The position numbers were made by a program, and so were the translations under genes. The notes beneath the pieces were generated by a model. That model did no database searches. It worked only from the letters and a program-made list of their open reading frames with translations, and was not told the origin of the DNA. 64,000 nucleotides of DNA from Chitinophagaceae bacterium (lineage in GTDB: Bacteria > Bacteroidota > Bacteroidia > Chitinophagales > Chitinophagaceae), in contig CANFHA010000021.1 of the NCBI GenBank assembly GCA_947446645.1, positions 1-64,000 of the forward strand, given 5' to 3'. Position 1 is the stretch's first letter, and each line of letters opens with the position of its first letter. This document shows, one piece after another, positions 1 to 64,000 of this stretch.

Positions 1-1
1 G

Positions 2-403
2 CCAACTCAAATTACTTTGAATTGGCTCTATTCTATCGGGTCGGGATATCCCTTGATTGGTTGCTCCTCAGCAGAGCCAATCTCCGTTTTTCCTGACAGG
101 CTAAATGTAGTAAATTTATTAGCTGACACAGTTCAATTTACACTCCCAATAAAAGTGTGGGGTAGATTTTTGACAATTACTCGTCCTGATCTATTCTGTA
201 CTTTCTCAGCACCAACACTGCGTCATAATCTAGCAGAAATACTGGAAGTGCCCAAAGCTTCACTTGAGACAATAGAAGGGTATATCCGATTTCTCAAAAT
301 GGTTCATAGTTCGCCGTGGTTTAATAGCACAAAGCCAAGTAATAAATTTGAAATTGGCTTGTGGGAAAACCGGGTTGCGTTTTTAGATGAAGTGTTTTAT
401 TAA
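2..403 (+). CDS. Partial unknown protein, cut by window edge
   Basis: The frame is open from the window edge to the stop at 401-403, so the 5' end probably lies outside. The only internal start near the left is a TTG at 17, giving 128 residues. The product is soluble-looking, with no signal peptide, membrane segment or motif that I recognise. It ends with a run rich in W, F and N (WFNSTKPSNKFEIGLWENR). It lies upstream of a broken AraC-type regulator in the same orientation and in AT-rich sequence, which fits an accessory region. No function is proposed. Confidence 0.4.
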   Translation, partial: PTQITLNWLYSIGSGYPLIGCSSAEPISVFPDRLNVVNLLADTVQFTLPIKVWGRFLTITRPDLFCTFSAPTLRHNLAEILEVPKASLETIEGYIRFLKMVHSSPWFNSTKPSNKFEIGLWENRVAFLDEVFY

Positions 404-490
404 TTGGGAATTCGAGTCAGCAGCAATACAGTTATCAGTTTTAATGGTGTCAACTTTTAGTATTCGAGTCGAATCATTCGCTGTCTTTTT

Positions 491-1252
491 ATGGAAGATA
501 TTTTTCAGCCTTGTGATGCGTTAAAACCTTTCATTAAGTCATTTGTAATTAGTCGCAAGATGAAAGCGAGTGTTTATCAGGTATTGCCGGATACCTGTAT
601 AACGATTGGTTTCCAATATTCCGGGGAATTGTCTTATTTAAATTTCGGGGATGTAATTTCTTTGAGTTCATCCTGAATTACAGGGCTAACTGAAACAATT
701 AGAATTTATCAAAACACTGGCAACTCGAAAACGTTTTTCGTTTTTTTCTCCGAAACAGGTGCCGGTGCATTCTTTAATTATCCAATGCACAAGATTTTCG
801 GCAAATGTGTCTTGCTGGAGGCACTTATGCCGCCTACCCAGATAGACGCTATTATACGGGAACTAACAACAGCAAAATCAGACTTGGACCGGTTGATAGT
901 AGTTGAGAGTTTTCTTATTCAGAGACTGAATATCAGGCTAAATCAACGACAAATAATCTTAGCTGTTGAGATTATTAAGAAACACGCAGGGAATCTGAAA
1001 ATCACTATGCTCGCTCAACAGTTGAAAATTAGCCAATGCCAACTTGAGAAGCGCTTCCGGAAAATAGTTGGAGCGTCACCCAAGAAGTTCGCTTCAATTG
1101 TCCGATTCAGAAACGTATTAAACATAGCCCACGGTGAAAGGAGCATGACGCAGCTTGGCTTAGAAGCTGGTTTTTTTGACCAAGCTCACTTTATAAAAGA
1201 TTTTAAATCTTTTACAGGCATTACGCCTGAACAATATTTCAGACGGAAATAA
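491..1252 (+). pseudogene. AraC-family transcriptional regulator broken by in-frame TGA
   Basis: Codons 1-61 (MEDIFQPCDALKPFIKSFVI...) match the N-terminal effector region of Bacteroidota AraC regulators of the DUF6597 type. The stop at 674-676 is followed in the same frame, without a shift, by sequence that continues the family pattern (ITGLTETIRIYQ, then FFVFFSETGAGAFF) and then the AraC DNA-binding domain. That domain has two helix-turn-helix units, LKITMLAQQLKISQCQLEKR and MTQLGLEAGFFDQAHFIKDF, and the typical end FTGITPEQYF. The full frame would encode about 253 residues. The TGA stands where this family usually has Gly, so a GGA to TGA change is the simplest explanation. A separate downstream polypeptide from the ATG at 785 would hold the DNA-binding half. 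A sequencing error is the main alternative. Confidence 0.75.
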
Positions 1253-1325
1253 AAAGCAACGATTTTTTACAATTACAGGCTAAAACGTCAGCCTACTTTT
1301 GTGCCCCTGATAAAGATCGAATATC

Positions 1326-2852
1326 ATGCTAAATATTAGGCACATATTACGCTTACATACACAAAACCAGACCATGTCTGAAATTATTGTTCAGACCGGA
1401 ATTCGGCGTGCTACATTAAAAAAGATAATTAGTGATTTTAAGGAAAGCAAATTAAGTTTTGCTGAGATAAATGAGCTTGCTGATAAAGACCTGGAGGAAT
1501 TGTTCAAAAAACCGGTTGAAGATGCTCTAAGTCCGAGATTGCAAACCTTATATAGTTTATTTCCCCAGATAGACAGAGAGCTTAGAAAGACAGGGGTCAC
1601 TAAAGCTCTATTGTGGGAAGAGTATAAGAAAAAATATCCCGATGGTGCCAGTAGCACTGCCTTTCGATTCCATTTTTCACAATGGAAATCTAGAAAAATT
1701 CCCGTCATGCGGCAAAATCACAAAGCGGGAGACAAGCTGTTTATTGACTTTGCCGGCGAAAAGTTAATAATTATAGATAAAGAATCAGGTAAAGAAAAGC
1801 CAGTTGAGGTTTTCGTTGCGGTATTAGGGGCAAGCCAGTTGACCTTCATAGAGGCAGTGATGACCCAACGAAAAGAAGACTTTATTTCAGCCTGTGAGAA
1901 TGCTCTCCACTATTTAGGGGGTGTGCCCGCCGCTATAGTACCTGATACCCTTAGATCGGCTGTAACAAAAAGTGATAAATACGAGCCTACCATAAATGAG
2001 ACATTTGCCGACTTCGCGGAGCATTATAATACCACGGTTTTACCTGCGAGAGCTTACCGGCCAACTGATAAGGCGGTTGTGGAAAACACCATTAAGATTA
2101 TCTACAGCAGGGTTTATGCGAAATTGAGAGACCAAACATTCTATTCGCTTGATCAACTAAATAACGCAATTGCTGTTTCTCTTGAAGAGCACAATAATGT
2201 AATTATTACCGGGAAGGATTTTAGTCGGCGACAGAAATATGAGGAGATTGAAAAAGCAGCATTAGTTCCGTTGCCTGCAATACGTTATGAGTTTAAAAAG
2301 CAACTCTTTGCGACAGTCGGAAAAAATGGACATGTTGCGTTGAGTCCCGATAAGCATTATTACAGCGTTCCATATACCTGTATTGGAAAGAGAGTGAAAG
2401 TGTTATTTACGAATTACAACGTTGAAATCTTTGACAACTATCAAAGGGTTGCAATTCACAAACGATTGCAAAGCCCATTTAAGTATACCACAGACAAGGA
2501 GCATCTGCCCCCGGCTCACCGTTTTGTTGCTGAACTCGAACCAGATAGATTTTTGTCAATGGCAGATGAGATTCACAGAGACGTAAAACTATATATAGCA
2601 AAAATTCTGGAACTCAAACAACATCCAGAACAGTTGTATAGAATTTGTATGGGAGTTTTAAGCCTTTCAAGAAAATATGGTGCTGAACGCTTGACAAAAG
2701 CCTGTCAACGTAGTTTAATATTTGGTATTTACAACTACCGCATAGTAAAGAAGATTCTTGAAGGCGGTTTGGACACATTGGTTGAAGAAGATTGCGATGA
2801 AATTGAAATGCCACCACATGATAATATCAGGGGCGGTGATTATTATAAATAA
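1326..2852 (+). CDS. istA: IS21-family transposase IstA
   Basis: This 508-residue protein is the DDE transposase of an IS21-type element. Residues about 10-40 form a helix-turn-helix (MSEIIVQTGIRRATLKKI). The integrase core carries the catalytic triad at D141 (FIDFAGE), D207 (VPDTLRSAV) and E253 (KAVVENTI). The C-terminal third is the beta-barrel region (HVALSPDKHYYSVPYTCIGK). The length is normal and the frame intact, so the enzyme is probably functional. istB starts 12 bp after its stop, the usual IS21 arrangement. It begins 73 bp after the broken AraC gene, which leaves little room for a full left end. Confidence 0.95.
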   Translation: MLNIRHILRLHTQNQTMSEIIVQTGIRRATLKKIISDFKESKLSFAEINELADKDLEELFKKPVEDALSPRLQTLYSLFPQIDRELRKTGVTKALLWEEYKKKYPDGASSTAFRFHFSQWKSRKIPVMRQNHKAGDKLFIDFAGEKLIIIDKESGKEKPVEVFVAVLGASQLTFIEAVMTQRKEDFISACENALHYLGGVPAAIVPDTLRSAVTKSDKYEPTINETFADFAEHYNTTVLPARAYRPTDKAVVENTIKIIYSRVYAKLRDQTFYSLDQLNNAIAVSLEEHNNVIITGKDFSRRQKYEEIEKAALVPLPAIRYEFKKQLFATVGKNGHVALSPDKHYYSVPYTCIGKRVKVLFTNYNVEIFDNYQRVAIHKRLQSPFKYTTDKEHLPPAHRFVAELEPDRFLSMADEIHRDVKLYIAKILELKQHPEQLYRICMGVLSLSRKYGAERLTKACQRSLIFGIYNYRIVKKILEGGLDTLVEEDCDEIEMPPHDNIRGGDYYK

Positions 2853-2864
2853 AAAAGATAGACA

Positions 2865-3596
2865 ATGAACGAAGCAACACTAGAAAAAATGCGGAAGATG
2901 AATCTCTTCGGAATGCACCGGGCATTCAAAACAAGCATCGAATCAGGTAAAACGGACAATTATACACCTGATGAGATGGCCAGTCATCTTATAGATTCTG
3001 AATGGGATGACAGAAAAAATCGCAGTATTGAGCGACAACTGAAAAATGCCAGATTTAGATATAAAGCATCCGTGGAAGAGCTTCAATTTGAGGGAGATCG
3101 AAATATTGATAAGAACCAGCTAATGCGTTTTGCTGATTGCTCATTTATTGGCAAGTACGAGAATATTTTAATTACCGGAAGCACTGGCATTGGTAAAAGT
3201 TACATTGCTACTGCAATTGGTCATCAGGCTTGTTGCCTCGGTTATAGGGTGCTTTACCACAGTGCGCCAAAACTGATGAGTAAATTGAAAATTGCAAAAG
3301 CTGATGGCTCGTACATTAAGGAAATGGCCAAAATAGAAAAGCAAGATTTACTTATTCTCGATGATTTTGGCATTCAACCGTTTGATGCAGCCGGCAGAGC
3401 CATGCTCATGGAAATCATTGAAGACCGGCATGGGAAGGGTTCAGTAATAGTTACTTCTCAATTGCCGGTTAGTAAATGGTATGATATTATTGGGGATAAA
3501 ACAATGGCCGACGCTATTCTCGACAGGATTATACACCAATCACATCGCGTAGAACTTAAAGGTGAATCCATGAGAAAAAAGGCTAAACTTAAATGA
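2865..3596 (+). CDS. istB: IS21-family helper ATPase IstB
   Basis: This 243-residue AAA+ ATPase assists IstA in target selection and strand transfer. The Walker A motif is at residues 105-112 (GSTGIGKS) and Walker B at 161-167 (DLLILDD). The N-terminal helical part (MNEATLEKMRKMNLFGMHRA) is typical of IstB. The frame is complete. Its stop is only 10 bp from the convergent stop of the AbiEii-type gene, so no IS21 right end fits directly behind istB. Either the right end was lost, or the AbiE pair lies inside the element. Confidence 0.95.
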   Translation: MNEATLEKMRKMNLFGMHRAFKTSIESGKTDNYTPDEMASHLIDSEWDDRKNRSIERQLKNARFRYKASVEELQFEGDRNIDKNQLMRFADCSFIGKYENILITGSTGIGKSYIATAIGHQACCLGYRVLYHSAPKLMSKLKIAKADGSYIKEMAKIEKQDLLILDDFGIQPFDAAGRAMLMEIIEDRHGKGSVIVTSQLPVSKWYDIIGDKTMADAILDRIIHQSHRVELKGESMRKKAKLK

Positions 3597-3606
3597 CAGA
3601 CTGTGA

Positions 3607-4848
3607 TCATGCTTGCGGCTGAATTGAAATACTTTCAAAATTCAGTTGGTCATTACGGTAGTTGAACAAAACCTCAAAAGTGATAGTCTTATTACCTGGT
3701 CCAGCAGGCAAATAAGGATCGGATACATAAATCACGGGTGTTGAATAGCTTGCTCCGTTTCGCCGTTCAAATGCAGGCCACGCCTCAATTGTCGCAATAG
3801 CCAAATTGATAACTTCATCAAGTGTCTTTTGTTCGTGTTTCAGTCTAATACGGCCCCGGAGCATTTTGAGTGAAGATATAATTTCATCAAAGGCTGGAGC
3901 TTCATCGTAGATCATTTGTTCACGCATCCTTTCGTAGTCTTGCTGATAATCCTCTATTACATCCTCAATCGGAATAAACGAGACTGTCGCGTTTGACAAA
4001 GATGCGTAATCAACCCATGAAATGCGGCTGTACCATTGCCTGTGCTGAATTAGGTCATCATATAGTTGATGGTCTGTTAGAGCCGCAATACCAGCCAGCG
4101 AATTCATGATTTTATAAAGATCATATAAATGGCGTGACATACGCTCAGCTCGAATTCTTGCCCTATCAGGTTTGCCAAATTCTTCGTGTAGCAAAAAGAT
4201 TTTCTCAAGAAAGGTTTTTCGCGGTTCTACTACCTCAACTGGAAACGGAATTTCCGAGTATGCTTGCTTAGCATTAAATGTGTGCAAGATGGACTGAATG
4301 TTAACCGTTGTGAAGGGTATGCGCATAGACCGGACACTTACCTCAATTTTTACTGTATCGGCAATATATTCATTAGGCTCGTACAGGGATGGATAATGAA
4401 CAAGTAAAGTTTGTGGGTCGGTATCCGGCATGTTATCTGGTACGGGAGCTGCTTCAATCCTTACCGTGCCTTCAGGCAACCCAAGGTTTCTCAACTGGTT
4501 TGCCAGTTCATCCCGGAGTTGGTTACTTGTAAAAGTGCAGCCAGCTCTTTTCAGGTCACCCAATTGCTTGCGTGTAGGGTTTTCCACATAAGCCATGTTA
4601 AATGCAGCAGGGTCAAGGGCTATGTCTATATCTTCCGAAAAGCGAGCAATAAGATTCCAACATTTACTTAGCGATGTACCGCCTTTAAAAACCATGTGCT
4701 GACGGTATGCAGACTGAAAAAGTGCTTTCAATGTGAGTGTTACCCACCAGTCTTTTTCTATTGCTTTTGCCTGAATACCGCTGATTATTTCGGCTTCATC
4801 TATTACTGCTTTTCTTTGCACGTCCGTTAAATTCAACCAGCCAATCAT
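3607..4848 (-). CDS. abiEii: AbiEii/AbiGii-type nucleotidyltransferase toxin
   Basis: This 413-residue protein belongs to the AbiEii/AbiGii toxin family, nucleotidyltransferases that block growth in response to phage. The N-terminal half shows the family hallmarks: KGGTSLSK at residues 55-62 and the metal-binding FSEDIDIAL with D73 and D75. A second conserved block with R/K residues (EPRKTFLEKIFLLHEE) follows. It forms an operon with the upstream antitoxin gene; the stop of that gene and this ATG share a 4-nt ATGA overlap, so translation is coupled. It converges on istB with 10 bp between the stops. The role in phage defence is inferred from the family. Confidence 0.9.
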   Translation of the reverse strand: MIGWLNLTDVQRKAVIDEAEIISGIQAKAIEKDWWVTLTLKALFQSAYRQHMVFKGGTSLSKCWNLIARFSEDIDIALDPAAFNMAYVENPTRKQLGDLKRAGCTFTSNQLRDELANQLRNLGLPEGTVRIEAAPVPDNMPDTDPQTLLVHYPSLYEPNEYIADTVKIEVSVRSMRIPFTTVNIQSILHTFNAKQAYSEIPFPVEVVEPRKTFLEKIFLLHEEFGKPDRARIRAERMSRHLYDLYKIMNSLAGIAALTDHQLYDDLIQHRQWYSRISWVDYASLSNATVSFIPIEDVIEDYQQDYERMREQMIYDEAPAFDEIISSLKMLRGRIRLKHEQKTLDEVINLAIATIEAWPAFERRNGASYSTPVIYVSDPYLPAGPGNKTITFEVLFNYRNDQLNFESISIQPQA

Positions 4849-5453
4849 TTTTTGTCTTTTTTGAGGAGTTTTACAATAAAGTTGTTGACTTTCACTGTTG
4901 TCAACTTCAGGTCATGTAATAGTGTGGGGTAATCTTCCTGTAGAAGCAGTGATCGCAGCTTTTCTTTTGTTGCTTCATCAATTTTTCCCACTCCGAGTTC
5001 TTCTATTGCCTGAATAGCAAGGCTGCTGATCTTTCCCTTTTGCTCCAGTCGCTTGTGACTGGTTGATTTAAACTTGATTTGCAACCGTCCAAATGTAAAT
5101 TGGCGCGGGTGTCCATCCGTAATATATACTCGTCGTGTAGGGACTTGGGTTGTCAGGCCGAGTTTATGCAACGCGTAAGCGCCCGCTGGCCGAACCTTAA
5201 TTTTTTCTTTTTCAGCAAGCATTTTAACAACATCATCTGCGCCAGGTCTAAGTTCTCCTAAATCTGGATCAACTTGCGGTACATAATAAACCCCATGGGC
5301 GAGCCGTTTTATCAGCCCTTCCTCGCATAACCGTGATAAGGCTTTTTTGATAGCCATATCGGTGCCGCTTCCATAGAAGTCCGAGGGAAATATTAATTCG
5401 CCCTTTTTCATACGGGTAATGGCGTTCCTAATATGTGTATGCACTTTTTCCAT
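4845..5453 (-). CDS. abiEi: AbiEi-type antitoxin (DUF6088)
   Basis: This 202-residue protein has an N-terminal winged helix (residues about 8-58, KGELIFPSDFYGSG then ALSRLCEEGLIKRLAHGVYY) and a C-terminal domain (RPAGAYALHKLGLTTQVPTR) typical of DUF6088/AbiEi antitoxins. Family members neutralise the AbiEii toxin and repress their own promoter by binding inverted repeats. The first gene of the pair, it overlaps the toxin gene by 4 nt. The 5' flank carries repeated GTCAC half-sites, consistent with autoregulation. The start at 5453 is supported by the position of the operator just upstream. Confidence 0.88.
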   Translation of the reverse strand: MEKVHTHIRNAITRMKKGELIFPSDFYGSGTDMAIKKALSRLCEEGLIKRLAHGVYYVPQVDPDLGELRPGADDVVKMLAEKEKIKVRPAGAYALHKLGLTTQVPTRRVYITDGHPRQFTFGRLQIKFKSTSHKRLEQKGKISSLAIQAIEELGVGKIDEATKEKLRSLLLQEDYPTLLHDLKLTTVKVNNFIVKLLKKDKK

Positions 5454-5455
5454 TT

Positions 5456-5523
5456 GTCACCAATTTTGCAAATATAGTGACTTTTAACCGAATGAATGTC
5501 ACTATATTTTAGAAAATGGTGAC
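5456..5523 (-). promoter_or_regulatory. Putative AbiEi operator with GTCAC inverted repeats
   Basis: A perfect 12-bp inverted repeat, AAATATAGTGAC (5470-5481) and GTCACTATATTT (5498-5509), is separated by 16 bp. It is flanked by GTCACC at 5456-5461 and GGTGAC at 5518-5523, which form an outer inverted pair. The cluster begins 3 bp upstream of the antitoxin start codon. AbiEi proteins are known to repress through paired inverted repeats, so an autoregulatory site is the natural reading. Confidence 0.7.
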
Positions 5524-5550
5524 ATTCTATTCGTTTTGAGAAATCGAAAT

Positions 5551-5659
5551 GATGAAAAAAGTACCCAGCTCACGAGTCTAATATTAGCCTCAAAATCAAG
5601 TGGTTGAGAAAAATAGAGATAGAAAAGGTACCTAGCTAGGACAAAAACGGCACCCAGCT
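5551..5659. repeat. Three 20-bp direct repeats, IS21-like terminal repeats
   Basis: Three aligned 20-mers occur at 5551-5570, 5618-5637 and 5640-5659. They share a GA start, an A-rich core, G(T/C)ACC(C/T) and an AGCT end. Multiple short repeats at one end are a feature of IS21-type elements, where IstA binds. They sit between the AbiE promoter and the end of the helicase/PLD operon and so may mark the right edge of the IS unit. The remaining sequence of the 320-bp spacer (5454-5773) holds only the AbiE operator. Confidence 0.5.
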
Positions 5660-5773
5660 CCACCAGGAAAACCGTATGTATTTAGTCGCGGTTCTTACTA
5701 GCCTTTATGCGAACAATAACGAGCGATTTGATAAACAGTTGTAGTATCTCACATAGTTGGAAACGGGTATAGC

Positions 5774-7240
5774 TCACTTATTTAAAGAGTTGCTCAAAAT
5801 AGAGTGACGGTTAGCATAAAATATTTTTGCTTCCTTATACGGAGAGAGAAGTTCAATATCTGCTGGATTAAATTCTTCATTAATAATCACCCACTTTTCA
5901 TTATGTCCTTTCTCGACTATCTCGTATTTTCCGATAGGTCTATAATTATCTTGGGTGACATTTATCTCGGCGACAAGCTTTAAGGCAATTGATTTTATAC
6001 TATGATCGTTTATACTGGGTTGTTGTTCAAAAAATCGACACAGGTCCGCAACGCTATTAATCCTTTGCTTTCGGTCTCGATGATCATTAATCAATACCTT
6101 ATTCGTCAGTTTACCATTCTTGAAAATGTAATGCTGGCTAATTTCTTGTATTGCTGCCTGCCGCAACACTTTCATAGGAAAAAGACTTCTCCAGCAGTGA
6201 TAAATTTTGCAAAGTGCCTCAGCCTGCACCAGCGATAACTTTACTCCTACTTCAAATCCGTTCAGCAGACCGTCTCTCATCAGGTTGGCAGTAAACAAAT
6301 AGCCTATACTTTCATCGATCAACAAGGATTTAGCATGCATAAGGGGGTGAAAAAATATTTCGGCACCTGCTGTAAGGAGAGGTTTTAATTGTTCATTAAG
6401 TAATATTTCAACGGGACGACAAAATATCGTAACAGCAATACCATCTTGGGCCTTCACGATAATTTGCTTTACAATTTCCTCACTTTTATCCAACTGAAAA
6501 GTTGAAAGAGAAATAGATTTTTTTGCATTTTTAACGGCATCCAACAAAGAAGCTGCGAGCGTATTATTCTTTTCGTTAGGAGAAGTCAACAAAACGGATT
6601 CCATTTTAGGCAGCGAAAATTTCCCTGCTGGCCTGACTTTGGTGAATTCAGTACTTGATGTTTGCTCATCACTTGCATGTTCCCAAAAGTGATACACAAA
6701 TATCTTATACAGCTCTGTGCATTGCTTAATGGTAAGCTGCATCGCAAGTTCAGGATTCTTTGTGAATCCGTTTTCTGTAAAATTGTTGGTACAGATAAAG
6801 CCAATAGGATTTGTTCTTGGGTCTATCAGGATATATTTTGCATGAAAATTCTTTGCGGATCTATGGATAAAGTGATTCTTGAATTTCTTGTCCAGAAGCT
6901 GAATGTATTCTAATTTAATAAAACTTTGTTCTTCCTCAATTGTTTCCTTCAACCTGGCCTCGACAGAACTCAACACAAAAACTCTTACATGCCTTTCAAC
7001 TGCGTTTAATAAAGCACTAATTACCTCTGTATCTTGAATGAGAAATGATTGCAAGCAAATCATTTCTTTTGATTGCTTTATAGCAGTAAGTATTTTTGAT
7101 AGGAAAACTCCCTCTTCTCCCGATTCAATTATTGGCAGCTCTTTTTTCTCGGTGGACTTCCAACCGGGTCCGTTCGGCAATATCGGGAACTGGATCAGTC
7201 CCTCATTTAGTATAAACAGTTCTTTTGTTAGTGCTTTCAT
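5774..7240 (-). CDS. PLD-family nuclease-like protein, third gene of helicase operon
   Basis: This 488-residue protein has two phospholipase D repeats, each with an intact HKD motif: HAKYILID (H133, K135, D140) followed by TNNFTENGF, and HAKSLLID (H302, K304, D309) followed by TANLMRDGL. Two HKD motifs in one chain make a complete active site, and in defence loci this fold usually acts as a nuclease. The last 140 residues have no domain that I recognise. Translation is likely coupled, since the start lies 1 bp after the stop of the preceding gene. With an SF1 helicase in the same operon, a DNA- or RNA-degrading defence role is the best inference. A lipid substrate is unlikely, as there is no signal peptide. 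Confidence 0.8.
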   Translation of the reverse strand: MKALTKELFILNEGLIQFPILPNGPGWKSTEKKELPIIESGEEGVFLSKILTAIKQSKEMICLQSFLIQDTEVISALLNAVERHVRVFVLSSVEARLKETIEEEQSFIKLEYIQLLDKKFKNHFIHRSAKNFHAKYILIDPRTNPIGFICTNNFTENGFTKNPELAMQLTIKQCTELYKIFVYHFWEHASDEQTSSTEFTKVRPAGKFSLPKMESVLLTSPNEKNNTLAASLLDAVKNAKKSISLSTFQLDKSEEIVKQIIVKAQDGIAVTIFCRPVEILLNEQLKPLLTAGAEIFFHPLMHAKSLLIDESIGYLFTANLMRDGLLNGFEVGVKLSLVQAEALCKIYHCWRSLFPMKVLRQAAIQEISQHYIFKNGKLTNKVLINDHRDRKQRINSVADLCRFFEQQPSINDHSIKSIALKLVAEINVTQDNYRPIGKYEIVEKGHNEKWVIINEEFNPADIELLSPYKEAKIFYANRHSILSNSLNK

Positions 7241-7241
7241 T

Positions 7242-8390
7242 TTAGTAATTCAAGTATTCTATGGCTTCAAGTTTAGCGGATTGATAAAAGGCATCATTTC
7301 TCATGGTAAACAATTCGATTAGTTCTTTTCTACCGGGAGTAACAATGTCGTAGTATGACTTAAGCGGCGATGCCAAATCATTTGCAAAATCAGAAAACGA
7401 ATTTTCGTCAAAAAAGTACGCGTCAATATTTCTAAATAGAAGCTCTCTAAGCCATAATTCAGCACTTTCCCGATCGCTTGGTATATGGGAGACATTTTCA
7501 AGATCGACTTGTTTGAATACTATTCCTTTAAAAATGGGCCTTTGGATTGTGACACTTCGCTTAAAGCTAAGATCGTCCTTGTCGAATTCTACTAAAACAG
7601 CCTTTTGCTCTTGATAGTAATCAAGCTCTTCTGAGTTCACCAATAACTGTTCCTCCAAATTTTGCTCACTTATTTCAATGTTTGTTCGAAGCAATAGCTG
7701 GCCATCTCTATTAATATTAATAGAACTATCGTTCCCAATGGAACGAATTTGCAAGTCGCAACTTATAGGCTGTAATCGAAAACACTTCCCTTCGATACTC
7801 TCAAATTGAATTTCGGATCCATCTATCGACAGAATTTGATTTTCAAGTTGACTGATTTTGGTCGGTGTAGGGGTAACTCTATCTTCACCCTTATCATCTT
7901 CCGGTCTCTGAACTTTTTCGATCTTGATTACTGATTGATCGATGAAACTTGAATTACACACAAATACATTAAATAATCCTTTTTCTCCGACCCAAATTGA
8001 TTTGTCCGATGCACACGCTTTGCCTTGATCTGTTAGTATGAAATTTGCTTCGGTGTTCCTTTTTGAATTGACTATACTATCGAGATATTTCTTGGCTCTG
8101 TCGATGTTGCGTCCATTTCTTAGAAGTGCATCCCTAAACATATCATCAGTAATTTCAAGTTCTTCATCAGATTCCAAATAGCCTTGTTGCTCTAGCCGAG
8201 ATAGTAGATTGTAACAAGCTCTCTTAGGCAATGCAGGCAGCAGAGTTTGTCTCAAAGATTCAGAAGATACCTTTCCCTGCTCGTGAGCGAGAATCAATAT
8301 TGCAATGAAGGGGCTTTGTTTTGCTTTTTGCCTCAGAGCAATCTCAACCTGATACCTATCAATTTTCTCGTCTCGCTTTAACAATATCAT
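7242..8390 (-). CDS. Uncharacterised winged-helix-like protein, middle gene of helicase operon
   Basis: I do not recognise this 382-residue protein as a named family. Residues about 25-80 look like a winged helix (ILAHEQGKVSSESLRQTL, then NLLSRLEQQGYLES). A charged linker with a PTPTK segment sits near residue 175, and a mostly beta-rich middle follows. The C-terminal 100 residues are helical. There are no membrane segments or catalytic motifs. It starts 2 bp after the helicase stop, and its stop is 1 bp before the PLD start, so the three proteins are made together. It may be the nucleic-acid-binding or adaptor subunit of a complex. That is inference from position and fold only. Confidence 0.65.
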   Translation of the reverse strand: MILLKRDEKIDRYQVEIALRQKAKQSPFIAILILAHEQGKVSSESLRQTLLPALPKRACYNLLSRLEQQGYLESDEELEITDDMFRDALLRNGRNIDRAKKYLDSIVNSKRNTEANFILTDQGKACASDKSIWVGEKGLFNVFVCNSSFIDQSVIKIEKVQRPEDDKGEDRVTPTPTKISQLENQILSIDGSEIQFESIEGKCFRLQPISCDLQIRSIGNDSSININRDGQLLLRTNIEISEQNLEEQLLVNSEELDYYQEQKAVLVEFDKDDLSFKRSVTIQRPIFKGIVFKQVDLENVSHIPSDRESAELWLRELLFRNIDAYFFDENSFSDFANDLASPLKSYYDIVTPGRKELIELFTMRNDAFYQSAKLEAIEYLNY

Positions 8391-8392
8391 TT

Positions 8393-10978
8393 CTAATAAC
8401 GAATATTTGATTCAAAATTTAATGCTAATTCTCTAAGGGCAGGCAATTTTGCCTTTTCTTCAAACCACCTCCTATTCCCAAATAAAAGTAATTTGTGTCT
8501 TGCTCTTGTCAATGCCACATTCAACCTGTTAGGGCTATTGAAGTGTGCGTCTTTGGTATATTTCGTAAAACCAAGTAATACATAGTCTGCTTCCTGCCCC
8601 TGAAATTTGTCAACCGTGTAAAGAAAAATATCTGCGTTATACTTATGAAACTTTGAGAAATAGCCCTGATTAGTAATTCTTCTGATTCTTTTTCTTAGTT
8701 CATTTTCTTGATTCAAATAGAAGGTTAGCACTGCCACTTCATATTTTTCACCATTCAACTTGGGATTTTCTCGAGTCCAATCTAAAAATTTCTCAAGTTC
8801 AAAGCACATATCATCGACTTCGCGTGGATTAAAAATTTTGCCGTTAGTCCAATTGAGAAAATTACTTAACTCTCTTTTAAAGAACTTATTATGCTGATTG
8901 TTATATTTTAAAAACCAATTTTCTAATTCACGATGGTTTTTCTCGAATGGGAGGGTACAATCATAATTATTGTGGATCCATTTTACAACAGGTTGATTTG
9001 CCAAATATTTCCAACCTCTATCTTGTAAAACCGTGTTGGCTGATTGTAGATTGTTTTGATAAAAGTTCTCCCTTGATGTTCTTGCTATGTCAGGGTGCAT
9101 CCTATGTTGGTAACTAAGTGATACAAACCTGCTCTTTTTATACTCAGCATGAAACCCATCACTCAGCACTCTGTTGTTTCGCTGCCCTTCTCCCTTGCCG
9201 ATTCCATTTTGTAATAATTCTAGTATGGAAGGAAATACTAACCGCTTTATTTGGTTAATATCATTCCGAATTTTAAACGGAATAAGGTAGTTTAACTCAT
9301 TTTCTATGTTTTGAAATTCTGCACCGGCACTTCTGAAACTAAAGCTCTGGTTTAATCGGCTCGCGACCATGTCAGCCCACTCTTCTTGTCTGCAATCAAA
9401 AACATAGTGAGGAGGGATTTTAAAAGTTTTTCTAAGGTAATTTTGCCGATATCTCTGTGTATTCCCGACTGTGTCGGCATTAATGAAAATGCATTTTACT
9501 TGAACGTTACTCAGTAAACGCTCTCGGGTAATTCTGTCGGAACTTGCAATTATTACATCGGAGGAATTGATTTTGGTCACGCTATTTTCGTCAGCTTCCC
9601 AATCTTTGTTTACAGTTTCAATGATTAGTTCACCATTATCAATTAGTGTTCGTTCAATGTCAGGATTTTGGTCTGTGAAATAAACTTTTAGACAATCGTT
9701 AAATTTTCCATCGTCTAATTTTGCTTTAATTTCAAACTGCCTTACGATTGCTTTTTGAGTCTCTTCATCCAACATTCGTGCAATATTTTCAGAGACATAA
9801 TCACTTTCTACATAAGGTGAGAGTTGTTTTACATCTCCGACTAAAATCCATTTTTTCGCGTGAAGCGCAGGAACGATAAAGTCGGAGAACGTTACTTTTG
9901 ATGCTTCATCGACTACTAGCACATCAAAACTTGCCCCTTGTTTGTTAGCTCGAATATCAGGGTGTTGTAGTATTCCAATCATCGTTCCTGCAACAAGATT
10001 TGCGGAATCAAGGATTATTTTTTCGACAGGATCTGTTCCTCTGCCATCTTTAGAAAAGAGATTTTCTAAAAGAAATTTTTGACTTTCAAGTTCCTGATTC
10101 TTAAGTACGTGTTTCTCGATTTCGGATTTGTATGTCGCAACAAGATTATTAAGCAGATAGGGTCTAACACTTTCCTTTACTGGCTTATCATATCTGCTTA
10201 TTCTGACTGGAACAATTTCTTTGTCGCATATATCCTTATATCTGCCTTTTACTCTTTCAATAACATTATCGATTGCTGCGTGCGTTGCTGAGCAAAGTAA
10301 GATTCTTTTTCCTTCTGCTGCCAACTGCCAGATTAGTTCAATGATTGTAGTGGTCTTGCCCGAACCCGGTGGACCTTCAAGAAGTGCGAAATCGTTTGTT
10401 TGTAAACTCTTTAAAACAAATTCTTGTTGTTGGGACACTCCACTTTTTGCTCCATCAGTTAGAATTTGCCAAATGCACTCACTCGGCTCGTAATCTTGCC
10501 GCCAAAAATTATCGTCGGGTGAACCGAATAAGTTAAGAAGTGGTCGGTGTTCGCTTAATGGCTGATAACGAAGGGTGTCAAGTGCTCTTTTTTGTTGCTC
10601 AAGTTGGTATGTATCCGGCTTTAAGTAAATGGTGTCCCCTTCAATGTCTGCTTCGAGTATTAGATAATTTTCATCTTCGTTTTGATCTTTTATGTTTATT
10701 CCGTCAGAAAAAAGAAAAGACTTGTTTTGATCATAAACTATTTTAGTATTCTCACTAAATAGTGTTTCAACAGCTTTTTCCGTTCTCTTATCAACTTGGG
10801 GATTGGGGATATATCTTGTTTCCCCATTTATTGTTACCCGGCTCACTTTTATCGCTAACGTTTCTTTTTTCAGGAAATCAATGGACTTTGTGATAAAATC
10901 AGTGTATCGATTAATATCATGGTTTGCATTTCGCAGAACCCAGTTTTCAACGCCCGTATTTAAATGGAACAAGTTCAT
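8393..10978 (-). CDS. SF1 helicase (COG1112/UPF1-like), first gene of defence-like operon
   Basis: This 861-residue superfamily 1 helicase has intact motifs in order. Motif I is GPPGSGKTT (202-210), Ia-like ATHAAIDNVI follows, motif II is DEAS (357-360), motif III GDVKQLSP (391-398), motif IV-like SYQHRMHPDI (622-631), motif V DKFQGQEAD (790-798) and motif VI LNVALTRAR (819-827). A long insert separates motifs III and IV. This architecture matches AAA_11/AAA_12 helicases found in Mokosh and other defence loci. There is no kinase or nuclease domain in the same chain. The frame stays open for 25 codons upstream of the first ATG and looks coding (ISGDDKTFNYLAYLHC), but it holds no canonical start, so the N-terminus is uncertain. 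Confidence 0.88.
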   Translation of the reverse strand: MNLFHLNTGVENWVLRNANHDINRYTDFITKSIDFLKKETLAIKVSRVTINGETRYIPNPQVDKRTEKAVETLFSENTKIVYDQNKSFLFSDGINIKDQNEDENYLILEADIEGDTIYLKPDTYQLEQQKRALDTLRYQPLSEHRPLLNLFGSPDDNFWRQDYEPSECIWQILTDGAKSGVSQQQEFVLKSLQTNDFALLEGPPGSGKTTTIIELIWQLAAEGKRILLCSATHAAIDNVIERVKGRYKDICDKEIVPVRISRYDKPVKESVRPYLLNNLVATYKSEIEKHVLKNQELESQKFLLENLFSKDGRGTDPVEKIILDSANLVAGTMIGILQHPDIRANKQGASFDVLVVDEASKVTFSDFIVPALHAKKWILVGDVKQLSPYVESDYVSENIARMLDEETQKAIVRQFEIKAKLDDGKFNDCLKVYFTDQNPDIERTLIDNGELIIETVNKDWEADENSVTKINSSDVIIASSDRITRERLLSNVQVKCIFINADTVGNTQRYRQNYLRKTFKIPPHYVFDCRQEEWADMVASRLNQSFSFRSAGAEFQNIENELNYLIPFKIRNDINQIKRLVFPSILELLQNGIGKGEGQRNNRVLSDGFHAEYKKSRFVSLSYQHRMHPDIARTSRENFYQNNLQSANTVLQDRGWKYLANQPVVKWIHNNYDCTLPFEKNHRELENWFLKYNNQHNKFFKRELSNFLNWTNGKIFNPREVDDMCFELEKFLDWTRENPKLNGEKYEVAVLTFYLNQENELRKRIRRITNQGYFSKFHKYNADIFLYTVDKFQGQEADYVLLGFTKYTKDAHFNSPNRLNVALTRARHKLLLFGNRRWFEEKAKLPALRELALNFESNIRY

Positions 10979-11131
10979 GCAGTGAAGATAGGCAAGATAA
11001 TTAAATGTCTTATCGTCTCCACTAATAGTAATGCTGGATAGTGTTCGTGTTATTTAAAACCTGTTAAAAACTGCTCAATTGCCCTCAAATCTTCCATGAA
11101 AAAGTTCGAAGTTTGGCAACCCACGCGCACA

Positions 11132-11168
11132 AAAAAAGACAAATCGGATTAGCTGGTTTGTCTTTTTT
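11132..11168 (-). terminator. Hairpin terminator, AAAAAAGACAAA stem
   Basis: A 12-bp perfect inverted repeat, AAAAAAGACAAA and TTTGTCTTTTTT, encloses a 13-nt loop. The stem itself ends in A and T runs, so it could act on either strand. It lies between dnaB and the helicase operon, downstream of the stronger dnaB terminator on the minus strand, and would insulate the operon from dnaB read-through. Confidence 0.55.
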
Positions 11169-11187
11169 GTTTTTGGCGCGTTTTAGC

Positions 11188-11221
11188 AAAAAAAAGCGAA
11201 GCAGCTATCGCTCTTCGCTTT
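11188..11221 (-). terminator. dnaB terminator
   Basis: A 9-bp stem (AAAGCGAAG with CTTCGCTTT) with an 11-nt loop is followed on the minus strand by a run of eight T. It begins 17 bp past the dnaB stop, as expected for an intrinsic terminator of that gene. Confidence 0.75.
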
Positions 11222-11237
11222 CTAATTTTCCTTGTTA

Positions 11238-12920
11238 TTAAAACGGCGCATCCTCATCCGGTGGCGGCGTCTTCTTGAACGGTGTGCCGCTGCCAAAATC
11301 ATCGTCGTCCCAGTTGGTGTCATTTACTTTCGACTGTAATGTCTGAAAGCCGCTGGCTGGTACATATAGCTTTGAGCCGCCAAAGTCGCTGGTATCGCGG
11401 CGTATGCCTGCACTTGGGTTTTCCCGCGGTGGGGTAGGTCCGCCCTGGTTGCCGCCACTGCCGCCACCATTGAAGCCGCCGCCGCCAGCTCCTAGTTGAT
11501 TGAAGCGGTTATCTTCCAGGTCTACAAATTTCTGGTATTCTTTTATGAAGCGCACCTTCACAGTGCCTGTGCTACCATTTCTGTGTTTTGCAATATGTAT
11601 ATGGGTTTCACCCTCTATGGTCTGTCCCATTTCATCATTGTTGATGCCGTAATATTCCGGGCGATACAGGAACATAACCATATCCGCATCCTGCTCTATC
11701 GCGCCCGATTCACGCAGGTCACTCAGCTGGGGTACTTTCGATTCCTTTCTTGTTTCTACGGAACGGTTAAGCTGAGACAGCGCTATTATAGGCACTTCCA
11801 GCTCTTTTGCAAGTGCCTTCAGGTCGCGCGATATCTTACTGATTTCCTGCTCACGGTTGCCGCCTTTCTCTATACTGGCCTGCATCAGCTGCAGGTAGTC
11901 GATCAGTATCATCTGTATATTGTGCTTTTGCTTCAGCCTCCTGGCTTTGGCACGGAGCTCAAATATGTTCAGCGCCGCCTGGTCATCAATAAATATCTTG
12001 GCCTGCGCCAGCTTGGTCATACGTTGCGACATCTGCACAAACTCATGCTCTGCCATTTTACCACGGGTTATGGCCTCCATATGCACTTCGCTTACACAGC
12101 TCAGCATCCTTTTTACTATCTGGCCTGCACCCATTTCAAGCGAGAAAAGTGCCACCGGAAACTGCTTGCCGGCATTCATGGCAGCATTCATGGCCAGGTT
12201 CAGGGTGAATGCCGTTTTACCCACCGCCGGACGGGCGGCAAGTATGATAAGATCGGTTTTTTGCCAGCCGCCGGTAAGTGCATCCAGCTCTTTAAACAGC
12301 GATGGCACGCCGGTAATATCATCAGTTTTTTTCCTGTTCTCCTCTATTTCAGCTACTGTTTTTATTAATACTTCGTTCAGGCTCTTAAAGTTCTTACGCA
12401 GGTGTTTGTCCGTGATCTCGTATAGGCCCGATTCGGCTTTATCCAGCAGGTCAAACACGTCCGTGCTGTCTTCATAAGCATCGCTGATGACTGACCCGCT
12501 GATACGGATAAGTTCGCGCTGAATGAATTTCTCCATCACGATGCGTGCATGCGCTTCTACGTGTGCGCTGGAGAGAACGCTCATTGTAAGGCGGGTAAGG
12601 TAGTATGCACCGCCTATTATCTCAAGTTCATTTGTCTTGCGTAATTCCTCAGTTATGGTCAGCAGGTCCACCGGTGTGCCCTTATCAAAAAGGCGGCGCA
12701 TTGCAGAGTATATTTTTTGATGTGCATCCACATAAAAACAGTCCTCGCTCTGAATGATTTCCAAAACCTGCGCAAAAGTGTCTTTTTCAAGCATAGATGC
12801 CCCCAGAACTGCTTCTTCGAGTTCAGGAGACTGTGGCGGTATCTTACCATAAACCAGGTTTGTAAGGTCTGGTTTCCGGTTTCGTGTACCGCCAAAATCT
12901 TTTTTAATATTTACTGCCAT
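11238..12920 (-). CDS. dnaB: Replicative DNA helicase DnaB
   Basis: This 560-residue hexameric helicase unwinds DNA at the replication fork. The N-terminal helical domain (PPQSPELEEAVLGASMLE) is followed by the RecA-type core with Walker A ARPAVGKTAF, Walker B MILIDYLQLM, and SQLNRSVETR and LRESGAIEQDADMVMFLYRP. No intein interrupts the core. The C-terminal tail is low-complexity, rich in Gly (FNGGGSGGNQGG), then acidic, as in other Bacteroidota. It is divergent from pheT across a spacer with DnaA-box-like sites. Its terminator lies directly behind it and separates it from the accessory island. Confidence 0.97.
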   Translation of the reverse strand: MAVNIKKDFGGTRNRKPDLTNLVYGKIPPQSPELEEAVLGASMLEKDTFAQVLEIIQSEDCFYVDAHQKIYSAMRRLFDKGTPVDLLTITEELRKTNELEIIGGAYYLTRLTMSVLSSAHVEAHARIVMEKFIQRELIRISGSVISDAYEDSTDVFDLLDKAESGLYEITDKHLRKNFKSLNEVLIKTVAEIEENRKKTDDITGVPSLFKELDALTGGWQKTDLIILAARPAVGKTAFTLNLAMNAAMNAGKQFPVALFSLEMGAGQIVKRMLSCVSEVHMEAITRGKMAEHEFVQMSQRMTKLAQAKIFIDDQAALNIFELRAKARRLKQKHNIQMILIDYLQLMQASIEKGGNREQEISKISRDLKALAKELEVPIIALSQLNRSVETRKESKVPQLSDLRESGAIEQDADMVMFLYRPEYYGINNDEMGQTIEGETHIHIAKHRNGSTGTVKVRFIKEYQKFVDLEDNRFNQLGAGGGGFNGGGSGGNQGGPTPPRENPSAGIRRDTSDFGGSKLYVPASGFQTLQSKVNDTNWDDDDFGSGTPFKKTPPPDEDAPF

Positions 12921-13296
12921 TGTTAGTTAAAATGTTATATAGTAAGTTGTGATGTTCTTTTTATTGTACCCGGGCTTTTGTCTGGCGAAATCAACATGCA
13001 TTTTATTGAAACGCCATTGTTTCAGTATTGGCCATTAACCTACCGGGGAGAGCGAATGTAAACGGAAATTTGAGAGAGGAATTCTTTTTTAATTGTTTAC
13101 TTTTCCCTTGATCACCGAGTCTTATCCACATGTTTTTTTAGGTTACCACCACATTATCAACATAAAGGTCGCACTTTCCACAGTAATCCACAAAGAACAT
13201 TATTTATCAACTGTAAAAATGGTTTTGTTAATGGTTTTATACAGAACCTGCTTTTTGCTATAATCACGAGTTATCTTTGCCAAAATTATTGATTCA
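12921..13296. other. dnaB-pheT spacer with a cluster of DnaA-box-like sites
   Basis: This 376-bp divergent spacer has no gene. Five 9-mers resembling the DnaA box TTATCCACA occur on the plus strand: TTATCCACA (13122-13130, perfect), TTATCAACA (13154), CTTTCCACA (13174), TAATCCACA (13184) and TTATCAACT (13204). Their starts are spaced 32, 20, 10 and 20 bp. AT-rich runs flank the cluster (13086-13108, 13131-13139 and 13213-13240). This is compatible with a replication origin or with DnaA control of dnaB/pheT. No comparison with dnaA position or GC skew was possible. Confidence 0.5.
13272..13279 (+). promoter_or_regulatory. Bacteroidota -7 element of pheT
   Basis: TATCTTTG matches the Bacteroidota -7 consensus TAnnTTTG and lies 17 bp before the pheT ATG. 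No TTTG at the expected -33 distance is present; the nearest upstream TTTG is 14 nt away. Confidence 0.5.
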
Positions 13297-15720
13297 ATGA
13301 TCGTATCGTACCAATGGCTTCTTGAATACCTGCCTGCTGGTCAGGAAGGCCAGCAGGAACCCTTGCCAGTAAACGAATTAAGTAAAATTCTCACTTCTAT
13401 TGGGCTTGAGGTTGAGGCTGTGGAGCCGGTAGAAAGTATCCGGGGAGGCCTGGAAGGGCTGGTAATAGGAGAGGTACTAACCTGCCAGAAACACCCGAAC
13501 GCTGATAAGCTGAGTGTGACCACGGTGAGCCTTGGTGGTGAGCCGGTACAAATAGTGTGCGGAGCGCCCAATGTAGCAGCAGGGCAAAAAGTAGTAGTAG
13601 CGCCGGTTGGCGCCACTGTACACCCAACTGATGGCGAGCCTTTTGCTATTAAAAAGGCTAAGATAAGGGGTGAGGAAAGCTCAGGTATGATATGTGCTGA
13701 AGATGAAATAGGCCTCGGCAAAAGTCATGCAGGTATTATGGTACTGCCTGCAGATGCAGTGGTGGGCACGTTAGCAAAAGAATATTTTAATATCCCGAAG
13801 ACGGACTTTGCAATACATATAGGCCTTACGCCCAACCGGTCTGATGCCAACAGCCACATAGGGGTTGCCCGCGATGTTTGCGCCTATTTGTCCCATCACC
13901 GGGGAACTCGCTATTCTATTAAGACGCCTGTAGTTCCCGGGCTTGGTCAGCAAATGCAGGGAAGCAATATTAAAGTGAACATCCAGGCACCTGTGGCCTG
14001 TCCACGCTACACAGGAATCAGCCTGGAAAATGTAACCGTTGGTCCGTCGCCGGAATGGCTGCAGCAAAGGCTGCAAACCATAGAGGTACGCAGTATCAAC
14101 AATATCGTAGACATCACTAATTATGTGCTTCACGAATACGGCCAGCCACTACATGCCTTTGATGCAGATAAAATAAAGGGTGGCGAAATAAACGTGCGCT
14201 TGCTACCCGAAGGCACTGGCTTCACCGGGCTTGATGGTAAAGAGCGTAAATTGCGTGCTGATGATCTTATGATTTGCGATGCCCAAACACCCCTAGCCAT
14301 GGGCGGCGTTTTTGGAGGCGCTGAAAGTGGTATTACTGCAGCTACAACAAATGTTTTTTTAGAGAGCGCTTATTTCGATCCTAAGCATATCCGCCGCACA
14401 TCGCTGCATCATGGTTTGCGTACCGACGCAGCTACCCATTTCGAAAAGGGTGTGGATATCAACAATGTGCTGCCGGCGCTTATGCGTGCCGCTCAACTTA
14501 TAGTAGATATAGCAGGCGGCAAGATTGCGTCTGGCATAACAGACGAATATCCGCAGCCATTGCAGCCGGTGAAGGTTACAGCTACTTATGCCTATATACA
14601 AATGCTCAGTGGCAAGGAATATAGTCCGGCAGCGATAAAAAATATACTCACAGCATCGGGCTTTGAAATTGAGAAGGAAACATCCGAAGGGTTCACCGTA
14701 GTCGTTCCTTCAAATAAAACGGATGTGTCCCAGCCTGCGGACCTTGTAGAAGAGGTACTGCGCATAGATGGGCTCGACAATATAGAGCTATCCGGCAGGC
14801 TCAATATTGCGCTGACGAAAGGATTGCCAAATGACAGAAGTGAGCGGGAACGAATTTCGGAACTGCTCTGCGGCATGGGGCTGCAGGAGATAGTTACCAA
14901 TTCTATTGTAAACAGTAAGTACTATCCCGGCCGCACCAACCTGGTGCAGATGATCAATAGCCTTAGCAGCGAACTTGATGTTATGCGGCCGTCGCTACTG
15001 GAAGGTGGCCTGGAGGTGATACAGTATAACTGTAATCGCAAGAGCAGCGACCTGAGCCTGTTTGAGTTAGGGAATATATATGCGAAGCAGGATGATAAAT
15101 ATGTGCAGGATGCAAAACTTGCGCTTTGGGTTACCGGCAATGCACGGGTGCCTCAGTGGGACCAGAAAGCGCAGCCAGCCAATATTTTTCACCTCAAAGG
15201 CCTCCTGGCGAATCTCATGGATTATTGCGGCATCCGGAATGTTTCGGTTACCTATTCCGAAGACTATGAGCTTACCGGCAAGTGGAAGAACCAGGTGTTG
15301 TGGTCTGCAAAGAAAGTTACTGCAGCGCGGGTGGCGGAATTCGATATCCGGCAAGATGTTTATTTTGCAGAGATCACCTGGGAACTGTGGTTGAAGGCAA
15401 TGGCTGCAAATAAAATAAGCTATAAAGAAGTGCCAAAATTCCCGGCAGTACAGCGCGACCTTGCAATAATTATAGATAATAGCGTTTCTTATAAACAGGT
15501 GCAGGATGCCACTGAACAGCTGCGGCTTGATGCGCTGCAATCATTTGGTTTGTTTGATGTGTTTGAGAGTGAGAAGCTGGGTAAAGGAAAAAGATCCTAT
15601 GCCCTGAATTATACTTTTCAGCTGCAAGACCGTACTTTGACGGATACGGAAACTGAGCAGTTAATGAAGCGGCTCATGGACGTATACAAAAACAAGCTTA
15701 GCGCACAAATAAGAGAATAA
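13297..15720 (+). CDS. pheT: Phenylalanine-tRNA ligase beta subunit
   Basis: This 807-residue beta subunit of the PheST synthetase charges tRNA-Phe. The N-terminal tRNA-binding OB domain (residues about 45-155, GEVLTCQKHPNADKLSV) is followed by B3/B4 (VRSINNIVDITNYVLHEYGQ), B5, the inactive core (RPSLLEGGLEVIQYN) and the C-terminal anticodon-binding FDX-ACB domain (FPAVQRDLAIIIDNSVSY, then SYALNYTFQLQDRTLTD). The length is normal. It heads an operon: its TAA overlaps the next ATG (TAATG), and three further genes follow without gaps. pheS is not in the window, as is common in this phylum. Confidence 0.97.
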   Translation: MIVSYQWLLEYLPAGQEGQQEPLPVNELSKILTSIGLEVEAVEPVESIRGGLEGLVIGEVLTCQKHPNADKLSVTTVSLGGEPVQIVCGAPNVAAGQKVVVAPVGATVHPTDGEPFAIKKAKIRGEESSGMICAEDEIGLGKSHAGIMVLPADAVVGTLAKEYFNIPKTDFAIHIGLTPNRSDANSHIGVARDVCAYLSHHRGTRYSIKTPVVPGLGQQMQGSNIKVNIQAPVACPRYTGISLENVTVGPSPEWLQQRLQTIEVRSINNIVDITNYVLHEYGQPLHAFDADKIKGGEINVRLLPEGTGFTGLDGKERKLRADDLMICDAQTPLAMGGVFGGAESGITAATTNVFLESAYFDPKHIRRTSLHHGLRTDAATHFEKGVDINNVLPALMRAAQLIVDIAGGKIASGITDEYPQPLQPVKVTATYAYIQMLSGKEYSPAAIKNILTASGFEIEKETSEGFTVVVPSNKTDVSQPADLVEEVLRIDGLDNIELSGRLNIALTKGLPNDRSERERISELLCGMGLQEIVTNSIVNSKYYPGRTNLVQMINSLSSELDVMRPSLLEGGLEVIQYNCNRKSSDLSLFELGNIYAKQDDKYVQDAKLALWVTGNARVPQWDQKAQPANIFHLKGLLANLMDYCGIRNVSVTYSEDYELTGKWKNQVLWSAKKVTAARVAEFDIRQDVYFAEITWELWLKAMAANKISYKEVPKFPAVQRDLAIIIDNSVSYKQVQDATEQLRLDALQSFGLFDVFESEKLGKGKRSYALNYTFQLQDRTLTDTETEQLMKRLMDVYKNKLSAQIRE

Positions 15721-15995
15721 TGGAAGCACTGGACCAACTGGGTAAAAAACTGGATGCAATGCTAAGGCAGTACGCGGTAATAGAGGCGGAGAATAAACGG
15801 CTCAAAGAGACTGTGTCCGAGCAAAGCAAGACAGTGGAGGTGCTAACCAAGAAGCTGACCTCGCTGGAGCATGGAATGGTGAGTGTGCGCCTGGGCAACA
15901 CTACGGATAATGAAGAGGAAAAGGAAAATATGCGCAGGCAGCTGGATAATGTGATTGCCGAAATAGATAAAATATTGAATACACTGAATGACTAG
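15720..15995 (+). CDS. Small coiled-coil protein linked to pheT
   Basis: This 91-residue protein is almost wholly a predicted coiled coil with Leu heptads (LGKKLDAMLRQYAVIEAENK, then LKETVSEQSKTVEVLTKKL) and a helical C-terminus. It has no signal or membrane segment. Small coiled-coil genes sit between pheT and cell-division genes in many Bacteroidota, and a ZapB-like role has been suggested by annotation, but no specific evidence exists here. Its ATG overlaps the pheT stop by 1 nt, and its end overlaps the next gene by 8 nt. Confidence 0.75.
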   Translation: MEALDQLGKKLDAMLRQYAVIEAENKRLKETVSEQSKTVEVLTKKLTSLEHGMVSVRLGNTTDNEEEKENMRRQLDNVIAEIDKILNTLND

Positions 15996-16500
15996 AACAG
16001 GTAAGTATGTTGCAATGATATTGCTCGCTTTGTGTGGTGCCGGCTGGCTGTCATGCACGCAGGAGCGCTCTCCATGCCTCACGCCTAAAATAGCCAGCCT
16101 CAATATAGAGTGCCTGCATCGTCAACTGGACACATCCACCGTATTTGTAGATACAGCCCTTCCTGAAGCCATTTTCGCACCATTAACTAATACGGCTAAT
16201 AACGCAGGTACTATCTATCCGCAGCAGTCTAATTTCACAATTTCGCTTTCGCCCGATAGTACTGTATGTCAATGGTTGTTCACTACCGATTCTTTAAGAC
16301 AGCCATTTGATACGCTTACATTTTTTTATGAGCGCAAGTTGCAATTCATTTCAAATGCCTGCGGGCTCACTTATTTTTATACGCTTGATTCGTTGCATAC
16401 AACTCATTTCAACATAGACTCTGCCCAGATTATTAATACCAGCGTTACCAACAATGTCAATACAAAGCATCTGCAAATATTCATTCATCCTGCTTTTTAG
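15988..16500 (+). CDS. DUF6452 family lipoprotein
   Basis: This 170-residue protein has a lipoprotein signal (hydrophobic MILLALCGAGWLSC, with Cys at about residue 23) and matches DUF6452, a Bacteroidota-only envelope family of unknown role. Typical features are CLTPKIASLNIEC, the central LSPDSTVCQWLF, DTLTFFYERK and the C-terminal VTNNVNTKHLQIFIHP. Its start overlaps the coiled-coil gene, and its 3' end overlaps the DUF6048 gene by 47 nt. DUF6452 and DUF6048 are regularly neighbours, which suggests a shared envelope function. Confidence 0.82.
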   Translation: MTRTGKYVAMILLALCGAGWLSCTQERSPCLTPKIASLNIECLHRQLDTSTVFVDTALPEAIFAPLTNTANNAGTIYPQQSNFTISLSPDSTVCQWLFTTDSLRQPFDTLTFFYERKLQFISNACGLTYFYTLDSLHTTHFNIDSAQIINTSVTNNVNTKHLQIFIHPAF

Positions 16501-17230
16501 CGCAGGCATGCTGTGCGCGGCTGCCCGGGTATCTGCCCAGGCAGCTGATACCACAGCGACAGACACTGTTGCTGCGGCTGCCCCCAGGAAGCCGCATGCA
16601 GGCCGCCAGTTGTGCATTGGTGTAGATCTGGTACACCCGGTAGCTAACTTCTTTTCAACTAACCGATACGGTTATGAGTTTCACGCAGATTTTTACACTC
16701 GCAATGAACTCTACTTGGCAGCAGAGGCAGGCTGGGGTGGCTCTACAGTTGATTATACCGATCTGAAGTACACTACAAACAATCACTTTCTCCGTTTTGG
16801 CTTCAACCGTAGCATACTCAGCCGCGACCGGCCCAACGATTGGGATATGTTGTTTATCGGTTTCCGTGCCGCCGTTGCCGATGTGAATCGTGGCGTGGCT
16901 ACTTTTACGGTTATCGACAGCGTATGGGGCAACAGTACAGGGAATAGTGCAGCAAAGAGTTTTCTTGCCTGCTGGGCCGAAGTAACCGGCGGTATGCGTG
17001 TAGAGTTCTGGAAAGGAATATATGCAGGCTGGAATGTTCGTGGTAAATTCATGCTGAACAGCCGCTCATTCAATGATCTGGCACCGCTGAACATTGCGGG
17101 CTATGGCAAGGGCGATAAAAACGTAGCCTTTGACCTGAACGTGTATCTAAGCTATGGTATAAGGTGGAAAAGGAAATCTGCAGATTCCGAAGCGGGTAAG
17201 CCCATACAGACAACCCCAGTCGAAAAATAG
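16454..17230 (+). CDS. DUF6048 family outer-membrane-like protein
   Basis: This 258-residue protein has a signal peptide (ILLFSAGMLCAAARVSAQA) and alternating beta strands rich in aromatic residues, as in small outer-membrane barrels. It matches DUF6048 (IGVDLVHPVANFFSTNRYGY at the start of the barrel, DWDMLFIGFRAAVADV later). The C-terminal strand is followed by a short Lys-rich tail. Function is unknown. It is the last gene of the pheT operon; the partner DUF6452 gene overlaps it by 47 nt. Confidence 0.8.
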   Translation: MSIQSICKYSFILLFSAGMLCAAARVSAQAADTTATDTVAAAAPRKPHAGRQLCIGVDLVHPVANFFSTNRYGYEFHADFYTRNELYLAAEAGWGGSTVDYTDLKYTTNNHFLRFGFNRSILSRDRPNDWDMLFIGFRAAVADVNRGVATFTVIDSVWGNSTGNSAAKSFLACWAEVTGGMRVEFWKGIYAGWNVRGKFMLNSRSFNDLAPLNIAGYGKGDKNVAFDLNVYLSYGIRWKRKSADSEAGKPIQTTPVEK

Positions 17231-17247
17231 ACTTCAAAAGTTACAAT

Positions 17248-17901
17248 CTACGGTGCCAGGCGGCTCTTATCCCAAGTTCCTGTATCGTTCTTTTTTAATA
17301 ATATGCGGTCATGCATACGGCTGCTGCGGCCTTGCCAGAATTCTATAAGGTTTGGAGTTACCCTGTAGCCACCCCAATGCGGCGGCCTTGGTATTCCTGT
17401 TACGGCGAATTGTTCGGTATACTTAGCGTAATTGGTATCCAGTATTTCGCGGTCGGTAATCGGTTGGCTCTGCGGAGATGCCCATGCTCCTATGCGGCTA
17501 CCTTCAGGTCGGGATATGAAGTAGGCGTCGCTTTCGGCTGCAGTTACTTTTTCAACGGTACCTTCTATACGTACCTGCCGCTCCAGTTCTTTCCAATAGA
17601 AAACCAGGGCTACTTTAGGATTCTCACTTATTTCCCTGCCTTTTGAGCTATCGTAGTTGGTGTAGAAAATAAAGTCTGCGCCATCTACACCTTTCAGCAG
17701 CACGGTGCGGGCATGTGGCATACCATTGCTTTCGGCTGTTGCCAGCGTCATGGCATTCACATCATTTATCTGTGCTGTACTGGCTTCAGCAAACCACTTT
17801 TCGAAAAAAGCGATAGGATCTGCTCCTGTCGCGGTCTCGTCAAGGGCCGAAAGCCTGTAGTCCTGCCGGATATCAGCAATATTTAGCGCTTTTTCAGGCA
17901 A
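17248..17901 (-). CDS. pdxH: Pyridoxamine 5'-phosphate oxidase
   Basis: This 217-residue FMN enzyme oxidises pyridoxamine or pyridoxine phosphate to pyridoxal phosphate. Family motifs are AMTLATAESNGMPHARTVLL, FYTNYDSSKGREISENPKVA, FYWKELERQVRIEG and the C-terminal FWQGRSSRMHDR substrate-binding region. The length is typical. It converges on the DUF6048 gene with 17 bp between the stops. A 43-codon membrane-protein frame begins 150 bp upstream on the same strand. Confidence 0.95.
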   Translation of the reverse strand: MPEKALNIADIRQDYRLSALDETATGADPIAFFEKWFAEASTAQINDVNAMTLATAESNGMPHARTVLLKGVDGADFIFYTNYDSSKGREISENPKVALVFYWKELERQVRIEGTVEKVTAAESDAYFISRPEGSRIGAWASPQSQPITDREILDTNYAKYTEQFAVTGIPRPPHWGGYRVTPNLIEFWQGRSSRMHDRILLKKNDTGTWDKSRLAP

Positions 17902-17919
17902 GGTTATTAGGTTGAGTGA

Positions 17920-18051
17920 TTAAAAATCAAGGTACTTCGCCATTACATAAAGCAGCTCAATGATCATCAGCAGGAAAAATATCCACATCAGGGTTGGGCC
18001 AACATTTTTGTTTACGTTGTCGTAAAATGCACTAAGTAAGAGGTGATTCAT
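17920..18051 (-). CDS. Small single-pass membrane protein candidate (43 aa)
   Basis: A complete 43-codon frame starts with ATG and ends with TAA 18 bp before pdxH on the same strand. The product has a polar N-terminal half (SAFYDNVNKNVGPT) and one strong membrane helix (LMWIFFLLMIIELLYVM) ending KYLDF. That layout is unlikely to arise by chance in noncoding DNA, but no homologue is known to me. The rest of this 316-bp spacer (17902-18217) contains AAAAGTC-like tracts. Confidence 0.5.
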   Translation of the reverse strand: MNHLLLSAFYDNVNKNVGPTLMWIFFLLMIIELLYVMAKYLDF

Positions 18052-18217
18052 GAAAGTAAATTTGCGATGCAAGATACATTAATAAGTCAAAAGTTAAAAG
18101 CGGAAAGGCAAAAGATGCAGGAATGAAGCGATCTTATTTTGCCTGTAGTGCCTGTTTTCGTTGCGCGCTTTAATCTTTTGACTTTTCTTGCTACTTTCAT
18201 TCAAAATTCACCCACGG

Positions 18218-19453
18218 ATGCTCTTAAGGCATGTCCCGTTCCTGCGATCGGTTTTCCTGTATTCTTTTACGGCTTTTGGCGGGCCGCAGGGGCATATGGG
18301 CATGATGGTGAAAACGTTCGTGCAAAAGCGAAAGGACATAACTGAAGATGAGCTGCTCGAATTTAACGCCTTCTGCCAGATGTTGCCGGGTCCTTCTTCC
18401 ACTCAAACGGTAATGCTTATTGCGCTGAAGCGGGGTGGGGTACCTTTGGCTATTATTACCTTATTGTTATGGGTGTTCCCGGCAGCACTCATCATGGGGC
18501 TGTTTTCGTTTATAGTATTATATTTTAATTCAACACACGGAAGTAAGCTTGTTCCGCTCAATTTATTCAAATTTGTAATACCCATGTCAGTGGGCTTTGT
18601 GTTTTATGCAGCTGCAAAAATGATGCAGACAACCATTAAGTATAAAGCAACCGCAGCGATAATGATCGGGAGTCTTATCGTTACGCTGTTTTTTCGCTCT
18701 CCGTGGGTGTTTCCTGCCCTTTTGTTAGTGGCTGGTTCTATTAGTAACTTTAGTAACAATCGTATCCCTAAGCCACTGGAGAAACCAAAGAAGATCAATT
18801 GGATGCATCTCTGGTTGTTTGCGCTCATCTTTATAGTTGCAGGTATTTTTAGTGAATTGGCGAGATCCCAACCGGGGTGGAACCACGGTGTCATTTTTCA
18901 CATTTTTGAGAACTTTTATCGGTTCGGCACTTTTGTATTTGGTGGTGGGCAAGCCCTGCTACCCATGATGCTCTACCAGTTTGTGAACAATGCAAATTAT
19001 CCCAATCTTGATGCAGGCAGGTTGCTCACCGGCTACGGTATGGTGCAGGCTGTTCCCGGTCCGGTATTTTCCATCTGTTCATTTGTAGGTGGGGTAGCCA
19101 TGAGCCAGTACGGCCCGGTATGGCAAAGTGTTGGTTGCCTGGTGGCCACTATCGCAGTTTTTCTGCCCAGCACACTACTATTGTTTTTCCTTTTTCCGGT
19201 GTATCACAATCTAAAGCATCACGTTATCATCTTCCGTGCGCTGGAAGGAATTAACTCGGCTGTGGTAGGAATTATCTGGGCATCCGGTCTCGTTTTGTTC
19301 CAGTCCATCGCGTTCGACAGAACTGACCATTTCTCATTTGAATGGAGCATGCTGGTAGTGGTGATAATCACCTTCTGCCTCCTCTACTTTACCAAAATTC
19401 CCGCACCACTCATAGTACTGGGTTGGTTATTGCTCGGGTGGACTACTTTATAG
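18218..19453 (+). CDS. chrA: Chromate transporter (CHR family, two-domain)
   Basis: This 411-residue membrane protein has two homologous halves of about six helices each, as in full-length ChrA. Family signatures are FTAFGGPQGHMGMM and NAFCQMLPGPSSTQ in the first half, and GTFVFGGGQALLPMM and GYGMVQAVPGPVFSI in the second. It exports chromate in characterised members, though the natural substrate here is unknown. The ATG at 18218 is preferred over a TTG ten codons upstream, which would add a polar stretch overlapping an intergenic CTTTTGAC-like tract. It is transcribed alone, diverging from pdxH. Confidence 0.88.
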   Translation: MLLRHVPFLRSVFLYSFTAFGGPQGHMGMMVKTFVQKRKDITEDELLEFNAFCQMLPGPSSTQTVMLIALKRGGVPLAIITLLLWVFPAALIMGLFSFIVLYFNSTHGSKLVPLNLFKFVIPMSVGFVFYAAAKMMQTTIKYKATAAIMIGSLIVTLFFRSPWVFPALLLVAGSISNFSNNRIPKPLEKPKKINWMHLWLFALIFIVAGIFSELARSQPGWNHGVIFHIFENFYRFGTFVFGGGQALLPMMLYQFVNNANYPNLDAGRLLTGYGMVQAVPGPVFSICSFVGGVAMSQYGPVWQSVGCLVATIAVFLPSTLLLFFLFPVYHNLKHHVIIFRALEGINSAVVGIIWASGLVLFQSIAFDRTDHFSFEWSMLVVVIITFCLLYFTKIPAPLIVLGWLLLGWTTL

Positions 19454-19503
19454 ATTTGAATCTCAGACCTAACCTTGATGAAGCCCCTTTATGGTGGATG
19501 GCT

Positions 19504-20151
19504 TTACTGGTTATTTTCCTTCAGCAGCGCATTTATATCACCTATCATTCTTGATACATCACCCGGAGAAAGCCCATCATAGAAACCACGCACGCGACCA
19601 TAGCCGTCTACCAGTGAAAAATGCTTGTCGTGTATGAAATCTTTGTCTATGCTTACACCTGTTGTATCATCTTGCGCGCTTATGAGGTAGCTGTAGCGCG
19701 CCATATCATATAGCTGCTTTTTGTCGCCGGTAAGAAACATCCACTGCGTAGGGTCTGCATCAAAGCGAAGGCTGTATTCTTTAAGTGCTTTTACAGTATC
19801 CTTCATTGGGTCTACCGTATGAGAGAGTATCAGTACATTTTTATTGCCCAGGAATGCCTTGTACACCTTTACCATGTTCTCATTCATCTTTGGGCACATA
19901 CCCTTGCAGGTGGCGAAAAAGTATTCTACCACGCATATCTTGCCCTTTACGTCGTCGTTGGTTATCGTTTTGCCTTCCTGGTTTACAAAGGAGAACGGTG
20001 ATATATGATGGTTCTGATCATTGCCTACTATTGGCAGCACAGGCTGCTTTTTCTGCTGATCCTTAATTTTGGGATAAATATATCCTATAAAACAAATACC
20101 CAGCAACATGAAAAATGCGGTAAGGAAAATGGTTACTTTTTTGTTTTTCAT
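19504..20151 (-). CDS. SCO1/SenC family copper protein
   Basis: This 215-residue thioredoxin-fold protein has an N-terminal membrane anchor (FLTAFFMLLGICFIGYIY). The copper ligands are intact: CKGMCP at about residues 82-87 and the distal His in DKHFSLVD. SCO proteins deliver copper to the CuA site of cytochrome oxidase or reduce its cysteines. No oxidase genes are near. It ends 50 bp from the chromate transporter, convergent. The Bacteroidota -7 box lies 4 nt before the ATG, which suggests a leaderless mRNA. Confidence 0.9.
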   Translation of the reverse strand: MKNKKVTIFLTAFFMLLGICFIGYIYPKIKDQQKKQPVLPIVGNDQNHHISPFSFVNQEGKTITNDDVKGKICVVEYFFATCKGMCPKMNENMVKVYKAFLGNKNVLILSHTVDPMKDTVKALKEYSLRFDADPTQWMFLTGDKKQLYDMARYSYLISAQDDTTGVSIDKDFIHDKHFSLVDGYGRVRGFYDGLSPGDVSRMIGDINALLKENNQ

Positions 20152-20155
20152 GGCG

Positions 20156-20163
20156 CAAAATTA
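20156..20163 (-). promoter_or_regulatory. -7 element of the SCO1 gene, leaderless
   Basis: On the minus strand TAATTTTG is followed by CGCC and then ATG. Transcription would start about at the A of the start codon. No good -33 TTTG was seen. Confidence 0.4.
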
Positions 20164-20242
20164 AGCAAGAAACGCCAAGTGTTTGGAAAGAGTTTCCGCG
20201 TTGGTTTCGGGCATAATATCCAGAGCTGATTTTTGGCAGTAG

Positions 20243-20500
20243 CTAATAGTGATACCTACACGATAAAACCAGGATAGCAGTATCCTTAATTTCATAAACT
20301 ATACGATGTTCTTCATTGATTCTCCTCGACCAGGCTCCCTTCAAATTATGTTTCAGTGGTTCAGGCTTGCCAATTCCTGTATATGGAGTAGACGCAATAT
20401 CTGTAATCAGAGAAACGATTCTTGCCAGTATTTTCGGATCAGCTTTCTTCCATTCTTCCAAATGGACCAAGGCTTTGGGGCTAAAGGTTATCGCCTTCAT
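20243..20500 (-). CDS. yoeB: YoeB-type toxin
   Basis: This 85-residue mRNA interferase cuts ribosome-bound mRNA. It has the YoeB pattern from end to end: ITFSPKALVHLEEWKKADPK, GKPEPLKHNLKGAWSRRI, NEEHRIVYEI and the C-terminal CRYHY. The presumed catalytic Glu47, Arg66 and His84 are present. It overlaps the upstream antitoxin gene by 20 nt, the normal antitoxin-first order. The pair sits between the SCO1 gene and leuS without mobile-element remnants. Confidence 0.93.
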   Translation of the reverse strand: MKAITFSPKALVHLEEWKKADPKILARIVSLITDIASTPYTGIGKPEPLKHNLKGAWSRRINEEHRIVYEIKDTAILVLSCRYHY

Positions 20501-20738
20501 CGTTACCGTACTTTTTTTGAAATTCTTCCAAAGTAAACGTGATGCCTTTGCCTTCTTTCAAATCCTGAATTGAACGCTCCAAACTTTCCCTATTGGCAGG
20601 AGAAGATAACAGGTATTCCGTTTCATCCATTGCTTCAGAAACAGTAATATCCACTACTTTATCTTTAAAAGCAGCCTTAATTGAGTTGATTACCTCAACT
20701 GATAGCTCATTTACGTTTAAATGATAAGTGGTTGTCAT
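20481..20738 (-). CDS. Antitoxin partner of YoeB
   Basis: This 85-residue protein precedes the toxin. Its C-terminal half (LLSSPANRESLERSIQDLKE) fits the YefM toxin-wrapping helix. The N-terminal half (YHLNVNELSVEVINSIKAAF) resembles DUF2683-type small proteins rather than a Phd/YefM DNA-binding domain. The combination may be a fusion of a different N-domain with a YefM tail. Whether it represses its own promoter cannot be told. Confidence 0.8.
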   Translation of the reverse strand: MTTTYHLNVNELSVEVINSIKAAFKDKVVDITVSEAMDETEYLLSSPANRESLERSIQDLKEGKGITFTLEEFQKKYGNDEGDNL

Positions 20739-20834
20739 GCTTCAAAGTTACGTAAAAAATAAAATTGCTAAATCCCTCACGCCGCCTGAATCTAATAACC
20801 ACAGCTACAGCGGCAACTCCTTATGGGGAGGGCG

Positions 20835-23762
20835 CTACACCACCACATTTATCATCTTATTCTTTACATAAATAAACTTCTTCACCGGCTTGCCCTCCAT
20901 CCATTTCACTATTGCTTCGTCTGCCAGCACAGCCTGCTCTATCGCCGACTGCTCAGCATCCAGCTGAAATTCCATTTCAGCACGGGTCTTGCCATTGACT
21001 GCCACAGGGTATTTCTTACTGTTCTCGGCTACGTAGCGTTCCTCATATTTTGGGAATGCCGCATTTACCACACTTCCTGTATTTCCCAGCTTCAGCCATA
21101 GTTCTTCTGCTATGTGCGGAGCGAACGGGCATATCACCACTGCCAGTGGCTCCAGTACGGCACGCTTGTGGCAGCCACTCAGCTCATTTACACATATCAT
21201 AAACTGGCTCACTGAAGTATTGAAAGAGAAACGCTCTATGTCTTCTCCTATCTTTTTTATGGTCTTGTGCAGTGTGCGCAGCTCTGCCTCTGTTGCTGCT
21301 TCGTCAGTAACTATCAATCCCTGTTGCTCATCAGCATACAAGCGCCACAGTTTTTTCAGAAACCGATGTACTCCCTCGATCCCTTTCGTATCCCACGGCT
21401 TACTCACATCTATCGGCCCCAAAAACATCTCATACATCCTGAAGGTATCCGCTCCATACTGCGCTACAATGTCATCCGGGTTTACCACATTGTACTTTGA
21501 TTTGGACATCTTTTCGACTTCCGCACCGCATATAAACTTACCATCATCTTCAGTAATGAACTTCGCGCTCAAATTTTCGGTTCTCCATTCTTTAAATGAT
21601 TCCATTTTCAATTCTAGTCCGTCGACCAAATCGACCGCAACACGGGAAGAAGATGTGTTAATGCTTACGTTATTATCTAGACATTCAATTTCAATATTCG
21701 CAAGCCTACAAACTTCAACCATAAGTTCGCGTGCAACGTTGTTGTTGGATTCAGCTTCTTTCTTCTTTCCGTACGAAATAAATATATTGTAATTGTGAAC
21801 TGGTAATGGAGTCGCATTGCCGCTTGGGCCAGTGTAAAAAAACAAATCAATTTTGTGCACAAATCTGGAACTCCCCTGTATCATCCCCTGATTCAACAGC
21901 TTCTTAAAAGGTTCGTCAAAACTCAAATACCCCAGGTCATGCAGCGCCTTAGTCCACATGCGGCTATATAGCAGGTGCCCCACTGCATGCTCGGTGCCGC
22001 CTATGTACAGGTCCACCTGGTTCCAGTAGTCTGTGGCTTTGCGGCTCGCAAACTCTGTATCATTATGCGGGTCCATATACCGTAAGAAATACCAGCTGCT
22101 GCCTGCGTAGCCCGGCATAGTATTGGTTTCACGTTCGCCTGCATCTGTTTCTACCCAGTCTTCAATATTAGCAAGTGGTCCCTGTCCTTCCGGTCCCGGC
22201 TTGTAGTTGTCTACATGCGGCAGCTCCACGGGCAGTGTACCCAGCTTATGCTCGTTGTGTATCACCGGCTCGTCAGTGCCATAGGGTATACCATCAATAT
22301 AAATAATGGGGAAGGGCTCTCCCCAGTAGCGCTGGCGGCTAAAGCCCGCATCGCGAAGGCGATAGTTTATTTTCCGGGTTCCCGAGCCAAGTTCTTCCAG
22401 CTTCTTAATTAGGGACTCAGTGGCATCTGCCACACTCATGCCACTAAGGAAATCACTGTTTTCAATTATACCCGTCTTTGAGCTGTAGGCCTCCTCGCCC
22501 GTATACTTGTCGCCAAAAATATTGGTAACAGGAATACTGAAATGCTTTGCAAACGCATGGTCGCGCTCATCACCACTCGGCACGGCCATTATAGCCCCTG
22601 TGCCATAGCCGGCAAGCACATATTCCGATATCCAAACGGGTACCTGCTTCTCCGTGATCGGGTGTATGGCATAAGCTCCCGTAAAACATCCGGTCACCTG
22701 CTTCACCTCGCTCATCCGCTCACGCTCAGAGCGACTTTTTACGTAAGTTTTGTATTCTTCTATGGCTGCCTTCTGCTCAGGAGTGGTAATATCATCTACC
22801 AGCGCATGTTCCGGCGCAAGCACAAGAAAATCTACCCCGAAAATTGTGTCTGGGCGTGTGGTGAAAACAGAGACAGAGATGGCCGGCGAGAGGTCAAACC
22901 GCACCTCCGCACCATTACTTTTCCCTATCCAGTTGCGCTGCATTTCCTTCATCGCATCGCTCCATTCCAGCTTATCCAGCGAATCGATTAGTCGTTCCGC
23001 ATATTCTGTTATGCGCAAAAACCACTGGCGCATATTTTTGCGTTCTACCGGGTGGCTACCACGTTCAGATACACCATTTACCACTTCGTCATTGGCCAGC
23101 ACCGTGCCCAGTGCTTCGCACCACCACACCTGGGCATATCCCTGGTAGGCAAGCCGGTACTGCATCAGCACATCGCGCTGTTCTTTTTCAGAGTAGTTTT
23201 TCCACCGTGCGCTATCAAAGTGTAGTTTTTCCTCTCCCGGACAAGGCACACTACCATTCCCCTCAGTTTCAAAAATCGCAACCAGTTCCTTTATCGGCCT
23301 TGCCTTGTTTTCTTTCCGGTCATACCAGCTTTGAAACAGCTGCAGGAAAATCCACTGGGTCCATTTATAATAATTTGGGTCACTGGTGCGCACTTCGCGG
23401 CTCCAATCGTAGCAGAAACCAATGTTGTCTAGCTGCTCACGGTAGCGGGCTATATTTTTTTCTGTAGTCACAGCAGGGTGCTGCCCTGTCTCCAGCGCAT
23501 ATTGCTCGGCCGGCAATCCAAAGGCATCAAAGCCCATTGGGTGCAGCACATTGTACCCGCAGAGTCGCTTGTAGCGAGCGTAAATATCAGATGCTATATA
23601 ACCCAGGGGATGCCCTACATGCAGGCCCGCACCACTGGGGTAGGGGAACATATCAAGTATGTAGGCTTTAGGTTTTGCACTGTCATTGCTTACTTTATAT
23701 ACCTCTTCCTTAGCCCACTTATCCTTAGCGTCTTTCTCTATTTTGGCAAAATTGTATTCCAT
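20835..23762 (-). CDS. leuS: Leucine-tRNA ligase
   Basis: This 975-residue class I synthetase charges tRNA-Leu. The HIGH-type motif is HVGHPLGY near residue 50, the editing domain is present (TTRPDTIFGVDFLVLAPEHA, then GYGTGAIMAVPSGDERD), and KMSKS lies near residue 750. Bacteroidota LeuS carries an insert between GMIQG and EVEKMSKS. Here it spans roughly 120 residues and contains a stretch unlike the usual sequence (FISYGKKKEAESNNNVAREL). The DNA of that part (about 21560-21860) is visibly more AT-rich than the rest. The protein is therefore longer than I expect for the phylum. The C-terminal anticodon-binding region is normal. Confidence 0.95.
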   Translation of the reverse strand: MEYNFAKIEKDAKDKWAKEEVYKVSNDSAKPKAYILDMFPYPSGAGLHVGHPLGYIASDIYARYKRLCGYNVLHPMGFDAFGLPAEQYALETGQHPAVTTEKNIARYREQLDNIGFCYDWSREVRTSDPNYYKWTQWIFLQLFQSWYDRKENKARPIKELVAIFETEGNGSVPCPGEEKLHFDSARWKNYSEKEQRDVLMQYRLAYQGYAQVWWCEALGTVLANDEVVNGVSERGSHPVERKNMRQWFLRITEYAERLIDSLDKLEWSDAMKEMQRNWIGKSNGAEVRFDLSPAISVSVFTTRPDTIFGVDFLVLAPEHALVDDITTPEQKAAIEEYKTYVKSRSERERMSEVKQVTGCFTGAYAIHPITEKQVPVWISEYVLAGYGTGAIMAVPSGDERDHAFAKHFSIPVTNIFGDKYTGEEAYSSKTGIIENSDFLSGMSVADATESLIKKLEELGSGTRKINYRLRDAGFSRQRYWGEPFPIIYIDGIPYGTDEPVIHNEHKLGTLPVELPHVDNYKPGPEGQGPLANIEDWVETDAGERETNTMPGYAGSSWYFLRYMDPHNDTEFASRKATDYWNQVDLYIGGTEHAVGHLLYSRMWTKALHDLGYLSFDEPFKKLLNQGMIQGSSRFVHKIDLFFYTGPSGNATPLPVHNYNIFISYGKKKEAESNNNVARELMVEVCRLANIEIECLDNNVSINTSSSRVAVDLVDGLELKMESFKEWRTENLSAKFITEDDGKFICGAEVEKMSKSKYNVVNPDDIVAQYGADTFRMYEMFLGPIDVSKPWDTKGIEGVHRFLKKLWRLYADEQQGLIVTDEAATEAELRTLHKTIKKIGEDIERFSFNTSVSQFMICVNELSGCHKRAVLEPLAVVICPFAPHIAEELWLKLGNTGSVVNAAFPKYEERYVAENSKKYPVAVNGKTRAEMEFQLDAEQSAIEQAVLADEAIVKWMEGKPVKKFIYVKNKMINVVV

Positions 23763-23827
23763 ATTATAAATTCAAAAAGTAAAATTCAAAAGTAAAAATT
23801 TGCGTTAGCGGCTGTTTCTGGCTGTAT

Positions 23828-24592
23828 TTAAAAATTCAGCTCCAGCCCGTCGTAGGACAGATGTATACCTTCTGGCAGTTCACTGTCCTCCACATCGTGC
23901 AGCCCCAGCTGGTGGCTTATATGTGTGAAGTACGTGTCTTTCACATCCACACTTTGGGCTATCTCTATTGCTTCAGACAAAGTGTAGTGTGATATATGCT
24001 TCTCATGCCGCAGCGCATTCAGCACCAGTGCCTTGCTGCCGTTCACTTTCGCCAGTTCTTCGGGAGCTATATAGTTGGCGTCGGTTATGTAGGTGAAGTC
24101 GCCAATTCGAAAACCAAGCACCTCCATTTTGTAATGCAGCACTTTTATCGGCGTTATGTTTATGCCGTTTATACTAAAGCTGTCCGACCCATTAATAGTA
24201 TACATATCCACTTGCGGTATACCGGGGTAGGTGATGTTGTTGAAAATATAAGAATACTCCCTCCGCAGTGCATCCTGTGTTTCCTCATTAGCATACAGCG
24301 GTATCGGTTTCTGCTCAAAATGGTTGTACGCCCTTATGTCGTCCAGCCCCGCAATATGGTCTTTATGCCCATGGGTAAAAATAATAGCATCCAGCTTGTT
24401 CACTTTCGCGCGCAGCATCTGGTAGCGGAAGTCGGGCCCGCTGTCTATCACTATGTTTGTGCCATTGATCTCTATCAGTATAGATGAGCGCAGGCGGTTA
24501 TCTTTTTTGTTAGGCGATGTGCACACCGGGCAGGTGCAGCTGATCAGCGGTATGCCCTGCGATGTGCCTGTGCCAAGGAATGTTATTTTCAC
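23828..24592 (-). CDS. MBL-fold hydrolase, PhnP-like
   Basis: This 254-residue metallo-beta-lactamase-fold enzyme starts with LGTGTSQGIPLISCTCPVC, including a Cys-x-Cys-xx-Cys cluster seen in PhnP-like phosphodiesterases. The metal motif is THGHKDHIAGLDD, and further ligands are TDANY and a final THISHQLG. PhnP-like enzymes open cyclic phosphates, but the substrate here is unknown. It follows the small protein gene upstream by 2 bp in an operon. An AT-rich spacer with AAAAGT tracts separates it from leuS. Confidence 0.85.
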   Translation of the reverse strand: MKITFLGTGTSQGIPLISCTCPVCTSPNKKDNRLRSSILIEINGTNIVIDSGPDFRYQMLRAKVNKLDAIIFTHGHKDHIAGLDDIRAYNHFEQKPIPLYANEETQDALRREYSYIFNNITYPGIPQVDMYTINGSDSFSINGINITPIKVLHYKMEVLGFRIGDFTYITDANYIAPEELAKVNGSKALVLNALRHEKHISHYTLSEAIEIAQSVDVKDTYFTHISHQLGLHDVEDSELPEGIHLSYDGLELNF

Positions 24593-24594
24593 TG

Positions 24595-24903
24595 CTATAA
24601 GTCTATTTGTGTTTGTACAGTGGGGTCTTCACCAAATGTAGGCTCAGACTTCAGCTGCTTGTACCATTTCAGCATCTCGCCGCTCAGTTCACTCTCATTT
24701 ATGTTCACAGATGGCAATATCTCTATCAGTGCATTTATGCGGCCTTCCACACTGAAGAACTTATTGATAACAACTACACGCCGCTCTTCCAATATACAGT
24801 ACCCGCTGTTGAAATTTCCTTTTTCATAACGTATTATGTAGCGGGCCTCTTCATAAAGGCCTTCTAATTTCTTAAGCGTGTTTGGTGTATATTTGAAGCT
24901 CAT
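24595..24903 (-). CDS. Conserved small hypothetical protein
   Basis: This 102-residue protein starts at the ATG at 24903 (MSFKYTPNTLKKLEGLYEEA). A longer frame to 24948 is rejected because it would overlap the divergent start at 24921. The sequence shows an amphipathic N-terminal helix, a beta-rich middle (NSGYCILEERRVVVINKFF) and a helical end. I recognise it as a small protein seen in Bacteroidota without assigned function. It is coupled with the downstream MBL hydrolase (2-bp gap). Confidence 0.75.
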   Translation of the reverse strand: MSFKYTPNTLKKLEGLYEEARYIIRYEKGNFNSGYCILEERRVVVINKFFSVEGRINALIEILPSVNINESELSGEMLKWYKQLKSEPTFGEDPTVQTQIDL

Positions 24904-24920
24904 TATGCATTGCTGTTTCG

Positions 24921-25619
24921 ATGAATAAAAGTAGAAAATTCGCAGCACTTACGATCATTACAATTATTTTAATGGCTTTTGGCAGTGCAGTGCACGCCCA
25001 GGAGGAGGAAGATGAGCATCCTATGTATATAGAGCGTCCCCGTGTTTTCTACGGTGGTGCCGTAATAGGGGCAAATTTGGCGCAGGTAGATGGCGACTAT
25101 TTCGCGGGCTACCACAGGGTAGGTTTCAATGGGGGGGCTATAGTTTATGCACAGGTGGCTAAGCACCTGGCTTTCAGCATGGAGATTCTCTATTCCCAAA
25201 AAGGTAGCAAGAATAATATAGCAGAACCATCGCTTACGTTGAAAAATACATATATTGTTAAGTATGGTATCGCTGCCAATTATGTAGAAGTGCCGGTAAT
25301 GTTCAACTATTTTGATAAGCGCCGCAGTCATTTCGGTGTGGGTATGTCTTATAGCCGCCTTGTGCGCAGCAAAGAGGTTCTGGATATTGACTCTGCAAAT
25401 ACCGTCCACAGTATAGATCTGAACACAAAATATCCCTTCGCTCCCAATGCGCTCGATTTCCTTGCCGGTATTGATCTACACCTTTGGAAAGGGTTGTTTC
25501 TAAACGTGCGTTTCCAGTATTCTATCATTCCCATTCGCACCGAGCTGCCTAAAGACTTTGCCCGCGCGGTAGAATACAACAATCTTTGGGCCGTGCGCTT
25601 AATGTATTTATTGAAATAA
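24921..25619 (+). CDS. PorT-like outer-membrane beta-barrel protein
   Basis: This 232-residue protein has a signal peptide (IITIILMAFGSAVHAQ) and an eight-stranded barrel pattern with FNGGAIVYAQVAKHLAFSME, LYSQKGSKN and YVEVPVMFNYF. These are hallmarks of the PorT/outer membrane beta-barrel family in Bacteroidota, some of which serve type IX secretion. No other type IX genes are nearby, so a specific role is not assigned. The divergent hypothetical gene starts 18 bp away. Confidence 0.82.
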   Translation: MNKSRKFAALTIITIILMAFGSAVHAQEEEDEHPMYIERPRVFYGGAVIGANLAQVDGDYFAGYHRVGFNGGAIVYAQVAKHLAFSMEILYSQKGSKNNIAEPSLTLKNTYIVKYGIAANYVEVPVMFNYFDKRRSHFGVGMSYSRLVRSKEVLDIDSANTVHSIDLNTKYPFAPNALDFLAGIDLHLWKGLFLNVRFQYSIIPIRTELPKDFARAVEYNNLWAVRLMYLLK

Positions 25620-25626
25620 TTCAGAA

Positions 25627-26055
25627 TTGGATCTGCACTTGAATTTCCCGGTTAAGCTGCCCTTAAGAATAGACTGGAGTGAGATGGACCTTTTCGGCCA
25701 TGTAAACAATGTTGCCTATTTCAAATACATACAGGCTTCGCGCGTCAATTACTGGGAAGTAAGCCAATTGACATCCGTATTCAATGAAAAGCGGATAGGG
25801 CCTATACTCCTTTCCACTGGTTGCCAGTTCATAAAACCCTTGTTTTATCCGGGCAATATCATCGTTGAGTCCCGCATTGAGTTTATCAAAAATACCAGCT
25901 TTGGCATCCATCACCGCATACTGAATGACCAGAACGAAGTAGCCGCAGAGGCACATGATGTAATCGTAACTTTCGATTTCAACAAAAACGAAAAGGTTCC
26001 GGTGTCAGATGAGTTCCGGAAAGCGGTGGACGCAATAGAGGGTAGGACAGTATAG
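25627..26055 (+). CDS. Acyl-CoA thioesterase (hotdog fold)
   Basis: This 142-residue 4HBT-type thioesterase has the active-site pattern DWSEMDLFGHVNNVAYFKY, with the catalytic Asp in the usual position. The rest of the hotdog fold is complete (RIEFIKNTSFGIHHRI). The only in-frame start that keeps the first strand is TTG at 25627, 8 bp after the PorT-like stop. It converges with gpsA. The substrate acyl-CoA is not predictable. Confidence 0.85.
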   Translation: MDLHLNFPVKLPLRIDWSEMDLFGHVNNVAYFKYIQASRVNYWEVSQLTSVFNEKRIGPILLSTGCQFIKPLFYPGNIIVESRIEFIKNTSFGIHHRILNDQNEVAAEAHDVIVTFDFNKNEKVPVSDEFRKAVDAIEGRTV

Positions 26056-26070
26056 TGCTACCTGCAATCA

Positions 26071-27093
26071 TTACGTCAGCAACTTCTCCAGTTTCAAAAA
26101 TCCGTCCGATGGATTCAGGTTTTCCCACAGCATTCTGTACACGAACGTAGCTATAGGGATGGGTATCGCCAGGTCTTTAGAAATTGCCTGCATGCCACGC
26201 GCTGCATAGTACCCCTCGGCCACCATGTTCATTTCCAGCACGGCTGCCTTTACCGAATATCCCTTGCCTATCATGGTGCCAAAGGTTCTGTTACGGCTAT
26301 GCAGCGAGTAGCACGTCACCAGCAGGTCGCCTAGGTATGCACTGGTGTGGAAGTCCGGGTGCTCGTTCGATGGATGTACTTTCTCAAAATGGTCCTGCAA
26401 AAAATGGTACATCTCGCGATAGCAGTTCGTGATATATACGCTAAGGAAGTTATCGCCATAGTCCAGCGCACGGGCTATGCCTGCACCTATTGCATAAATG
26501 TTTTTCAGCACCGCCGCAAACTGCGCTCCCCATATATCGTGGTTACAGGTAGTGTTAATATAAGTATTGCCAAAAGCCTTGCCCACCGCCTCTGTAAGGC
26601 CATCATCCAGCCCTGAAAAGGTGAGGTAGGAAAGTCGTTCGTCCGCCACCTCTTCTGCATGGCATGGTCCGGTTATAGAAATATATTGCTCCAGCGGAAA
26701 ACCCATGTTAGTTACCAGGTGGTCATTCAGCAGTAGATTAGCATCAGGTAGTATTCCTTTTATTGCAGAGATAATATTTTTTTGTTTCCAAACACTTTTG
26801 TCCACCTGCTCTATCACGCCCTGTGTATATGCCGATGGTACGGCTACGATCACGGTATCACATTTTTCCAGCATCCCTTTCAGGTCATTGGTTGGCATTA
26901 TCGTCTCCGGCATAAACCTTACTGAGGTGAGGTAATGCGGATTATGCTGCCTGTTTCTCAGGTTGTTTATAGCCTCCTCATTGCGCACCCACCAATGGAT
27001 GTTTTGCCCATTGTCGGTAAGTATCTTCGCCAGTGCGGTTCCCCAGCTGCCGTTACCTATTATGCCTATTTGTCCTAATGATCTCTCGCTCAA
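26071..27093 (-). CDS. gpsA: Glycerol-3-phosphate dehydrogenase [NAD(P)+]
   Basis: This 340-residue enzyme reduces dihydroxyacetone phosphate to glycerol 3-phosphate for phospholipid synthesis. The Rossmann motif is IGIIGNGSWGTALAKIL near the N-terminus. The catalytic region has AVLKNIYAIGAGIARALDYG, where Lys is the catalytic base, and TSAYLGDLLVTCYS follows. It starts with TTG at 27093. A TACTTTTG -7 match lies at 27117-27124 on this strand, implying a leader of about 20 nt. Confidence 0.95.
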   Translation of the reverse strand: MSERSLGQIGIIGNGSWGTALAKILTDNGQNIHWWVRNEEAINNLRNRQHNPHYLTSVRFMPETIMPTNDLKGMLEKCDTVIVAVPSAYTQGVIEQVDKSVWKQKNIISAIKGILPDANLLLNDHLVTNMGFPLEQYISITGPCHAEEVADERLSYLTFSGLDDGLTEAVGKAFGNTYINTTCNHDIWGAQFAAVLKNIYAIGAGIARALDYGDNFLSVYITNCYREMYHFLQDHFEKVHPSNEHPDFHTSAYLGDLLVTCYSLHSRNRTFGTMIGKGYSVKAAVLEMNMVAEGYYAARGMQAISKDLAIPIPIATFVYRMLWENLNPSDGFLKLEKLLT

Positions 27094-27277
27094 TGTATTT
27101 TCGTTTGCTAATGCCCCAAAAGTAAGCGATAATGCAGAAAACTGAAACTGCAGGAAAATCAGTTAGTATTTCGTCTTAAATTCAGCCATACTTTTCTACA
27201 CAACAAGAGCATCGATTTCTGTATTATAATAGCAAAATACTTGCTTACATGGACCAATCTACCAGAGATGCCCTTAA

Positions 27278-28564
27278 ATGTGTAAATTGAGCCATCGAGC
27301 AATTAATCAATTGGGCCAATTATTAGAGACATCCGTTATCATTATAGGTGCAGGCCCTGCTGGGGCCGGTACTTCTTTCTTCTTATCTAAGTATGAGATT
27401 CCCCATATAGTTATAGAAAAGGAGGTTTTTCCGCGCGATAAGGTCTGCGGCGATGCCTGCAGCGGAAAAACGGCACTGGTCATCAATCGTGCTGACCCTG
27501 CATGGCTCTCAGAAATACTGGCTGACCCTGCTGGTTTCATGCCATCATGGGGCATTACCTTTGTAGCCCCCAATCGCAAACCACTCGACATTCCTTTTTC
27601 ACCGAACCGCACACCCCAAACCAAGGCACCCGGCTTTACTGTCTCACGCCTCGTGTTCGATGATTTCCTTTTCCGCAAGATGGCGTCTCCATACTGCACA
27701 ATTTTGCAGGGCACTACGCTTTCCTCTATTGATGATACTGCCGGAAGGGTGACGGTAAAAGCAGCCTGCAACGGTGTATACTATGAAATTACAGCACCCG
27801 TGATTGTGGGCGCGGACGGAGATAAAAGCACGGTTCGTAAGAAATACCTCAATGCCGAAACATCACCCAAAACGTACGCTGTTGGCCTGCGCGCCTATTA
27901 CGAGGGTGTTACCGGCCTGCACAAAGACAACTTTATAGAGCTTCATTTTTTGCCGCAAATGCTGCCCGGTTATCTGTGGATATTTCCGCTGCCAAATGGT
28001 ATGGCCAATGTGGGTGTGGGTATATTATCAGAGCGCATCAGGAAAAAGAAAATAAACCTGAGGGAGCAAATGCTCGATGTCATAAAAAATGATCCATTGT
28101 TGGCTCCGCGCTTCGCCAATGCCCGCCTGGTAGGTAAGATACAGGGCTGTGGACTGCCCCTCGCCCTTGATCGCAAGCCCCTTTCCGGTGATAACTTCCT
28201 GCTAACCGGCGATGCTGGCTGCCTCATAGATCCGTTTAGCGGCGAGGGCATTGGTAATGCGCTTTATAGCGGCATGCTGGCTGCTGCAGCTATTAAAGAG
28301 GCCGGAGAAAAAGGCAACTATTCTGCGGCCTTTCTAAAAACCGCATACGATGATGTAGTGTATAAACGGCTCGGTGATGAATTCAAAGTAAGCGCAGCAT
28401 TGCAGCGCCTTTGCAAATATCCCTGGCTGTTCAATTTCGTGGTCAATAAAGCGCGCAAAAGTCCCTCATTAAGCAATACCATCAGCTCCATGTTCACCAA
28501 CATGGACCTCCGCGAACAGCTCAGTAAACCGTCGTTTTATCTGAAGATTCTATTTAACAAATAG
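27278..28564 (+). CDS. FAD-dependent oxidoreductase, geranylgeranyl-reductase family
   Basis: This protein of about 420 residues has the dinucleotide fold IIIGAGPAGAGTSFFL, then IEKEVFPRDKVCGDACSG typical of geranylgeranyl reductases and tryptophan halogenases. GDAGCLIDPFSGEGIGNALY is the FAD-binding motif 3. It probably reduces an isoprenoid or lipid. The ATG at 27278 may not be the true start, because the first 15 codons fall in an intergenic motif (AATTGAGCCATC...) that recurs at 28635 in noncoding DNA. A TTG at 27311 would give a start just before the Rossmann strand. Confidence 0.8.
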   Translation: MCKLSHRAINQLGQLLETSVIIIGAGPAGAGTSFFLSKYEIPHIVIEKEVFPRDKVCGDACSGKTALVINRADPAWLSEILADPAGFMPSWGITFVAPNRKPLDIPFSPNRTPQTKAPGFTVSRLVFDDFLFRKMASPYCTILQGTTLSSIDDTAGRVTVKAACNGVYYEITAPVIVGADGDKSTVRKKYLNAETSPKTYAVGLRAYYEGVTGLHKDNFIELHFLPQMLPGYLWIFPLPNGMANVGVGILSERIRKKKINLREQMLDVIKNDPLLAPRFANARLVGKIQGCGLPLALDRKPLSGDNFLLTGDAGCLIDPFSGEGIGNALYSGMLAAAAIKEAGEKGNYSAAFLKTAYDDVVYKRLGDEFKVSAALQRLCKYPWLFNFVVNKARKSPSLSNTISSMFTNMDLREQLSKPSFYLKILFNK

Positions 28565-28696
28565 CATTTTAAAGGATAAACAGAGATCAAATCATTTTTG
28601 ATGAGCGAAGTCGAGCAATATCAAATCATCTGTAATTGAGCCATCACGCAATTAAGCAATTAAGCCATTACCTTTGCGCCAGCACTAAAATATAAA

Positions 28697-29794
28697 ATGA
28701 AAAAATACAGTAACATGCTGGCTATGCGCGCCTTGGTAAAAGCCAGCCTGCAATCTATTCTCAAGAGTCCCGCAGCTATTTTCTTTACTATAGGTTTCCC
28801 ATTAATATTTATACTTGTTTTTGGTTTCCTTGGCAATGGCGCCGGTTTTCATATCCGTGTGGCCGCCGCGCCAGGTAGCGACACTACCAGCGGCCTGTAT
28901 GCCATTCTGCAGAAGGTTGATGTGCTTAAGTGGGCAACGGGTGACAGTGCCGCAATCAATAAGATGCTTAGGCAGGGCGACATTGTTGCCACCATAGACA
29001 TTCATACAATGCCCATAGGGTCTAAACCTGCCAACAAGGTCATTCTCAATGTCGCATCTACCGAGGTTCAGAAGGCCGACCAGCTGAAGCGTATTTTGGA
29101 GGGTATAGTGCAAAGCTTCGATCCCGAGATCCAAAAGCGCCAGGCAGATATGCTGAGCGTAGAAATGCATGAGCAAAAAGTACGCAGGTATAAAACTATA
29201 GATTTTGTGCTTCCCGGTCAGCTTGGCTTTTCTGTATTGGCATCAGGTGTGTTTGGTACTGCATTTGTCTTCTACAACCTGCGGCAGACCCTGGTCCTCA
29301 AGCGCTTTTTTGCCACTCCCGTGCGTCGCGGCACTATAGTTATCAGCGAGGGTATTGCGCGTATGTTGTTCCAGATCATCGGCGCCATCGTCATTCTTGG
29401 CATTGGTCATTTCGTGTTCGACTATACATTCTGCCATGGCTGGCTCACTTTTCTGCAAATGCTGGTTATGTGTATGCTTGCCCTTCTTGTCTTCCTCGGC
29501 TTTGGCTTCATAGTAGGCAGCGTGGCCAAGAGCGACTCAGCTATACCTGCCTTTGCTAACCTTATTACCTTGCCCCAGTTCCTGCTGGCGGGTACCTTTT
29601 TTTCTATAGACAATTTCCCCACCTGGCTCCAGCCCATCTGTCGCATACTGCCGCTTACCTATCTTACCGATGCACTACGCAGAATAGCGTTTGAAGGGGT
29701 TGGTTTCTGGGAAGTTCGCACAGATATTTTTGTGCTCCTCATCTGGGGCGTAGTCACCTATGCCGTTGCCGCCAAAACCTTTAAGTGGGAATAA
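28697..29794 (+). CDS. ABC-2 type transporter permease
   Basis: This 365-residue protein has one N-terminal membrane helix (AAIFFTIGFPLIFILVFGFL), a large periplasmic domain (residues about 50-165), then five helices at the C-terminus, the ABC-2 plan. LITLPQFLLAGTFFSIDNFP and ILPLTYLTDALRRI are typical. The ATPase partner is not in the window, so the substrate (drug, polysaccharide or lipid) is unknown. A TACCTTTG -7 match lies 20 bp upstream of the ATG. Confidence 0.88.
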   Translation: MKKYSNMLAMRALVKASLQSILKSPAAIFFTIGFPLIFILVFGFLGNGAGFHIRVAAAPGSDTTSGLYAILQKVDVLKWATGDSAAINKMLRQGDIVATIDIHTMPIGSKPANKVILNVASTEVQKADQLKRILEGIVQSFDPEIQKRQADMLSVEMHEQKVRRYKTIDFVLPGQLGFSVLASGVFGTAFVFYNLRQTLVLKRFFATPVRRGTIVISEGIARMLFQIIGAIVILGIGHFVFDYTFCHGWLTFLQMLVMCMLALLVFLGFGFIVGSVAKSDSAIPAFANLITLPQFLLAGTFFSIDNFPTWLQPICRILPLTYLTDALRRIAFEGVGFWEVRTDIFVLLIWGVVTYAVAAKTFKWE

Positions 29795-29940
29795 CTTTTA
29801 AGTTGAAAGGGAAAACCTAAAAGTAGCCTTAAGGAAAAGAAGCGTAATAATTATTTACTGAATCCATTTTATAAATTTGCACAAGTATCATTCGGTCAAA
29901 ACTTTTGTTTTTTGACTTTCAACTTTTGACTTCAAAAAAA

Positions 29941-30393
29941 TTGTCTCAACTAATCATATATACAGATGGCGCAGCTCGCGGTAATCCGGGCCGCGGAGGT
30001 TACGGAGCAGTCCTCCATTGGGGTACTATTATAAAAGAAATATCCCAGGGCTACAAGCATACTACCAACAATCGTATGGAGCTCATGGCAGTTATCGCAG
30101 CCCTAAAGCTCCTCACCCGCGATGGGCTGGATATTACTGTATACACAGACTCCGCTTATGTCGTTAACTCGGTGGAAAAAAAATGGGTGCATGGCTGGGA
30201 GAAGAAAGGCTATGCAGGCAAAAAGAATGCAGACCTTTGGCAGGAATTTATGAAGCTGAACAAAAAGAACCGGATAAAATTTGTCTGGGTCAAAGGCCAT
30301 GCCGATAACAAATGGAATAACCGTTGCGATGAGCTCGCCACCGCTGCCGCCGATGGTGGTCGCCTGCTAGAGGATGTGGGGTACGAAGGGTAG
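29941..30393 (+). CDS. rnhA: Ribonuclease HI
   Basis: This 150-residue enzyme removes RNA from RNA-DNA hybrids. Catalytic residues are D9 (IYTDGAARGNPG), E47 (NNRMELMAVIAAL), D70 (VYTDSAYV) and the C-terminal Asp in NNRCDELA. The start TTG at 29941 is chosen because the longer frame from 29905 begins inside an ACTTTTGACT-like intergenic tract. The gene is followed by another such tract and then dapF. Confidence 0.93.
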   Translation: MSQLIIYTDGAARGNPGRGGYGAVLHWGTIIKEISQGYKHTTNNRMELMAVIAALKLLTRDGLDITVYTDSAYVVNSVEKKWVHGWEKKGYAGKKNADLWQEFMKLNKKNRIKFVWVKGHADNKWNNRCDELATAAADGGRLLEDVGYEG

Positions 30394-30442
30394 TGACTCA
30401 ACTTACACTTTTAGGTTTTTACTTTTTACTTTTGACTTAGCA

Positions 30443-31210
30443 ATGACCTTCTACAAATACCACGGCACCGGCAACGACTTTATCCTCCTGGATAACAGGC
30501 TTGGCAACATCATCTTGTCCACAGAACAGGTAGCAGCCATGTGCGACCGTCACCAGGGCGTAGGTGCCGACGGTCTCATGTTGTTGCAGCATGAAGAAGG
30601 CTACGATTTTCGGATGGTGTATTACAACTCTGATGGCCGCGAAAGCACTATGTGCGGTAATGGTGGGCGATGCATTACAGCATTTGCAAGTTCGTTGGGC
30701 ATCATTACCAATACCGCACGTTTTATGGCAATAGATGGGGAGCATACCGCCTCCATTAATGCAAATGGGCTCATAAGCTTGCATATGGTAGATGTGGAAG
30801 ATATGGAATTCACGGATGGACATACTATACTAAATACCGGCTCCCCGCACTACGTAGCCTGGGTAAAAGATGTGAAAAATGTTGACGTTTTCAACGAAGG
30901 CAGGCGCATTCGTAACCTTTCTGAATTTCAGCCAAATGGAATCAATGTAAACTTCGTAGAGCAGCTCGATGGCAAACTCCTCGTGCGGACCTATGAGCGT
31001 GGAGTAGAAGACGAAACCCTCAGTTGCGGCACCGGTGTCACCGCGGCTGCGATAGCTGCCACTTGTAGTGCCACTGGTATTTTTAAAAGCGCCATCGAAA
31101 CTCCAGGCGGACACCTTGAAGTATCATTTAAGAAGATATCACCTACATCAGCAACGGATGTGGTTTTGAGTGGTCCTGCGGTTTTTGTATTTAAAGGTGA
31201 TGTTGCTTGA
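30443..31210 (+). CDS. dapF: Diaminopimelate epimerase
   Basis: This 255-residue epimerase converts LL- to meso-diaminopimelate for lysine and peptidoglycan. The two catalytic cysteines are C71 (MCGNGGRC) and C195 (SCGTGVTAAA), both intact. The ATG at 30443 gives the standard N-terminus MTFYKYHGTGNDFILLDNR. A longer frame from 30374 starts in the end of rnhA and a repeat tract and is rejected. The stop overlaps the next ATG by 1 nt. Confidence 0.95.
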   Translation: MTFYKYHGTGNDFILLDNRLGNIILSTEQVAAMCDRHQGVGADGLMLLQHEEGYDFRMVYYNSDGRESTMCGNGGRCITAFASSLGIITNTARFMAIDGEHTASINANGLISLHMVDVEDMEFTDGHTILNTGSPHYVAWVKDVKNVDVFNEGRRIRNLSEFQPNGINVNFVEQLDGKLLVRTYERGVEDETLSCGTGVTAAAIAATCSATGIFKSAIETPGGHLEVSFKKISPTSATDVVLSGPAVFVFKGDVA

Positions 31211-32265
31211 TGAACATTGACCACATCATCATCGGCCAGGGCATTAGCGGCACGCTCCTTAGCCGAGCCCTCATAAAAGAAGGCAAGCAGGTAGTGGTCA
31301 TTGATGAGATCAATGCAGCATCTGCCAGTAGGGTTGCCAGTGGCGTCATAAACCCGGTTACAGGCATGCGGCTGGTGAAAACGTGGATGATAGATCTGCT
31401 GCTGCCTTTTGCGTGGGCAACCTATCGCGAGATAGAAACAGAATTCGGCACATCCATCGTCGACAAGTGCAACATACTCGGCTTTCACCCAACACAAGAG
31501 GCTGCACTTATATTCAGCGACAAGCAGGAAATTGAAAAAGAATATCTCGAAAGGGTAGGGTACGAAGAAAAATGGTCATCGTATTTCCGGTTCAACTATG
31601 GCATCGGCGAGATCGAGCCCTGCCTGCTCGTAAATCTACGCGCCCTGCTCTCCGCCTGGCGAAACAGGCTCATTGAAAGCAATTCGTTGCTCGAAGACCG
31701 GTTCAGCTGGGAAGATTGTAAAATAGAAGAAGACGGTATCACCTACAAAAACATTACGGCGCAAAACATCATTTTTTGTGATGGCGCTACCTGCTCAGTA
31801 AATCCTTATTTCGATAGGCTGCCCTGGTCAAAAGACAAAGGCGAAGCGCTGATAGTGGATATCCCGGACCTCCCTGCAAACAACATTTACAAGCAAGGTA
31901 TCAACATAGTCCCCTGGCACAATGGCTTGTTTTGGGTAGGCGCCACCCACGACTGGAAGTTCACGGATATGCAGCCGACCCTTAAGTTCAGGCAGCAGGT
32001 AGAAGAGCGCCTCAACTATTGGCTAAAACTCCCCTATACAATTGTGGACCATATTGTTGCAGCGCGCCCGGTGAATATGGATCGTAAGCCCTTCGTTGGC
32101 TTTCATCCTCTGCATCCTGCGGTAGGTATATTCAACGGCATGGGTACTAAAGGCTGTTCCGTAGGTCCGTGGTTTGCTCATCAGTTCGCGCGTCACCTGG
32201 CACATGGTGAGCCGATCTCTACCGATGTAGACGTAAACAGGTTCTCCCGCATACTCAGTCGCTGA
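31210..32265 (+). CDS. FAD-dependent amino-acid oxidase-like protein (DAO fold)
   Basis: This 351-residue flavoprotein starts with the Rossmann motif HIIIGQGISGTLLSRAL and continues in the D-amino-acid oxidase/glycine oxidase pattern (AASASRVASGVINPVTGMRL, then PWHNGLFWVGATHDW, FNGMGTKGCSVGP). The reaction is likely the oxidation of an amine or amino acid, but the substrate is unknown. It is coupled to dapF through a 1-nt overlap. Confidence 0.85.
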   Translation: MNIDHIIIGQGISGTLLSRALIKEGKQVVVIDEINAASASRVASGVINPVTGMRLVKTWMIDLLLPFAWATYREIETEFGTSIVDKCNILGFHPTQEAALIFSDKQEIEKEYLERVGYEEKWSSYFRFNYGIGEIEPCLLVNLRALLSAWRNRLIESNSLLEDRFSWEDCKIEEDGITYKNITAQNIIFCDGATCSVNPYFDRLPWSKDKGEALIVDIPDLPANNIYKQGINIVPWHNGLFWVGATHDWKFTDMQPTLKFRQQVEERLNYWLKLPYTIVDHIVAARPVNMDRKPFVGFHPLHPAVGIFNGMGTKGCSVGPWFAHQFARHLAHGEPISTDVDVNRFSRILSR

Positions 32266-32317
32266 TTTGGCTGTATCGCAAACTAATTCACTTTTACGCT
32301 ATGTCTTTTTTGAATAT

Positions 32318-32351
32318 AAAAAAGCCATCCCGCGTTTTGCAAGATGACTTT
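32318..32351 (-). terminator. Terminator of the DUF6600-like gene
   Basis: On the minus strand a 9-bp stem (AAAGTCATC with GATGGCTTT, one G-U pair) with a 13-nt loop is followed by a T run. It lies 20 bp behind the stop of the minus-strand gene. Confidence 0.65.
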
Positions 32352-32370
32352 CTTAGAGCGAGTATACGCT

Positions 32371-33678
32371 CTATCTCTTTTTCACATCATGCGTTGGCGC
32401 TGCTGGCGCTGGCGATTGCCTTTGTGGCTGCGGCCTTTGTTGTGGCGCAGGCTGCTGATGTTGCTGAGGCATTGGTTGCTGATGTTGTTGCGGCTGCATT
32501 TGCTGGCGAGGTTGCTCTTGCGTTGGCTGACGCTGTGGCTGCATTTGCTGGCGAGGTTGCTCCTGCATAGGCTGACGCTGCGGTTGCATTTGCTGGCGAG
32601 GCTGCTCTTGCATAGGCTGACGCTGCGGCTGCATTTGCTGGCGTGGTTGCTCTTGCATAGGCTGACGCTGCGGCTGCATTTGTTGGCGAGGTTGCTCTTG
32701 CATAGGTTGATGCTGCGGTTGCATAGGTTGGCGCTGTTGTGGCATAGGCTGCTGCTGGGGCATAGTTTGCGGCTGGCGCGATGGTTCCTGTTGCTGTGGT
32801 ACTGCCTGGTGCTGTTGTGACATTGGTGACTGCGTGCGCAGCTGCTGATGAAACTCATTATGGTTATGCCCTGCATCATAGCTTTCCGGCTTGCCTATAG
32901 GCCGTGTGGAATTCATAACACTGGTAGGGTGTACAGATGTTGCGCTCTGGCTATTCACTGCCGGGCGGTATATGCTCACCGAGTTATTATTCACATGAGC
33001 GCTGCCAGGTGCGCTTGCATTTGATACATTATATACCGGCACCCGCTGGTGCGATTCCCTTTCTATTACTTCTCTGCGTGGGCCATAGTAGTAGCTTACA
33101 TGGCTGCCATTGTCCACATAGCTTTCATTCACGTAACTGGTATGGCTGATGTAGATGTTTGTGTTGCGTGGCTTGTAATAAGTATACACCCTTGGATGGT
33201 AGAGATATTGAGGGCCCACAAATACCCAGTAGTTATCAGGGTAGTCATAATACCTGCCCGGTATATGATCGGGTGCCATTGGCGCCCAGCCATAGTATCC
33301 GCCACCCTGGCGCCAGCTTACCCACGCGGGTGCCCACTCATGCCCGGGTACCCATACCCATCCATAATAGGAATTGTACGTCCAGCGGCCATAGTGGTAT
33401 GCGGCCCAGCCCCAGGGAGCGTCTGAAACCCACATATTTCCATAGTCCGTCATCGCCCAGTGCCCTTCCGTTGCATACGGACGAAAGCCTTCCTCCACAT
33501 TCGGTATCCATACATTCCCATACACAGGGTCTGCTACCCATTGCCCATATGGCGACAGTTCATCATAAAATGTTTGGTACGAAACCACTACATCCTGTGC
33601 ATATGCCCGTGGCTGCATAGATGAACTAAGCATAGCGCATAGCATCAGTGTGCTGGCAATCTGGTAGATTCTCTTCAT
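32371..33678 (-). CDS. Secreted DUF6600-like protein with Pro/Gln repeat tail
   Basis: This 435-residue protein has a signal peptide (IASTLMLCAMLSSSMQPRAYA) and an N-terminal region rich in Tyr and Trp that matches the DUF6600 type (QTFYDELSPYGQWVADPVYG, then WGWAAYHYGRW, GWVWVPGHEWAPAWVSWR). Residues about 210-290 are Ser/Asn/His-rich. The last 140 residues are Pro/Gln/Met-rich and contain a 15-residue tandem unit QPMQEQPRQQMQPQR repeated about five times. Function is unknown; a cell-surface or periplasmic matrix role is plausible for such a tail. The gene is followed by an intrinsic terminator. Confidence 0.8.
   Translation of the reverse strand: MKRIYQIASTLMLCAMLSSSMQPRAYAQDVVVSYQTFYDELSPYGQWVADPVYGNVWIPNVEEGFRPYATEGHWAMTDYGNMWVSDAPWGWAAYHYGRWTYNSYYGWVWVPGHEWAPAWVSWRQGGGYYGWAPMAPDHIPGRYYDYPDNYWVFVGPQYLYHPRVYTYYKPRNTNIYISHTSYVNESYVDNGSHVSYYYGPRREVIERESHQRVPVYNVSNASAPGSAHVNNNSVSIYRPAVNSQSATSVHPTSVMNSTRPIGKPESYDAGHNHNEFHQQLRTQSPMSQQHQAVPQQQEPSRQPQTMPQQQPMPQQRQPMQPQHQPMQEQPRQQMQPQRQPMQEQPRQQMQPQRQPMQEQPRQQMQPQRQPMQEQPRQQMQPQRQPTQEQPRQQMQPQQHQQPMPQQHQQPAPQQRPQPQRQSPAPAAPTHDVKKR
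32508..32732. repeat. 45-bp coding tandem repeat, about 5 copies
   Basis: Units begin at 32508, 32553, 32598, 32643 and, degenerate, 32688. Each encodes QPMQEQPRQQMQPQR on the minus strand. Copies differ at a few positions, mostly silent. The repeats keep the frame, so copy-number change would alter the tail length only. Confidence 0.85.
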
Positions 33679-33768
33679 ATTGTTCGTGTGTTGATTAAAA
33701 AACTGGTTTATTAATTTTCCAAAATAAATGTTTTACCCGGGTTAGCATAATTTAATAAAAATATCGCT

Positions 33769-34278
33769 TTAAATATTCCCGCTTTTATGCCGGCTGTTCC
33801 TGATCATTTTTAGAGCTGCCAGTGCAGCCTCTTCTCCCTTATGACCATGGCTGCCACCAAGGCGCTCCCAAGCCTGCGCATCTGTGTCCAGCGTCAGCAC
33901 CCCGAAGATCACCGGTATTGGTAGTGTCAGGTTCAAGTGCAGTATTCCATCCGTTACTGCCCTGCATACATAATCAAAGTGTGGTGTGCCGCCCCTTATC
34001 ACTGCGCCAAAGGCTATAATGGCTTCAGGCCGCTCATCTTTGTCTTTGTAATGTTCCCACACTTCTCTGCAGCCGAAAGGCAGCTCAAAACAGCCCGGCA
34101 CAGTCGTTTTATCAATGATCTCGCCAGTAAACTTATGTATTATACCCTCACTGCCATTCACCAGTTCGCGTACTATCTTGTCATTCCATTCAGTGCATAC
34201 TATGGCCACCCGTGGCAGTTTCAGCTGCTCCAGCATCTGGGTGTCCAACAAACTACTGCTATCGTGCGATTGAGCCAT
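33769..34278 (-). CDS. ribH: 6,7-dimethyl-8-ribityllumazine synthase
   Basis: This 169-residue enzyme makes the lumazine precursor of riboflavin. The active-site sequence is intact: VCTEWNDKIV, VPGCFELPFG, AFGAVIRGGTPHFDYVCRAV and PVIFGVLTLDTDAQAWER. The length is normal. It is separated from ribBA by about 10 kb, so the riboflavin genes are scattered. The spacer upstream (34279-34378) contains the CTTTGCGCCTTAGCGTC motif, which pairs imperfectly with ACGCTAA nearby. Confidence 0.95.
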   Translation of the reverse strand: MAQSHDSSSLLDTQMLEQLKLPRVAIVCTEWNDKIVRELVNGSEGIIHKFTGEIIDKTTVPGCFELPFGCREVWEHYKDKDERPEAIIAFGAVIRGGTPHFDYVCRAVTDGILHLNLTLPIPVIFGVLTLDTDAQAWERLGGSHGHKGEEAALAALKMIRNSRHKSGNI

Positions 34279-34378
34279 ATTGTCCGTATTTAATATATTA
34301 AAATAAAAAAAACGCTAAAGAGCAAATCTACTGATAGACTTTGCGCCTTAGCGTCTTTGCGTTAAAAAGGTTCGCGAT

Positions 34379-35095
34379 TTAGTTTACCTCACCCAGTCTA
34401 GCCAGTTCCTTATCCATATCGCGCGCCTGCATGCTCGCAGGGTATTCGTCACGTATACGTTTAAAAGCAGCCTTGGCGTCATTTACCTGGTTGCTTGCAG
34501 CATATGCCAGGCCCAGGTGATACAGGTACATTGGTGTTACCATTGTATTGTCCTTATCTGCTGTTGCTTTCTTGAAATTGTCTATGGCTTTAGCGCTATT
34601 GCCGCTTTCTATATAGGCATCGCCCAGCAGGCCCCATGCCTGGTTAGCAAGCATCGTTCCCTTGCCGTTAAAGGCTTCAAGAGCAGTAATGGCGTTCTTG
34701 AAATCTCCGGTTTTCAGGTAGCATACGCCTTCGTAGTAGTGGGCAAGGTTGCCGGCTGCTGTGCCGTCAAACTTCTTGGCTATCTTAGAAAAACCAAGGT
34801 TTTTGCCATCGCCGTTCAGTGCCAGGTTCAGTGAGTCAGCCCTGAAGTACATCTGAGGGTAGGAGAGCGCAGTAGCTGCTTTCTCTTCTGCTGGTCCCTT
34901 ATAAAGTTTTGTATAAGCAAAGTATACCACTATCGCGCCCAGTACCACGGTAGTAACAGTGCTGATCACCTTTTTGTTGTTTTCGTAGAACGCCTGCAAC
35001 GTTTCCATCGGGTCGGTTTCCACTTCACGCTCTACCGGCCTTGATGGTGTAGTAGTTATTTCTTCTCCTGGTTGGTTTCTTACTGAATTTGCCAT
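34379..35095 (-). CDS. Membrane-anchored tetratricopeptide repeat protein
   Basis: This 238-residue protein has a cytoplasmic N-terminus, one membrane helix (STVTTVVLGAIVVYFAYT, about residues 45-62) and TPR repeats in the C-terminal half (KAIDNFKKATADKDN, then LYHLGLAYAASNQVNDAKAA). The layout is that of YfgM-like proteins, which link secretion with periplasmic chaperones. That is a loose analogy. The ATG at 35095 is preferred over a GTG at 35110. Confidence 0.82.
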   Translation of the reverse strand: MANSVRNQPGEEITTTPSRPVEREVETDPMETLQAFYENNKKVISTVTTVVLGAIVVYFAYTKLYKGPAEEKAATALSYPQMYFRADSLNLALNGDGKNLGFSKIAKKFDGTAAGNLAHYYEGVCYLKTGDFKNAITALEAFNGKGTMLANQAWGLLGDAYIESGNSAKAIDNFKKATADKDNTMVTPMYLYHLGLAYAASNQVNDAKAAFKRIRDEYPASMQARDMDKELARLGEVN

Positions 35096-35264
35096 GTTTT
35101 TTATCCCCACATTGCCCGCCGGGCTTTTTTTAATAACGCGAATCGGGTATTTTTTCGCGCCTTGTTATTTATTGATAGACTATCTTCTAGTCTGTTTAAT
35201 GCTTAATTCTTATTCAAAGTTCAATGTCTGATTCTATAACGAACTCCTCTTTTAGGGTAGGGGG

Positions 35265-36257
35265 TTAGTCCGTAATGAACGGATAATCCTTATCCATATA
35301 GATGTCCTTCAGCAGTTCATTGTCATCAGGCCATGGGCTTTCCTCGGCAAACTTCACAGATTCCTCTACTTCCAGCTTCACTTTCTCATTTATCTGCTCT
35401 ATCTGTTCTTCTGTAGCCCATTTGTTGTCCATAATGGTCTTCAGCACATTAGTTATCGGGTCTTTTTCCCTGTACTCTTCAAGTTCTTCTTTTGAGCGGT
35501 ATTTTGCAGGGTCGCTCATAGAGTGTCCCCTAAAGCGATATGTCTTTATTTCCAGGAAGGTTGGTCCACCACCTTCACGCGCCCGGCGCAGTGCACGGTC
35601 CATTGCCTTATGCACTTCTTCGCAGCTCATACCATCTACACTGTCTGCAGGCATATCATAGGCATCTGCCAGGCGGTATATATCCAGTACTTTAGAAGTC
35701 CGCTCTACTGATGTTCCCATAGCGTAGAAGTTGTTCTCGCATATAAATACTACCGGCAGCTGCCACAGCACCGCCATATTAAACGACTCATGCAGCAAAC
35801 CCTGGCGGGCAGCACCATCGCCAAACATGCATACCGTGGCCCTGTCGGTGCCCTGGTACTGCTCAGCAAACGCAATGCCTGCACCCAGGCCTATCTGGCC
35901 ACCCACTATACCGTGGCCGCCAAAAAACCTTTTTTCCTTAGAGAAAAAGTGCATACTTCCACCCTTACCCTTGGTGCAGCCTGTTGCTTTACCATACAGT
36001 TCGGCCATACACTCGTTTGCAGATATACCTTTTGCAATAGCAAGGGCATGGTCGCGGTACGCAGTGATCATATTGTCATCATCACGCATCGCTGTCATGG
36101 CTCCGGCAGCTATCGCTTCCTGTCCTATATATAAATGACAGAAACCACGTATTTTCTGCATACCATACAGCTGACCAGCCTTTTCTTCAAAACGGCGGAG
36201 TAGGAGCATGATCTCATACCAATACAGGTATGTTTCTTTACCAAAGGGAGTTTGCAC
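35265..36257 (-). CDS. pdhA: Pyruvate dehydrogenase E1 component, alpha subunit
   Basis: This 330-residue thiamine-diphosphate enzyme subunit decarboxylates pyruvate. Family motifs are RRFEEKAGQLYGMQKIRGFC, GQEAIAAG, HGIVGGQIGLGAGIA, the ThDP motif GDGAARQGLLHESFNMAVLW...ENN, and RFRGHSMSDPAKYR with the phosphorylation-loop region. It starts at a GTG (36257); no in-frame ATG upstream precedes a stop. E1 beta and E2 genes are not adjacent in the window. Confidence 0.93.
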   Translation of the reverse strand: MQTPFGKETYLYWYEIMLLLRRFEEKAGQLYGMQKIRGFCHLYIGQEAIAAGAMTAMRDDDNMITAYRDHALAIAKGISANECMAELYGKATGCTKGKGGSMHFFSKEKRFFGGHGIVGGQIGLGAGIAFAEQYQGTDRATVCMFGDGAARQGLLHESFNMAVLWQLPVVFICENNFYAMGTSVERTSKVLDIYRLADAYDMPADSVDGMSCEEVHKAMDRALRRAREGGGPTFLEIKTYRFRGHSMSDPAKYRSKEELEEYREKDPITNVLKTIMDNKWATEEQIEQINEKVKLEVEESVKFAEESPWPDDNELLKDIYMDKDYPFITD

Positions 36258-36468
36258 TAGTGCTAAATTTGTGCGAATTTATAAAAACTTTTGTTTCCAT
36301 TTACATGCCAACACCTATAAATGAAGATAAATACAGGATTATCTTTCATATTGCAGTAAATGCACCTGTTTCATTGTGTTATCTGCTCCTGATTTCCTGT
36401 GCATTGCTTACATATTGCACAAACCTTATAAATTTTACATCGGCACAATAAAGTAATTTTGACCCGCT

Positions 36469-37545
36469 TTGAACAGTATAAATAAGATCACCCTCCTGCA
36501 GTTTCGCAACTATGCATCGGCAGCCTTCGATTTCCCGGCTCCGGTTACCTGCATTACCGGGGCTAATGGCAGTGGTAAAACCAACCTGCTGGATGCTGTT
36601 TATTATCTGTGTTACACCAAAAGCTACTTTAGTTCCTACCAGCAAAATTGTGCGCAGACCGGCACCGATGGTTTCAGGGTCACTGGCATATTCGACCGGA
36701 AGGGCAGGCGTGAGGTCATAAGCTGTAAGTGGAAAGCAGGCAAAAAAGAGGTTTTTAATAATGAGGTGGAGTACGAAAAGGTTACCGACCACATAGGGGC
36801 CTATTCGGCGGTTATTATTGCTCCCGATGATACCGAGCTGATCAACGGCAGCAGCGAGCTTCGCCGTAAATGGATAGATGGTATCCTTAGCCAGGTAGAT
36901 AAAGACTATCTCGAAAAGCTTATGCACTACCAGCGCTTACTGTTGCAGCGCAATGCATGGCTGAAGCTACAGGCTGTAAAACCTGCTGATAACCGCACTG
37001 AGCTTGAGTATTACGATGCCGGCCTTGACGCAGACGGCACCTACATTTTCGGGCAGCGAAAGCAGTTTTTGAATGACTTTCTGCCGCTGCTTAACGATTT
37101 CTATCACCAGCTCACCAATGGCAAGGAGGCGGTAACGGTTACCTATACCAGCGATCTGGCCGAGAAACCCCTGGAAACCTGGTTAAAACAAGGGCTGGAG
37201 CACGATCTTCGTTACCAGCGCACAATGCGCGGCATCCATAAGGATGATTGGGATCTTTCACTCAACGGATTGCAGCTCAGACAGTTTGGCTCACAGGGCC
37301 AGAAGAAAAGCTTCCTGTTTGCTCTGAAACTGGCGCAGTATGCTTACCTGAGCAACTCGCAGGGCTACCTACCCATATTGCTGCTCGATGATATTTTTGA
37401 AAAGCTCGATCAAAACCGCATGGAAGCCTTGCTGCGCATAATCAGGGGCGAAGGCTTCGGGCAGGTAATACTCACTGATACGCACCCGGAGCGTATAAAG
37501 CAGGCCTTTGGCGCCGGTACGGAAGTGGGGTTCATTTATTTGTAG
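36469..37545 (+). CDS. recF: DNA replication and repair protein RecF
   Basis: This 358-residue SMC-like ATPase helps RecA load on gaps. Walker A is GANGSGKTNL (31-40), the ABC signature is near FGSQGQKKSFLFALKLAQY, and Walker B is LLLDDIFEKLDQ. The start is a TTG at 36469; an in-frame TGA lies 9 bp upstream, so no earlier start is possible. A TAATTTTG -7 element lies only 7 bp before it. recR lies 11 kb further on. Confidence 0.95.
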   Translation: MNSINKITLLQFRNYASAAFDFPAPVTCITGANGSGKTNLLDAVYYLCYTKSYFSSYQQNCAQTGTDGFRVTGIFDRKGRREVISCKWKAGKKEVFNNEVEYEKVTDHIGAYSAVIIAPDDTELINGSSELRRKWIDGILSQVDKDYLEKLMHYQRLLLQRNAWLKLQAVKPADNRTELEYYDAGLDADGTYIFGQRKQFLNDFLPLLNDFYHQLTNGKEAVTVTYTSDLAEKPLETWLKQGLEHDLRYQRTMRGIHKDDWDLSLNGLQLRQFGSQGQKKSFLFALKLAQYAYLSNSQGYLPILLLDDIFEKLDQNRMEALLRIIRGEGFGQVILTDTHPERIKQAFGAGTEVGFIYL

Positions 37546-37767
37546 CCTACCCTCAAAAAATAAGGGAAAGAGAAGAATCAGATACGTTTAAGCGCATCGT
37601 CCATCCCTTTCCCTACCCGCTGAATTAAACCACACACGAAAAAGACAGAGGGGTATCGTAAATCCCCTTAGATCTCATTTAGCAGCGAAATAGCTGAGGA
37701 ACCATAGATACCGCTTACGGCATCACCTACATTCTGGCTGATTTGCGAAATGAGCGGGGAAAATAAA

Positions 37768-38091
37768 TTAGCACTCGGGAGGAGGAGATGGAATCTTTGC
37801 GGCCAAAGCCAGTGGCAATGCCGCTGCTTTATGTATACTGGTCGCTACGTTTTTCTCGAAAAAAGCATTGGAGGCAACGACATCAAATGACGGTTGCTCC
37901 AGTATAATATCACTATTGAACAGGCCAACATTTCCCGGCAGATCGTCGCCGGTAGTGTCGTCATTGTCAGTTTGCACTTCTTCGGTTGCCTGCGCTTTGC
38001 ACAACATCTTGCCGATCTTCTTAACAGGGAGCACCTGCAAAGAGAACAACAGCATCAGTAAGCAAAAAAAGCAATAGCGCATACAATACAA
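37768..38091 (-). CDS. Small secreted hypothetical protein
   Basis: This 107-residue protein has an N-terminal hydrophobic stretch (CFFCLLMLLFSLQVLPV) that serves as signal or anchor, then KKIGKMLCKAQATEEVQ, an acidic DNDDTTGDDLP segment and a Pro-rich end. I have seen the LPVKxIGKxL pattern in Bacteroidota proteins near metal-efflux genes, but none are near here. Function is unknown. Confidence 0.55.
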   Translation of the reverse strand: MYCMRYCFFCLLMLLFSLQVLPVKKIGKMLCKAQATEEVQTDNDDTTGDDLPGNVGLFNSDIILEQPSFDVVASNAFFEKNVATSIHKAAALPLALAAKIPSPPPEC

Positions 38092-38141
38092 AGTAAGTGA
38101 AAAAAGCTATTCAAACATACTATCGGCAAAACAAATTGAAA

Positions 38142-38870
38142 TCAGACAGTTGGGTTCAGCCGCTCGAAAATAGGTTTATATACGTCCTGTCCGGCACCAT
38201 TGAGGGCTTCTGTAAAGCCAAAGGTTAGCTCCGTTTTGCCCTCCTTCAGCTGTGCAAAGATCGATTCTATGAAGTCACTCACAGCAGGTGCATGGTCGTG
38301 CAGTCCTTTGCCACCGAGGTCAGTATTAAGGGCCGGGGGTATTATTTCTATTACCTCTATGCTCCTGGTTTTCAGCAGGTAGCGTAGTGACGTGGTGAAC
38401 GAATGAAAAAACGCCTTGGTGGCAGAATATACCGGCACCTTGCTGAACGGCACGAACGATAAGCCCGAAGTGACGTTCATTATTGTATTCAGCGAATCCA
38501 ACTGTATAAAGAGCGATGTAAGGTGCACAGGCGCTTCTATGTTAGTTGTTATCTCTTCTTTTGCACGCGTGAAAAAATCTTCGTCGGTAATAGCCATCCA
38601 TTGCTGGATGCCGGCATTGTTTACCAGCACATTTAGGTCCGGGTGCTCTGCTGCTATCCATTTATATAGTTTCTCTCTTCCTTCGCTTGTCAGGAGATCG
38701 CACTGTTTCGTAATGAGTGAGGGCAGGTTTGACTTAGCGTCGCCAAGGGCAGATTCTCTTCTGCCGCAGATGATGACCGTATTGCCTTCCTTTACAAAGC
38801 GCTCAGCGAGCCCAAAGCCAATGCCTGTAGCGCCGCCTGTTACCAGTATTTTATTATTAGAAGCCTGCAT
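38142..38870 (-). CDS. Short-chain dehydrogenase/reductase
   Basis: This 242-residue SDR enzyme has the cofactor motif TGGATGIGFGLAERF, the NNAG motif (LVNNAGIQQW) and the catalytic Ser/Tyr/Lys set (NVTSGLSFVPFSKVPVYSATKAF). It resembles DltE-like reductases of Bacteroidota. The substrate is unknown. A 1.1-kb noncoding region with tandem repeats lies upstream. Confidence 0.9.
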   Translation of the reverse strand: MQASNNKILVTGGATGIGFGLAERFVKEGNTVIICGRRESALGDAKSNLPSLITKQCDLLTSEGREKLYKWIAAEHPDLNVLVNNAGIQQWMAITDEDFFTRAKEEITTNIEAPVHLTSLFIQLDSLNTIMNVTSGLSFVPFSKVPVYSATKAFFHSFTTSLRYLLKTRSIEVIEIIPPALNTDLGGKGLHDHAPAVSDFIESIFAQLKEGKTELTFGFTEALNGAGQDVYKPIFERLNPTV

Positions 38871-39098
38871 GATTGTGTGTGTTGAAACTCAAATGTAGGA
38901 CTATCCCTACATTCCTGTATCGTTATAATTTATAGTCGCATTTCTATTTAAAATCGTCGATTCATTACGCATCTTATAAGTTGGGAAGTTTTCAGTTAGC
39001 AATCGGTAATTGTACATGGTGTGTAAAAAAGAATTGCACACATTTTTATTGGTAATCAATGTACTAAGCCGGATATTTTGCACACCTGTGCATTTTGT

Positions 39099-39630
39099 TT
39101 GCACACATTCCTGACTTAGACCCTTTGGTTGATTTCCGGTTTGTGAAAAAATAGTTTTTGCACAGGTTTGTGTTGAAAATCAATCGCATACTTTCTGAAA
39201 ATTTCCGGTTTTTGCTGGGACCGGAAATTGGTGATCCTGTGTGTTTTGGCCCTTATTCCGTGAGACGGAATGCATTCCGGCTCTACGACCCTAATCATTG
39301 CACACTAAGTTCTGTTAGCTTGTTAATTTCCGGTTTGTGAAAAAAAAGCTTTTTGCACAGGTTTGTATTGAAAATCAACTGTTTAGTTGCTGAGAATTTC
39401 CGGTTTTTGCAGGGGGCGGAAATTGGTGATCTTACGTTTTTGGCCCTTGTTACTGGAGACGGAATGCATTCCGTCTCTACGGCTTTAATCATTGCACACC
39501 TAGGCTGTGTCAGCTTGTTGATTTCCGGTTTGTGAAAAAATACTTTTTGCACAGGTTTGTATTGAAAATCAATTGTTTACTTGTTGGGAGTTTCCGGTTT
39601 TTGCGGGGACCGGAAATTGGTAATCTGACA
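39099..39630. repeat. ~194-bp tandem repeat array, about 2.7 copies
   Basis: Each unit starts with TTGCACAC (39099, 39298, 39492), then ATTTCCGGTTTGTGAAAAAA (39131, 39325, 39520), a TTTGCACAGGTTTGT block, AATTTCCGGTTTTTGC...CCGGAAATTGGT, and a palindrome with GGAATGCATTCC. The third copy stops after CCGGAAATTGGT. Inside each unit TTTCCGG and CCGGAAA form an inverted repeat. Differences between copies are scattered, so the array is not recent. Confidence 0.85.
39456..39477. repeat. 22-bp perfect palindrome inside the tandem repeat
   Basis: GAGACGG AATGCATT CCGTCTC reads identically on both strands. The first repeat copy has the same element at 39262-39283 with one mismatch. The third copy lacks it because the array ends first. 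GTAGAGAC...GTCTCTAC-type palindromes are common dispersed elements in several phyla. Confidence 0.75.
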
Positions 39631-39812
39631 TTATTATTTCACCCAAAGTGCGCCTAGAAGTGCTAAGGTTGCAAAGGCAAATTATAGTATCATTTGCTAT
39701 TGAGGCATAAAGGTCTGTGGAAAAGAGATGTGTTCCAAGACGAATTATTTATCGAGAGTTTGGCAAAAGCTATTTTACAAAGGCGCATTTAAAATTAAGC
39801 CGTGGGTTTTTG

Positions 39813-39868
39813 GGCTAAAGCCGTATTGGTTGTTGCTCCCATCCCGGCTTAAAAGCCGGGGCTATTAA
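39813..39868. repeat. 56-bp hairpin repeat, copy 1
   Basis: The element begins GGCTAAAGCCG and ends in a hairpin CCCGGCTT-AA-AAGCCGGG followed by GCTATTAA. It matches the copy at 41967-42022 at all but one position. The two copies bracket the sigma-factor module. A REP-like or non-autonomous mobile element is the likely class. Confidence 0.8.
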
Positions 39869-40008
39869 GATGGTAGCGTGGTTTTGGTGTCAAAACGTAT
39901 TAAGGATGAATGGTGCAAGTCGCTGAAGCTATATCAATAACAAAGCATGGACAAATGCCTTCCTTAAACCTTCGTACCTTACCACAGTCAAAAGCACAAA
40001 TACCATAA

Positions 40009-40572
40009 ATGCCGGGTACCGCTGATCAGATAGATGATCATATGCTGGTGGCTTCGTTCAGGGATGAAAAACTGAAGGAGACCGCGTTTACTCAACTGGT
40101 GCGCAAGTACCAGGAGCGGCTTTATTGGCACATTCGCCGCATGGTGGTGGAGCATGAGGATGCAAACGATATATTGCAGAATGTATTCATAAAGGTGTGG
40201 AACAACCTGGGGCAGTTCAGGTCGGAGAGTAATTTGTATACATGGCTTTACCGGATTGGTACCAACGAAACCCTGACCTGGATAGAGCAGCAAAAGCGTC
40301 GCGCCTCGGTGTCGCTGAGTGGTGATAATGAGGAAATGTTTAGTGAGCGCCTTGCCGCCCAGAAAGACTTTGACAGCAGTAAAATAGAGTGGAAATTGCA
40401 GCAGGCGATACATGCGCTGCCGGAGAAGCAGCGGATCGTCTTTAACCTGCGCTACTACGATGAAATGCCCTATGAGGAGATGAGTAATGTGCTGGACACA
40501 TCAGTGGGAGCGCTAAAGGCCAGCTACCATCATGCGGTGAAAAAGGTAGAGGCGTTCCTTGTTGGCAATTAA
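40009..40572 (+). CDS. ECF-type RNA polymerase sigma factor
   Basis: This 187-residue sigma-70 family protein has region 2 (ERLYWHIRRMVVEHEDANDI, then LQNVFIKVWNNLGQFR, TWLYRIGTNE) and region 4 (LPEKQRIVFNLRYYDEMPYE, then SNVLDTSVGALKASYHHAVK). It directs transcription of a small regulon. The next gene, 60 bp downstream, encodes a membrane protein that probably acts as its anti-sigma factor. Confidence 0.93.
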   Translation: MPGTADQIDDHMLVASFRDEKLKETAFTQLVRKYQERLYWHIRRMVVEHEDANDILQNVFIKVWNNLGQFRSESNLYTWLYRIGTNETLTWIEQQKRRASVSLSGDNEEMFSERLAAQKDFDSSKIEWKLQQAIHALPEKQRIVFNLRYYDEMPYEEMSNVLDTSVGALKASYHHAVKKVEAFLVGN

Positions 40573-40632
40573 ACTTTTAGGGGGTGCAGCCGTCTAAAAT
40601 AACAAGAAAGATTAAGATGAAAGCAGGATAAT

Positions 40633-41334
40633 ATGAAACGGGTAAACGAGGTGACGGAAGAACTGGAAAGCATGGGCAGCATACTTGCGGGTATGAGCCA
40701 CACTATGCCTTTTTCTCTGCCTGCAGGGTACTTTGAACAGAATAGCGTGGATTTGGCGGGCCGGATATTTGTTGGTCAGCCGGTGGCTGCAGGGGATCTA
40801 CGGGATACAATATCCACATTGGAATTGCATAGCAGGGCAATGCCACATGCTGTGCCCGAAGGCTATTTTCAACAACTGGCATCTAGTGCATTGGCCGCGG
40901 CAATTGCTGACCCGGTGTTTACTGCACCAAAGACATTGCCCTATGGCGTTCCGGCAGGCTATTTTGATTCGTTGCCGCAGCAGGTATTGAATACGGTGCG
41001 CCAGCCCTTGCAAAGCGGGGTTGCCAGTAAGCCAATTACGACGAAACGTATACCGCTGCCGCCGGCATTTACCCAGGTAAGGTGGGCGGTGGCCGCAGTG
41101 CTACTGGTCTGCATTACACTTGGTGGGTACATTTCCTTCTTTAGTGGCGGCCAGACAGGTACGGAAAGTGAACTTGCATCGGTGACTAAAGAAGAACTGC
41201 AGGACTACCTGCAGCATAGCTATGTGATGGATGTAAACAGGATAGTGTACACGAATGATATAAACCAGCTGGAAGTAGATACTAAGGACATAGAGCAATA
41301 TCTGAATGAAACTGGGTGGGATATAGTAGATTAA
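40633..41334 (+). CDS. Membrane partner of ECF sigma factor, putative anti-sigma
   Basis: This 233-residue protein has three similar N-terminal motifs, MPFSLPAGYFEQ, MPHAVPEGYFQQL and LPYGVPAGYFDSLPQQV, then a membrane helix (WAVAAVLLVCITLGGYISFF) and a periplasmic C-terminus. GYF-type repeats followed by one helix are seen in Bacteroidota proteins encoded next to sigma factors. The sigma-binding role is inferred from position. Confidence 0.7.
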   Translation: MKRVNEVTEELESMGSILAGMSHTMPFSLPAGYFEQNSVDLAGRIFVGQPVAAGDLRDTISTLELHSRAMPHAVPEGYFQQLASSALAAAIADPVFTAPKTLPYGVPAGYFDSLPQQVLNTVRQPLQSGVASKPITTKRIPLPPAFTQVRWAVAAVLLVCITLGGYISFFSGGQTGTESELASVTKEELQDYLQHSYVMDVNRIVYTNDINQLEVDTKDIEQYLNETGWDIVD

Positions 41335-41439
41335 GCATTTGAAGATTTGAAAATGAGACAATTTGAAAATGATTGCAGAGCCGGGGAGTTGACCCGACCT
41401 CACCCTCTCAGAAGGAGCGGGCGGGGGAGGGGTATAATT

Positions 41440-41892
41440 ATGGCTTTTCTGATCGTTTTTATCAGCTTCACGGCTGTGGTGGGGCAGCAGCGCATGGGGC
41501 AAAGGCAGGAAGGTATCTCCAGGATACATGATGCTAAAATGGCTTACATAGCGGACAGGCTGCGGCTGAAGCCTGCGCAGTCGCCGGGCTTTAACGCGGT
41601 GTATGATGAATATGAGCGGGAAATAAGGGCCACGCGGCAGCTGTATGTAGGTAAGTATGTAAATGGCCGTCCGCAGGATGCGGATGAAGCTGGCTCCCTG
41701 AAGTATATAGACGACAATCTTGATTATCAGCAGGCTATCATAGACTTAAAGAGGAAGTATAACGACCACTTCCTGAAGATCATATCGCCGCAGCAGCTGG
41801 CCGAGCTTTATAAGGCTGAGCGCGACTTTCGACAGATACTGCTGAAACAGCTTAATAAGCGGAAAGGGAATATGGGTGGAAGGTTCCGGTAG
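41440..41892 (+). CDS. Small secreted helical protein of the sigma module
   Basis: This 150-residue protein has a signal peptide (MAFLIVFISFTAVVGQ) and a helical mature part (HDAKMAYIADRLRLKPAQSP, then KRKYNDHFLKIISPQQLAEL) that resembles Spy/CpxP-like periplasmic proteins in length and helix content. The ATG at 41440 is chosen because the frame upstream to 41347 encodes a basic, low-complexity run from a GAAAATGAGACAATTTG repeat tract. It is the third gene after the sigma factor. Confidence 0.65.
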   Translation: MAFLIVFISFTAVVGQQRMGQRQEGISRIHDAKMAYIADRLRLKPAQSPGFNAVYDEYEREIRATRQLYVGKYVNGRPQDADEAGSLKYIDDNLDYQQAIIDLKRKYNDHFLKIISPQQLAELYKAERDFRQILLKQLNKRKGNMGGRFR

Positions 41893-41966
41893 GTTTTCTA
41901 ACCTATTTTGTATTGAGGCTAAAAAATAACACCACGCCGACTTTAAAAATACACCGTGCGCATTTC

Positions 41967-42022
41967 GGCTAAAGCCGTATTGGTTGTTGCTCCCACCCCG
42001 GCTTAAAAGCCGGGGCTATTAA
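41967..42022. repeat. 56-bp hairpin repeat, copy 2
   Basis: Nearly identical to 39813-39868; the central TCCCA(T/C)CCC position differs. It ends in the same CCCGGCTT/AAGCCGGG hairpin and GCTATTAA. Confidence 0.8.
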
Positions 42023-42145
42023 ATTTTGCCTAAGTTGGGATTCTTCACCAACATCTCTAAGGAGATAACGGCAAGTAGGGAAAATAAGAGATGGGGCGTA
42101 TAGTAACTATAAACTTTTTCAGGTGTACTTAATGCTGTGTGCCGT

Positions 42146-42183
42146 GCGCGAGCGTAGTTGGTGAAGAACACCAACTACGGCGG
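42146..42183. repeat. 38-bp palindromic repeat, copy 1
   Basis: GCGCGAGC, then an inverted repeat GTAGTTGGTG-AAGAA-CACCAACTAC, then GGCGG. A perfect second copy lies at 42283-42320, 137 bp away, in direct orientation. Confidence 0.85.
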
Positions 42184-42282
42184 AACTGGGGCGAGCCCAA
42201 CCACCCCAGCCAGAAAACCGGCTTCGCCGTGTTTTCCGGCATCCCCTCCTTGAAAAAAGGAGGGGAGTGTGTTATGTATCCT

Positions 42283-42320
42283 GCGCGAGCGTAGTTGGTG
42301 AAGAACACCAACTACGGCGG
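42283..42320. repeat. 38-bp palindromic repeat, copy 2
   Basis: Perfect copy of 42146-42183. The pair brackets a 99-bp segment with its own G/C-rich hairpin. Confidence 0.85.
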
Positions 42321-42423
42321 GAAGCGTTTTGGAGGCAATAACAAACCACTTTCAAAAGATGCTAACAAGAGATTAAACAACAAAATGCTACTTTTGAAAA
42401 CGATTAAATAGAATGCCCTTCCA

Positions 42424-43317
42424 ATGAAATTGCCTGTGCGGATATTGCTGATCATATTGACCATACTTACTGGTGGGCTGTTCCTGTATTCGGCATATAC
42501 CAAGCTTTTCCCGGTACAGTCGTTTGAGTATACGCTTGCTGACCAGGCACACCTGCCGCGCCGACTTGCTGCCATTGCCGCCCGGTTTTTCATAGGGCTT
42601 GAGGCTGGCCTGGGGGCGCTGATGTGCTTACACTTGCTTGGTGGCCGCAACTGGGCGCTTAAGCTGGCCTTTGGGTTAGTGGCCGTGTTCAGCATTTACC
42701 TGATATGGCTTTGGGCTACAGCGGGTAACGACGTTAACTGCGGTTGTTTCGGAGATGCTATCTGGATGAGCCCGGCTGCTTCACTGGTTAAGAATGCGGT
42801 GCTACTTGCGGTGCTGGCAGTATTGATCCGTTACCATAGGGGCATTGAATTCCGGTGGGTAAACGTATCGGTGGGTACAGCACTGCTGGTTACCATAGTT
42901 TGTACGTATATATTTTTCCCGGTATTCAGCCGCTACAAGCTAGATTTTACAGCCCTTTATGCTGACAAAAGCCTGGCACCAGCAGTAGACCTGAATAAGG
43001 GCAAGTATATTATCGCCTTCCTTAGCCCATCCTGCTCCCACTGCCGCAAAGCAGGCCTGAAAATGCACAATATGAAGCTGCATAACCCGAATTTGCCATT
43101 CTATGTGGTTATTGGCGGCACTACCAGCGACCTTGCTGACTTCTGGAAAACCAGCAGTGCAGAAGACCTGCCCCATACCCGGCTTGACCAGGATCCGTTT
43201 ATGAAGTATACCCATGGGTTGTTCCCGACTATACTATGGGTGAACAATGGGGTGGTGGAAGCAGACACCGGATATCCTGAGCTGAGCGAAACGGTGGTGG
43301 AGAAATGGATGCGGTAG
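42424..43317 (+). CDS. MauE/DoxX-like membrane protein with thioredoxin-like domain
   Basis: This 297-residue protein has four or five membrane helices in residues about 5-175, with MauE-like features (FLYSAYTKLFPVQSFEY, then NDVNCGCFGDAIWMSP with a conserved Cys pair). A C-terminal thioredoxin-like domain in the periplasm has the redox motif SPSCSHCRKAG. Such fusions probably transfer electrons across the membrane to fold or mature exported proteins. It is transcribed alone. Confidence 0.85.
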   Translation: MKLPVRILLIILTILTGGLFLYSAYTKLFPVQSFEYTLADQAHLPRRLAAIAARFFIGLEAGLGALMCLHLLGGRNWALKLAFGLVAVFSIYLIWLWATAGNDVNCGCFGDAIWMSPAASLVKNAVLLAVLAVLIRYHRGIEFRWVNVSVGTALLVTIVCTYIFFPVFSRYKLDFTALYADKSLAPAVDLNKGKYIIAFLSPSCSHCRKAGLKMHNMKLHNPNLPFYVVIGGTTSDLADFWKTSSAEDLPHTRLDQDPFMKYTHGLFPTILWVNNGVVEADTGYPELSETVVEKWMR

Positions 43318-43542
43318 GCTTTTAGGAATTGGGGCTTGGTAATTTGGAATTGGGATTGGGATTGTTTAGTGTTTATTCTCCCCATTAGACTTTTAAACCA
43401 CTGTATAGCGAATTGAGGTTCGTGAGATTGCTTTGCCACGGCCATCGCAGGAAGCTAAACATCGTGGCGCGCAATGACGTGATTCATTACTGTAGATTTA
43501 AAGTTCAACTGGTACTATATTGTTCTTTACCGCCGAGCCAGT

Positions 43543-44733
43543 TTAATTTTTTAAGTGGCTCACTTCAGCGAAATATCCTTCCAACTGCTTAGCAATAATA
43601 TCCCAGTCGAAACGGGTTTTTATGACCTGCATACCTGCCTGACCTACTGACCTGCGCAGGTCTTCTGACGATAACAGGTCGATGACGCTTTGGGCAAAAG
43701 CATTGGGATCGGTTTGCATAATGGCGCCTTCTCCGCTCTTTATACCCAGGCCGCCAAAGCCAATGTTGGAACAAACAACGGGAACGCCTAGCGACATGGC
43801 TTCCAAAACCTTATTCTGCGTACCTGCACCAAATCTTAAGGGGGCGACTACTACGCTTGCAGAATTATAGGTGGCTGCGAGGTCCTTTACAAAGCCGGTT
43901 ACTTCAATGAAGTCACTAGCCAGTTCGGCGACTTTCTTAATAGGCCGCTGGCCGGCTATTATAAACTTAACATTCACACAGCTGGACCTGATTATCGGGA
44001 GTATTACATCGGAAAAATACACGACTGCATCTACATTTGGTGCGTAGTCCATGTTGCCGGTAAAGAGGATAGTGTGGTTATGAGCGTAGTCGTGGTTGCG
44101 GGGCGCGAAGGTTTCCCAATCTACTCCATTAGCCAACAGGCGAAGGTTACCCGTGTGGTGGGTACGCTCCAAGTAGTCAATGTCTTCTACCGAACAAGCG
44201 AGGGTAAGATCATACTGTTTCAAAATAGGCTCGTATCGCAGCACCCGGCGCTGCTCTATGTTCTCAAACAGGGTAGTTAGCAGCCCGCGCTTTACGGTTT
44301 TGCGGCGCTCCCAGTAAAGAGAGAAGGCATCAGGAAGGTCAAGTATCCGGGCCTGATCCTTGCGGCCTGCGAGGTATGGCGACATACGCAGGTGCTGCAC
44401 ATGGATCGCATCATAGTTATGAGCAGCTATCATACTATCCAGCTGCCGCTGCAGCTCTGCCGATCTGAAGTAGAGTACTTGTAATGGCTTGCTATCCCAG
44501 ATAGCAGAGAGGCAATTGATCGCAGATTTCCATTTTGGCAGGTAGACAAAATGTACTTCTTTAAATATCTTCTCGAGCTCTGTTTTATAAGTAAGATCTT
44601 CCGGGGTCTGCGCAAATGTGAGCAGGTGCAATTCATGGTCTTTATTTAACCTTTTAGCGAGGTTAAATATTTTGAGCTTATCGCCACGGTAAGGCGGATA
44701 AGGAACCCTATTTGCCAGGAAAAGTAACTTCAT
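43543..44733 (-). CDS. Glycosyltransferase, GT4-like
   Basis: This 396-residue glycosyltransferase starts FLANRVPYPPYRGDKLKIFN and has the GT4 C-terminal domain (ILFTGNMDYAPNVDAVVYFS, then APLRFGAGTQNKVLEAMSLG). It resembles the TIGR03087-type enzymes that act on exopolysaccharide. The ATG at 44733 is preferred over a TTG three codons upstream. It shares opening sequence and orientation with the second GT4 gene across ribBA, so the two were perhaps one locus. Confidence 0.88.
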   Translation of the reverse strand: MKLLFLANRVPYPPYRGDKLKIFNLAKRLNKDHELHLLTFAQTPEDLTYKTELEKIFKEVHFVYLPKWKSAINCLSAIWDSKPLQVLYFRSAELQRQLDSMIAAHNYDAIHVQHLRMSPYLAGRKDQARILDLPDAFSLYWERRKTVKRGLLTTLFENIEQRRVLRYEPILKQYDLTLACSVEDIDYLERTHHTGNLRLLANGVDWETFAPRNHDYAHNHTILFTGNMDYAPNVDAVVYFSDVILPIIRSSCVNVKFIIAGQRPIKKVAELASDFIEVTGFVKDLAATYNSASVVVAPLRFGAGTQNKVLEAMSLGVPVVCSNIGFGGLGIKSGEGAIMQTDPNAFAQSVIDLLSSEDLRRSVGQAGMQVIKTRFDWDIIAKQLEGYFAEVSHLKN

Positions 44734-44783
44734 AAACCCCAACCCCTAAAGGGGCTTATTCTTATTAAATTATATTTTAATTG

Positions 44784-45992
44784 CTATGATTTTTGGCTCA
44801 AAATCTCGTGGCCAAGCTTATCCCGCTTTGTCTGCAGGTAAAACTCGTTGTGCTCATTAGGAACTATCTCAATTGGTATGTTCTCCACGATCTCCAGTCC
44901 GAAGCCAACGATACCTGCCCGCTTTCTAGGATTGTTGCTCATCAGCTTCATCTTAGATACACCAAGGTAGCGGAGAATCTGAGCACCTACACCGTAGTCG
45001 CGCTGGTCATTTTTGAAGCCAAGGGCGAGGTTAGCCTCTACTGTGTCTTTGCCCTCTTCCTGTAGTTTATACGCTTTAAGCTTGTTGAGCAGACCTATGC
45101 CGCGGCCCTCCTGGTTCATATATAGTACCACGCCTTTTCCGGCAGCCTGCACCATTTCCATTGCCTTTTCCAGCTGGTCGCCACAGTCGCAGCGAAGGGA
45201 GTGCAGGATGTCGCCTGTGAAGCAGGAACTGTGCACACGTACTAACACTGGCTCGTCCTTGGCCCAGGTGCCTTTTATAAGGGCAAGATGCATTTCGCCG
45301 GTATTAGTTTGCTTGAATGCAACTAGTTCAAAATCACCATGTTTGGTAGGCATTTGCACGCGTACCTCCTCTTTTATGAGGGTTTCTTTGGCAAGCCTGT
45401 AAGCGATTAAGTCTTTTATAGAAATGATCTTCAGATCATACTTTTTGGCGATTTCCATCAATTCCGGAATTCGGGCCATGGTGCCATCGTCGTTCATGAT
45501 CTCAACGAGCACTCCTGCCGGCTCAAAACCCGCAAGGCGTGCGAGGTCGACCGTGGCCTCGGTATGCCCGCTGCGGCGAAGGACACCTTCAGCCCTTGCC
45601 CTGAGCGGGAAGATATGCCCGGGGCGGCCAAGGTCGTCAGGGGTAGTTGCAGGATCTATCAGCGCCTGCACTGTTTTGGCCCTGTCTTGCGCGCTTATGC
45701 CGGTGGTGCAGCCGTGGCCAATAAGGTCTACCGAAACAGTAAATGGTGTCTGGTGCAGCACTGTGTTGTTCTCCACCATCAGGTTAAGCTTCAGCTCATC
45801 GCAACGCTGCTCTGTGATGGGTGCACATATGAGCCCGCGCCCGTACTTGGACATAAAGTTGATTATCTCAGGTGTCACATTTCTCGCTGCAGTTACAAAA
45901 TCACCTTCGTTTTCACGATCCTCATCATCAACAACAATCAGTAATTTACCCTTTCTCAGGTCTTCCAATGCACTCTCTATTGTATCTAACAT
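44784..45992 (-). CDS. ribBA: Bifunctional DHBP synthase / GTP cyclohydrolase II
   Basis: This 402-residue protein supplies both precursors of riboflavin. The N-terminal half (1-200) is DHBP synthase with [14 protein letters not shown] and [11 protein letters not shown]; the C-terminal half is GTP cyclohydrolase II with [20 protein letters not shown] (zinc Cys) and [14 protein letters not shown]. Both domains look intact. It lies between two glycosyltransferase genes. No FMN riboswitch-like leader is evident in the 156-bp spacer upstream. Confidence 0.96.
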
Positions 45993-46066
45993 ATATTAAA
46001 TTCGTAAGTAGTTAGTCGTCGGCCTTTAGTCCGGTAATGGGACATGGATTCAAGAAAATGACACCG

Positions 46067-46074
46067 CAAAGGTA
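46067..46074 (-). promoter_or_regulatory. -7 element of ribBA
   Basis: TACCTTTG on the minus strand matches TAnnTTTG. A TTTG lies 24 nt upstream of it, slightly far for a -33 box. The predicted leader is about 70 nt. Confidence 0.4.
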
Positions 46075-46148
46075 CAACGTATAAATTAAGGACATTTTCA
46101 AAAAAAGGAATAGCAGTATAGATAAATGCTACCGCTACTAAATAACGA

Positions 46149-47366
46149 TTATCTTTTTCTGTCCAAAAGCAAATCCACTTCGTGAAGAACCGTCTTCATG
46201 ACTTTCTTTCTTTCATACTTCTCGAATACCATAGCGCGTGCTGCCTGGCCCATTTTTTCGGCGCTTTCTTTATTGTCTAGGCACCATTTAATAGCTTTTA
46301 CAAAATCATCGGGCTTGTGCACGCGCAGGTAGTGGGTGCCGGGTGTGGCATCAATACCTTTGATGCCGGTAGCGGTGGCAATCACAATCTTGCCTGCGGC
46401 CATGGCTTCAAGTATCTTCACTCTAATGCCACCGCCTGTAAGCAAGGGCACAATCAGTATTTTTTTATCTGCTATGAATTCTTCGGCACTTGGCACTTCA
46501 TCGTAGCAGTAGACGCCTTTGAAATTCATTTTTTTGAATTCGTCGGGCATGTTGCGGCCTGCAAAGTAGAATTCGAACTTGGGGATGGCTTTCTGAATAT
46601 GAGACCATGCATGTTTGAGGAACCAACGCATGCTGTTCTGGTTTGCGATCCAATCCATGGCACCCAGATGGTAGCCAACCCAACGCTCCCGCTCCGTATT
46701 AACAACCACTTTTTGTATATCTATGCTGAAAGGGGCCACCACTATATTAGTGGTCGCTTCAAGCCGAGCTACAAGTGATGCGTCTTTTTCTGTGATGGCA
46801 AGCAACAAATCGTACATCTTCCATGCCGCACGCTCGTAGTCCCGAACCCGCTTGGTAAGGTTATCGAAGTAAATACGCTTCACCTGGTTCTTGGTCTTCT
46901 TTTCCAGCCCCTTCCATATCTGGTATTCTACATTGTGTAACCGTAAGACGTTTACAGCATTGGAGTGCATTTTGATTACCGGCATGTAAGTAGACAGATA
47001 AACACTCTCCACCTGCACCACATCGGGCTTAAAGGATATCAATACCTCTTTGAGCTTAGCTTTAAATACCTCGCTATAGAATCGTTTGGCATGTTCCGGC
47101 TCTTTACTAAAGAAATAGTTTTTGACTATTTCTTTAAGTTTCAGCCTGTTATCTACATCTACCCAGGTAAACGCATGTAGATGAGTGAACAGCCGGGCTA
47201 AAGCGGTGTGAGCGATATGATGCTTTGATGTGTTCATGGCAAGCAGGTGTACCTGCCATCCTGCTTCATAATACCCCTGTATCATTGCATCCATGGCCAG
47301 GTTGCCGCCATCTTTGAGCGGATATGGCACACGGTTGGTAATAATGAGTATTTTTCTTGCTTGCAT
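46149..47366 (-). CDS. Glycosyltransferase, GT4-like
   Basis: This 405-residue enzyme opens with IITNRVPYPLKDGGNLAMDA and ends with the GT4 donor-binding region (LIVPLLTGGGIRVKILEAMA, then GKIVIATATGIKGID). It probably builds a surface polysaccharide with the neighbouring glycosyltransferase and formyltransferase. The 3' neighbour is ribBA, same strand. Confidence 0.88.
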   Translation of the reverse strand: MQARKILIITNRVPYPLKDGGNLAMDAMIQGYYEAGWQVHLLAMNTSKHHIAHTALARLFTHLHAFTWVDVDNRLKLKEIVKNYFFSKEPEHAKRFYSEVFKAKLKEVLISFKPDVVQVESVYLSTYMPVIKMHSNAVNVLRLHNVEYQIWKGLEKKTKNQVKRIYFDNLTKRVRDYERAAWKMYDLLLAITEKDASLVARLEATTNIVVAPFSIDIQKVVVNTERERWVGYHLGAMDWIANQNSMRWFLKHAWSHIQKAIPKFEFYFAGRNMPDEFKKMNFKGVYCYDEVPSAEEFIADKKILIVPLLTGGGIRVKILEAMAAGKIVIATATGIKGIDATPGTHYLRVHKPDDFVKAIKWCLDNKESAEKMGQAARAMVFEKYERKKVMKTVLHEVDLLLDRKR

Positions 47367-47501
47367 TGCGGGTGCGAAAATAGATAAATGTATTGTCTTT
47401 AGATAAAACAGAAAAAATCATAGGCTTATGTTTTTTAATCATGTATGTTAACAGTTAAATATTCTGCGAAGGTTTTTTAAATTTGAGCTGCAAACCTCCA
47501 C

Positions 47502-48242
47502 ATGAACAGGAAAAAACTTATCTTTTTAGGGTCAAAGCCAATAGGCTATGAATGCCTTTCTTACCTGATTTCTCAGCAGGAAACGATAGAGGTAGAGATA
47601 GCAGGTATACTCACCCGATCAAGGAAAGAGTTTGGGAATGCCCATGATCTGACGGCACTTGCGACCAAGCACGGTATACCAATAATAAGTAGCCTGGATG
47701 ATATGCCGGAATGTGATATTATTTATTCCGTTCAATATCATGAGATTTTGAAAAAGGTGCATATAGAAAAAGCCCGTGATATAGCAGTGAACCTGCACAT
47801 GGCACCCTTGCCTGAATATCGCGGCGCCAATCAATTTACTTTTGCTATACTGGAGAACAAGCATGAATTTGGCACATCAATACATAAGATAGATCCACAG
47901 ATAGACCATGGTGATATCCTTTTTCAGAAAAGGTTCTCTATTCCTGAAAAATGCTGTGTGGCGGACCTGTATGAGCTCACCTATAAAGCTTCGATAAGAC
48001 TATTTCAACAATCGCTGGCCCACCTTATAAAAAGCAACTACTATTCAGTTCCGCAGGAGGCGCTTATAGCCAGGTTTGGGACCAGTATTCACTACCGCAA
48101 GGAAATGGAAGAGCTGAAGCTGATAGACCTTAACTGGGACAAAGAAAAGATAGAACGTCATATTCGCGCCACATCAATGCCCGGCTTTGAGCCGCCTTAC
48201 TGTATTGTAAATGGCAAAAAAGTGCATTTCTCCATGCAATAA
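47502..48242 (+). CDS. Formyltransferase-fold enzyme, sugar formyltransferase-like
   Basis: This 246-residue protein has the methionyl-tRNA formyltransferase catalytic fold. The Asn-His pair is in NLHMAPLPEYRGANQFTFAI, and the catalytic Asp is in IDHGDILFQ. It lacks the C-terminal tRNA-binding domain of Fmt, so it more likely formylates an amino sugar for a surface glycan. The adjacent glycosyltransferase gene supports that. A TAAATTTG -7 match lies 16 bp before the ATG. Confidence 0.8.
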   Translation: MNRKKLIFLGSKPIGYECLSYLISQQETIEVEIAGILTRSRKEFGNAHDLTALATKHGIPIISSLDDMPECDIIYSVQYHEILKKVHIEKARDIAVNLHMAPLPEYRGANQFTFAILENKHEFGTSIHKIDPQIDHGDILFQKRFSIPEKCCVADLYELTYKASIRLFQQSLAHLIKSNYYSVPQEALIARFGTSIHYRKEMEELKLIDLNWDKEKIERHIRATSMPGFEPPYCIVNGKKVHFSMQ

Positions 48243-48259
48243 ACACGGCGGGTTACCAA

Positions 48260-48889
48260 TTATTTTGTTCCACCCACATTTACATAATTCTCTATTGGCT
48301 GCCGCTTTGCTATAGACCGGGCGAGGGTCATTTCATCGGCATATTCCAGTTCGCCGCCGAAGGCTATGCCGCGGGCAATAGTGGTGATATTAACTGGCAG
48401 ATCCTTTAACTGGCGGGCAATGTAATATACTGTGGTATCGCCTTCTATTGTGGGGCTCAGTGCCATTATCACCTCTCCAATACTGTTTTCCTTTATGCGG
48501 TCGTGGAGTGTAGAGATATTGAGCTGGTCAGGGCCTATACCATCGAGTGGTGAAAGTATGCCTCCGAGTACGTGGTACAGACCGCTATACTGCTGGGTGC
48601 TTTCGATAGCAATGACATCGCGGATGGTTTCGACTACGCATACCTGGGAACGATTGCGACCCGGGTTTACACAAATAATGCAGACATCGCTATCGGAGAT
48701 ATTGTGGCAATGTTTGCAGAATTTTACGCCATGGCGCATACGGGAGACTGCACCCGTAAATTCGTCCACCTCACCAGTATCCATACGAAGGAGCTGCAAC
48801 ACCATGCGCAGCGCCGTTTTTTTGCCAATGCCGGGCAACCTTGAAAATTCCCTTACCGCGTCTTCAACCAGCTTTGATGAAAAAATCAT
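48260..48889 (-). CDS. recR: Recombination protein RecR
   Basis: This 209-residue protein works with RecF and RecO in gap repair. It has the helix-hairpin-helix (SRLPGIGKKTALRM), the C4 zinc finger (FCKHCHNISDSDVCIIC) and the Toprim domain (VCVVETIRDVIAIE, then ALSPTIEGDTTVYYIA). The length is normal. It converges with the formyltransferase gene, 17 bp between stops. Confidence 0.95.
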   Translation of the reverse strand: MIFSSKLVEDAVREFSRLPGIGKKTALRMVLQLLRMDTGEVDEFTGAVSRMRHGVKFCKHCHNISDSDVCIICVNPGRNRSQVCVVETIRDVIAIESTQQYSGLYHVLGGILSPLDGIGPDQLNISTLHDRIKENSIGEVIMALSPTIEGDTTVYYIARQLKDLPVNITTIARGIAFGGELEYADEMTLARSIAKRQPIENYVNVGGTK

Positions 48890-49236
48890 TTAAAAAAATT
48901 GGAATTATTTAGTGTGCAAAGTTCTGACAATTTGGGCAATACCTGCGATAATCATTCTATGATTATCGGTTATGCTGGCACTGTATCGTTCCTGAATGGG
49001 TTTACACTTTACAATGTAATCCTAAAAGAAAATATTAGGACCATATCAAAAAGGATATTCCCCGTTTCGTGAGACCGCTTCGTGCCTCGCGAAGGAGGGG
49101 TTGATATTATTATTTGTTTTACTGCTGTAGATTTGACAACTTTTAGAAAGTTGTCAAATCTGAGAGAATTATCTCACAAACCATTAACTAAAAATATTTT
49201 CCCAACTTGCCTTATATTTGACTTTCACGAAAAACA
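48890..49236. other. 347-bp spacer with a perfect hairpin
   Basis: No gene is seen. The spacer contains a long hairpin at 49129-49161 and a G-rich stretch with GCGAAGGAGGGG at about 49088. A TATATTTG -7 element for the next gene lies at 49213-49220, 16 bp before its ATG. Confidence 0.7.
49129..49161. repeat. 15-bp perfect inverted repeat
   Basis: AGATTTGACAACTTT and AAAGTTGTCAAATCT are separated by TAG. No T-run follows, and the genes on both sides are transcribed away from it, so it is not a standard terminator. It may be a dispersed hairpin element or a site for a symmetric regulator. Confidence 0.75.
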
Positions 49237-51261
49237 ATGGCTAAGAAAATAAATAATACGTCGGGTTCAGGGCAGCGAATCGTTACTCCTGCGGCAAGTG
49301 CACAAGTAAAGAAGCCTGTGGCGCCTGTTGCCTCTGTGTATGAACCAGTGGTGAAGGATCCTTTCTTGCCTGCATGGCTGTATGAGTTTAAAATACAAGC
49401 TATAATTGTAGGGTTGCTCGCATTTGTGCTTTATGTAAATACATCGAGTAACGAGTATGCGCTTGATGATACCATAGCTATAGTAAAGAATGAGTACGTA
49501 TGGGAGGGCTTTGCCGGCATACCGTCAATTATGACAAAGGATGCTTTCGACAGTTACTACAAGCAGTTCAACTCATCTAACCAGCTGAGCGGGGGACGTT
49601 ACCGTCCGCTATCGCAGGTGTCGTTTGCCGTGGAGCAGCAGTTCTTTGGCGCTATACCTGTAGATAAAATGGACAGCTTTAAGACGCATCCTAACGGTAT
49701 CAATCCCGGGTTCAGCTACGGAATGAAGCAGCCATTTGAAAAGAAGTTTTTAAGCGACATGCATACCCGACACTTTTTTAATGTGCTGTGGTTTACTGCC
49801 TGCGTGGTAGTGCTGCTTTACTTTTTGCGCTATATAGTGTTCAAGAGCAACCCGATAATGGCGTTGCTGGCCGCCATATTGTTTGCGATACACCCGATAC
49901 ATACGGAGGTGGTGGCGAATGTAAAAAGCCGTGATGAGATAATGTCGCTGCTGTTTATATGCCTTACGTTCATATTCGCCTTCAAGTATGAGGAGCTGAA
50001 GAAGAAATGGATGGTGGTAGCGGGATGCGCCAGTTACTTCCTGGCCTTCCTTGCCAAGGAGTACGCTATCTCCATGATCTTTTTGCTGCCGCTAAGCTTC
50101 ATGATGTTTAACCGGTATTCATTTGGCAAGAGCATAAAGGCTTCTATGCCGTTCTTTGCGGTGGCGGGTGTATATATCGCTATGAGGCTGAGTATAGTGG
50201 CGCAGATGAATAAAGACTCTGATGCAGATATACTTAATAATCCCTATGCCAAGGTAGCCGATGATGCGGAGAAGAAGGCAACGCAGATATCTACCATACT
50301 CAACTACATAAAACTGCTGATATGGCCGCAGCACCTGAGCTCCGATTACTCATATAATACTATTTCCTACAAGAACTTTACGCACCCAATGGTTTGGGCG
50401 TCGATGCTGGTACATGGTTCGCTGGTGTGGATGATGTTCTCGTTTTTCAAGAAATCAATCTCCTTTGAACCAAAGGCCAGTGCACCAACGCCGGAAAGCG
50501 GCATAAGCAAAGCGACAGCACGTGTTATGTGTTTTGCCATTACTTTTTACCTGCTTAACCTGTTCCTGGTCAGCAACCTTGTCTTTAATATAGGTGGTAC
50601 TATGGGGGAGCGTCTTATTTTTCACTCTTCCGTAGGGTTTTGCATAGCTGTGGCTTACCTGCTTTACAAGGGAGCGGAAATGATGCGGCCAGCAATAACC
50701 GGCAAGATGGCACTGGGTGCGCTGACACTGGCACTGGTAGGTCTATGCGGCTTTAAAACCATAGAGCGTAACAGGGACTGGAAGAATGATGATACACTTT
50801 TCAACCACGATATAGCGGAAGCACCCAATAGTGTGTTGGTGAACGCGAATGTGGCCTCATCGCTCATAAACAAGGCTGAGGAAGAACCGAACCTGGAAGT
50901 GAAACGGGATGAACTGCACCGCGGACTGGTGTACTACCATAAGGCGACGACCATACATAATACATTCGTATCGGGCTATATGAACACTTTTGTGGCCTAC
51001 CTGAAACTGAATGAGCCGGACAGCGCCAAAACAAACCTGGACCTGGTGAAGATGTACTATCCCAACTATCCCAAGCTGGAGGAGATATACTACAACCTGG
51101 GGGTATGCTACTACATGAAGAAGCAGATACCGCAGGCTATACAGCAGTGGCAAACGTCTCTAAAACTGAAACCAACCTACATCATTGCACAGCAGAGCAT
51201 AAATACCGCAATGCAGGCTATGCAGGCACAAGCAGCGGGGCAAGATGTGAAGGTGAAGTAA
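49237..51261 (+). CDS. TMTC-like membrane glycosyltransferase with C-terminal TPR
   Basis: This 674-residue protein has about ten membrane helices from residue 50 to 510 and two TPR-like units at the C-terminus (RGLVYYHKATTIHNTFVSGY, then YYNLGVCYYMKKQIPQAIQQ). FAIHPIHTEVVANVKSRDEI is typical of TMTC/DUF1736 proteins, which transfer mannose to proteins from lipid-linked donors. The acidic motif YALDD at the first loop fits the GT-C active site. Bacterial substrates are unknown. Confidence 0.83.
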   Translation: MAKKINNTSGSGQRIVTPAASAQVKKPVAPVASVYEPVVKDPFLPAWLYEFKIQAIIVGLLAFVLYVNTSSNEYALDDTIAIVKNEYVWEGFAGIPSIMTKDAFDSYYKQFNSSNQLSGGRYRPLSQVSFAVEQQFFGAIPVDKMDSFKTHPNGINPGFSYGMKQPFEKKFLSDMHTRHFFNVLWFTACVVVLLYFLRYIVFKSNPIMALLAAILFAIHPIHTEVVANVKSRDEIMSLLFICLTFIFAFKYEELKKKWMVVAGCASYFLAFLAKEYAISMIFLLPLSFMMFNRYSFGKSIKASMPFFAVAGVYIAMRLSIVAQMNKDSDADILNNPYAKVADDAEKKATQISTILNYIKLLIWPQHLSSDYSYNTISYKNFTHPMVWASMLVHGSLVWMMFSFFKKSISFEPKASAPTPESGISKATARVMCFAITFYLLNLFLVSNLVFNIGGTMGERLIFHSSVGFCIAVAYLLYKGAEMMRPAITGKMALGALTLALVGLCGFKTIERNRDWKNDDTLFNHDIAEAPNSVLVNANVASSLINKAEEEPNLEVKRDELHRGLVYYHKATTIHNTFVSGYMNTFVAYLKLNEPDSAKTNLDLVKMYYPNYPKLEEIYYNLGVCYYMKKQIPQAIQQWQTSLKLKPTYIIAQQSINTAMQAMQAQAAGQDVKVK

Positions 51262-51273
51262 GTGATAAGTGAT

Positions 51274-51320
51274 AAGTGATAAGTTGATAGGTGTTACGTA
51301 TCAATTTATCACTTTTTACT
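51274..51320 (+). terminator. Hairpin terminator of the TMTC-like gene
   Basis: A 16-bp stem with one mismatch (AAGTGATAAGTTGATA with TATCAATTTATCACTT, 9-nt loop) is followed by TTTT. It lies 13 bp after the stop. Tandem AAGTGAT units lie left of it and ACTTTTT/AATTTTT heptamers right of it, up to 51363. Confidence 0.7.
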
Positions 51321-51392
51321 TTTTACTTTTTACTTTTTAATTTTTAATTTTTAATTTTTAATTTGCTGCGGGATGTTAGACAACTCAAGATG

Positions 51393-51881
51393 TCACTGAT
51401 CACTTGTCAACTTTTCTAACTTACTAATCCAGCGGTGGACTATATAGAGGGGAATGATTCCGAATATGCCGAAGCAGCAGTCAATGAGTATGTGAAACCA
51501 TGGTATGCCGCGGGCGTTGCCCATGATGAGCGCTAAGGGTATAACCGATATGCACGCGAGGATGCCCCATTCTATTACCCATTTATTTCGTACCGGGTCG
51601 CGATAAGGTCCTATGAACGCCATTCCTATAACGATGTGTGCAAACGCGAGCCAATCGTAACCGTAGAACAGGAAATGATTATTATCGTTGATCTCTTTTA
51701 CGCCGAGCCATACCTTGTATAGCCATGCGCCCAGGGCTGAGCCAGGATTGAAGATGTGGGTAGCCATAAGCCATTTGAGCTCGGAATAGGTAGGGAATGC
51801 GGTGATGCCGCTGAGTATAAGCAGTATTACAAACAGCAGGGTCATAGACCGGATACGGAAGAGGAGTTGTGAGGCAGTCAT
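51393..51881 (-). CDS. Four-helix membrane protein, unknown function
   Basis: This 162-residue protein has about four membrane helices (MTLLFVILLILSGITAF, then AFAHIVIGMAFI, ILACISVIPLALIMG, CCFGIFGIIPLYIV). YGYDWLAFAHIVIG includes a His that could bind a metal or heme. I know of no named family. It is transcribed alone and is divergent from the acyltransferase gene. Confidence 0.65.
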   Translation of the reverse strand: MTASQLLFRIRSMTLLFVILLILSGITAFPTYSELKWLMATHIFNPGSALGAWLYKVWLGVKEINDNNHFLFYGYDWLAFAHIVIGMAFIGPYRDPVRNKWVIEWGILACISVIPLALIMGNARGIPWFHILIDCCFGIFGIIPLYIVHRWISKLEKLTSDQ

Positions 51882-52022
51882 GCGGTAATAAAGGTATAAA
51901 ATTGTGACCTGGAAAGTGGTAAGAACAAACTAAGCGTATTAGCTTTACTGCCTACCCATGCTTACTACTCCGGCTACTACTTACGGCAATCAAAAACTTG
52001 CAGGTTAGACCATTTACGGGCA

Positions 52023-53078
52023 TTGGCAATAGCGCTTGTGCTGTTGTTTCATTACCGGCTGTTTGAGCATCCAGACTGGGTGGTGCCAGCCGGGAGATTC
52101 GGGTGGACTGGCGTGGATCTGTTTTTTGTGTTGAGCGGGTACCTGATCTCATCGCAGTTATTTTTGAAAATTGCGAAGGGACAGACGATAAGTTTTAAGG
52201 ACTTCTTTATACGCAGGTTTTTCCGGATAATACCTGCGTATGCGATGGTTTTGGCAATTTATTTTTGTATACCTTATTTCAGGGAATGGGAGGCATTGCC
52301 ACCACTCTGGAAGTACCTGACCTTTACCCAAAACCTGGGGCTTGACATAAGGGGCAACCGCACATTTTCGCATGCATGGTCGCTCTGCATTGAAGAGCAG
52401 TTTTACCTGGTGTTGCCGCTTACACTTATCGCGCTGGTGCATCTAAAGGTTGGCCGAAAGGGGGCGCTTCTGCTGGCGAGCTTATTTGTGTTTGGGTTTG
52501 CCGCAAGGCTATACTGCTGGCAACGCTTTGTAGCGCCTGTTGCCGATACTGACGCCTTTACTGCGCAGTGGTACAAATGGATCTATTACCCAACGTGGGG
52601 GAGGCTGGATGGCATACTTTGCGGTGTGACTATTGCGGCGCTGTTCCAGTTTTTTCCGGAAGCTATGCTGCGTATATCGAAGCATGGAAATAAACTGGTG
52701 TTGCTGAGCCTGATGCTTTTATCAGGGGCATATTGGTTGTGCCTGGATTCGCATTCATGGCCGGCATCTATTTTTGGATTTCCACTTGTATCTGCAGAGT
52801 ATGGCGTAATGGTGGCAGCAGCTATAAGCCCCAGTTGTTTTTTGTATAAGTTCAGAAGCGTTGTCACAGAAAAAGTTGCAGCATGGTCGTTTGCAATCTA
52901 CCTCGTGCATAAAGGGATGATACATATTGTGCAGGTTGAGTTTGTGAAATCTGGGCTAGCGGCTGATGGGAATCTGATGCTTTTGTTTTGCATCGCGGGG
53001 TCGGTAGCAGGCGCACTGCTCCTGCATTTTACCATTGAACAGCCGTTTATGAAGTTGAGGAAGAAGATAACCGGATGA
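52023..53078 (+). CDS. Acyltransferase 3 family protein, probable 5' frameshift
   Basis: This membrane acyltransferase of about 350 residues modifies surface sugars. It has about ten helices, the HYRLFEH His, RRFFRIIPAY and SHAWSLCIEEQFYLVLPL, all family signatures. The frame called here begins at TTG 52023. Upstream, ATG 51958 starts a frame (TTPATTYGNQKLAG) that hits TAG at 52006, while the called frame reads RLDHLRALAIALVLL. The family expects KLAGLDHLRALAI without a break. Loss of one T at about 52004-52006 explains both. The true gene probably spans 51958-53078 with a frameshift or sequencing error. Confidence 0.8.
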   Translation: MAIALVLLFHYRLFEHPDWVVPAGRFGWTGVDLFFVLSGYLISSQLFLKIAKGQTISFKDFFIRRFFRIIPAYAMVLAIYFCIPYFREWEALPPLWKYLTFTQNLGLDIRGNRTFSHAWSLCIEEQFYLVLPLTLIALVHLKVGRKGALLLASLFVFGFAARLYCWQRFVAPVADTDAFTAQWYKWIYYPTWGRLDGILCGVTIAALFQFFPEAMLRISKHGNKLVLLSLMLLSGAYWLCLDSHSWPASIFGFPLVSAEYGVMVAAAISPSCFLYKFRSVVTEKVAAWSFAIYLVHKGMIHIVQVEFVKSGLAADGNLMLLFCIAGSVAGALLLHFTIEQPFMKLRKKITG

Positions 53079-54148
53079 GAACACAACATTTACTTTTTTG
53101 TCTGTTGCTTTGTTTTGCAAATAACGGATATGGCCAGTCGTTGAAAACCTTTTCAGACAGCATCAGGCAGGCGTATAAAATACCGGAACTTGGCTATGCA
53201 GTGGTAGCAGGTGATAGTGTACTAGCAATGGATGTGGCTGGCGTTAAAAAATGGGGTGCACAAATTGCAGCCGAAAAGAATGATTTCTTCCGGATAGGAT
53301 CTAATACTAAAGCGATCACGGGTTTTATAGCTGCCACAAAGGTGAAGGAAAAGCGAATAGAATGGAATACGCGTTTTTTCGATTTGTTTCCTGAATTGAA
53401 GGCCGGCAGCAGGAAAGAATATTATGACCTGACGTTGCTGAACCTGCTAACTTTCAGGACTCGTCTTTTCGCTTATACGTACACTAATGATACACCGGTA
53501 AAAGGACAGTTTAGCGGGAATGAGGACGAGCAACTATACCAGTTTGCCAGCTGGTTTTTTAAGCAAAAGCCAGTGCCCGGGAATGATCAGATCCATTTTT
53601 CGAACCTTGGGTATATAGCTGCTGCGTTGATGCTGGAGAAGGCCACAGGGAAGACTTATAAGCAGCTTGTCGGGGAGCTTGGCGACAGGCTGGGCATACA
53701 ATTTAAGTTCGGCCAGCCCAATAATATAGACAGCATGCAGCCGTGGGGCCATAGCGGCGATATGGTGCCGGAATCAGCGGGAGACAACTACAAACTAAAC
53801 TGGTTGCTACCCGCAGGAAATATATGCGTGAGCCTGCCGGACTACGTAAAGTTCATTCAGTTGCAGCTGCAAGGTCTGGCAGGCAAGTCAGATCTGCTAA
53901 CAAAGGATGAATTTCATTTTTTGCATTTCGGGCTTAACCGGTTTTCAGTAGGGTGGTTTTGGGATACGGATGAAAAGGGTCGTATTTTCTCGCATAATAC
54001 AGGCAACCCGGGAACATTTCTAACGAACGTATTTGTGTACCCTGAGCCGGATAGGGCTTTTATTCTGCTTTCTAATGCACAGACGGATGCAGTAGCGGAG
54101 GGGATGGGGATGATTTTGGAGGAAATGGAAAGGCTGTATATCAGGTAA
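53075..54148 (+). CDS. Serine hydrolase, beta-lactamase class C-like, altered motif
   Basis: This 357-residue protein has a signal peptide (MRTQHLLFCLLLCFANNGYG) and the serine beta-lactamase fold with SNTK at 76-79, catalytic Ser and Lys intact. The second motif is FSN (175-177) where Tyr-x-Asn is expected, and the usual LLTHTSG segment reads LLTFRTR. A late SHNTGNPGTF matches the third motif region. It overlaps the acyltransferase gene by 4 nt (ATGA), so it may act on the same envelope pathway. Activity may be changed by the Tyr to Phe replacement. Confidence 0.83.
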   Translation: MRTQHLLFCLLLCFANNGYGQSLKTFSDSIRQAYKIPELGYAVVAGDSVLAMDVAGVKKWGAQIAAEKNDFFRIGSNTKAITGFIAATKVKEKRIEWNTRFFDLFPELKAGSRKEYYDLTLLNLLTFRTRLFAYTYTNDTPVKGQFSGNEDEQLYQFASWFFKQKPVPGNDQIHFSNLGYIAAALMLEKATGKTYKQLVGELGDRLGIQFKFGQPNNIDSMQPWGHSGDMVPESAGDNYKLNWLLPAGNICVSLPDYVKFIQLQLQGLAGKSDLLTKDEFHFLHFGLNRFSVGWFWDTDEKGRIFSHNTGNPGTFLTNVFVYPEPDRAFILLSNAQTDAVAEGMGMILEEMERLYIR

Positions 54149-54168
54149 AGAAGGTTTCTGCTTTATTA

Positions 54169-54176
54169 TATCTTTG
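54169..54176 (+). promoter_or_regulatory. -7 element of purB, leaderless
   Basis: TATCTTTG is followed by CGGC and the ATG. Transcription would begin at about the start codon, as at the SCO1 gene. Confidence 0.45.
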
Positions 54177-54180
54177 CGGC

Positions 54181-55530
54181 ATGGAACTCAACGCACTTAC
54201 CGCCATTAGCCCCATAGACGGGCGCTACCGTTCACAACTTGCTTCACTTGCTCCTTACTTTTCGGAGTATGGGCTAATACGCTACCGTGTGAAGGTGGAG
54301 GTGGAATATTTCCTGTTCCTGGCGGAGAAGAAAGTGATAACGTTGCCTGCGAAGGTAAAGCCGGCGAAGCTGCGGGCAATCTATGAGAATTTTACAGAGG
54401 CAGATGCGATGGAGATAAAGACCACCGAGCGCACCACCAACCATGATGTAAAGGCGGTAGAATATTTTCTGAAGGACAAGCTGAAAGCCCTGGGGGCAGG
54501 GGATAGTGTGGAGTGGATACACTTCGGGCTGACATCGCAGGATATAAATAATACCGCGATACCTATGCTCTGGAAAGATGCAATGGAAGAACAATTTCTG
54601 CCACTGCTGATGAATACCCACCTGGCACTATACCACCTGGCACAGGAGTGGAAAGCCGTTCCCATGCTGGCACGTACACACGGGCAGCCGGCATCGCCCA
54701 CAATGCTGGGTAAGGAGATAATGGTGTTTGTGGAGCGGCTGGAAGGGCAGATAGATCAGCTGTTCAACATTCCTTTTTCAGCAAAATTCGGCGGTGCAAC
54801 GGGTAACTTCAATGCTCATCATGTAGCGTTTGGAACTATAGACTGGGAAAAATTTGGCAACGATTTTTTAGAAAAAAAGCTGGGTGTGGAGCGTATGCAA
54901 TACACGACGCAGATAGAGCATTATGACAATCTTGCGGCACAGTTTGATACGCTGAAACGCATAAATACGATATTCATAGACTTCTGCCGCGACGTGTGGC
55001 AGTACATATCTATGGAGTATTTTAAGCAGAAAGTGAAAGCAGGAGAGGTAGGCAGCAGTGCTATGCCGCACAAGGTGAATCCGATAGATTTTGAAAATGC
55101 GGAGGGTAATCTAGGCATTGCGAATGCGCTGTATGAACATCTAAGTGCCAAACTGCCGATAAGCCGTTTACAGCGTGATCTTACCGACAGTACCGTGCTT
55201 CGTAATATAGGCGTGCCGATGAGTCATAGTTTCCTGGCGTTGCGTTCGATAGAGAAAGGACTCGGTAAGTTGCTGCTGAACCAGCAGAAAATGACCGATG
55301 ACCTGGACCGCAACTGGGCGGTGGTGGCTGAAGCAATACAAACTGTGCTTAGAAGGGAGAACTATCCACAACCCTACGAGGCGCTGAAGGAGCTGACGCG
55401 GGGGAAAGCCAGCATAGGCAAGCAGGATATACATGACTTTATAGACACGCTGAAGGTGAGTGCGAAAGTGAAGAAAGAGTTGAAGGCGATAACACCTCAT
55501 AACTATACGGGGGTTGAGTTTGATTATTAA
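54181..55530 (+). CDS. purB: Adenylosuccinate lyase
   Basis: This 449-residue fumarase/aspartase-type enzyme works twice in purine synthesis. Motifs include NALTAISPIDGRYRSQL, TTNHDVKAVEYFL, HFGLTSQDINNTA, ARTHGQPASPT and the signature GSSAMPHKVNPIDFENAEGN. Length and motifs are normal. It is transcribed on its own, with the next gene 46 bp away after an AAAAGTC tract. Confidence 0.97.
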   Translation: MELNALTAISPIDGRYRSQLASLAPYFSEYGLIRYRVKVEVEYFLFLAEKKVITLPAKVKPAKLRAIYENFTEADAMEIKTTERTTNHDVKAVEYFLKDKLKALGAGDSVEWIHFGLTSQDINNTAIPMLWKDAMEEQFLPLLMNTHLALYHLAQEWKAVPMLARTHGQPASPTMLGKEIMVFVERLEGQIDQLFNIPFSAKFGGATGNFNAHHVAFGTIDWEKFGNDFLEKKLGVERMQYTTQIEHYDNLAAQFDTLKRINTIFIDFCRDVWQYISMEYFKQKVKAGEVGSSAMPHKVNPIDFENAEGNLGIANALYEHLSAKLPISRLQRDLTDSTVLRNIGVPMSHSFLALRSIEKGLGKLLLNQQKMTDDLDRNWAVVAEAIQTVLRRENYPQPYEALKELTRGKASIGKQDIHDFIDTLKVSAKVKKELKAITPHNYTGVEFDY

Positions 55531-55576
55531 AGCAAAAGTCAAAAGTGAAACCCCAAAAGTTGTAAGACAGGTTTAA

Positions 55577-56926
55577 ATGATAATACCGAAAAGCCTTTTA
55601 GCGGAATTGCAAAGTGTAAAAGGCTTTGATGAGCAATCCTTCATTGCCGCTCATGAAGGTGTAGCGCCTACTTCTGTACGCATAAATCCGGCAAAAGATA
55701 TAGGGCTGTTTGCGGCCAATACGCGTGTGCCATGGTGCAGTAATGGCATTTACCTTGGTGAGCGGCCAGTGTTTACATTGGATCCCGCTTACCATGCGGG
55801 GGCGTATTATGTGCAGGAGGCTTCTTCTATGTTTTTGGAGCAGGTGCTGCGGCCGGTGCTAGCTGATAAAAAGGGGTTGCGGGTGCTGGATCTTTGTGCT
55901 GCGCCGGGTGGAAAGAGCACACTGATAGCCTCTTTGCTGGATAAGGATAGCCTGCTTATATCTAACGAGGTAATACGTACGAGGGCATCTATACTGGATG
56001 AGAATATGACCCGGTGGGGGCATATGAACACATGGGTTACCAGCAACGATCCGAGGGATCTTGGAAGATTGGTAGGGTATTTTGATGTGATTGTGGTAGA
56101 TGCACCATGCAGTGGCTCGGGGCTGTGGCGAAAGGACGCCAGGGCGCTGGACGAGTGGAGCGAGGCGAATGTGCAAATGTGCAGTGAACGACAAGAACGC
56201 ATACTGGCAGATGTGTGGCCTGCGCTGAAACAAGATGGTATTTTGATCTACGCAACATGCTCGTACTCGCAGCAGGAGGATGAGCAAATACTAGACTGGC
56301 TGGCTACTACTTATGATGTAGTTGCGTTGCCAGCAGAAATGAAGGAGGAGTGGGGGATTGTGGAGGTGATTTCAAAGGAGGGGCTCACCGGTTACCGTTT
56401 TTTTCTGGATAAGGTTAGGGGAGAAGGCTTTTTTATTGCGGCTGTGCGGAAAACGGATGAAGCGCAAGCTATGCGGCCTGTGAGGTTCAAAACAGCACAT
56501 GATAAAAAGATAGCGCAACAGGCGGGGCATCTGCTTACGGACCCTGATGTTTTATTTATAAAGACGGATAAGGATAACTATAGCGCTATGCGCCCGGACC
56601 ATGAGGTTGACTGGCATTTATTACAGACCGCAGTTTATCTTAGAAAGACCGGGCTTAAGCTTGGGATGCCGACCGCCAAAGAATGGGTGCCAGAGCATGA
56701 GGTAGCTTTGGGTATAGATGCGAGCAAGGACCTGCCAGGTCTAAATGCCAGTCGGGAGCAGGCCCTGAGGTTTCTGAAGCGCGAGGATATGGGGGTAGAT
56801 GATCTGCCCAAAGGCTGGCTCGTAGTGAAGTATGAGGGATTGGGGTTAGGCTGGGTGAAGTCGCTGGGAAACCGGGTAAATAATTACCTGCCCAAGCAAT
56901 GGCGAATAAGAATGGACATTGAGTAA
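55577..56926 (+). CDS. 16S rRNA cytosine-C5 methyltransferase, NOL1/NOP2/Sun family
   Basis: This 449-residue SAM-dependent enzyme has the SAM site LDLCAAPGGKSTLIASLL, the catalytic Cys motifs VVDAPCSGSGLWRK and YATCSYSQQEDEQ, and a C-terminal extension with a PUA-like region (FLKREDMGVDDLPKGWLVVK). The layout matches RsmF-type enzymes. The exact target base is not known. Confidence 0.9.
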   Translation: MIIPKSLLAELQSVKGFDEQSFIAAHEGVAPTSVRINPAKDIGLFAANTRVPWCSNGIYLGERPVFTLDPAYHAGAYYVQEASSMFLEQVLRPVLADKKGLRVLDLCAAPGGKSTLIASLLDKDSLLISNEVIRTRASILDENMTRWGHMNTWVTSNDPRDLGRLVGYFDVIVVDAPCSGSGLWRKDARALDEWSEANVQMCSERQERILADVWPALKQDGILIYATCSYSQQEDEQILDWLATTYDVVALPAEMKEEWGIVEVISKEGLTGYRFFLDKVRGEGFFIAAVRKTDEAQAMRPVRFKTAHDKKIAQQAGHLLTDPDVLFIKTDKDNYSAMRPDHEVDWHLLQTAVYLRKTGLKLGMPTAKEWVPEHEVALGIDASKDLPGLNASREQALRFLKREDMGVDDLPKGWLVVKYEGLGLGWVKSLGNRVNNYLPKQWRIRMDIE

Positions 56927-57072
56927 TTCAAAATTCAAAATTCAAGCTGCCATGGAGATGGAGAAAATCACCTACCGTTTGGGCTGAACGTGTCCCATCG
57001 GGGCGTATTTAACAATATAGAGTGCAATTTTGGGCATAATTGTTGTACTTTTCGGACAAATTTCGATTTAAT

Positions 57073-57945
57073 ATGTTGAGGTGTTTATCTATATTTTTGT
57101 TTACTATTTTGGCAACCGGTGCATTAGCGCAGGAGGCCGACAGCCTGTTTGCGGTGCGCAGGGGCAATAAATGGGCAGTAAAATATGAGATGAAAAAGGG
57201 TGAAAACCTGGCTATGCTGGCTCAACGCTTTTACGTGAATGAGCGGGATTTTGATTTTTTACCTGATTATGATAGGAACAAAAAACTAACACCCGGCACT
57301 ACTGTTTTTATACCTGTGACCTCGCCTAACTATTCGCTTAGCAAGCCAGGGGTGCTTGACTCAAAGGATATGCATGAGCTTTACTATCATGTGGCCGCAA
57401 AGGATGATATAGGTCTTATAGCTACTTACGCCGGTGTGACGAAGACTACGATAAGAACATGGAATAACCTGCACGGTAATACACTTACTGAAGATGAGGT
57501 ACTATTCATAGGCTGGCTTAAAATGATAGGACGCGATACTACTGAGAATCCTTTGCGTGCTTCTGCATATCCGGCGGTGCCGAAAAAAGCTGTTGCCGGC
57601 ACGGATACTTCAAAATTGCGCAACATAGGCGGGCTTGATACTGTTTATAACCGCCAGACCAATAACGGGCAGAACGTACTTACGGAAAAGGGAACCGCTG
57701 TGTTTTTTGAGAAAGCCGGAAAACTCGGTGCTTACCAGGCTTTTCATAATACTACACCAAGGGGTACAATAATAAAAGTGTATAATCCCGGCACAGGCAA
57801 GACAATTTATGCTAAAGTACTGGGTGCGGTACCGGATACTAAGCTATATGCGAACAGCATTATTGGTATTTCTGATGCAGCCAAGGAGGCGCTGGGTATA
57901 ACCGAAAGCAAGGCTTGGGTGGAGTTGTCTTACCCTGCTAACTAG
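57073..57945 (+). CDS. Exported LysM-domain protein with RlpA-like C-terminus
   Basis: This 290-residue protein has a signal peptide (CLSIFLFTILATGALAQ), two LysM-like regions (MKKGENLAMLAQRFYVNERD, then VAAKDDIGLIATYAGVTKTT) and a C-terminal double-psi beta-barrel stretch (YQAFHNTTPRGTIIKVYNPG). It probably binds peptidoglycan. The ATG at 57073 is chosen over a TTG at 57040, which would place 11 polar residues ahead of the signal peptide. Confidence 0.82.
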   Translation: MLRCLSIFLFTILATGALAQEADSLFAVRRGNKWAVKYEMKKGENLAMLAQRFYVNERDFDFLPDYDRNKKLTPGTTVFIPVTSPNYSLSKPGVLDSKDMHELYYHVAAKDDIGLIATYAGVTKTTIRTWNNLHGNTLTEDEVLFIGWLKMIGRDTTENPLRASAYPAVPKKAVAGTDTSKLRNIGGLDTVYNRQTNNGQNVLTEKGTAVFFEKAGKLGAYQAFHNTTPRGTIIKVYNPGTGKTIYAKVLGAVPDTKLYANSIIGISDAAKEALGITESKAWVELSYPAN

Positions 57946-57997
57946 CCGCCAGGGCAAAAAGTCAAAAGTCAAAACCAAAAAGTTTCCTGCGTTCCTT

Positions 57998-59017
57998 ATG
58001 AAGGTACTGGTTATTCGTTTTTCTTCTATTGGTGATATAGTGCTGACAACGCCGGTGGTGCGTTGCCTGAAGCAACAACATAAGGATGTGGTGGTGCATT
58101 ACCTGACAAAGTCGGCATATGGGGCTATACTGATGAACAATCCGTACATCGACAAAATGTACCTGCTGGATGATGACCTAGATGCGGTAACAGAAAAGCT
58201 GAAAGAAGAGAAATATGACTGCATTCTAGACCTGCACCACAACCTGCGCACAATGCGCGTGAAAAAGGCGCTGAATGTAAAAAGCTATTCATTCCCTAAG
58301 CTGAATGTGCAGAAATGGCTGCTTACCAACCTGAAGGTGAATATAATGCCCGACAAAAGCATTGTAGAAAGGTACTTAGAAACGGTGAGGTCGCTGGGCG
58401 TGACCAATGATGGCAAGGGACTTGACTATTTTTTAAGGGAGGATAAAATGCTATCGGATAGTGATATACCTGTGAGCCACTGGGGCGGCTATGTGGGCTG
58501 CGTGATAGGCGGGTCTTACAATACCAAGAAATTACCGGTAGAACAGTGGCGGAAATTCTGCGAACTGATACCTTATCCCGTAATATTGCTCGGCGGACCT
58601 GAGGACCGGGACGAGGGGCTGGCCATAGCCGAGCAGGACAACATAAAGATTTATAACTCATGCGGCAAATTCAATCTTACGGAATCTGCAGAGCTGGTAA
58701 AGATAGCGCGCGTAATTATTAGTAATGACACTGGCCTGATGCATGTGGCTGCAGCATACAAAAAACCTATTGTCTCTCTCTGGGGCAATACTTCGCCGGA
58801 TATGGGCATGTTCCCTTATTACGGATTCAACAACCTTAAAGAACGTGTAGCACCAGAATCAGTGATCATGGAAATGAAGAAGCTAAGCTGCCACCCCTGC
58901 AGCAAGCTGGGCTATAACCGATGCCCTAAAGGCCACTTTAAGTGCATGAATGGCCTGGATATGGCTGTGGCTGTGGAAGAGGTGAAGCGACTGTGGAGTG
59001 GGGTGGGGAAGAGTTAG
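57998..59017 (+). CDS. Glycosyltransferase family 9 (heptosyltransferase-like)
   Basis: This 339-residue GT9 enzyme starts VLVIRFSSIGDIVLTTPVVR and has the second-domain motifs GCVIGGSYNTKKLPVEQW, VILLGGPEDRDEG and SNDTGLMHVAAAYKKPIVSL. It adds heptose or a similar sugar to LPS core in relatives. The C-terminus has Cys residues (LSCHPCSKLGYNRCPKGHF) often seen in this group. The last 4 nt overlap the convergent Uma2 gene. Confidence 0.92.
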   Translation: MKVLVIRFSSIGDIVLTTPVVRCLKQQHKDVVVHYLTKSAYGAILMNNPYIDKMYLLDDDLDAVTEKLKEEKYDCILDLHHNLRTMRVKKALNVKSYSFPKLNVQKWLLTNLKVNIMPDKSIVERYLETVRSLGVTNDGKGLDYFLREDKMLSDSDIPVSHWGGYVGCVIGGSYNTKKLPVEQWRKFCELIPYPVILLGGPEDRDEGLAIAEQDNIKIYNSCGKFNLTESAELVKIARVIISNDTGLMHVAAAYKKPIVSLWGNTSPDMGMFPYYGFNNLKERVAPESVIMEMKKLSCHPCSKLGYNRCPKGHFKCMNGLDMAVAVEEVKRLWSGVGKS

Positions 59018-59598
59018 TCCAGCGTGTCAAACAACTCTTTCAGATCCATTGAAAATCCAGGTAAAACAGATGTTGTGACGGTATCGCCGCTGGTCATTGG
59101 CCTGGAGGTGATATAATGGCCATTAACTAATGTATTCACCAGGAAGGTCTTATCTTGTGGGGAGACGATCCAATATTCTTTTACGCCTGCTTCTTCGTAA
59201 ACGTCAAATTTATTCTTTAGCTCTTTAGCATTATTGCCTGGAGAGAGAACCTCAACTACAATGTCCGGAGCACCAACACAACCCTTTTTGTCATGCTTGG
59301 TGGGGTCACAAACAACACATACGTCTGGTTGCAGCACTGTATATATATCTTTGTCCGCTGTAGATTTTTTTGGCAGTCGAACATCAAATGGAGCAATAAA
59401 AGTGCGGCATTTTTGTTTAGCTAGAAAATTTCCCAAGGCCCTATAAATCTCACCGGCCAATACCTGGTGATCAAAATTCGGCGCCGGACTCATTTTAAAG
59501 ATCTTGCCTTTGATTAATTCCACGCGCTCTTCAAATTGCCATTTGAAGTAATCGGCATAAGAATAAACTTTGTTCAGATCAAGGTCAGCCAGTTCCAT
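59014..59598 (-). CDS. Uma2 family endonuclease-like protein (DUF820)
   Basis: This 194-residue PD-(D/E)xK-fold protein has the order VELIKGKIFKMSPAP, QPDVCVVC, PDIVVEVLSPGN, KNKFDVYEEAGVKEYWIV, all DUF820/Uma2 hallmarks. The family is abundant and poorly characterised; nuclease activity is inferred from the fold. It converges with the GT9 gene, sharing 4 nt. Confidence 0.9.
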   Translation of the reverse strand: MELADLDLNKVYSYADYFKWQFEERVELIKGKIFKMSPAPNFDHQVLAGEIYRALGNFLAKQKCRTFIAPFDVRLPKKSTADKDIYTVLQPDVCVVCDPTKHDKKGCVGAPDIVVEVLSPGNNAKELKNKFDVYEEAGVKEYWIVSPQDKTFLVNTLVNGHYITSRPMTSGDTVTTSVLPGFSMDLKELFDTLD

Positions 59599-59647
59599 AA
59601 TTGTTTTTCTTACGGCAAACTTAAAAATAAAAAATTACATACAATTC

Positions 59648-61330
59648 TTACGACAAATACTTCCCCACAATCGGCACCCTGCGGCCAACGCCAAATGCCT
59701 TAGGCGACACGCGGATAATGGGGCAGAACTGGTTTCGCTTGTATTCGTTGTTGTTTACGAGCTTCAGTATGCGGGTAACCAGGGCAGGGTCGTTGCCAAT
59801 GCTTACTATCTCTTTAGGGCCCTGGCGGCGCTCAATGTATTGGTAAAGTATAGGGTCAAGCACATCGTATTCGGGCAGGCTGTCGCTGTCCTTCTGGTCG
59901 TGGCGCAGCTCTGCGCTGGGGGCTTTATCAATGATGTTTTGAGGTATTATTTCTTTATCCCGGTTTATGTAGCGAGCCACTGCGTATACCTGCATTTTAT
60001 AGAGGTCTCCAAGTACTCCGAGGCCGCCCGCCATGTCGCCATACAATGTGCCGTAGCCGGTAGCCAGCTCACTTTTGTTAGAGGTGTTGAGCAATATAGA
60101 TCCGAACTTGTTAGACAGGGCCATTACCATTGCCCCTCGTATACGGGATTGCAGGTTTTCTTCAGCAACATTGAATGGCAGGCCGCTAAAAACATTTTGC
60201 AATGCTCCCTCATAGGCTTTGAATACATTCTCTATGGGTATGATGTCGTAATGGTTGTCAAGATTTTTTGAGAGCTGCTCGGCATCGCTCACAGAGTGCG
60301 ATGTGGAGAACTGAGAGGGTAGCAATAGTGCGCTTACATTTTCGCTGCCCAGGGCCTCGCAAGCCAGTGCCAGTACCACGGCGCTATCTATGCCGCCAGA
60401 TGAAGCTACTATTGCCTTCTTAAAGCCCATCTTACCGAAGTAATCGCGAATGCCGAGGATGAGTGCGCTGTGTATCTTCTCTATGTTCTTTAGTGGCTCA
60501 AAGGTGGCAGGCAAAGGGTCTGCAGTGTGTATGGTATCTGCCGTGCGAACGACGCCGTCAGTAAATGTGCCGTCATCGTTCCAGGTGACGGATGCCATGG
60601 ATTCTGTGAAATAAGGCATTTCGGTAAGCAGGTCACCATTTGCATTCATTACCAGAGAGCCGCCATCGAAAACGATCTCCGTTTGAGAGCCGATGGTATT
60701 GCAGTACACCATCGGCAGATTGTATTTAACCACGTTGCGCCGTACTATGCCTTTGCGGCCATCTTCATGAATATAATCGAATGGCGAGGCGCTTAGATTG
60801 ATCATGATGTCCGGCTGATGCTTAATAAGCTCATCCATGGGGCAGATGCGATATAGCGGATCGTCGCCCAGGTTCCAGATGTCTTCGCAAATGGTTACTG
60901 CCAGTCTTTTGCCTTTGAATGTGAGTACATTCCACTCATAAGCGGGCTCAAAGTAGCGGTACTCATCGAATATATCGTAGTTGGGCAAAAGTGTTTTATG
61001 CACTATACCTTTTATCTCCTTTTCGTACAGCAGGTAAGCACTGTTAAACAAATCTTTGCCCTCTATCTTAGGGTTTCGGGATGGGCAACCCACCAGCACG
61101 CCAATGGTATCTGCTACCTGCCTTATCCTGTCTATGCACGCGAGACCTTGTTCAATAAAGTCATTGAACTCAAGGAAGTCGCGGGGAGGGTAGCCACATA
61201 CCGACAATTCTGAAAAAACGATCAGGTCACCGCCTTGTTTTTTAGCTTCTTCAATAGCGGCAATAATCTTATTGGTATTGGCTTCGAAGTTGCCTATGTG
61301 GTAGTTTTGTTGTGCGAGGAAAATTTTCAT
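59648..61330 (-). CDS. nadE: NAD+ synthase, glutamine-dependent
   Basis: This 560-residue enzyme makes NAD from deamido-NAD. The N-terminal nitrilase domain has the Glu/Lys/Cys triad (FSELSVCGYPPRD, then HKTLLPNYDIFDEYRYF, VTICEDIWNLG). The C-terminal synthase domain has the ATP loop SSGGIDSAVVLALA and LLNTSNKSELATGYGTLYGD. It is complete and alone in orientation with the downstream Uma2 gene 49 bp away. Confidence 0.96.
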   Translation of the reverse strand: MKIFLAQQNYHIGNFEANTNKIIAAIEEAKKQGGDLIVFSELSVCGYPPRDFLEFNDFIEQGLACIDRIRQVADTIGVLVGCPSRNPKIEGKDLFNSAYLLYEKEIKGIVHKTLLPNYDIFDEYRYFEPAYEWNVLTFKGKRLAVTICEDIWNLGDDPLYRICPMDELIKHQPDIMINLSASPFDYIHEDGRKGIVRRNVVKYNLPMVYCNTIGSQTEIVFDGGSLVMNANGDLLTEMPYFTESMASVTWNDDGTFTDGVVRTADTIHTADPLPATFEPLKNIEKIHSALILGIRDYFGKMGFKKAIVASSGGIDSAVVLALACEALGSENVSALLLPSQFSTSHSVSDAEQLSKNLDNHYDIIPIENVFKAYEGALQNVFSGLPFNVAEENLQSRIRGAMVMALSNKFGSILLNTSNKSELATGYGTLYGDMAGGLGVLGDLYKMQVYAVARYINRDKEIIPQNIIDKAPSAELRHDQKDSDSLPEYDVLDPILYQYIERRQGPKEIVSIGNDPALVTRILKLVNNNEYKRNQFCPIIRVSPKAFGVGRRVPIVGKYLS

Positions 61331-61365
61331 GGATTGTGAAAAAGGTGAAGTCTAAACCAATGAAG

Positions 61366-61653
61366 TTATTGTCTATAATTTTTTCTTCGTGTGTCAGCAA
61401 GAGAGACGATAAAGATTGTATTACTCTTTATCCTGTAAAATACCCGGTTGTGTTTAGTTATTAGCAAACCTCTTACATTGATTTTATTTGAGGGGGTGCC
61501 AATAAATGGATGGCTGCTCAATAATTTTAATGCTCCAGTTATTTTGTCCTGAAACTCGTCTGCTACTTTTTTGCCCCATTCTCCCTCAAGATAGATTAAC
61601 ACGTTCAGAAGGTCCTTTGCAAAACGTTTTTTGAAAATTATTTTGTGCCCCAC
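61366..61653 (-). CDS. ParE/RelE-type toxin
   Basis: This 95-residue toxin has the ParE pattern KRFAKDLLNVLIYLEGEWGK, LLSSHPFIGTPS, RGLLITKHNRVFYRI and IFIVSLADTRRKN. It starts at a GTG (61653) inside the end of the antitoxin gene, which overlaps it by 16 nt. ParE proteins poison gyrase, while RelE relatives cut mRNA; the sequence alone favours ParE. Confidence 0.9.
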   Translation of the reverse strand: MGHKIIFKKRFAKDLLNVLIYLEGEWGKKVADEFQDKITGALKLLSSHPFIGTPSNKINVRGLLITKHNRVFYRIKSNTIFIVSLADTRRKNYRQ

Positions 61654-61883
61654 CTTGCAAATAACTTTCTAAACTCTTCTTCAGAAATCGTGTCTTTTTC
61701 AGCAGGTTCTTCGACACGTGAAATTAATTCCTTCATTTGGTATTTATCTAAAGCATCGGTAATGTCTTTGCCATTACTATGGGTATAATATTCTAAGGTT
61801 TCTCCCAGCATTTCCAGCGTTTGCTCGTCAGTTATATTATTTATTTGCTGAACAAGAATCGCCCTTCTTTCACCTAAATTCAT
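61638..61883 (-). CDS. Antitoxin partner of ParE-type toxin
   Basis: This 81-residue protein precedes the toxin. The N-terminal half is helical (ERRAILVQQINNITDEQTLE), and the C-terminal half is acidic (ISRVEEPAEKDTISEEEFRK), the usual toxin-wrapping type. No clear DNA-binding fold is visible. The assignment rests on position and charge. Confidence 0.75.
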   Translation of the reverse strand: MNLGERRAILVQQINNITDEQTLEMLGETLEYYTHSNGKDITDALDKYQMKELISRVEEPAEKDTISEEEFRKLFARWGTK

Positions 61884-61939
61884 ACTCTTCGTTTATGTAA
61901 AGTTACGAAATACATAATAAGAATAGCAGCACCTCACCG

Positions 61940-62947
61940 TCATAACCCACATAAAAAGGCCATTATATCAACCCCATCAGCATATTCGCTCAGTGCCGGT
62001 TTTTGGGAATCGCCGAAGGGTACCATGCCTGCTCCTTTGCCGATGACTGCCTGTATCTCTTCACTGTGCATGAGTATGTCTGTCAACTCCTCCTTGTTGT
62101 CGTAATACCGGTAGTGGAGAACACTTACTGCGGAGAATGGCATCAGGTTCTCTACCAGCAGGATCGATTCGTTGCTCATGTATGGCACGCGATTCAGCAG
62201 GTAGATGGCCAGGTGATAGTCGTAGTTGTTTTTGTATTTATTCAGGTCGGCATAATCATTGTGCCTGTTGAATATGTTCAGCAGGCGGGCGAAATCAAAG
62301 TCCCGCGGCACACATATCTGCGTTACATTCCTGCAACCCAGTCCGTAATAGAGATATACATCATCTGCAAGCAGCGCGAGTTCTTCATCAGTTTCAGTGC
62401 CATCTAAAATGGCTACCGATGTACGATTCTTGCGTATAATATGTGGATACTTGCCAAAATACTGCTCAAAATAGCGTGCGGTATTGTTACTGCCTGTTGC
62501 AATATATGCATCACAGTTATTAAGCCGGTCGGCTATTGTCACCTGCTCCAGTACTTCCGGCTCCCACTCGCCCAGTTTCTGTACCAGGTACTTCAGCAAT
62601 ACGTCATCTTTAGAAGATAATTTCAGCAGCAGTTTGTGGCCACTTACAAAGCCACAAAGGAAATCATGAAAACCCACAAGCGGTATATTCCCGGCCATTA
62701 CTATACCTACTATTTTGGGCTGCGCAGGTAAGGTGTAGCTGGTAATCCACTGCTCCAGTTTGTCTTTTTGTAAATATTGGGTAGCGATATTATGAATGGC
62801 TAATGATATATGTGCAGGTGTGAACCATGCATTTGCTCCTAAAGCCCTGCCTTGCGCATTTTGCCAGTTCACGTCATCACGCTCCAGGTAAGCGCCCAGG
62901 TTGGTAAGCAATTCCAGCCGCCTGCTTAATGACAGGTTATTAGTCAT
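61940..62947 (-). CDS. Acyl-CoA reductase (LuxC-like)
   Basis: This 335-residue protein resembles LuxC-type reductases that form aldehydes from acyl-CoA. Motifs include VGIVMAGNIPLVGFHDFLCG, YFGKYPHIIRKNRTSVAILDG and YYGLGCRNVTQICVP with the presumed active-site Cys. It is divergent from the ferredoxin gene across 129 bp. This pair is conserved in Bacteroidota, suggesting that the ferredoxin could supply electrons. Confidence 0.87.
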   Translation of the reverse strand: MTNNLSLSRRLELLTNLGAYLERDDVNWQNAQGRALGANAWFTPAHISLAIHNIATQYLQKDKLEQWITSYTLPAQPKIVGIVMAGNIPLVGFHDFLCGFVSGHKLLLKLSSKDDVLLKYLVQKLGEWEPEVLEQVTIADRLNNCDAYIATGSNNTARYFEQYFGKYPHIIRKNRTSVAILDGTETDEELALLADDVYLYYGLGCRNVTQICVPRDFDFARLLNIFNRHNDYADLNKYKNNYDYHLAIYLLNRVPYMSNESILLVENLMPFSAVSVLHYRYYDNKEELTDILMHSEEIQAVIGKGAGMVPFGDSQKPALSEYADGVDIMAFLCGL

Positions 62948-63038
62948 AATTTTTGTATTATTTGGGTTGTAAAAGTATTGAAAATCAATTTTTGGTTTTA
63001 TTTAGATGGAAAGGGTTAAAGTATTTGTTGCGAAGTTG

Positions 63039-63046
63039 TAACTTTG
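63039..63046 (+). promoter_or_regulatory. -7 element of the ferredoxin gene
   Basis: TAACTTTG matches TAnnTTTG 30 bp before the ATG. A TTTG at 63024-63027 is too close for a regular -33 box. Confidence 0.4.
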
Positions 63047-63076
63047 TGCCCACATAAACTAAACATAGAGACTTTT

Positions 63077-63424
63077 ATGGCCATTAAGATCACCGATGAA
63101 TGTATTAATTGCGGCGCCTGCGAACCTGAATGTCCTAATAATGCCATCTATGAAGGTGGTGTAGAATGGGCTATTGCAGACGGCACTTCCATAAAAGGAG
63201 CATATACCCTGATGGATGGCAGCGTAACTGATGCTTTAGCACCTCACACACCTATAGCCGTAGATGTGTACTATATCACACCCAATAAGTGTACTGAGTG
63301 CCAGGGCTTTCATGAAGAGCCACAATGCGCTGCAGTATGCCCGGTAGACTGCTGTGTACCAGACGAAATGTATCGCGAGACGGTAGACGAACTACTGGCT
63401 AAGAAAGAGAAGCTTCACCTTTGA
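63077..63424 (+). CDS. Ferredoxin, 4Fe-4S dicluster
   Basis: This 115-residue protein has cluster motifs CINCGACEPECPNNAI and, after an insert of about 45 residues, CTECQGFHEEPQCAAVCPVDCC, as in YfhL-type ferredoxins. All eight ligating Cys are present. The ATG at 63077 gives the regular MAIKITDECINC start; the longer frame begins within the promoter region. A hairpin terminator follows 90 bp after the stop. Confidence 0.93.
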   Translation: MAIKITDECINCGACEPECPNNAIYEGGVEWAIADGTSIKGAYTLMDGSVTDALAPHTPIAVDVYYITPNKCTECQGFHEEPQCAAVCPVDCCVPDEMYRETVDELLAKKEKLHL

Positions 63425-63515
63425 TCAGTGAATAGGTAAACGCAGACTTTATAGTACGCTGTTTTGCGTTTGTGGCGTATTTTCAAACTGATATCAATTC
63501 GATAGGTATAACTAT

Positions 63516-63550
63516 AAAAGTAAAAGGGCCTCTGCGGCCCTTTTACTTTT
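63516..63550. terminator. Bidirectional terminator
   Basis: A perfect 15-bp stem (AAAAGTAAAAGGGCC with GGCCCTTTTACTTTT, loop TCTGC) lies between the convergent ferredoxin and DUF6438 genes. Flanking A and T runs suit both strands. Confidence 0.85.
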
Positions 63551-63578
63551 ATTTGTTGTCTATTGACCGCTTACTCAC

Positions 63579-64000
63579 TTAAAGTTTCTTCCACGAAGCA
63601 TCCGGCTTTTTCCCGATTTCATCCATTGATGTTGCCAGTCCTTTCAGATAGGGTGGGCCAAAATGAGCGTTCCTGATTTCTTTGGTGCTATCTGAGTACA
63701 CAATTGTATACATAAGCCCTGGCAGGTCAGGAATGCGATTATGGTATACATTACTACAAGTATCTACCCTATAGGTTACAAACTGGTTTATAATTTCCAT
63801 CGCCTTTTCTACGCCTATATTTTTGGTGTATACACCGCTGTCTTCAACAAAACGCATACCTGTATACAAAGCCTCGCCATTGCTGCTGATCTTGATGGAG
63901 TAATCGGGGCAACGTCCAAAACAGGCAGTGCGGCGCATAGTAACACTTGAAACCGAGCTCACAGCCTGTTTCTTTTTCTTTTTGCGCTTCTTGTGTTTTG
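63579..64000 (-). CDS. DUF6438 protein, 5' end outside the window
   Basis: The product has the DUF6438 hallmark MRRTACFGRCPDYSIKISSN with the Cys pair, then GVYTKNIGVEKAMEIINQF. The frame stays open to the window edge through a Lys-rich run, so the start and any signal sequence probably lie outside. A GTG at 63962 could also start it (128 codons with the stop). DUF6438 proteins are small secreted Bacteroidota proteins of unknown role. Confidence 0.75.
   Translation of the reverse strand, partial: KHKKRKKKKKQAVSSVSSVTMRRTACFGRCPDYSIKISSNGEALYTGMRFVEDSGVYTKNIGVEKAMEIINQFVTYRVDTCSNVYHNRIPDLPGLMYTIVYSDSTKEIRNAHFGPPYLKGLATSMDEIGKKPDASWKKL

Follow-up and report, generated by a model that had tools for sequence, protein, structure and literature searches.

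Mokosh systems of types I and II combine a COG1112-type helicase with a PLD enzyme; type I has an extra kinase domain with the helicase, and in type II the helicase and PLD are fused in one protein (PMC11672841). In CoCoNuTs, relatives of the helicase CnuH typically precede an elongated wHTH domain fused to varied effectors (a PLD in type III-C), and RtcR homologues accompany type II CoCoNuTs (PMC11090510). The CoCoNuT plan also includes an McrB-type GTPase (CnuB), the McrC-like CnuC, inserts in CnuH and, frequently though not as a core part, a TerY-P triad. Hachiman HamAB is described as a sensor helicase that controls an effector nuclease (PMC12278908).

The window (the whole stretch of 64,000 nucleotides that was analysed) carries on its minus strand, at 5774–10978, a trio of intact ORFs encoding a UPF1-like SF1 helicase, a protein referred to here as MID, and a PLD enzyme. 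All three begin with ATG and have zero internal stops, and they are separated by gaps of 2 bp and 1 bp, which reproduces the coordinates and spacing of the original prediction. We take the helicase to be of the COG1112 type. The features of the locus are as follows:

8393..10978, minus strand: helicase (gene 1), 861 aa, SF1 UPF1-like, predicted sensor/translocase
10349..10375, minus strand: helicase Walker A GPPGSGKTT, residues 202–210, conservation assessed in 81 aligned helicases
7242..8390, minus strand: MID (gene 2), 382 aa, N-terminal winged helix followed by beta-rich and C-terminal helical parts, predicted adaptor
5774..7240, minus strand: PLD-superfamily enzyme (gene 3), 488 aa, two HKD motifs, predicted effector nuclease
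6821..6844, minus strand: PLD HKD motif 1 (H133, K135, D140), each residue conserved in 60/60
6314..6337, minus strand: PLD HKD motif 2 (H302, K304, D309), conserved in 60/60, 60/60 and 59/60
10979..11237, minus strand: dnaB stop to helicase start, presumed promoter, without a sigma-54 site
3607..5453, minus strand: AbiEi/AbiEii pair, 320 bp downstream of the trio, context only and outside the operon

The AT-rich island and the mobile surroundings noted earlier were likewise recovered: GC content is 37.0% for the trio versus 45.1% for the window and 49.3% for the adjoining dnaB, and the IS21 genes istA and istB lie beyond the AbiE pair.

Judged by their sequences, the catalytic motifs of both enzymes are intact, as had been claimed. 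The helicase matches Pfam AAA_11 (1e-33) and AAA_12 (1e-27) and has SMUBP-2, UPF1 and DNA2 as relatives. Its Walker A, DEASK, GDxxQL, QxRM, FQGxEAD and TRA motifs are near-invariant among the 81 aligned helicases; within Walker A, G, P, P, G, G, K and T are kept in 81/81, S in 79/81 and the final T in 76/81. The PLD enzyme has two PLDc_2 stretches (6.6e-23), and the HKD counts given above come from 60 proteins, namely that of the window and 59 homologues picked for strong, single, full-length profile hits. Its AlphaFold2 model (pLDDT 93.9) suggests a two-lobed PLD fold, and its best relatives in a defence library (PADLOC) are DrmC (1.6e-18) and, weakly, MkoB (3.7e-7). MHC rows in the PDB search for this protein look like chance.

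MID had been called unexplained, with an apparent winged helix, and both statements hold up. Searches of Pfam, NCBIfam and PADLOC yielded no convincing match for it, and no model in PADLOC 2.0.0 or NCBIfam 20.0 covers it, so that no known model in these versions takes in all three genes. The winged helix is hinted at by a sub-threshold SelB-wing_2 match (E 0.005) and is visible at the N-terminus of the AlphaFold model (pLDDT 94.3); the remaining modelled parts, beta-rich and C-terminal helical, have no PDB match. Searching by fold returned no hit at E 0.001 (rows for FtsA/MreB and for viral glycoproteins, with TM-scores near 0.1, were disregarded), and phmmer against the PDB gave no match. A search of phage records with MID found no match and a scan of viral contigs with the single MID protein no relative; the same scan with the helicase found two viral contigs carrying the long-form helicase–MID pair described below.

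The trio's gene order recurs across phyla, which places the arrangement, as a sequence pattern, beyond chance. Starting from the helicase, MID follows directly in 80/80 loci from many phyla (three of them seed contigs), and the PLD enzyme comes next in 63 of the 69 loci where 1500 bp or more of sequence lie past MID, although 4 of these 63 hits are weak; the other 6 have no PLD-profile hit. Searches starting from MID gave a similar picture for the helicase. In the initial searches, 4/4 confident hits outside the window sit in a trio, and in 14/14 further genomes (one, G978, being the contig of locus L054) the helicase adjoins MID, with a PLD in only 2, one of them weak. In a long-form branch, another protein, roughly 530–850 aa long, is encoded downstream, and there is no recognised PLD. 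By gene order, then, helicase–MID is strict and PLD is next in the short form, and PLD is not a universal partner of the pair in the sequences compared. The outcomes named earlier as refuting did not occur: gene order is conserved, and confident MID homologues were found beside the helicase in every locus examined rather than only among housekeeping genes. Weak MID matches in G084, G363 and G411 (E 4e-4 to 7e-4) were dropped as chance because the sequence stretches examined there held no helicase-profile match. The set is present in many bacteria, Bacteroidota and Pseudomonas among them, and also in some archaea, with confident MID hits in 2/395 genomes of the phylum (one being the window's own) and then in 7/390 and 14/235 genomes; each of 41/41 re-searched genomes has one MID.

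A further gene lies downstream in the operon, after PLD, in many relatives: 41 of 63 testable loci encode an RtcR-like sigma-54 activator. Aliikangiella marina and Neiella holothuriorum are among the carriers of such a four-gene unit. A GAFTGA-type loop is present in 24/27 of these fourth genes, and a CARF-like N-terminus is weakly supported. Considering the 61 of 63 testable loci with sufficient upstream sequence, a sigma-54 promoter lies ahead of the helicase in 19/40 loci with the activator gene versus 0/21 without it, and in the same 40 loci only 1/231 upstream regions of other genes has such a site. The predicted site is associated with the activator gene, even though 21/40 activator-gene loci lack it by the criterion used; some sites may have escaped notice, since the start codons come from profile-based prediction. 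These counts are from a scan of 300 bp upstream, which replaced a first scan of 700 bp with cruder starts. The window represents the three-gene Bacteroidota form, without the activator gene: the gene after PLD is AbiEi, the best −24/−12 candidate ahead of the helicase scores 4/11, and no RtcR-domain match was found in the genome.

The loci sit in defence-rich neighbourhoods. Neighbouring proteins of 20 loci (n = 110) match 157 PADLOC families, compared with 2 for an equal number of controls from the same 20 genomes; the 157 (25 of which were listed) are families from redundant models rather than a count of proteins hit, and in three of the loci (L048, L056, L067) the flanks are almost identical. 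As neighbours we counted ORFs of 200 aa or more predicted by a crude caller; there were 130 of them, 123 when limited to 8 per locus, and the 110 used were limited to 6 per locus. Single cases include a trio beside an McrBC–DrmMI–DpdE island, AbiP2 59 bp upstream of a trio, and trios near a type III-B CRISPR and near dndBCDE. The seed locus G098 (L008), judged by eye, has its trio amid apparently housekeeping genes. Three plasmids carry the trio, and a four-gene cassette shares 91–99% DNA identity across 7 gammaproteobacterial genera (8 species); the segment that L053 has in common with L046–L048 runs from the first start codon of the helicase to 2 nt past the fourth-gene stop. By its sequence, the cassette has spread horizontally.

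We favour, as the likelier reading, a system dedicated to countering phages or other mobile DNA. In it, the UPF1-like helicase would load on and move along foreign or damaged RNA or ssDNA; MID, using its winged helix and its beta domain, would bind the helicase and/or nucleic acid and couple them to PLD; and the PLD enzyme would cut nucleic acid with its two-HKD active site. In many relatives an RtcR-like activator would turn the operon on from a −24/−12 promoter ahead of the helicase. Complex formation, the sensed target, the role of PLD as a nuclease and not a lipase, and protection are what we infer. The original prediction of a candidate defence operon stands in part: conserved order and defence-rich neighbours support it, but the support is only partial because the frequent sigma-54 activator gene was not visible in this stretch, and the long-form branch has no recognised PLD. 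The activator gene and its promoter recall the rtcBA RNA-repair operon, and nucleic-acid turnover also employs UPF1-like helicases and PLD enzymes, so an Rtc-like operon serving RNA or DNA stress responses or repair was considered; given the patchy distribution, the plasmids, the horizontal spread and the defence-rich neighbours, we regard this as very unlikely. It is highly improbable that the PLD enzyme instead attacks membrane phospholipid in an abortive-infection device: its fold matches both lipid enzymes and nucleases, including phosphatidylserine synthase structures, and cardiolipin synthase models are among its NCBIfam matches, but DrmC and MkoB are described as nucleases and the partner protein is a nucleic-acid helicase.

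Mokosh membership was our first lead, and a type I variant that lost its kinase domain, gained one gene and acts in a Mokosh-like way has in its favour that MkoA is the top PADLOC match of the helicase (5e-84), besides the weak MkoB match of PLD. However, that match reaches only 281 bits in two stretches, the best aligning helicase residues 60–416 to profile positions 505–852 of 1112; no kinase is among the listed matches (25 of 26 Pfam families), with the first ~500 MkoA positions unreached. For the trio helicases of G501 and G497, the alignment covers MkoA 505–1081 and 619–1081 of 1112, whereas two proteins matching the profile over its full length reach 668 and 803 bits, and at these whole-profile loci (L134, L135) the helicase adjoins PLD (recognised by two HKD-pattern matches) without MID. 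A kinase-like HGD(I/L)HPGN pattern is present in the MkoA-profile loci L136, L137 and L139 and absent from L134, L135 and L138. In a quick helicase tree, to be taken as tentative considering its long branches and odd letter make-up, a branch with SH-aLRT 99 separates 53 trio helicases from 7 helicases of six MkoA-profile loci. The lack of a kinase and of a fusion, the number of genes and, tentatively, the tree led us to reject membership, in line with the earlier view that this is not Mokosh, and the variant seems quite unlikely. A free-standing relative of CoCoNuT CnuH–CnuE, in which an RNA-aimed helicase and a wHTH-linked nuclease effector act without McrBC, is also unlikely. The published CnuH plan and its RtcR association (PMC11090510) favour it, as does G003, where McrB and McrC lie directly upstream of the trio; against it, wHTH and PLD are unfused, and a single-sequence search within the flanks of the 80 loci found both McrB- and McrC-like matches in 2 (L026, which is G003, and L037) and either in 4, with no match to the McrB-type GTPase CnuB or the McrC-like CnuC in the window.

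Returning to the defence reading, the gene set is probably a real immune system without a name in the PADLOC and NCBIfam versions used. We suggest, tentatively, a distinct bacterial and archaeal immune system defined by MID, in which the helicase might pass foreign or damaged RNA or ssDNA via MID to an effector, PLD in the short form and other proteins in the long form, and an RtcR-type activator might make the four-gene form inducible by an infection-born signal, e.g., damaged tRNA. If true, RNA-damage sensing would be tied directly to a helicase–nuclease weapon. MID, the helicase's constant partner, belongs to a family that no library model represents. From the four-gene form comes the prediction that the operon stays off unless a particular stress or phage signal appears, and such inducibility would bear on whether RtcR-type signal sensing triggers immunity.

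In comparison with known systems, the PLD enzyme resembles DISARM DrmC, likewise a member of the PLD superfamily encoded in a defence locus of several genes, but the DrmC label was rejected at 61.5 bits against the NCBIfam cut-off of 133; no DrmMI- or DpdE/DrmD-like match was found in the window, nor DrmA or DrmB among 7 window proteins scanned. With Hachiman HamAB the likeness is in the working plan only, a sensor helicase with an effector nuclease. We take Hachiman to differ in having two genes, of other protein families. Like RtcR and the RtcR-like proteins known from the vicinity of restriction systems (PMC4012209, PMC9650030), the fourth gene product is a sigma-54 AAA+ activator, but it is tied to helicase–MID–PLD rather than to RNA repair enzymes. 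The trio shares with Mokosh a COG1112-type helicase and a PLD enzyme, and differs in having no kinase domain found, no fusion (helicase and PLD are separate ORFs in the window) and an additional gene, MID, between the two wherever all three are present. CoCoNuT membership was rejected since most loci are without McrBC, which is missing from the window and rare in relatives; the trio also differs in its separate wHTH and PLD genes and in the activator gene downstream as a fourth gene. The plan is less unprecedented than it first seemed because a UPF1-like helicase followed by a wHTH-effector gene has been published (PMC11090510), and CnuH–CnuE of types II and III is still the nearest described plan: a UPF1-like SF1 helicase (ours is UPF1/SMUBP-2-like by its relatives), then a predicted wHTH protein and a nuclease effector, with RtcR homologues nearby.

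The original prediction of a tightly packed helicase, winged-helix and PLD operon in an AT-rich island was upheld, with all three reading frames intact at the predicted positions, gaps of 2 and 1 bp, and a GC content of 37.0% for the trio against 45.1% for the window and 49.3% for the adjoining dnaB. The AbiE pair and the IS21 element said to lie beside it were likewise located. Below, MID denotes the middle protein, PLD the PLD-superfamily enzyme, and G and L numbers genomes and loci in relatives.

Features of the window and of related loci
Window 1326-3596: IS21-family istA/istB pair, on the outer side of the island, whose far border lies outside the window (contig start)
Window 3607-5773: AbiEi/AbiEii, a type IV toxin-antitoxin pair with a 4-bp overlap
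Window 5774-7240, minus strand: PLD, 488 aa, two HKD motifs
Window 7242-8390, minus strand: MID, 382 aa
Window 8393-10978, minus strand: helicase, 861 aa
Window 10979-12920 (L183-L196 in relatives): variable gene content downstream of dnaB, candidate insertion hotspot
L010:3250-17433: same-genus defence island
L101:9654-17513: Vibrio rumoiensis plasmid, past the four-gene cassette
L071, L073, L078, L086, L088, L090, L095, L097, L099, L168-L179: long-form loci

The window helicase is an SF1 enzyme of the UPF1/SMUBP-2-like kind, with Pfam AAA_11 and AAA_12 matches and SMUBP-2, UPF1 and DNA2 as PDB relatives, and the PLD enzyme has PLDc_2 matches in two stretches. The predicted PLD structure (pLDDT 93.9) resembles two-lobed PLD enzymes, which include nucleases (PLD3, PLD4) as well as lipid enzymes. 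Both HKD motifs are intact, as had been read from the sequence: H133, K135, D140, H302 and K304 are invariant in 60 sequences (the window sequence and 59 others, each with a strong and single full-length profile match) and D309 in 59. Because these residues are conserved and the helicase motifs are near-invariant across 81 sequences, both catalytic centres are probably under selection.

MID, which the original prediction left unexplained, stays so in model searches, as the window protein has no PADLOC or NCBIfam match. Across 61 members of the family, NCBIfam gave none, PADLOC gave one model for one member (2e-4), and the widest Pfam model covers 4 members, with a best E value overall of 3e-4, winged-helix models included. 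The proposed N-terminal winged helix is backed by an AlphaFold2 model built from 53 sequences (pLDDT 94.3), in which a long first strand and a winged-helix region reaching to about residue 130 are followed by a part rich in beta strands (to about 305) and then by helices at the C-terminus; by sequence, the window protein's top Pfam match is SelB-wing_2 at E 0.005, under the cut-off. Foldseek found nothing matching the MID model in the PDB at E 0.001, its believable matches being winged-helix regulators of about 100 residues (HsmR, PadR-type, ST1889; probability 0.80 to 1.00), and viral structures gave the same picture. There was one MID per genome in all 41 genomes re-searched.

The predicted gene order is kept in other genomes. 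Searching with MID first gave confident relatives in three genomes, of the window's genus (G003), order (G098) and phylum (G383), and on a Vibrio aerogenes plasmid; 4/4 have the order helicase-MID-PLD, read in two pieces in G003, where a contig break falls inside MID. When the genome collection was scanned with the helicase first and the best 80 of 163 relatives were kept, the helicase was immediately followed by a MID match in 80/80 loci, which are not all independent because they include three seed contigs (L025, L026 and L036, from G383, G003 and G098, respectively) and near-copies (L046-L048, L050, L052, L053, L056, L067). PLD follows MID in 63 of the 69 loci having at least 1500 bp past it, four of these matches being weak (L035, 3e-23; L086, 2e-16; L071, 1e-7; L095, 2e-4); the PLD profile found no match in L060, L088, L090, L094, L097 and L099. 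Sources include Bacteroidota, Chlorobiota, Acidobacteriota, Pseudomonadota, Myxococcota, Planctomycetota, Verrucomicrobiota, Spirochaetota, Campylobacterota, Bacillota, Fibrobacterota and several archaeal phyla, with labels that often come from MAGs and may reflect misbinning. The MID profile, first built from six rows, was iterated on these 80 loci, with 58 distinct sequences entering the first iteration. In later MID-first samples, MID was found in 7/390 genomes from an order centred on Marinomonas and in 14/235 from a phylum centred on Sorangium; of these 21, seven were already known, and the 14 others were all retrieved. The helicase adjoins MID in 14/14, 13 of them new since G978, judged by its length, is the contig of L054, and the PLD profile matched two, one weakly, while one contig stops right past MID.

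A long form has a larger helicase (~1050-1170 aa), a MID of ~450-550 aa and a different downstream protein (~530-850 aa), with weak PLDc_2 matches in 2/6 scanned (L097, 1e-5; L071, 0.002) and none in the other four. Among 13 MID-first loci inspected, 10 carry a MID C-terminal extension of 112-209 aa and none has two HKD patterns in the downstream protein. Helicase and MID thus make up the constant core, with PLD as the predicted effector in the short form, which is the form of the window. Long-form MIDs are often bigger, and an additional C-terminal domain, with a DRYV-type motif, is present in many of them. A gene of 513-536 aa lies upstream in several long-form loci (AAA+ proteins in the two scanned), and the long-form helicase-MID pair also occurs on two IMG/VR viral contigs (L164, L165).

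A fourth gene of ~460-530 aa follows PLD in 41/63 testable loci (17 were untestable). It is labelled RtcR-like on the basis of a Sigma54_activat domain in 4/4 scanned, a GAFTGA-type loop in 24/27, and, among the 4 scanned, one sub-threshold RtcR match (E 0.002) and Csm6-CARF matches (0.007, 0.019), which give weak support for a CARF part. A sigma-54 site (at least 10 of 11 positions, no more than 300 nt ahead of the helicase) precedes 19/40 loci with the fourth gene and 0/21 without (Fisher 7e-5). Because this contrast is confounded by phylum, we ran a within-locus control, in which a site was present in 1/231 regions ahead of the other genes in these 40 loci (Fisher 3e-17); the count is 19/33 once near-copies are dropped. 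For the species concerned, control of the operon by a sigma-54 activator is very probable, its own being the simplest candidate. Neither the fourth gene nor a sigma-54 site is present in the window, and no RtcR-domain match was found in its genome; the window helicase clusters with four Bacteroidota-type rows (support 99), in which the fourth gene was not found where testable.

Cassette DNA is 91-99% identical across eight gammaproteobacterial species in seven genera. The four genes move as one unit, since the block that L053 shares with L046, L047 and L048 runs from the helicase's first start codon to 2 nt past the fourth-gene stop. In the window's genus, gene content downstream of dnaB differs greatly from one sister genome to another (14 compared; two pairs are alike), which suggests an insertion hotspot; the trio was not found within the first six genes after dnaB (four where the contig ends) in these 14.

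The expected proximity to defence genes was also seen. AbiEi/AbiEii adjoins the window trio; a possible operator of AbiEi is an inverted-repeat-like sequence noted by eye immediately ahead of that gene. In line with the G003 trio lie upstream McrC, McrB, an AlbA_2/HATPase protein, a DUF4062 protein, a DrmMI-like methylase and a DpdE/DrmD-type helicase, and a further in-line protein of this same-genus island matches MZB/DUF559 weakly. An AbiP2-type reverse transcriptase lies 59 bp upstream in G383, cas1-cas2 and type III-B genes are found past the cassette on the Vibrio aerogenes plasmid, and a Pontibrevibacter plasmid has dndBCDE ~8.7 kb off; G098 has no obvious defence neighbour by eye. For a paired comparison at E 1e-20, 20 of the 80 loci were picked for their long contigs; the PADLOC families matched numbered 157 for 110 neighbour proteins and 2 for 110 distant-site proteins from those 20 genomes. 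The enrichment is clear, though rough, because the models are redundant and the families listed are 25 of the 157. A second UPF1-like helicase gene lies upstream of the L053 cassette (minus strand) and, in L136, beside another helicase resembling MkoA, the Mokosh helicase profile.

Alongside the observed gene linkage, motifs, context and promoter, the most likely reading is a complex directed at phages or plasmids, in which helicase, MID adaptor and PLD nuclease would act together on the invading element to protect the host; the four-gene form would also be transcriptionally induced. Text searches of open-licence PMC papers, covering listings and passages, turned up no paper recognisable as an account of a helicase-MID-PLD operon. 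Published descriptions cover Mokosh types (PMC11672841), RtcR-like proteins outside the rtc operon, often next to restriction-modification systems (PMC4012209), and RtcR homologues associated with type II CoCoNuT (PMC11090510). PMC11090510 also reports that what typically comes after relatives of CnuH, the CoCoNuT helicase, is an elongated wHTH domain to which various effectors are fused, PLD being the one in type III-C. A large protein, an Hsp70-family protein and an AAA ATPase past the Vibrio rumoiensis cassette recall CoCoNuT type III parts. The proposed complex would work much as Hachiman does, or as CoCoNuT CnuH does with its wHTH-effector partner CnuE.
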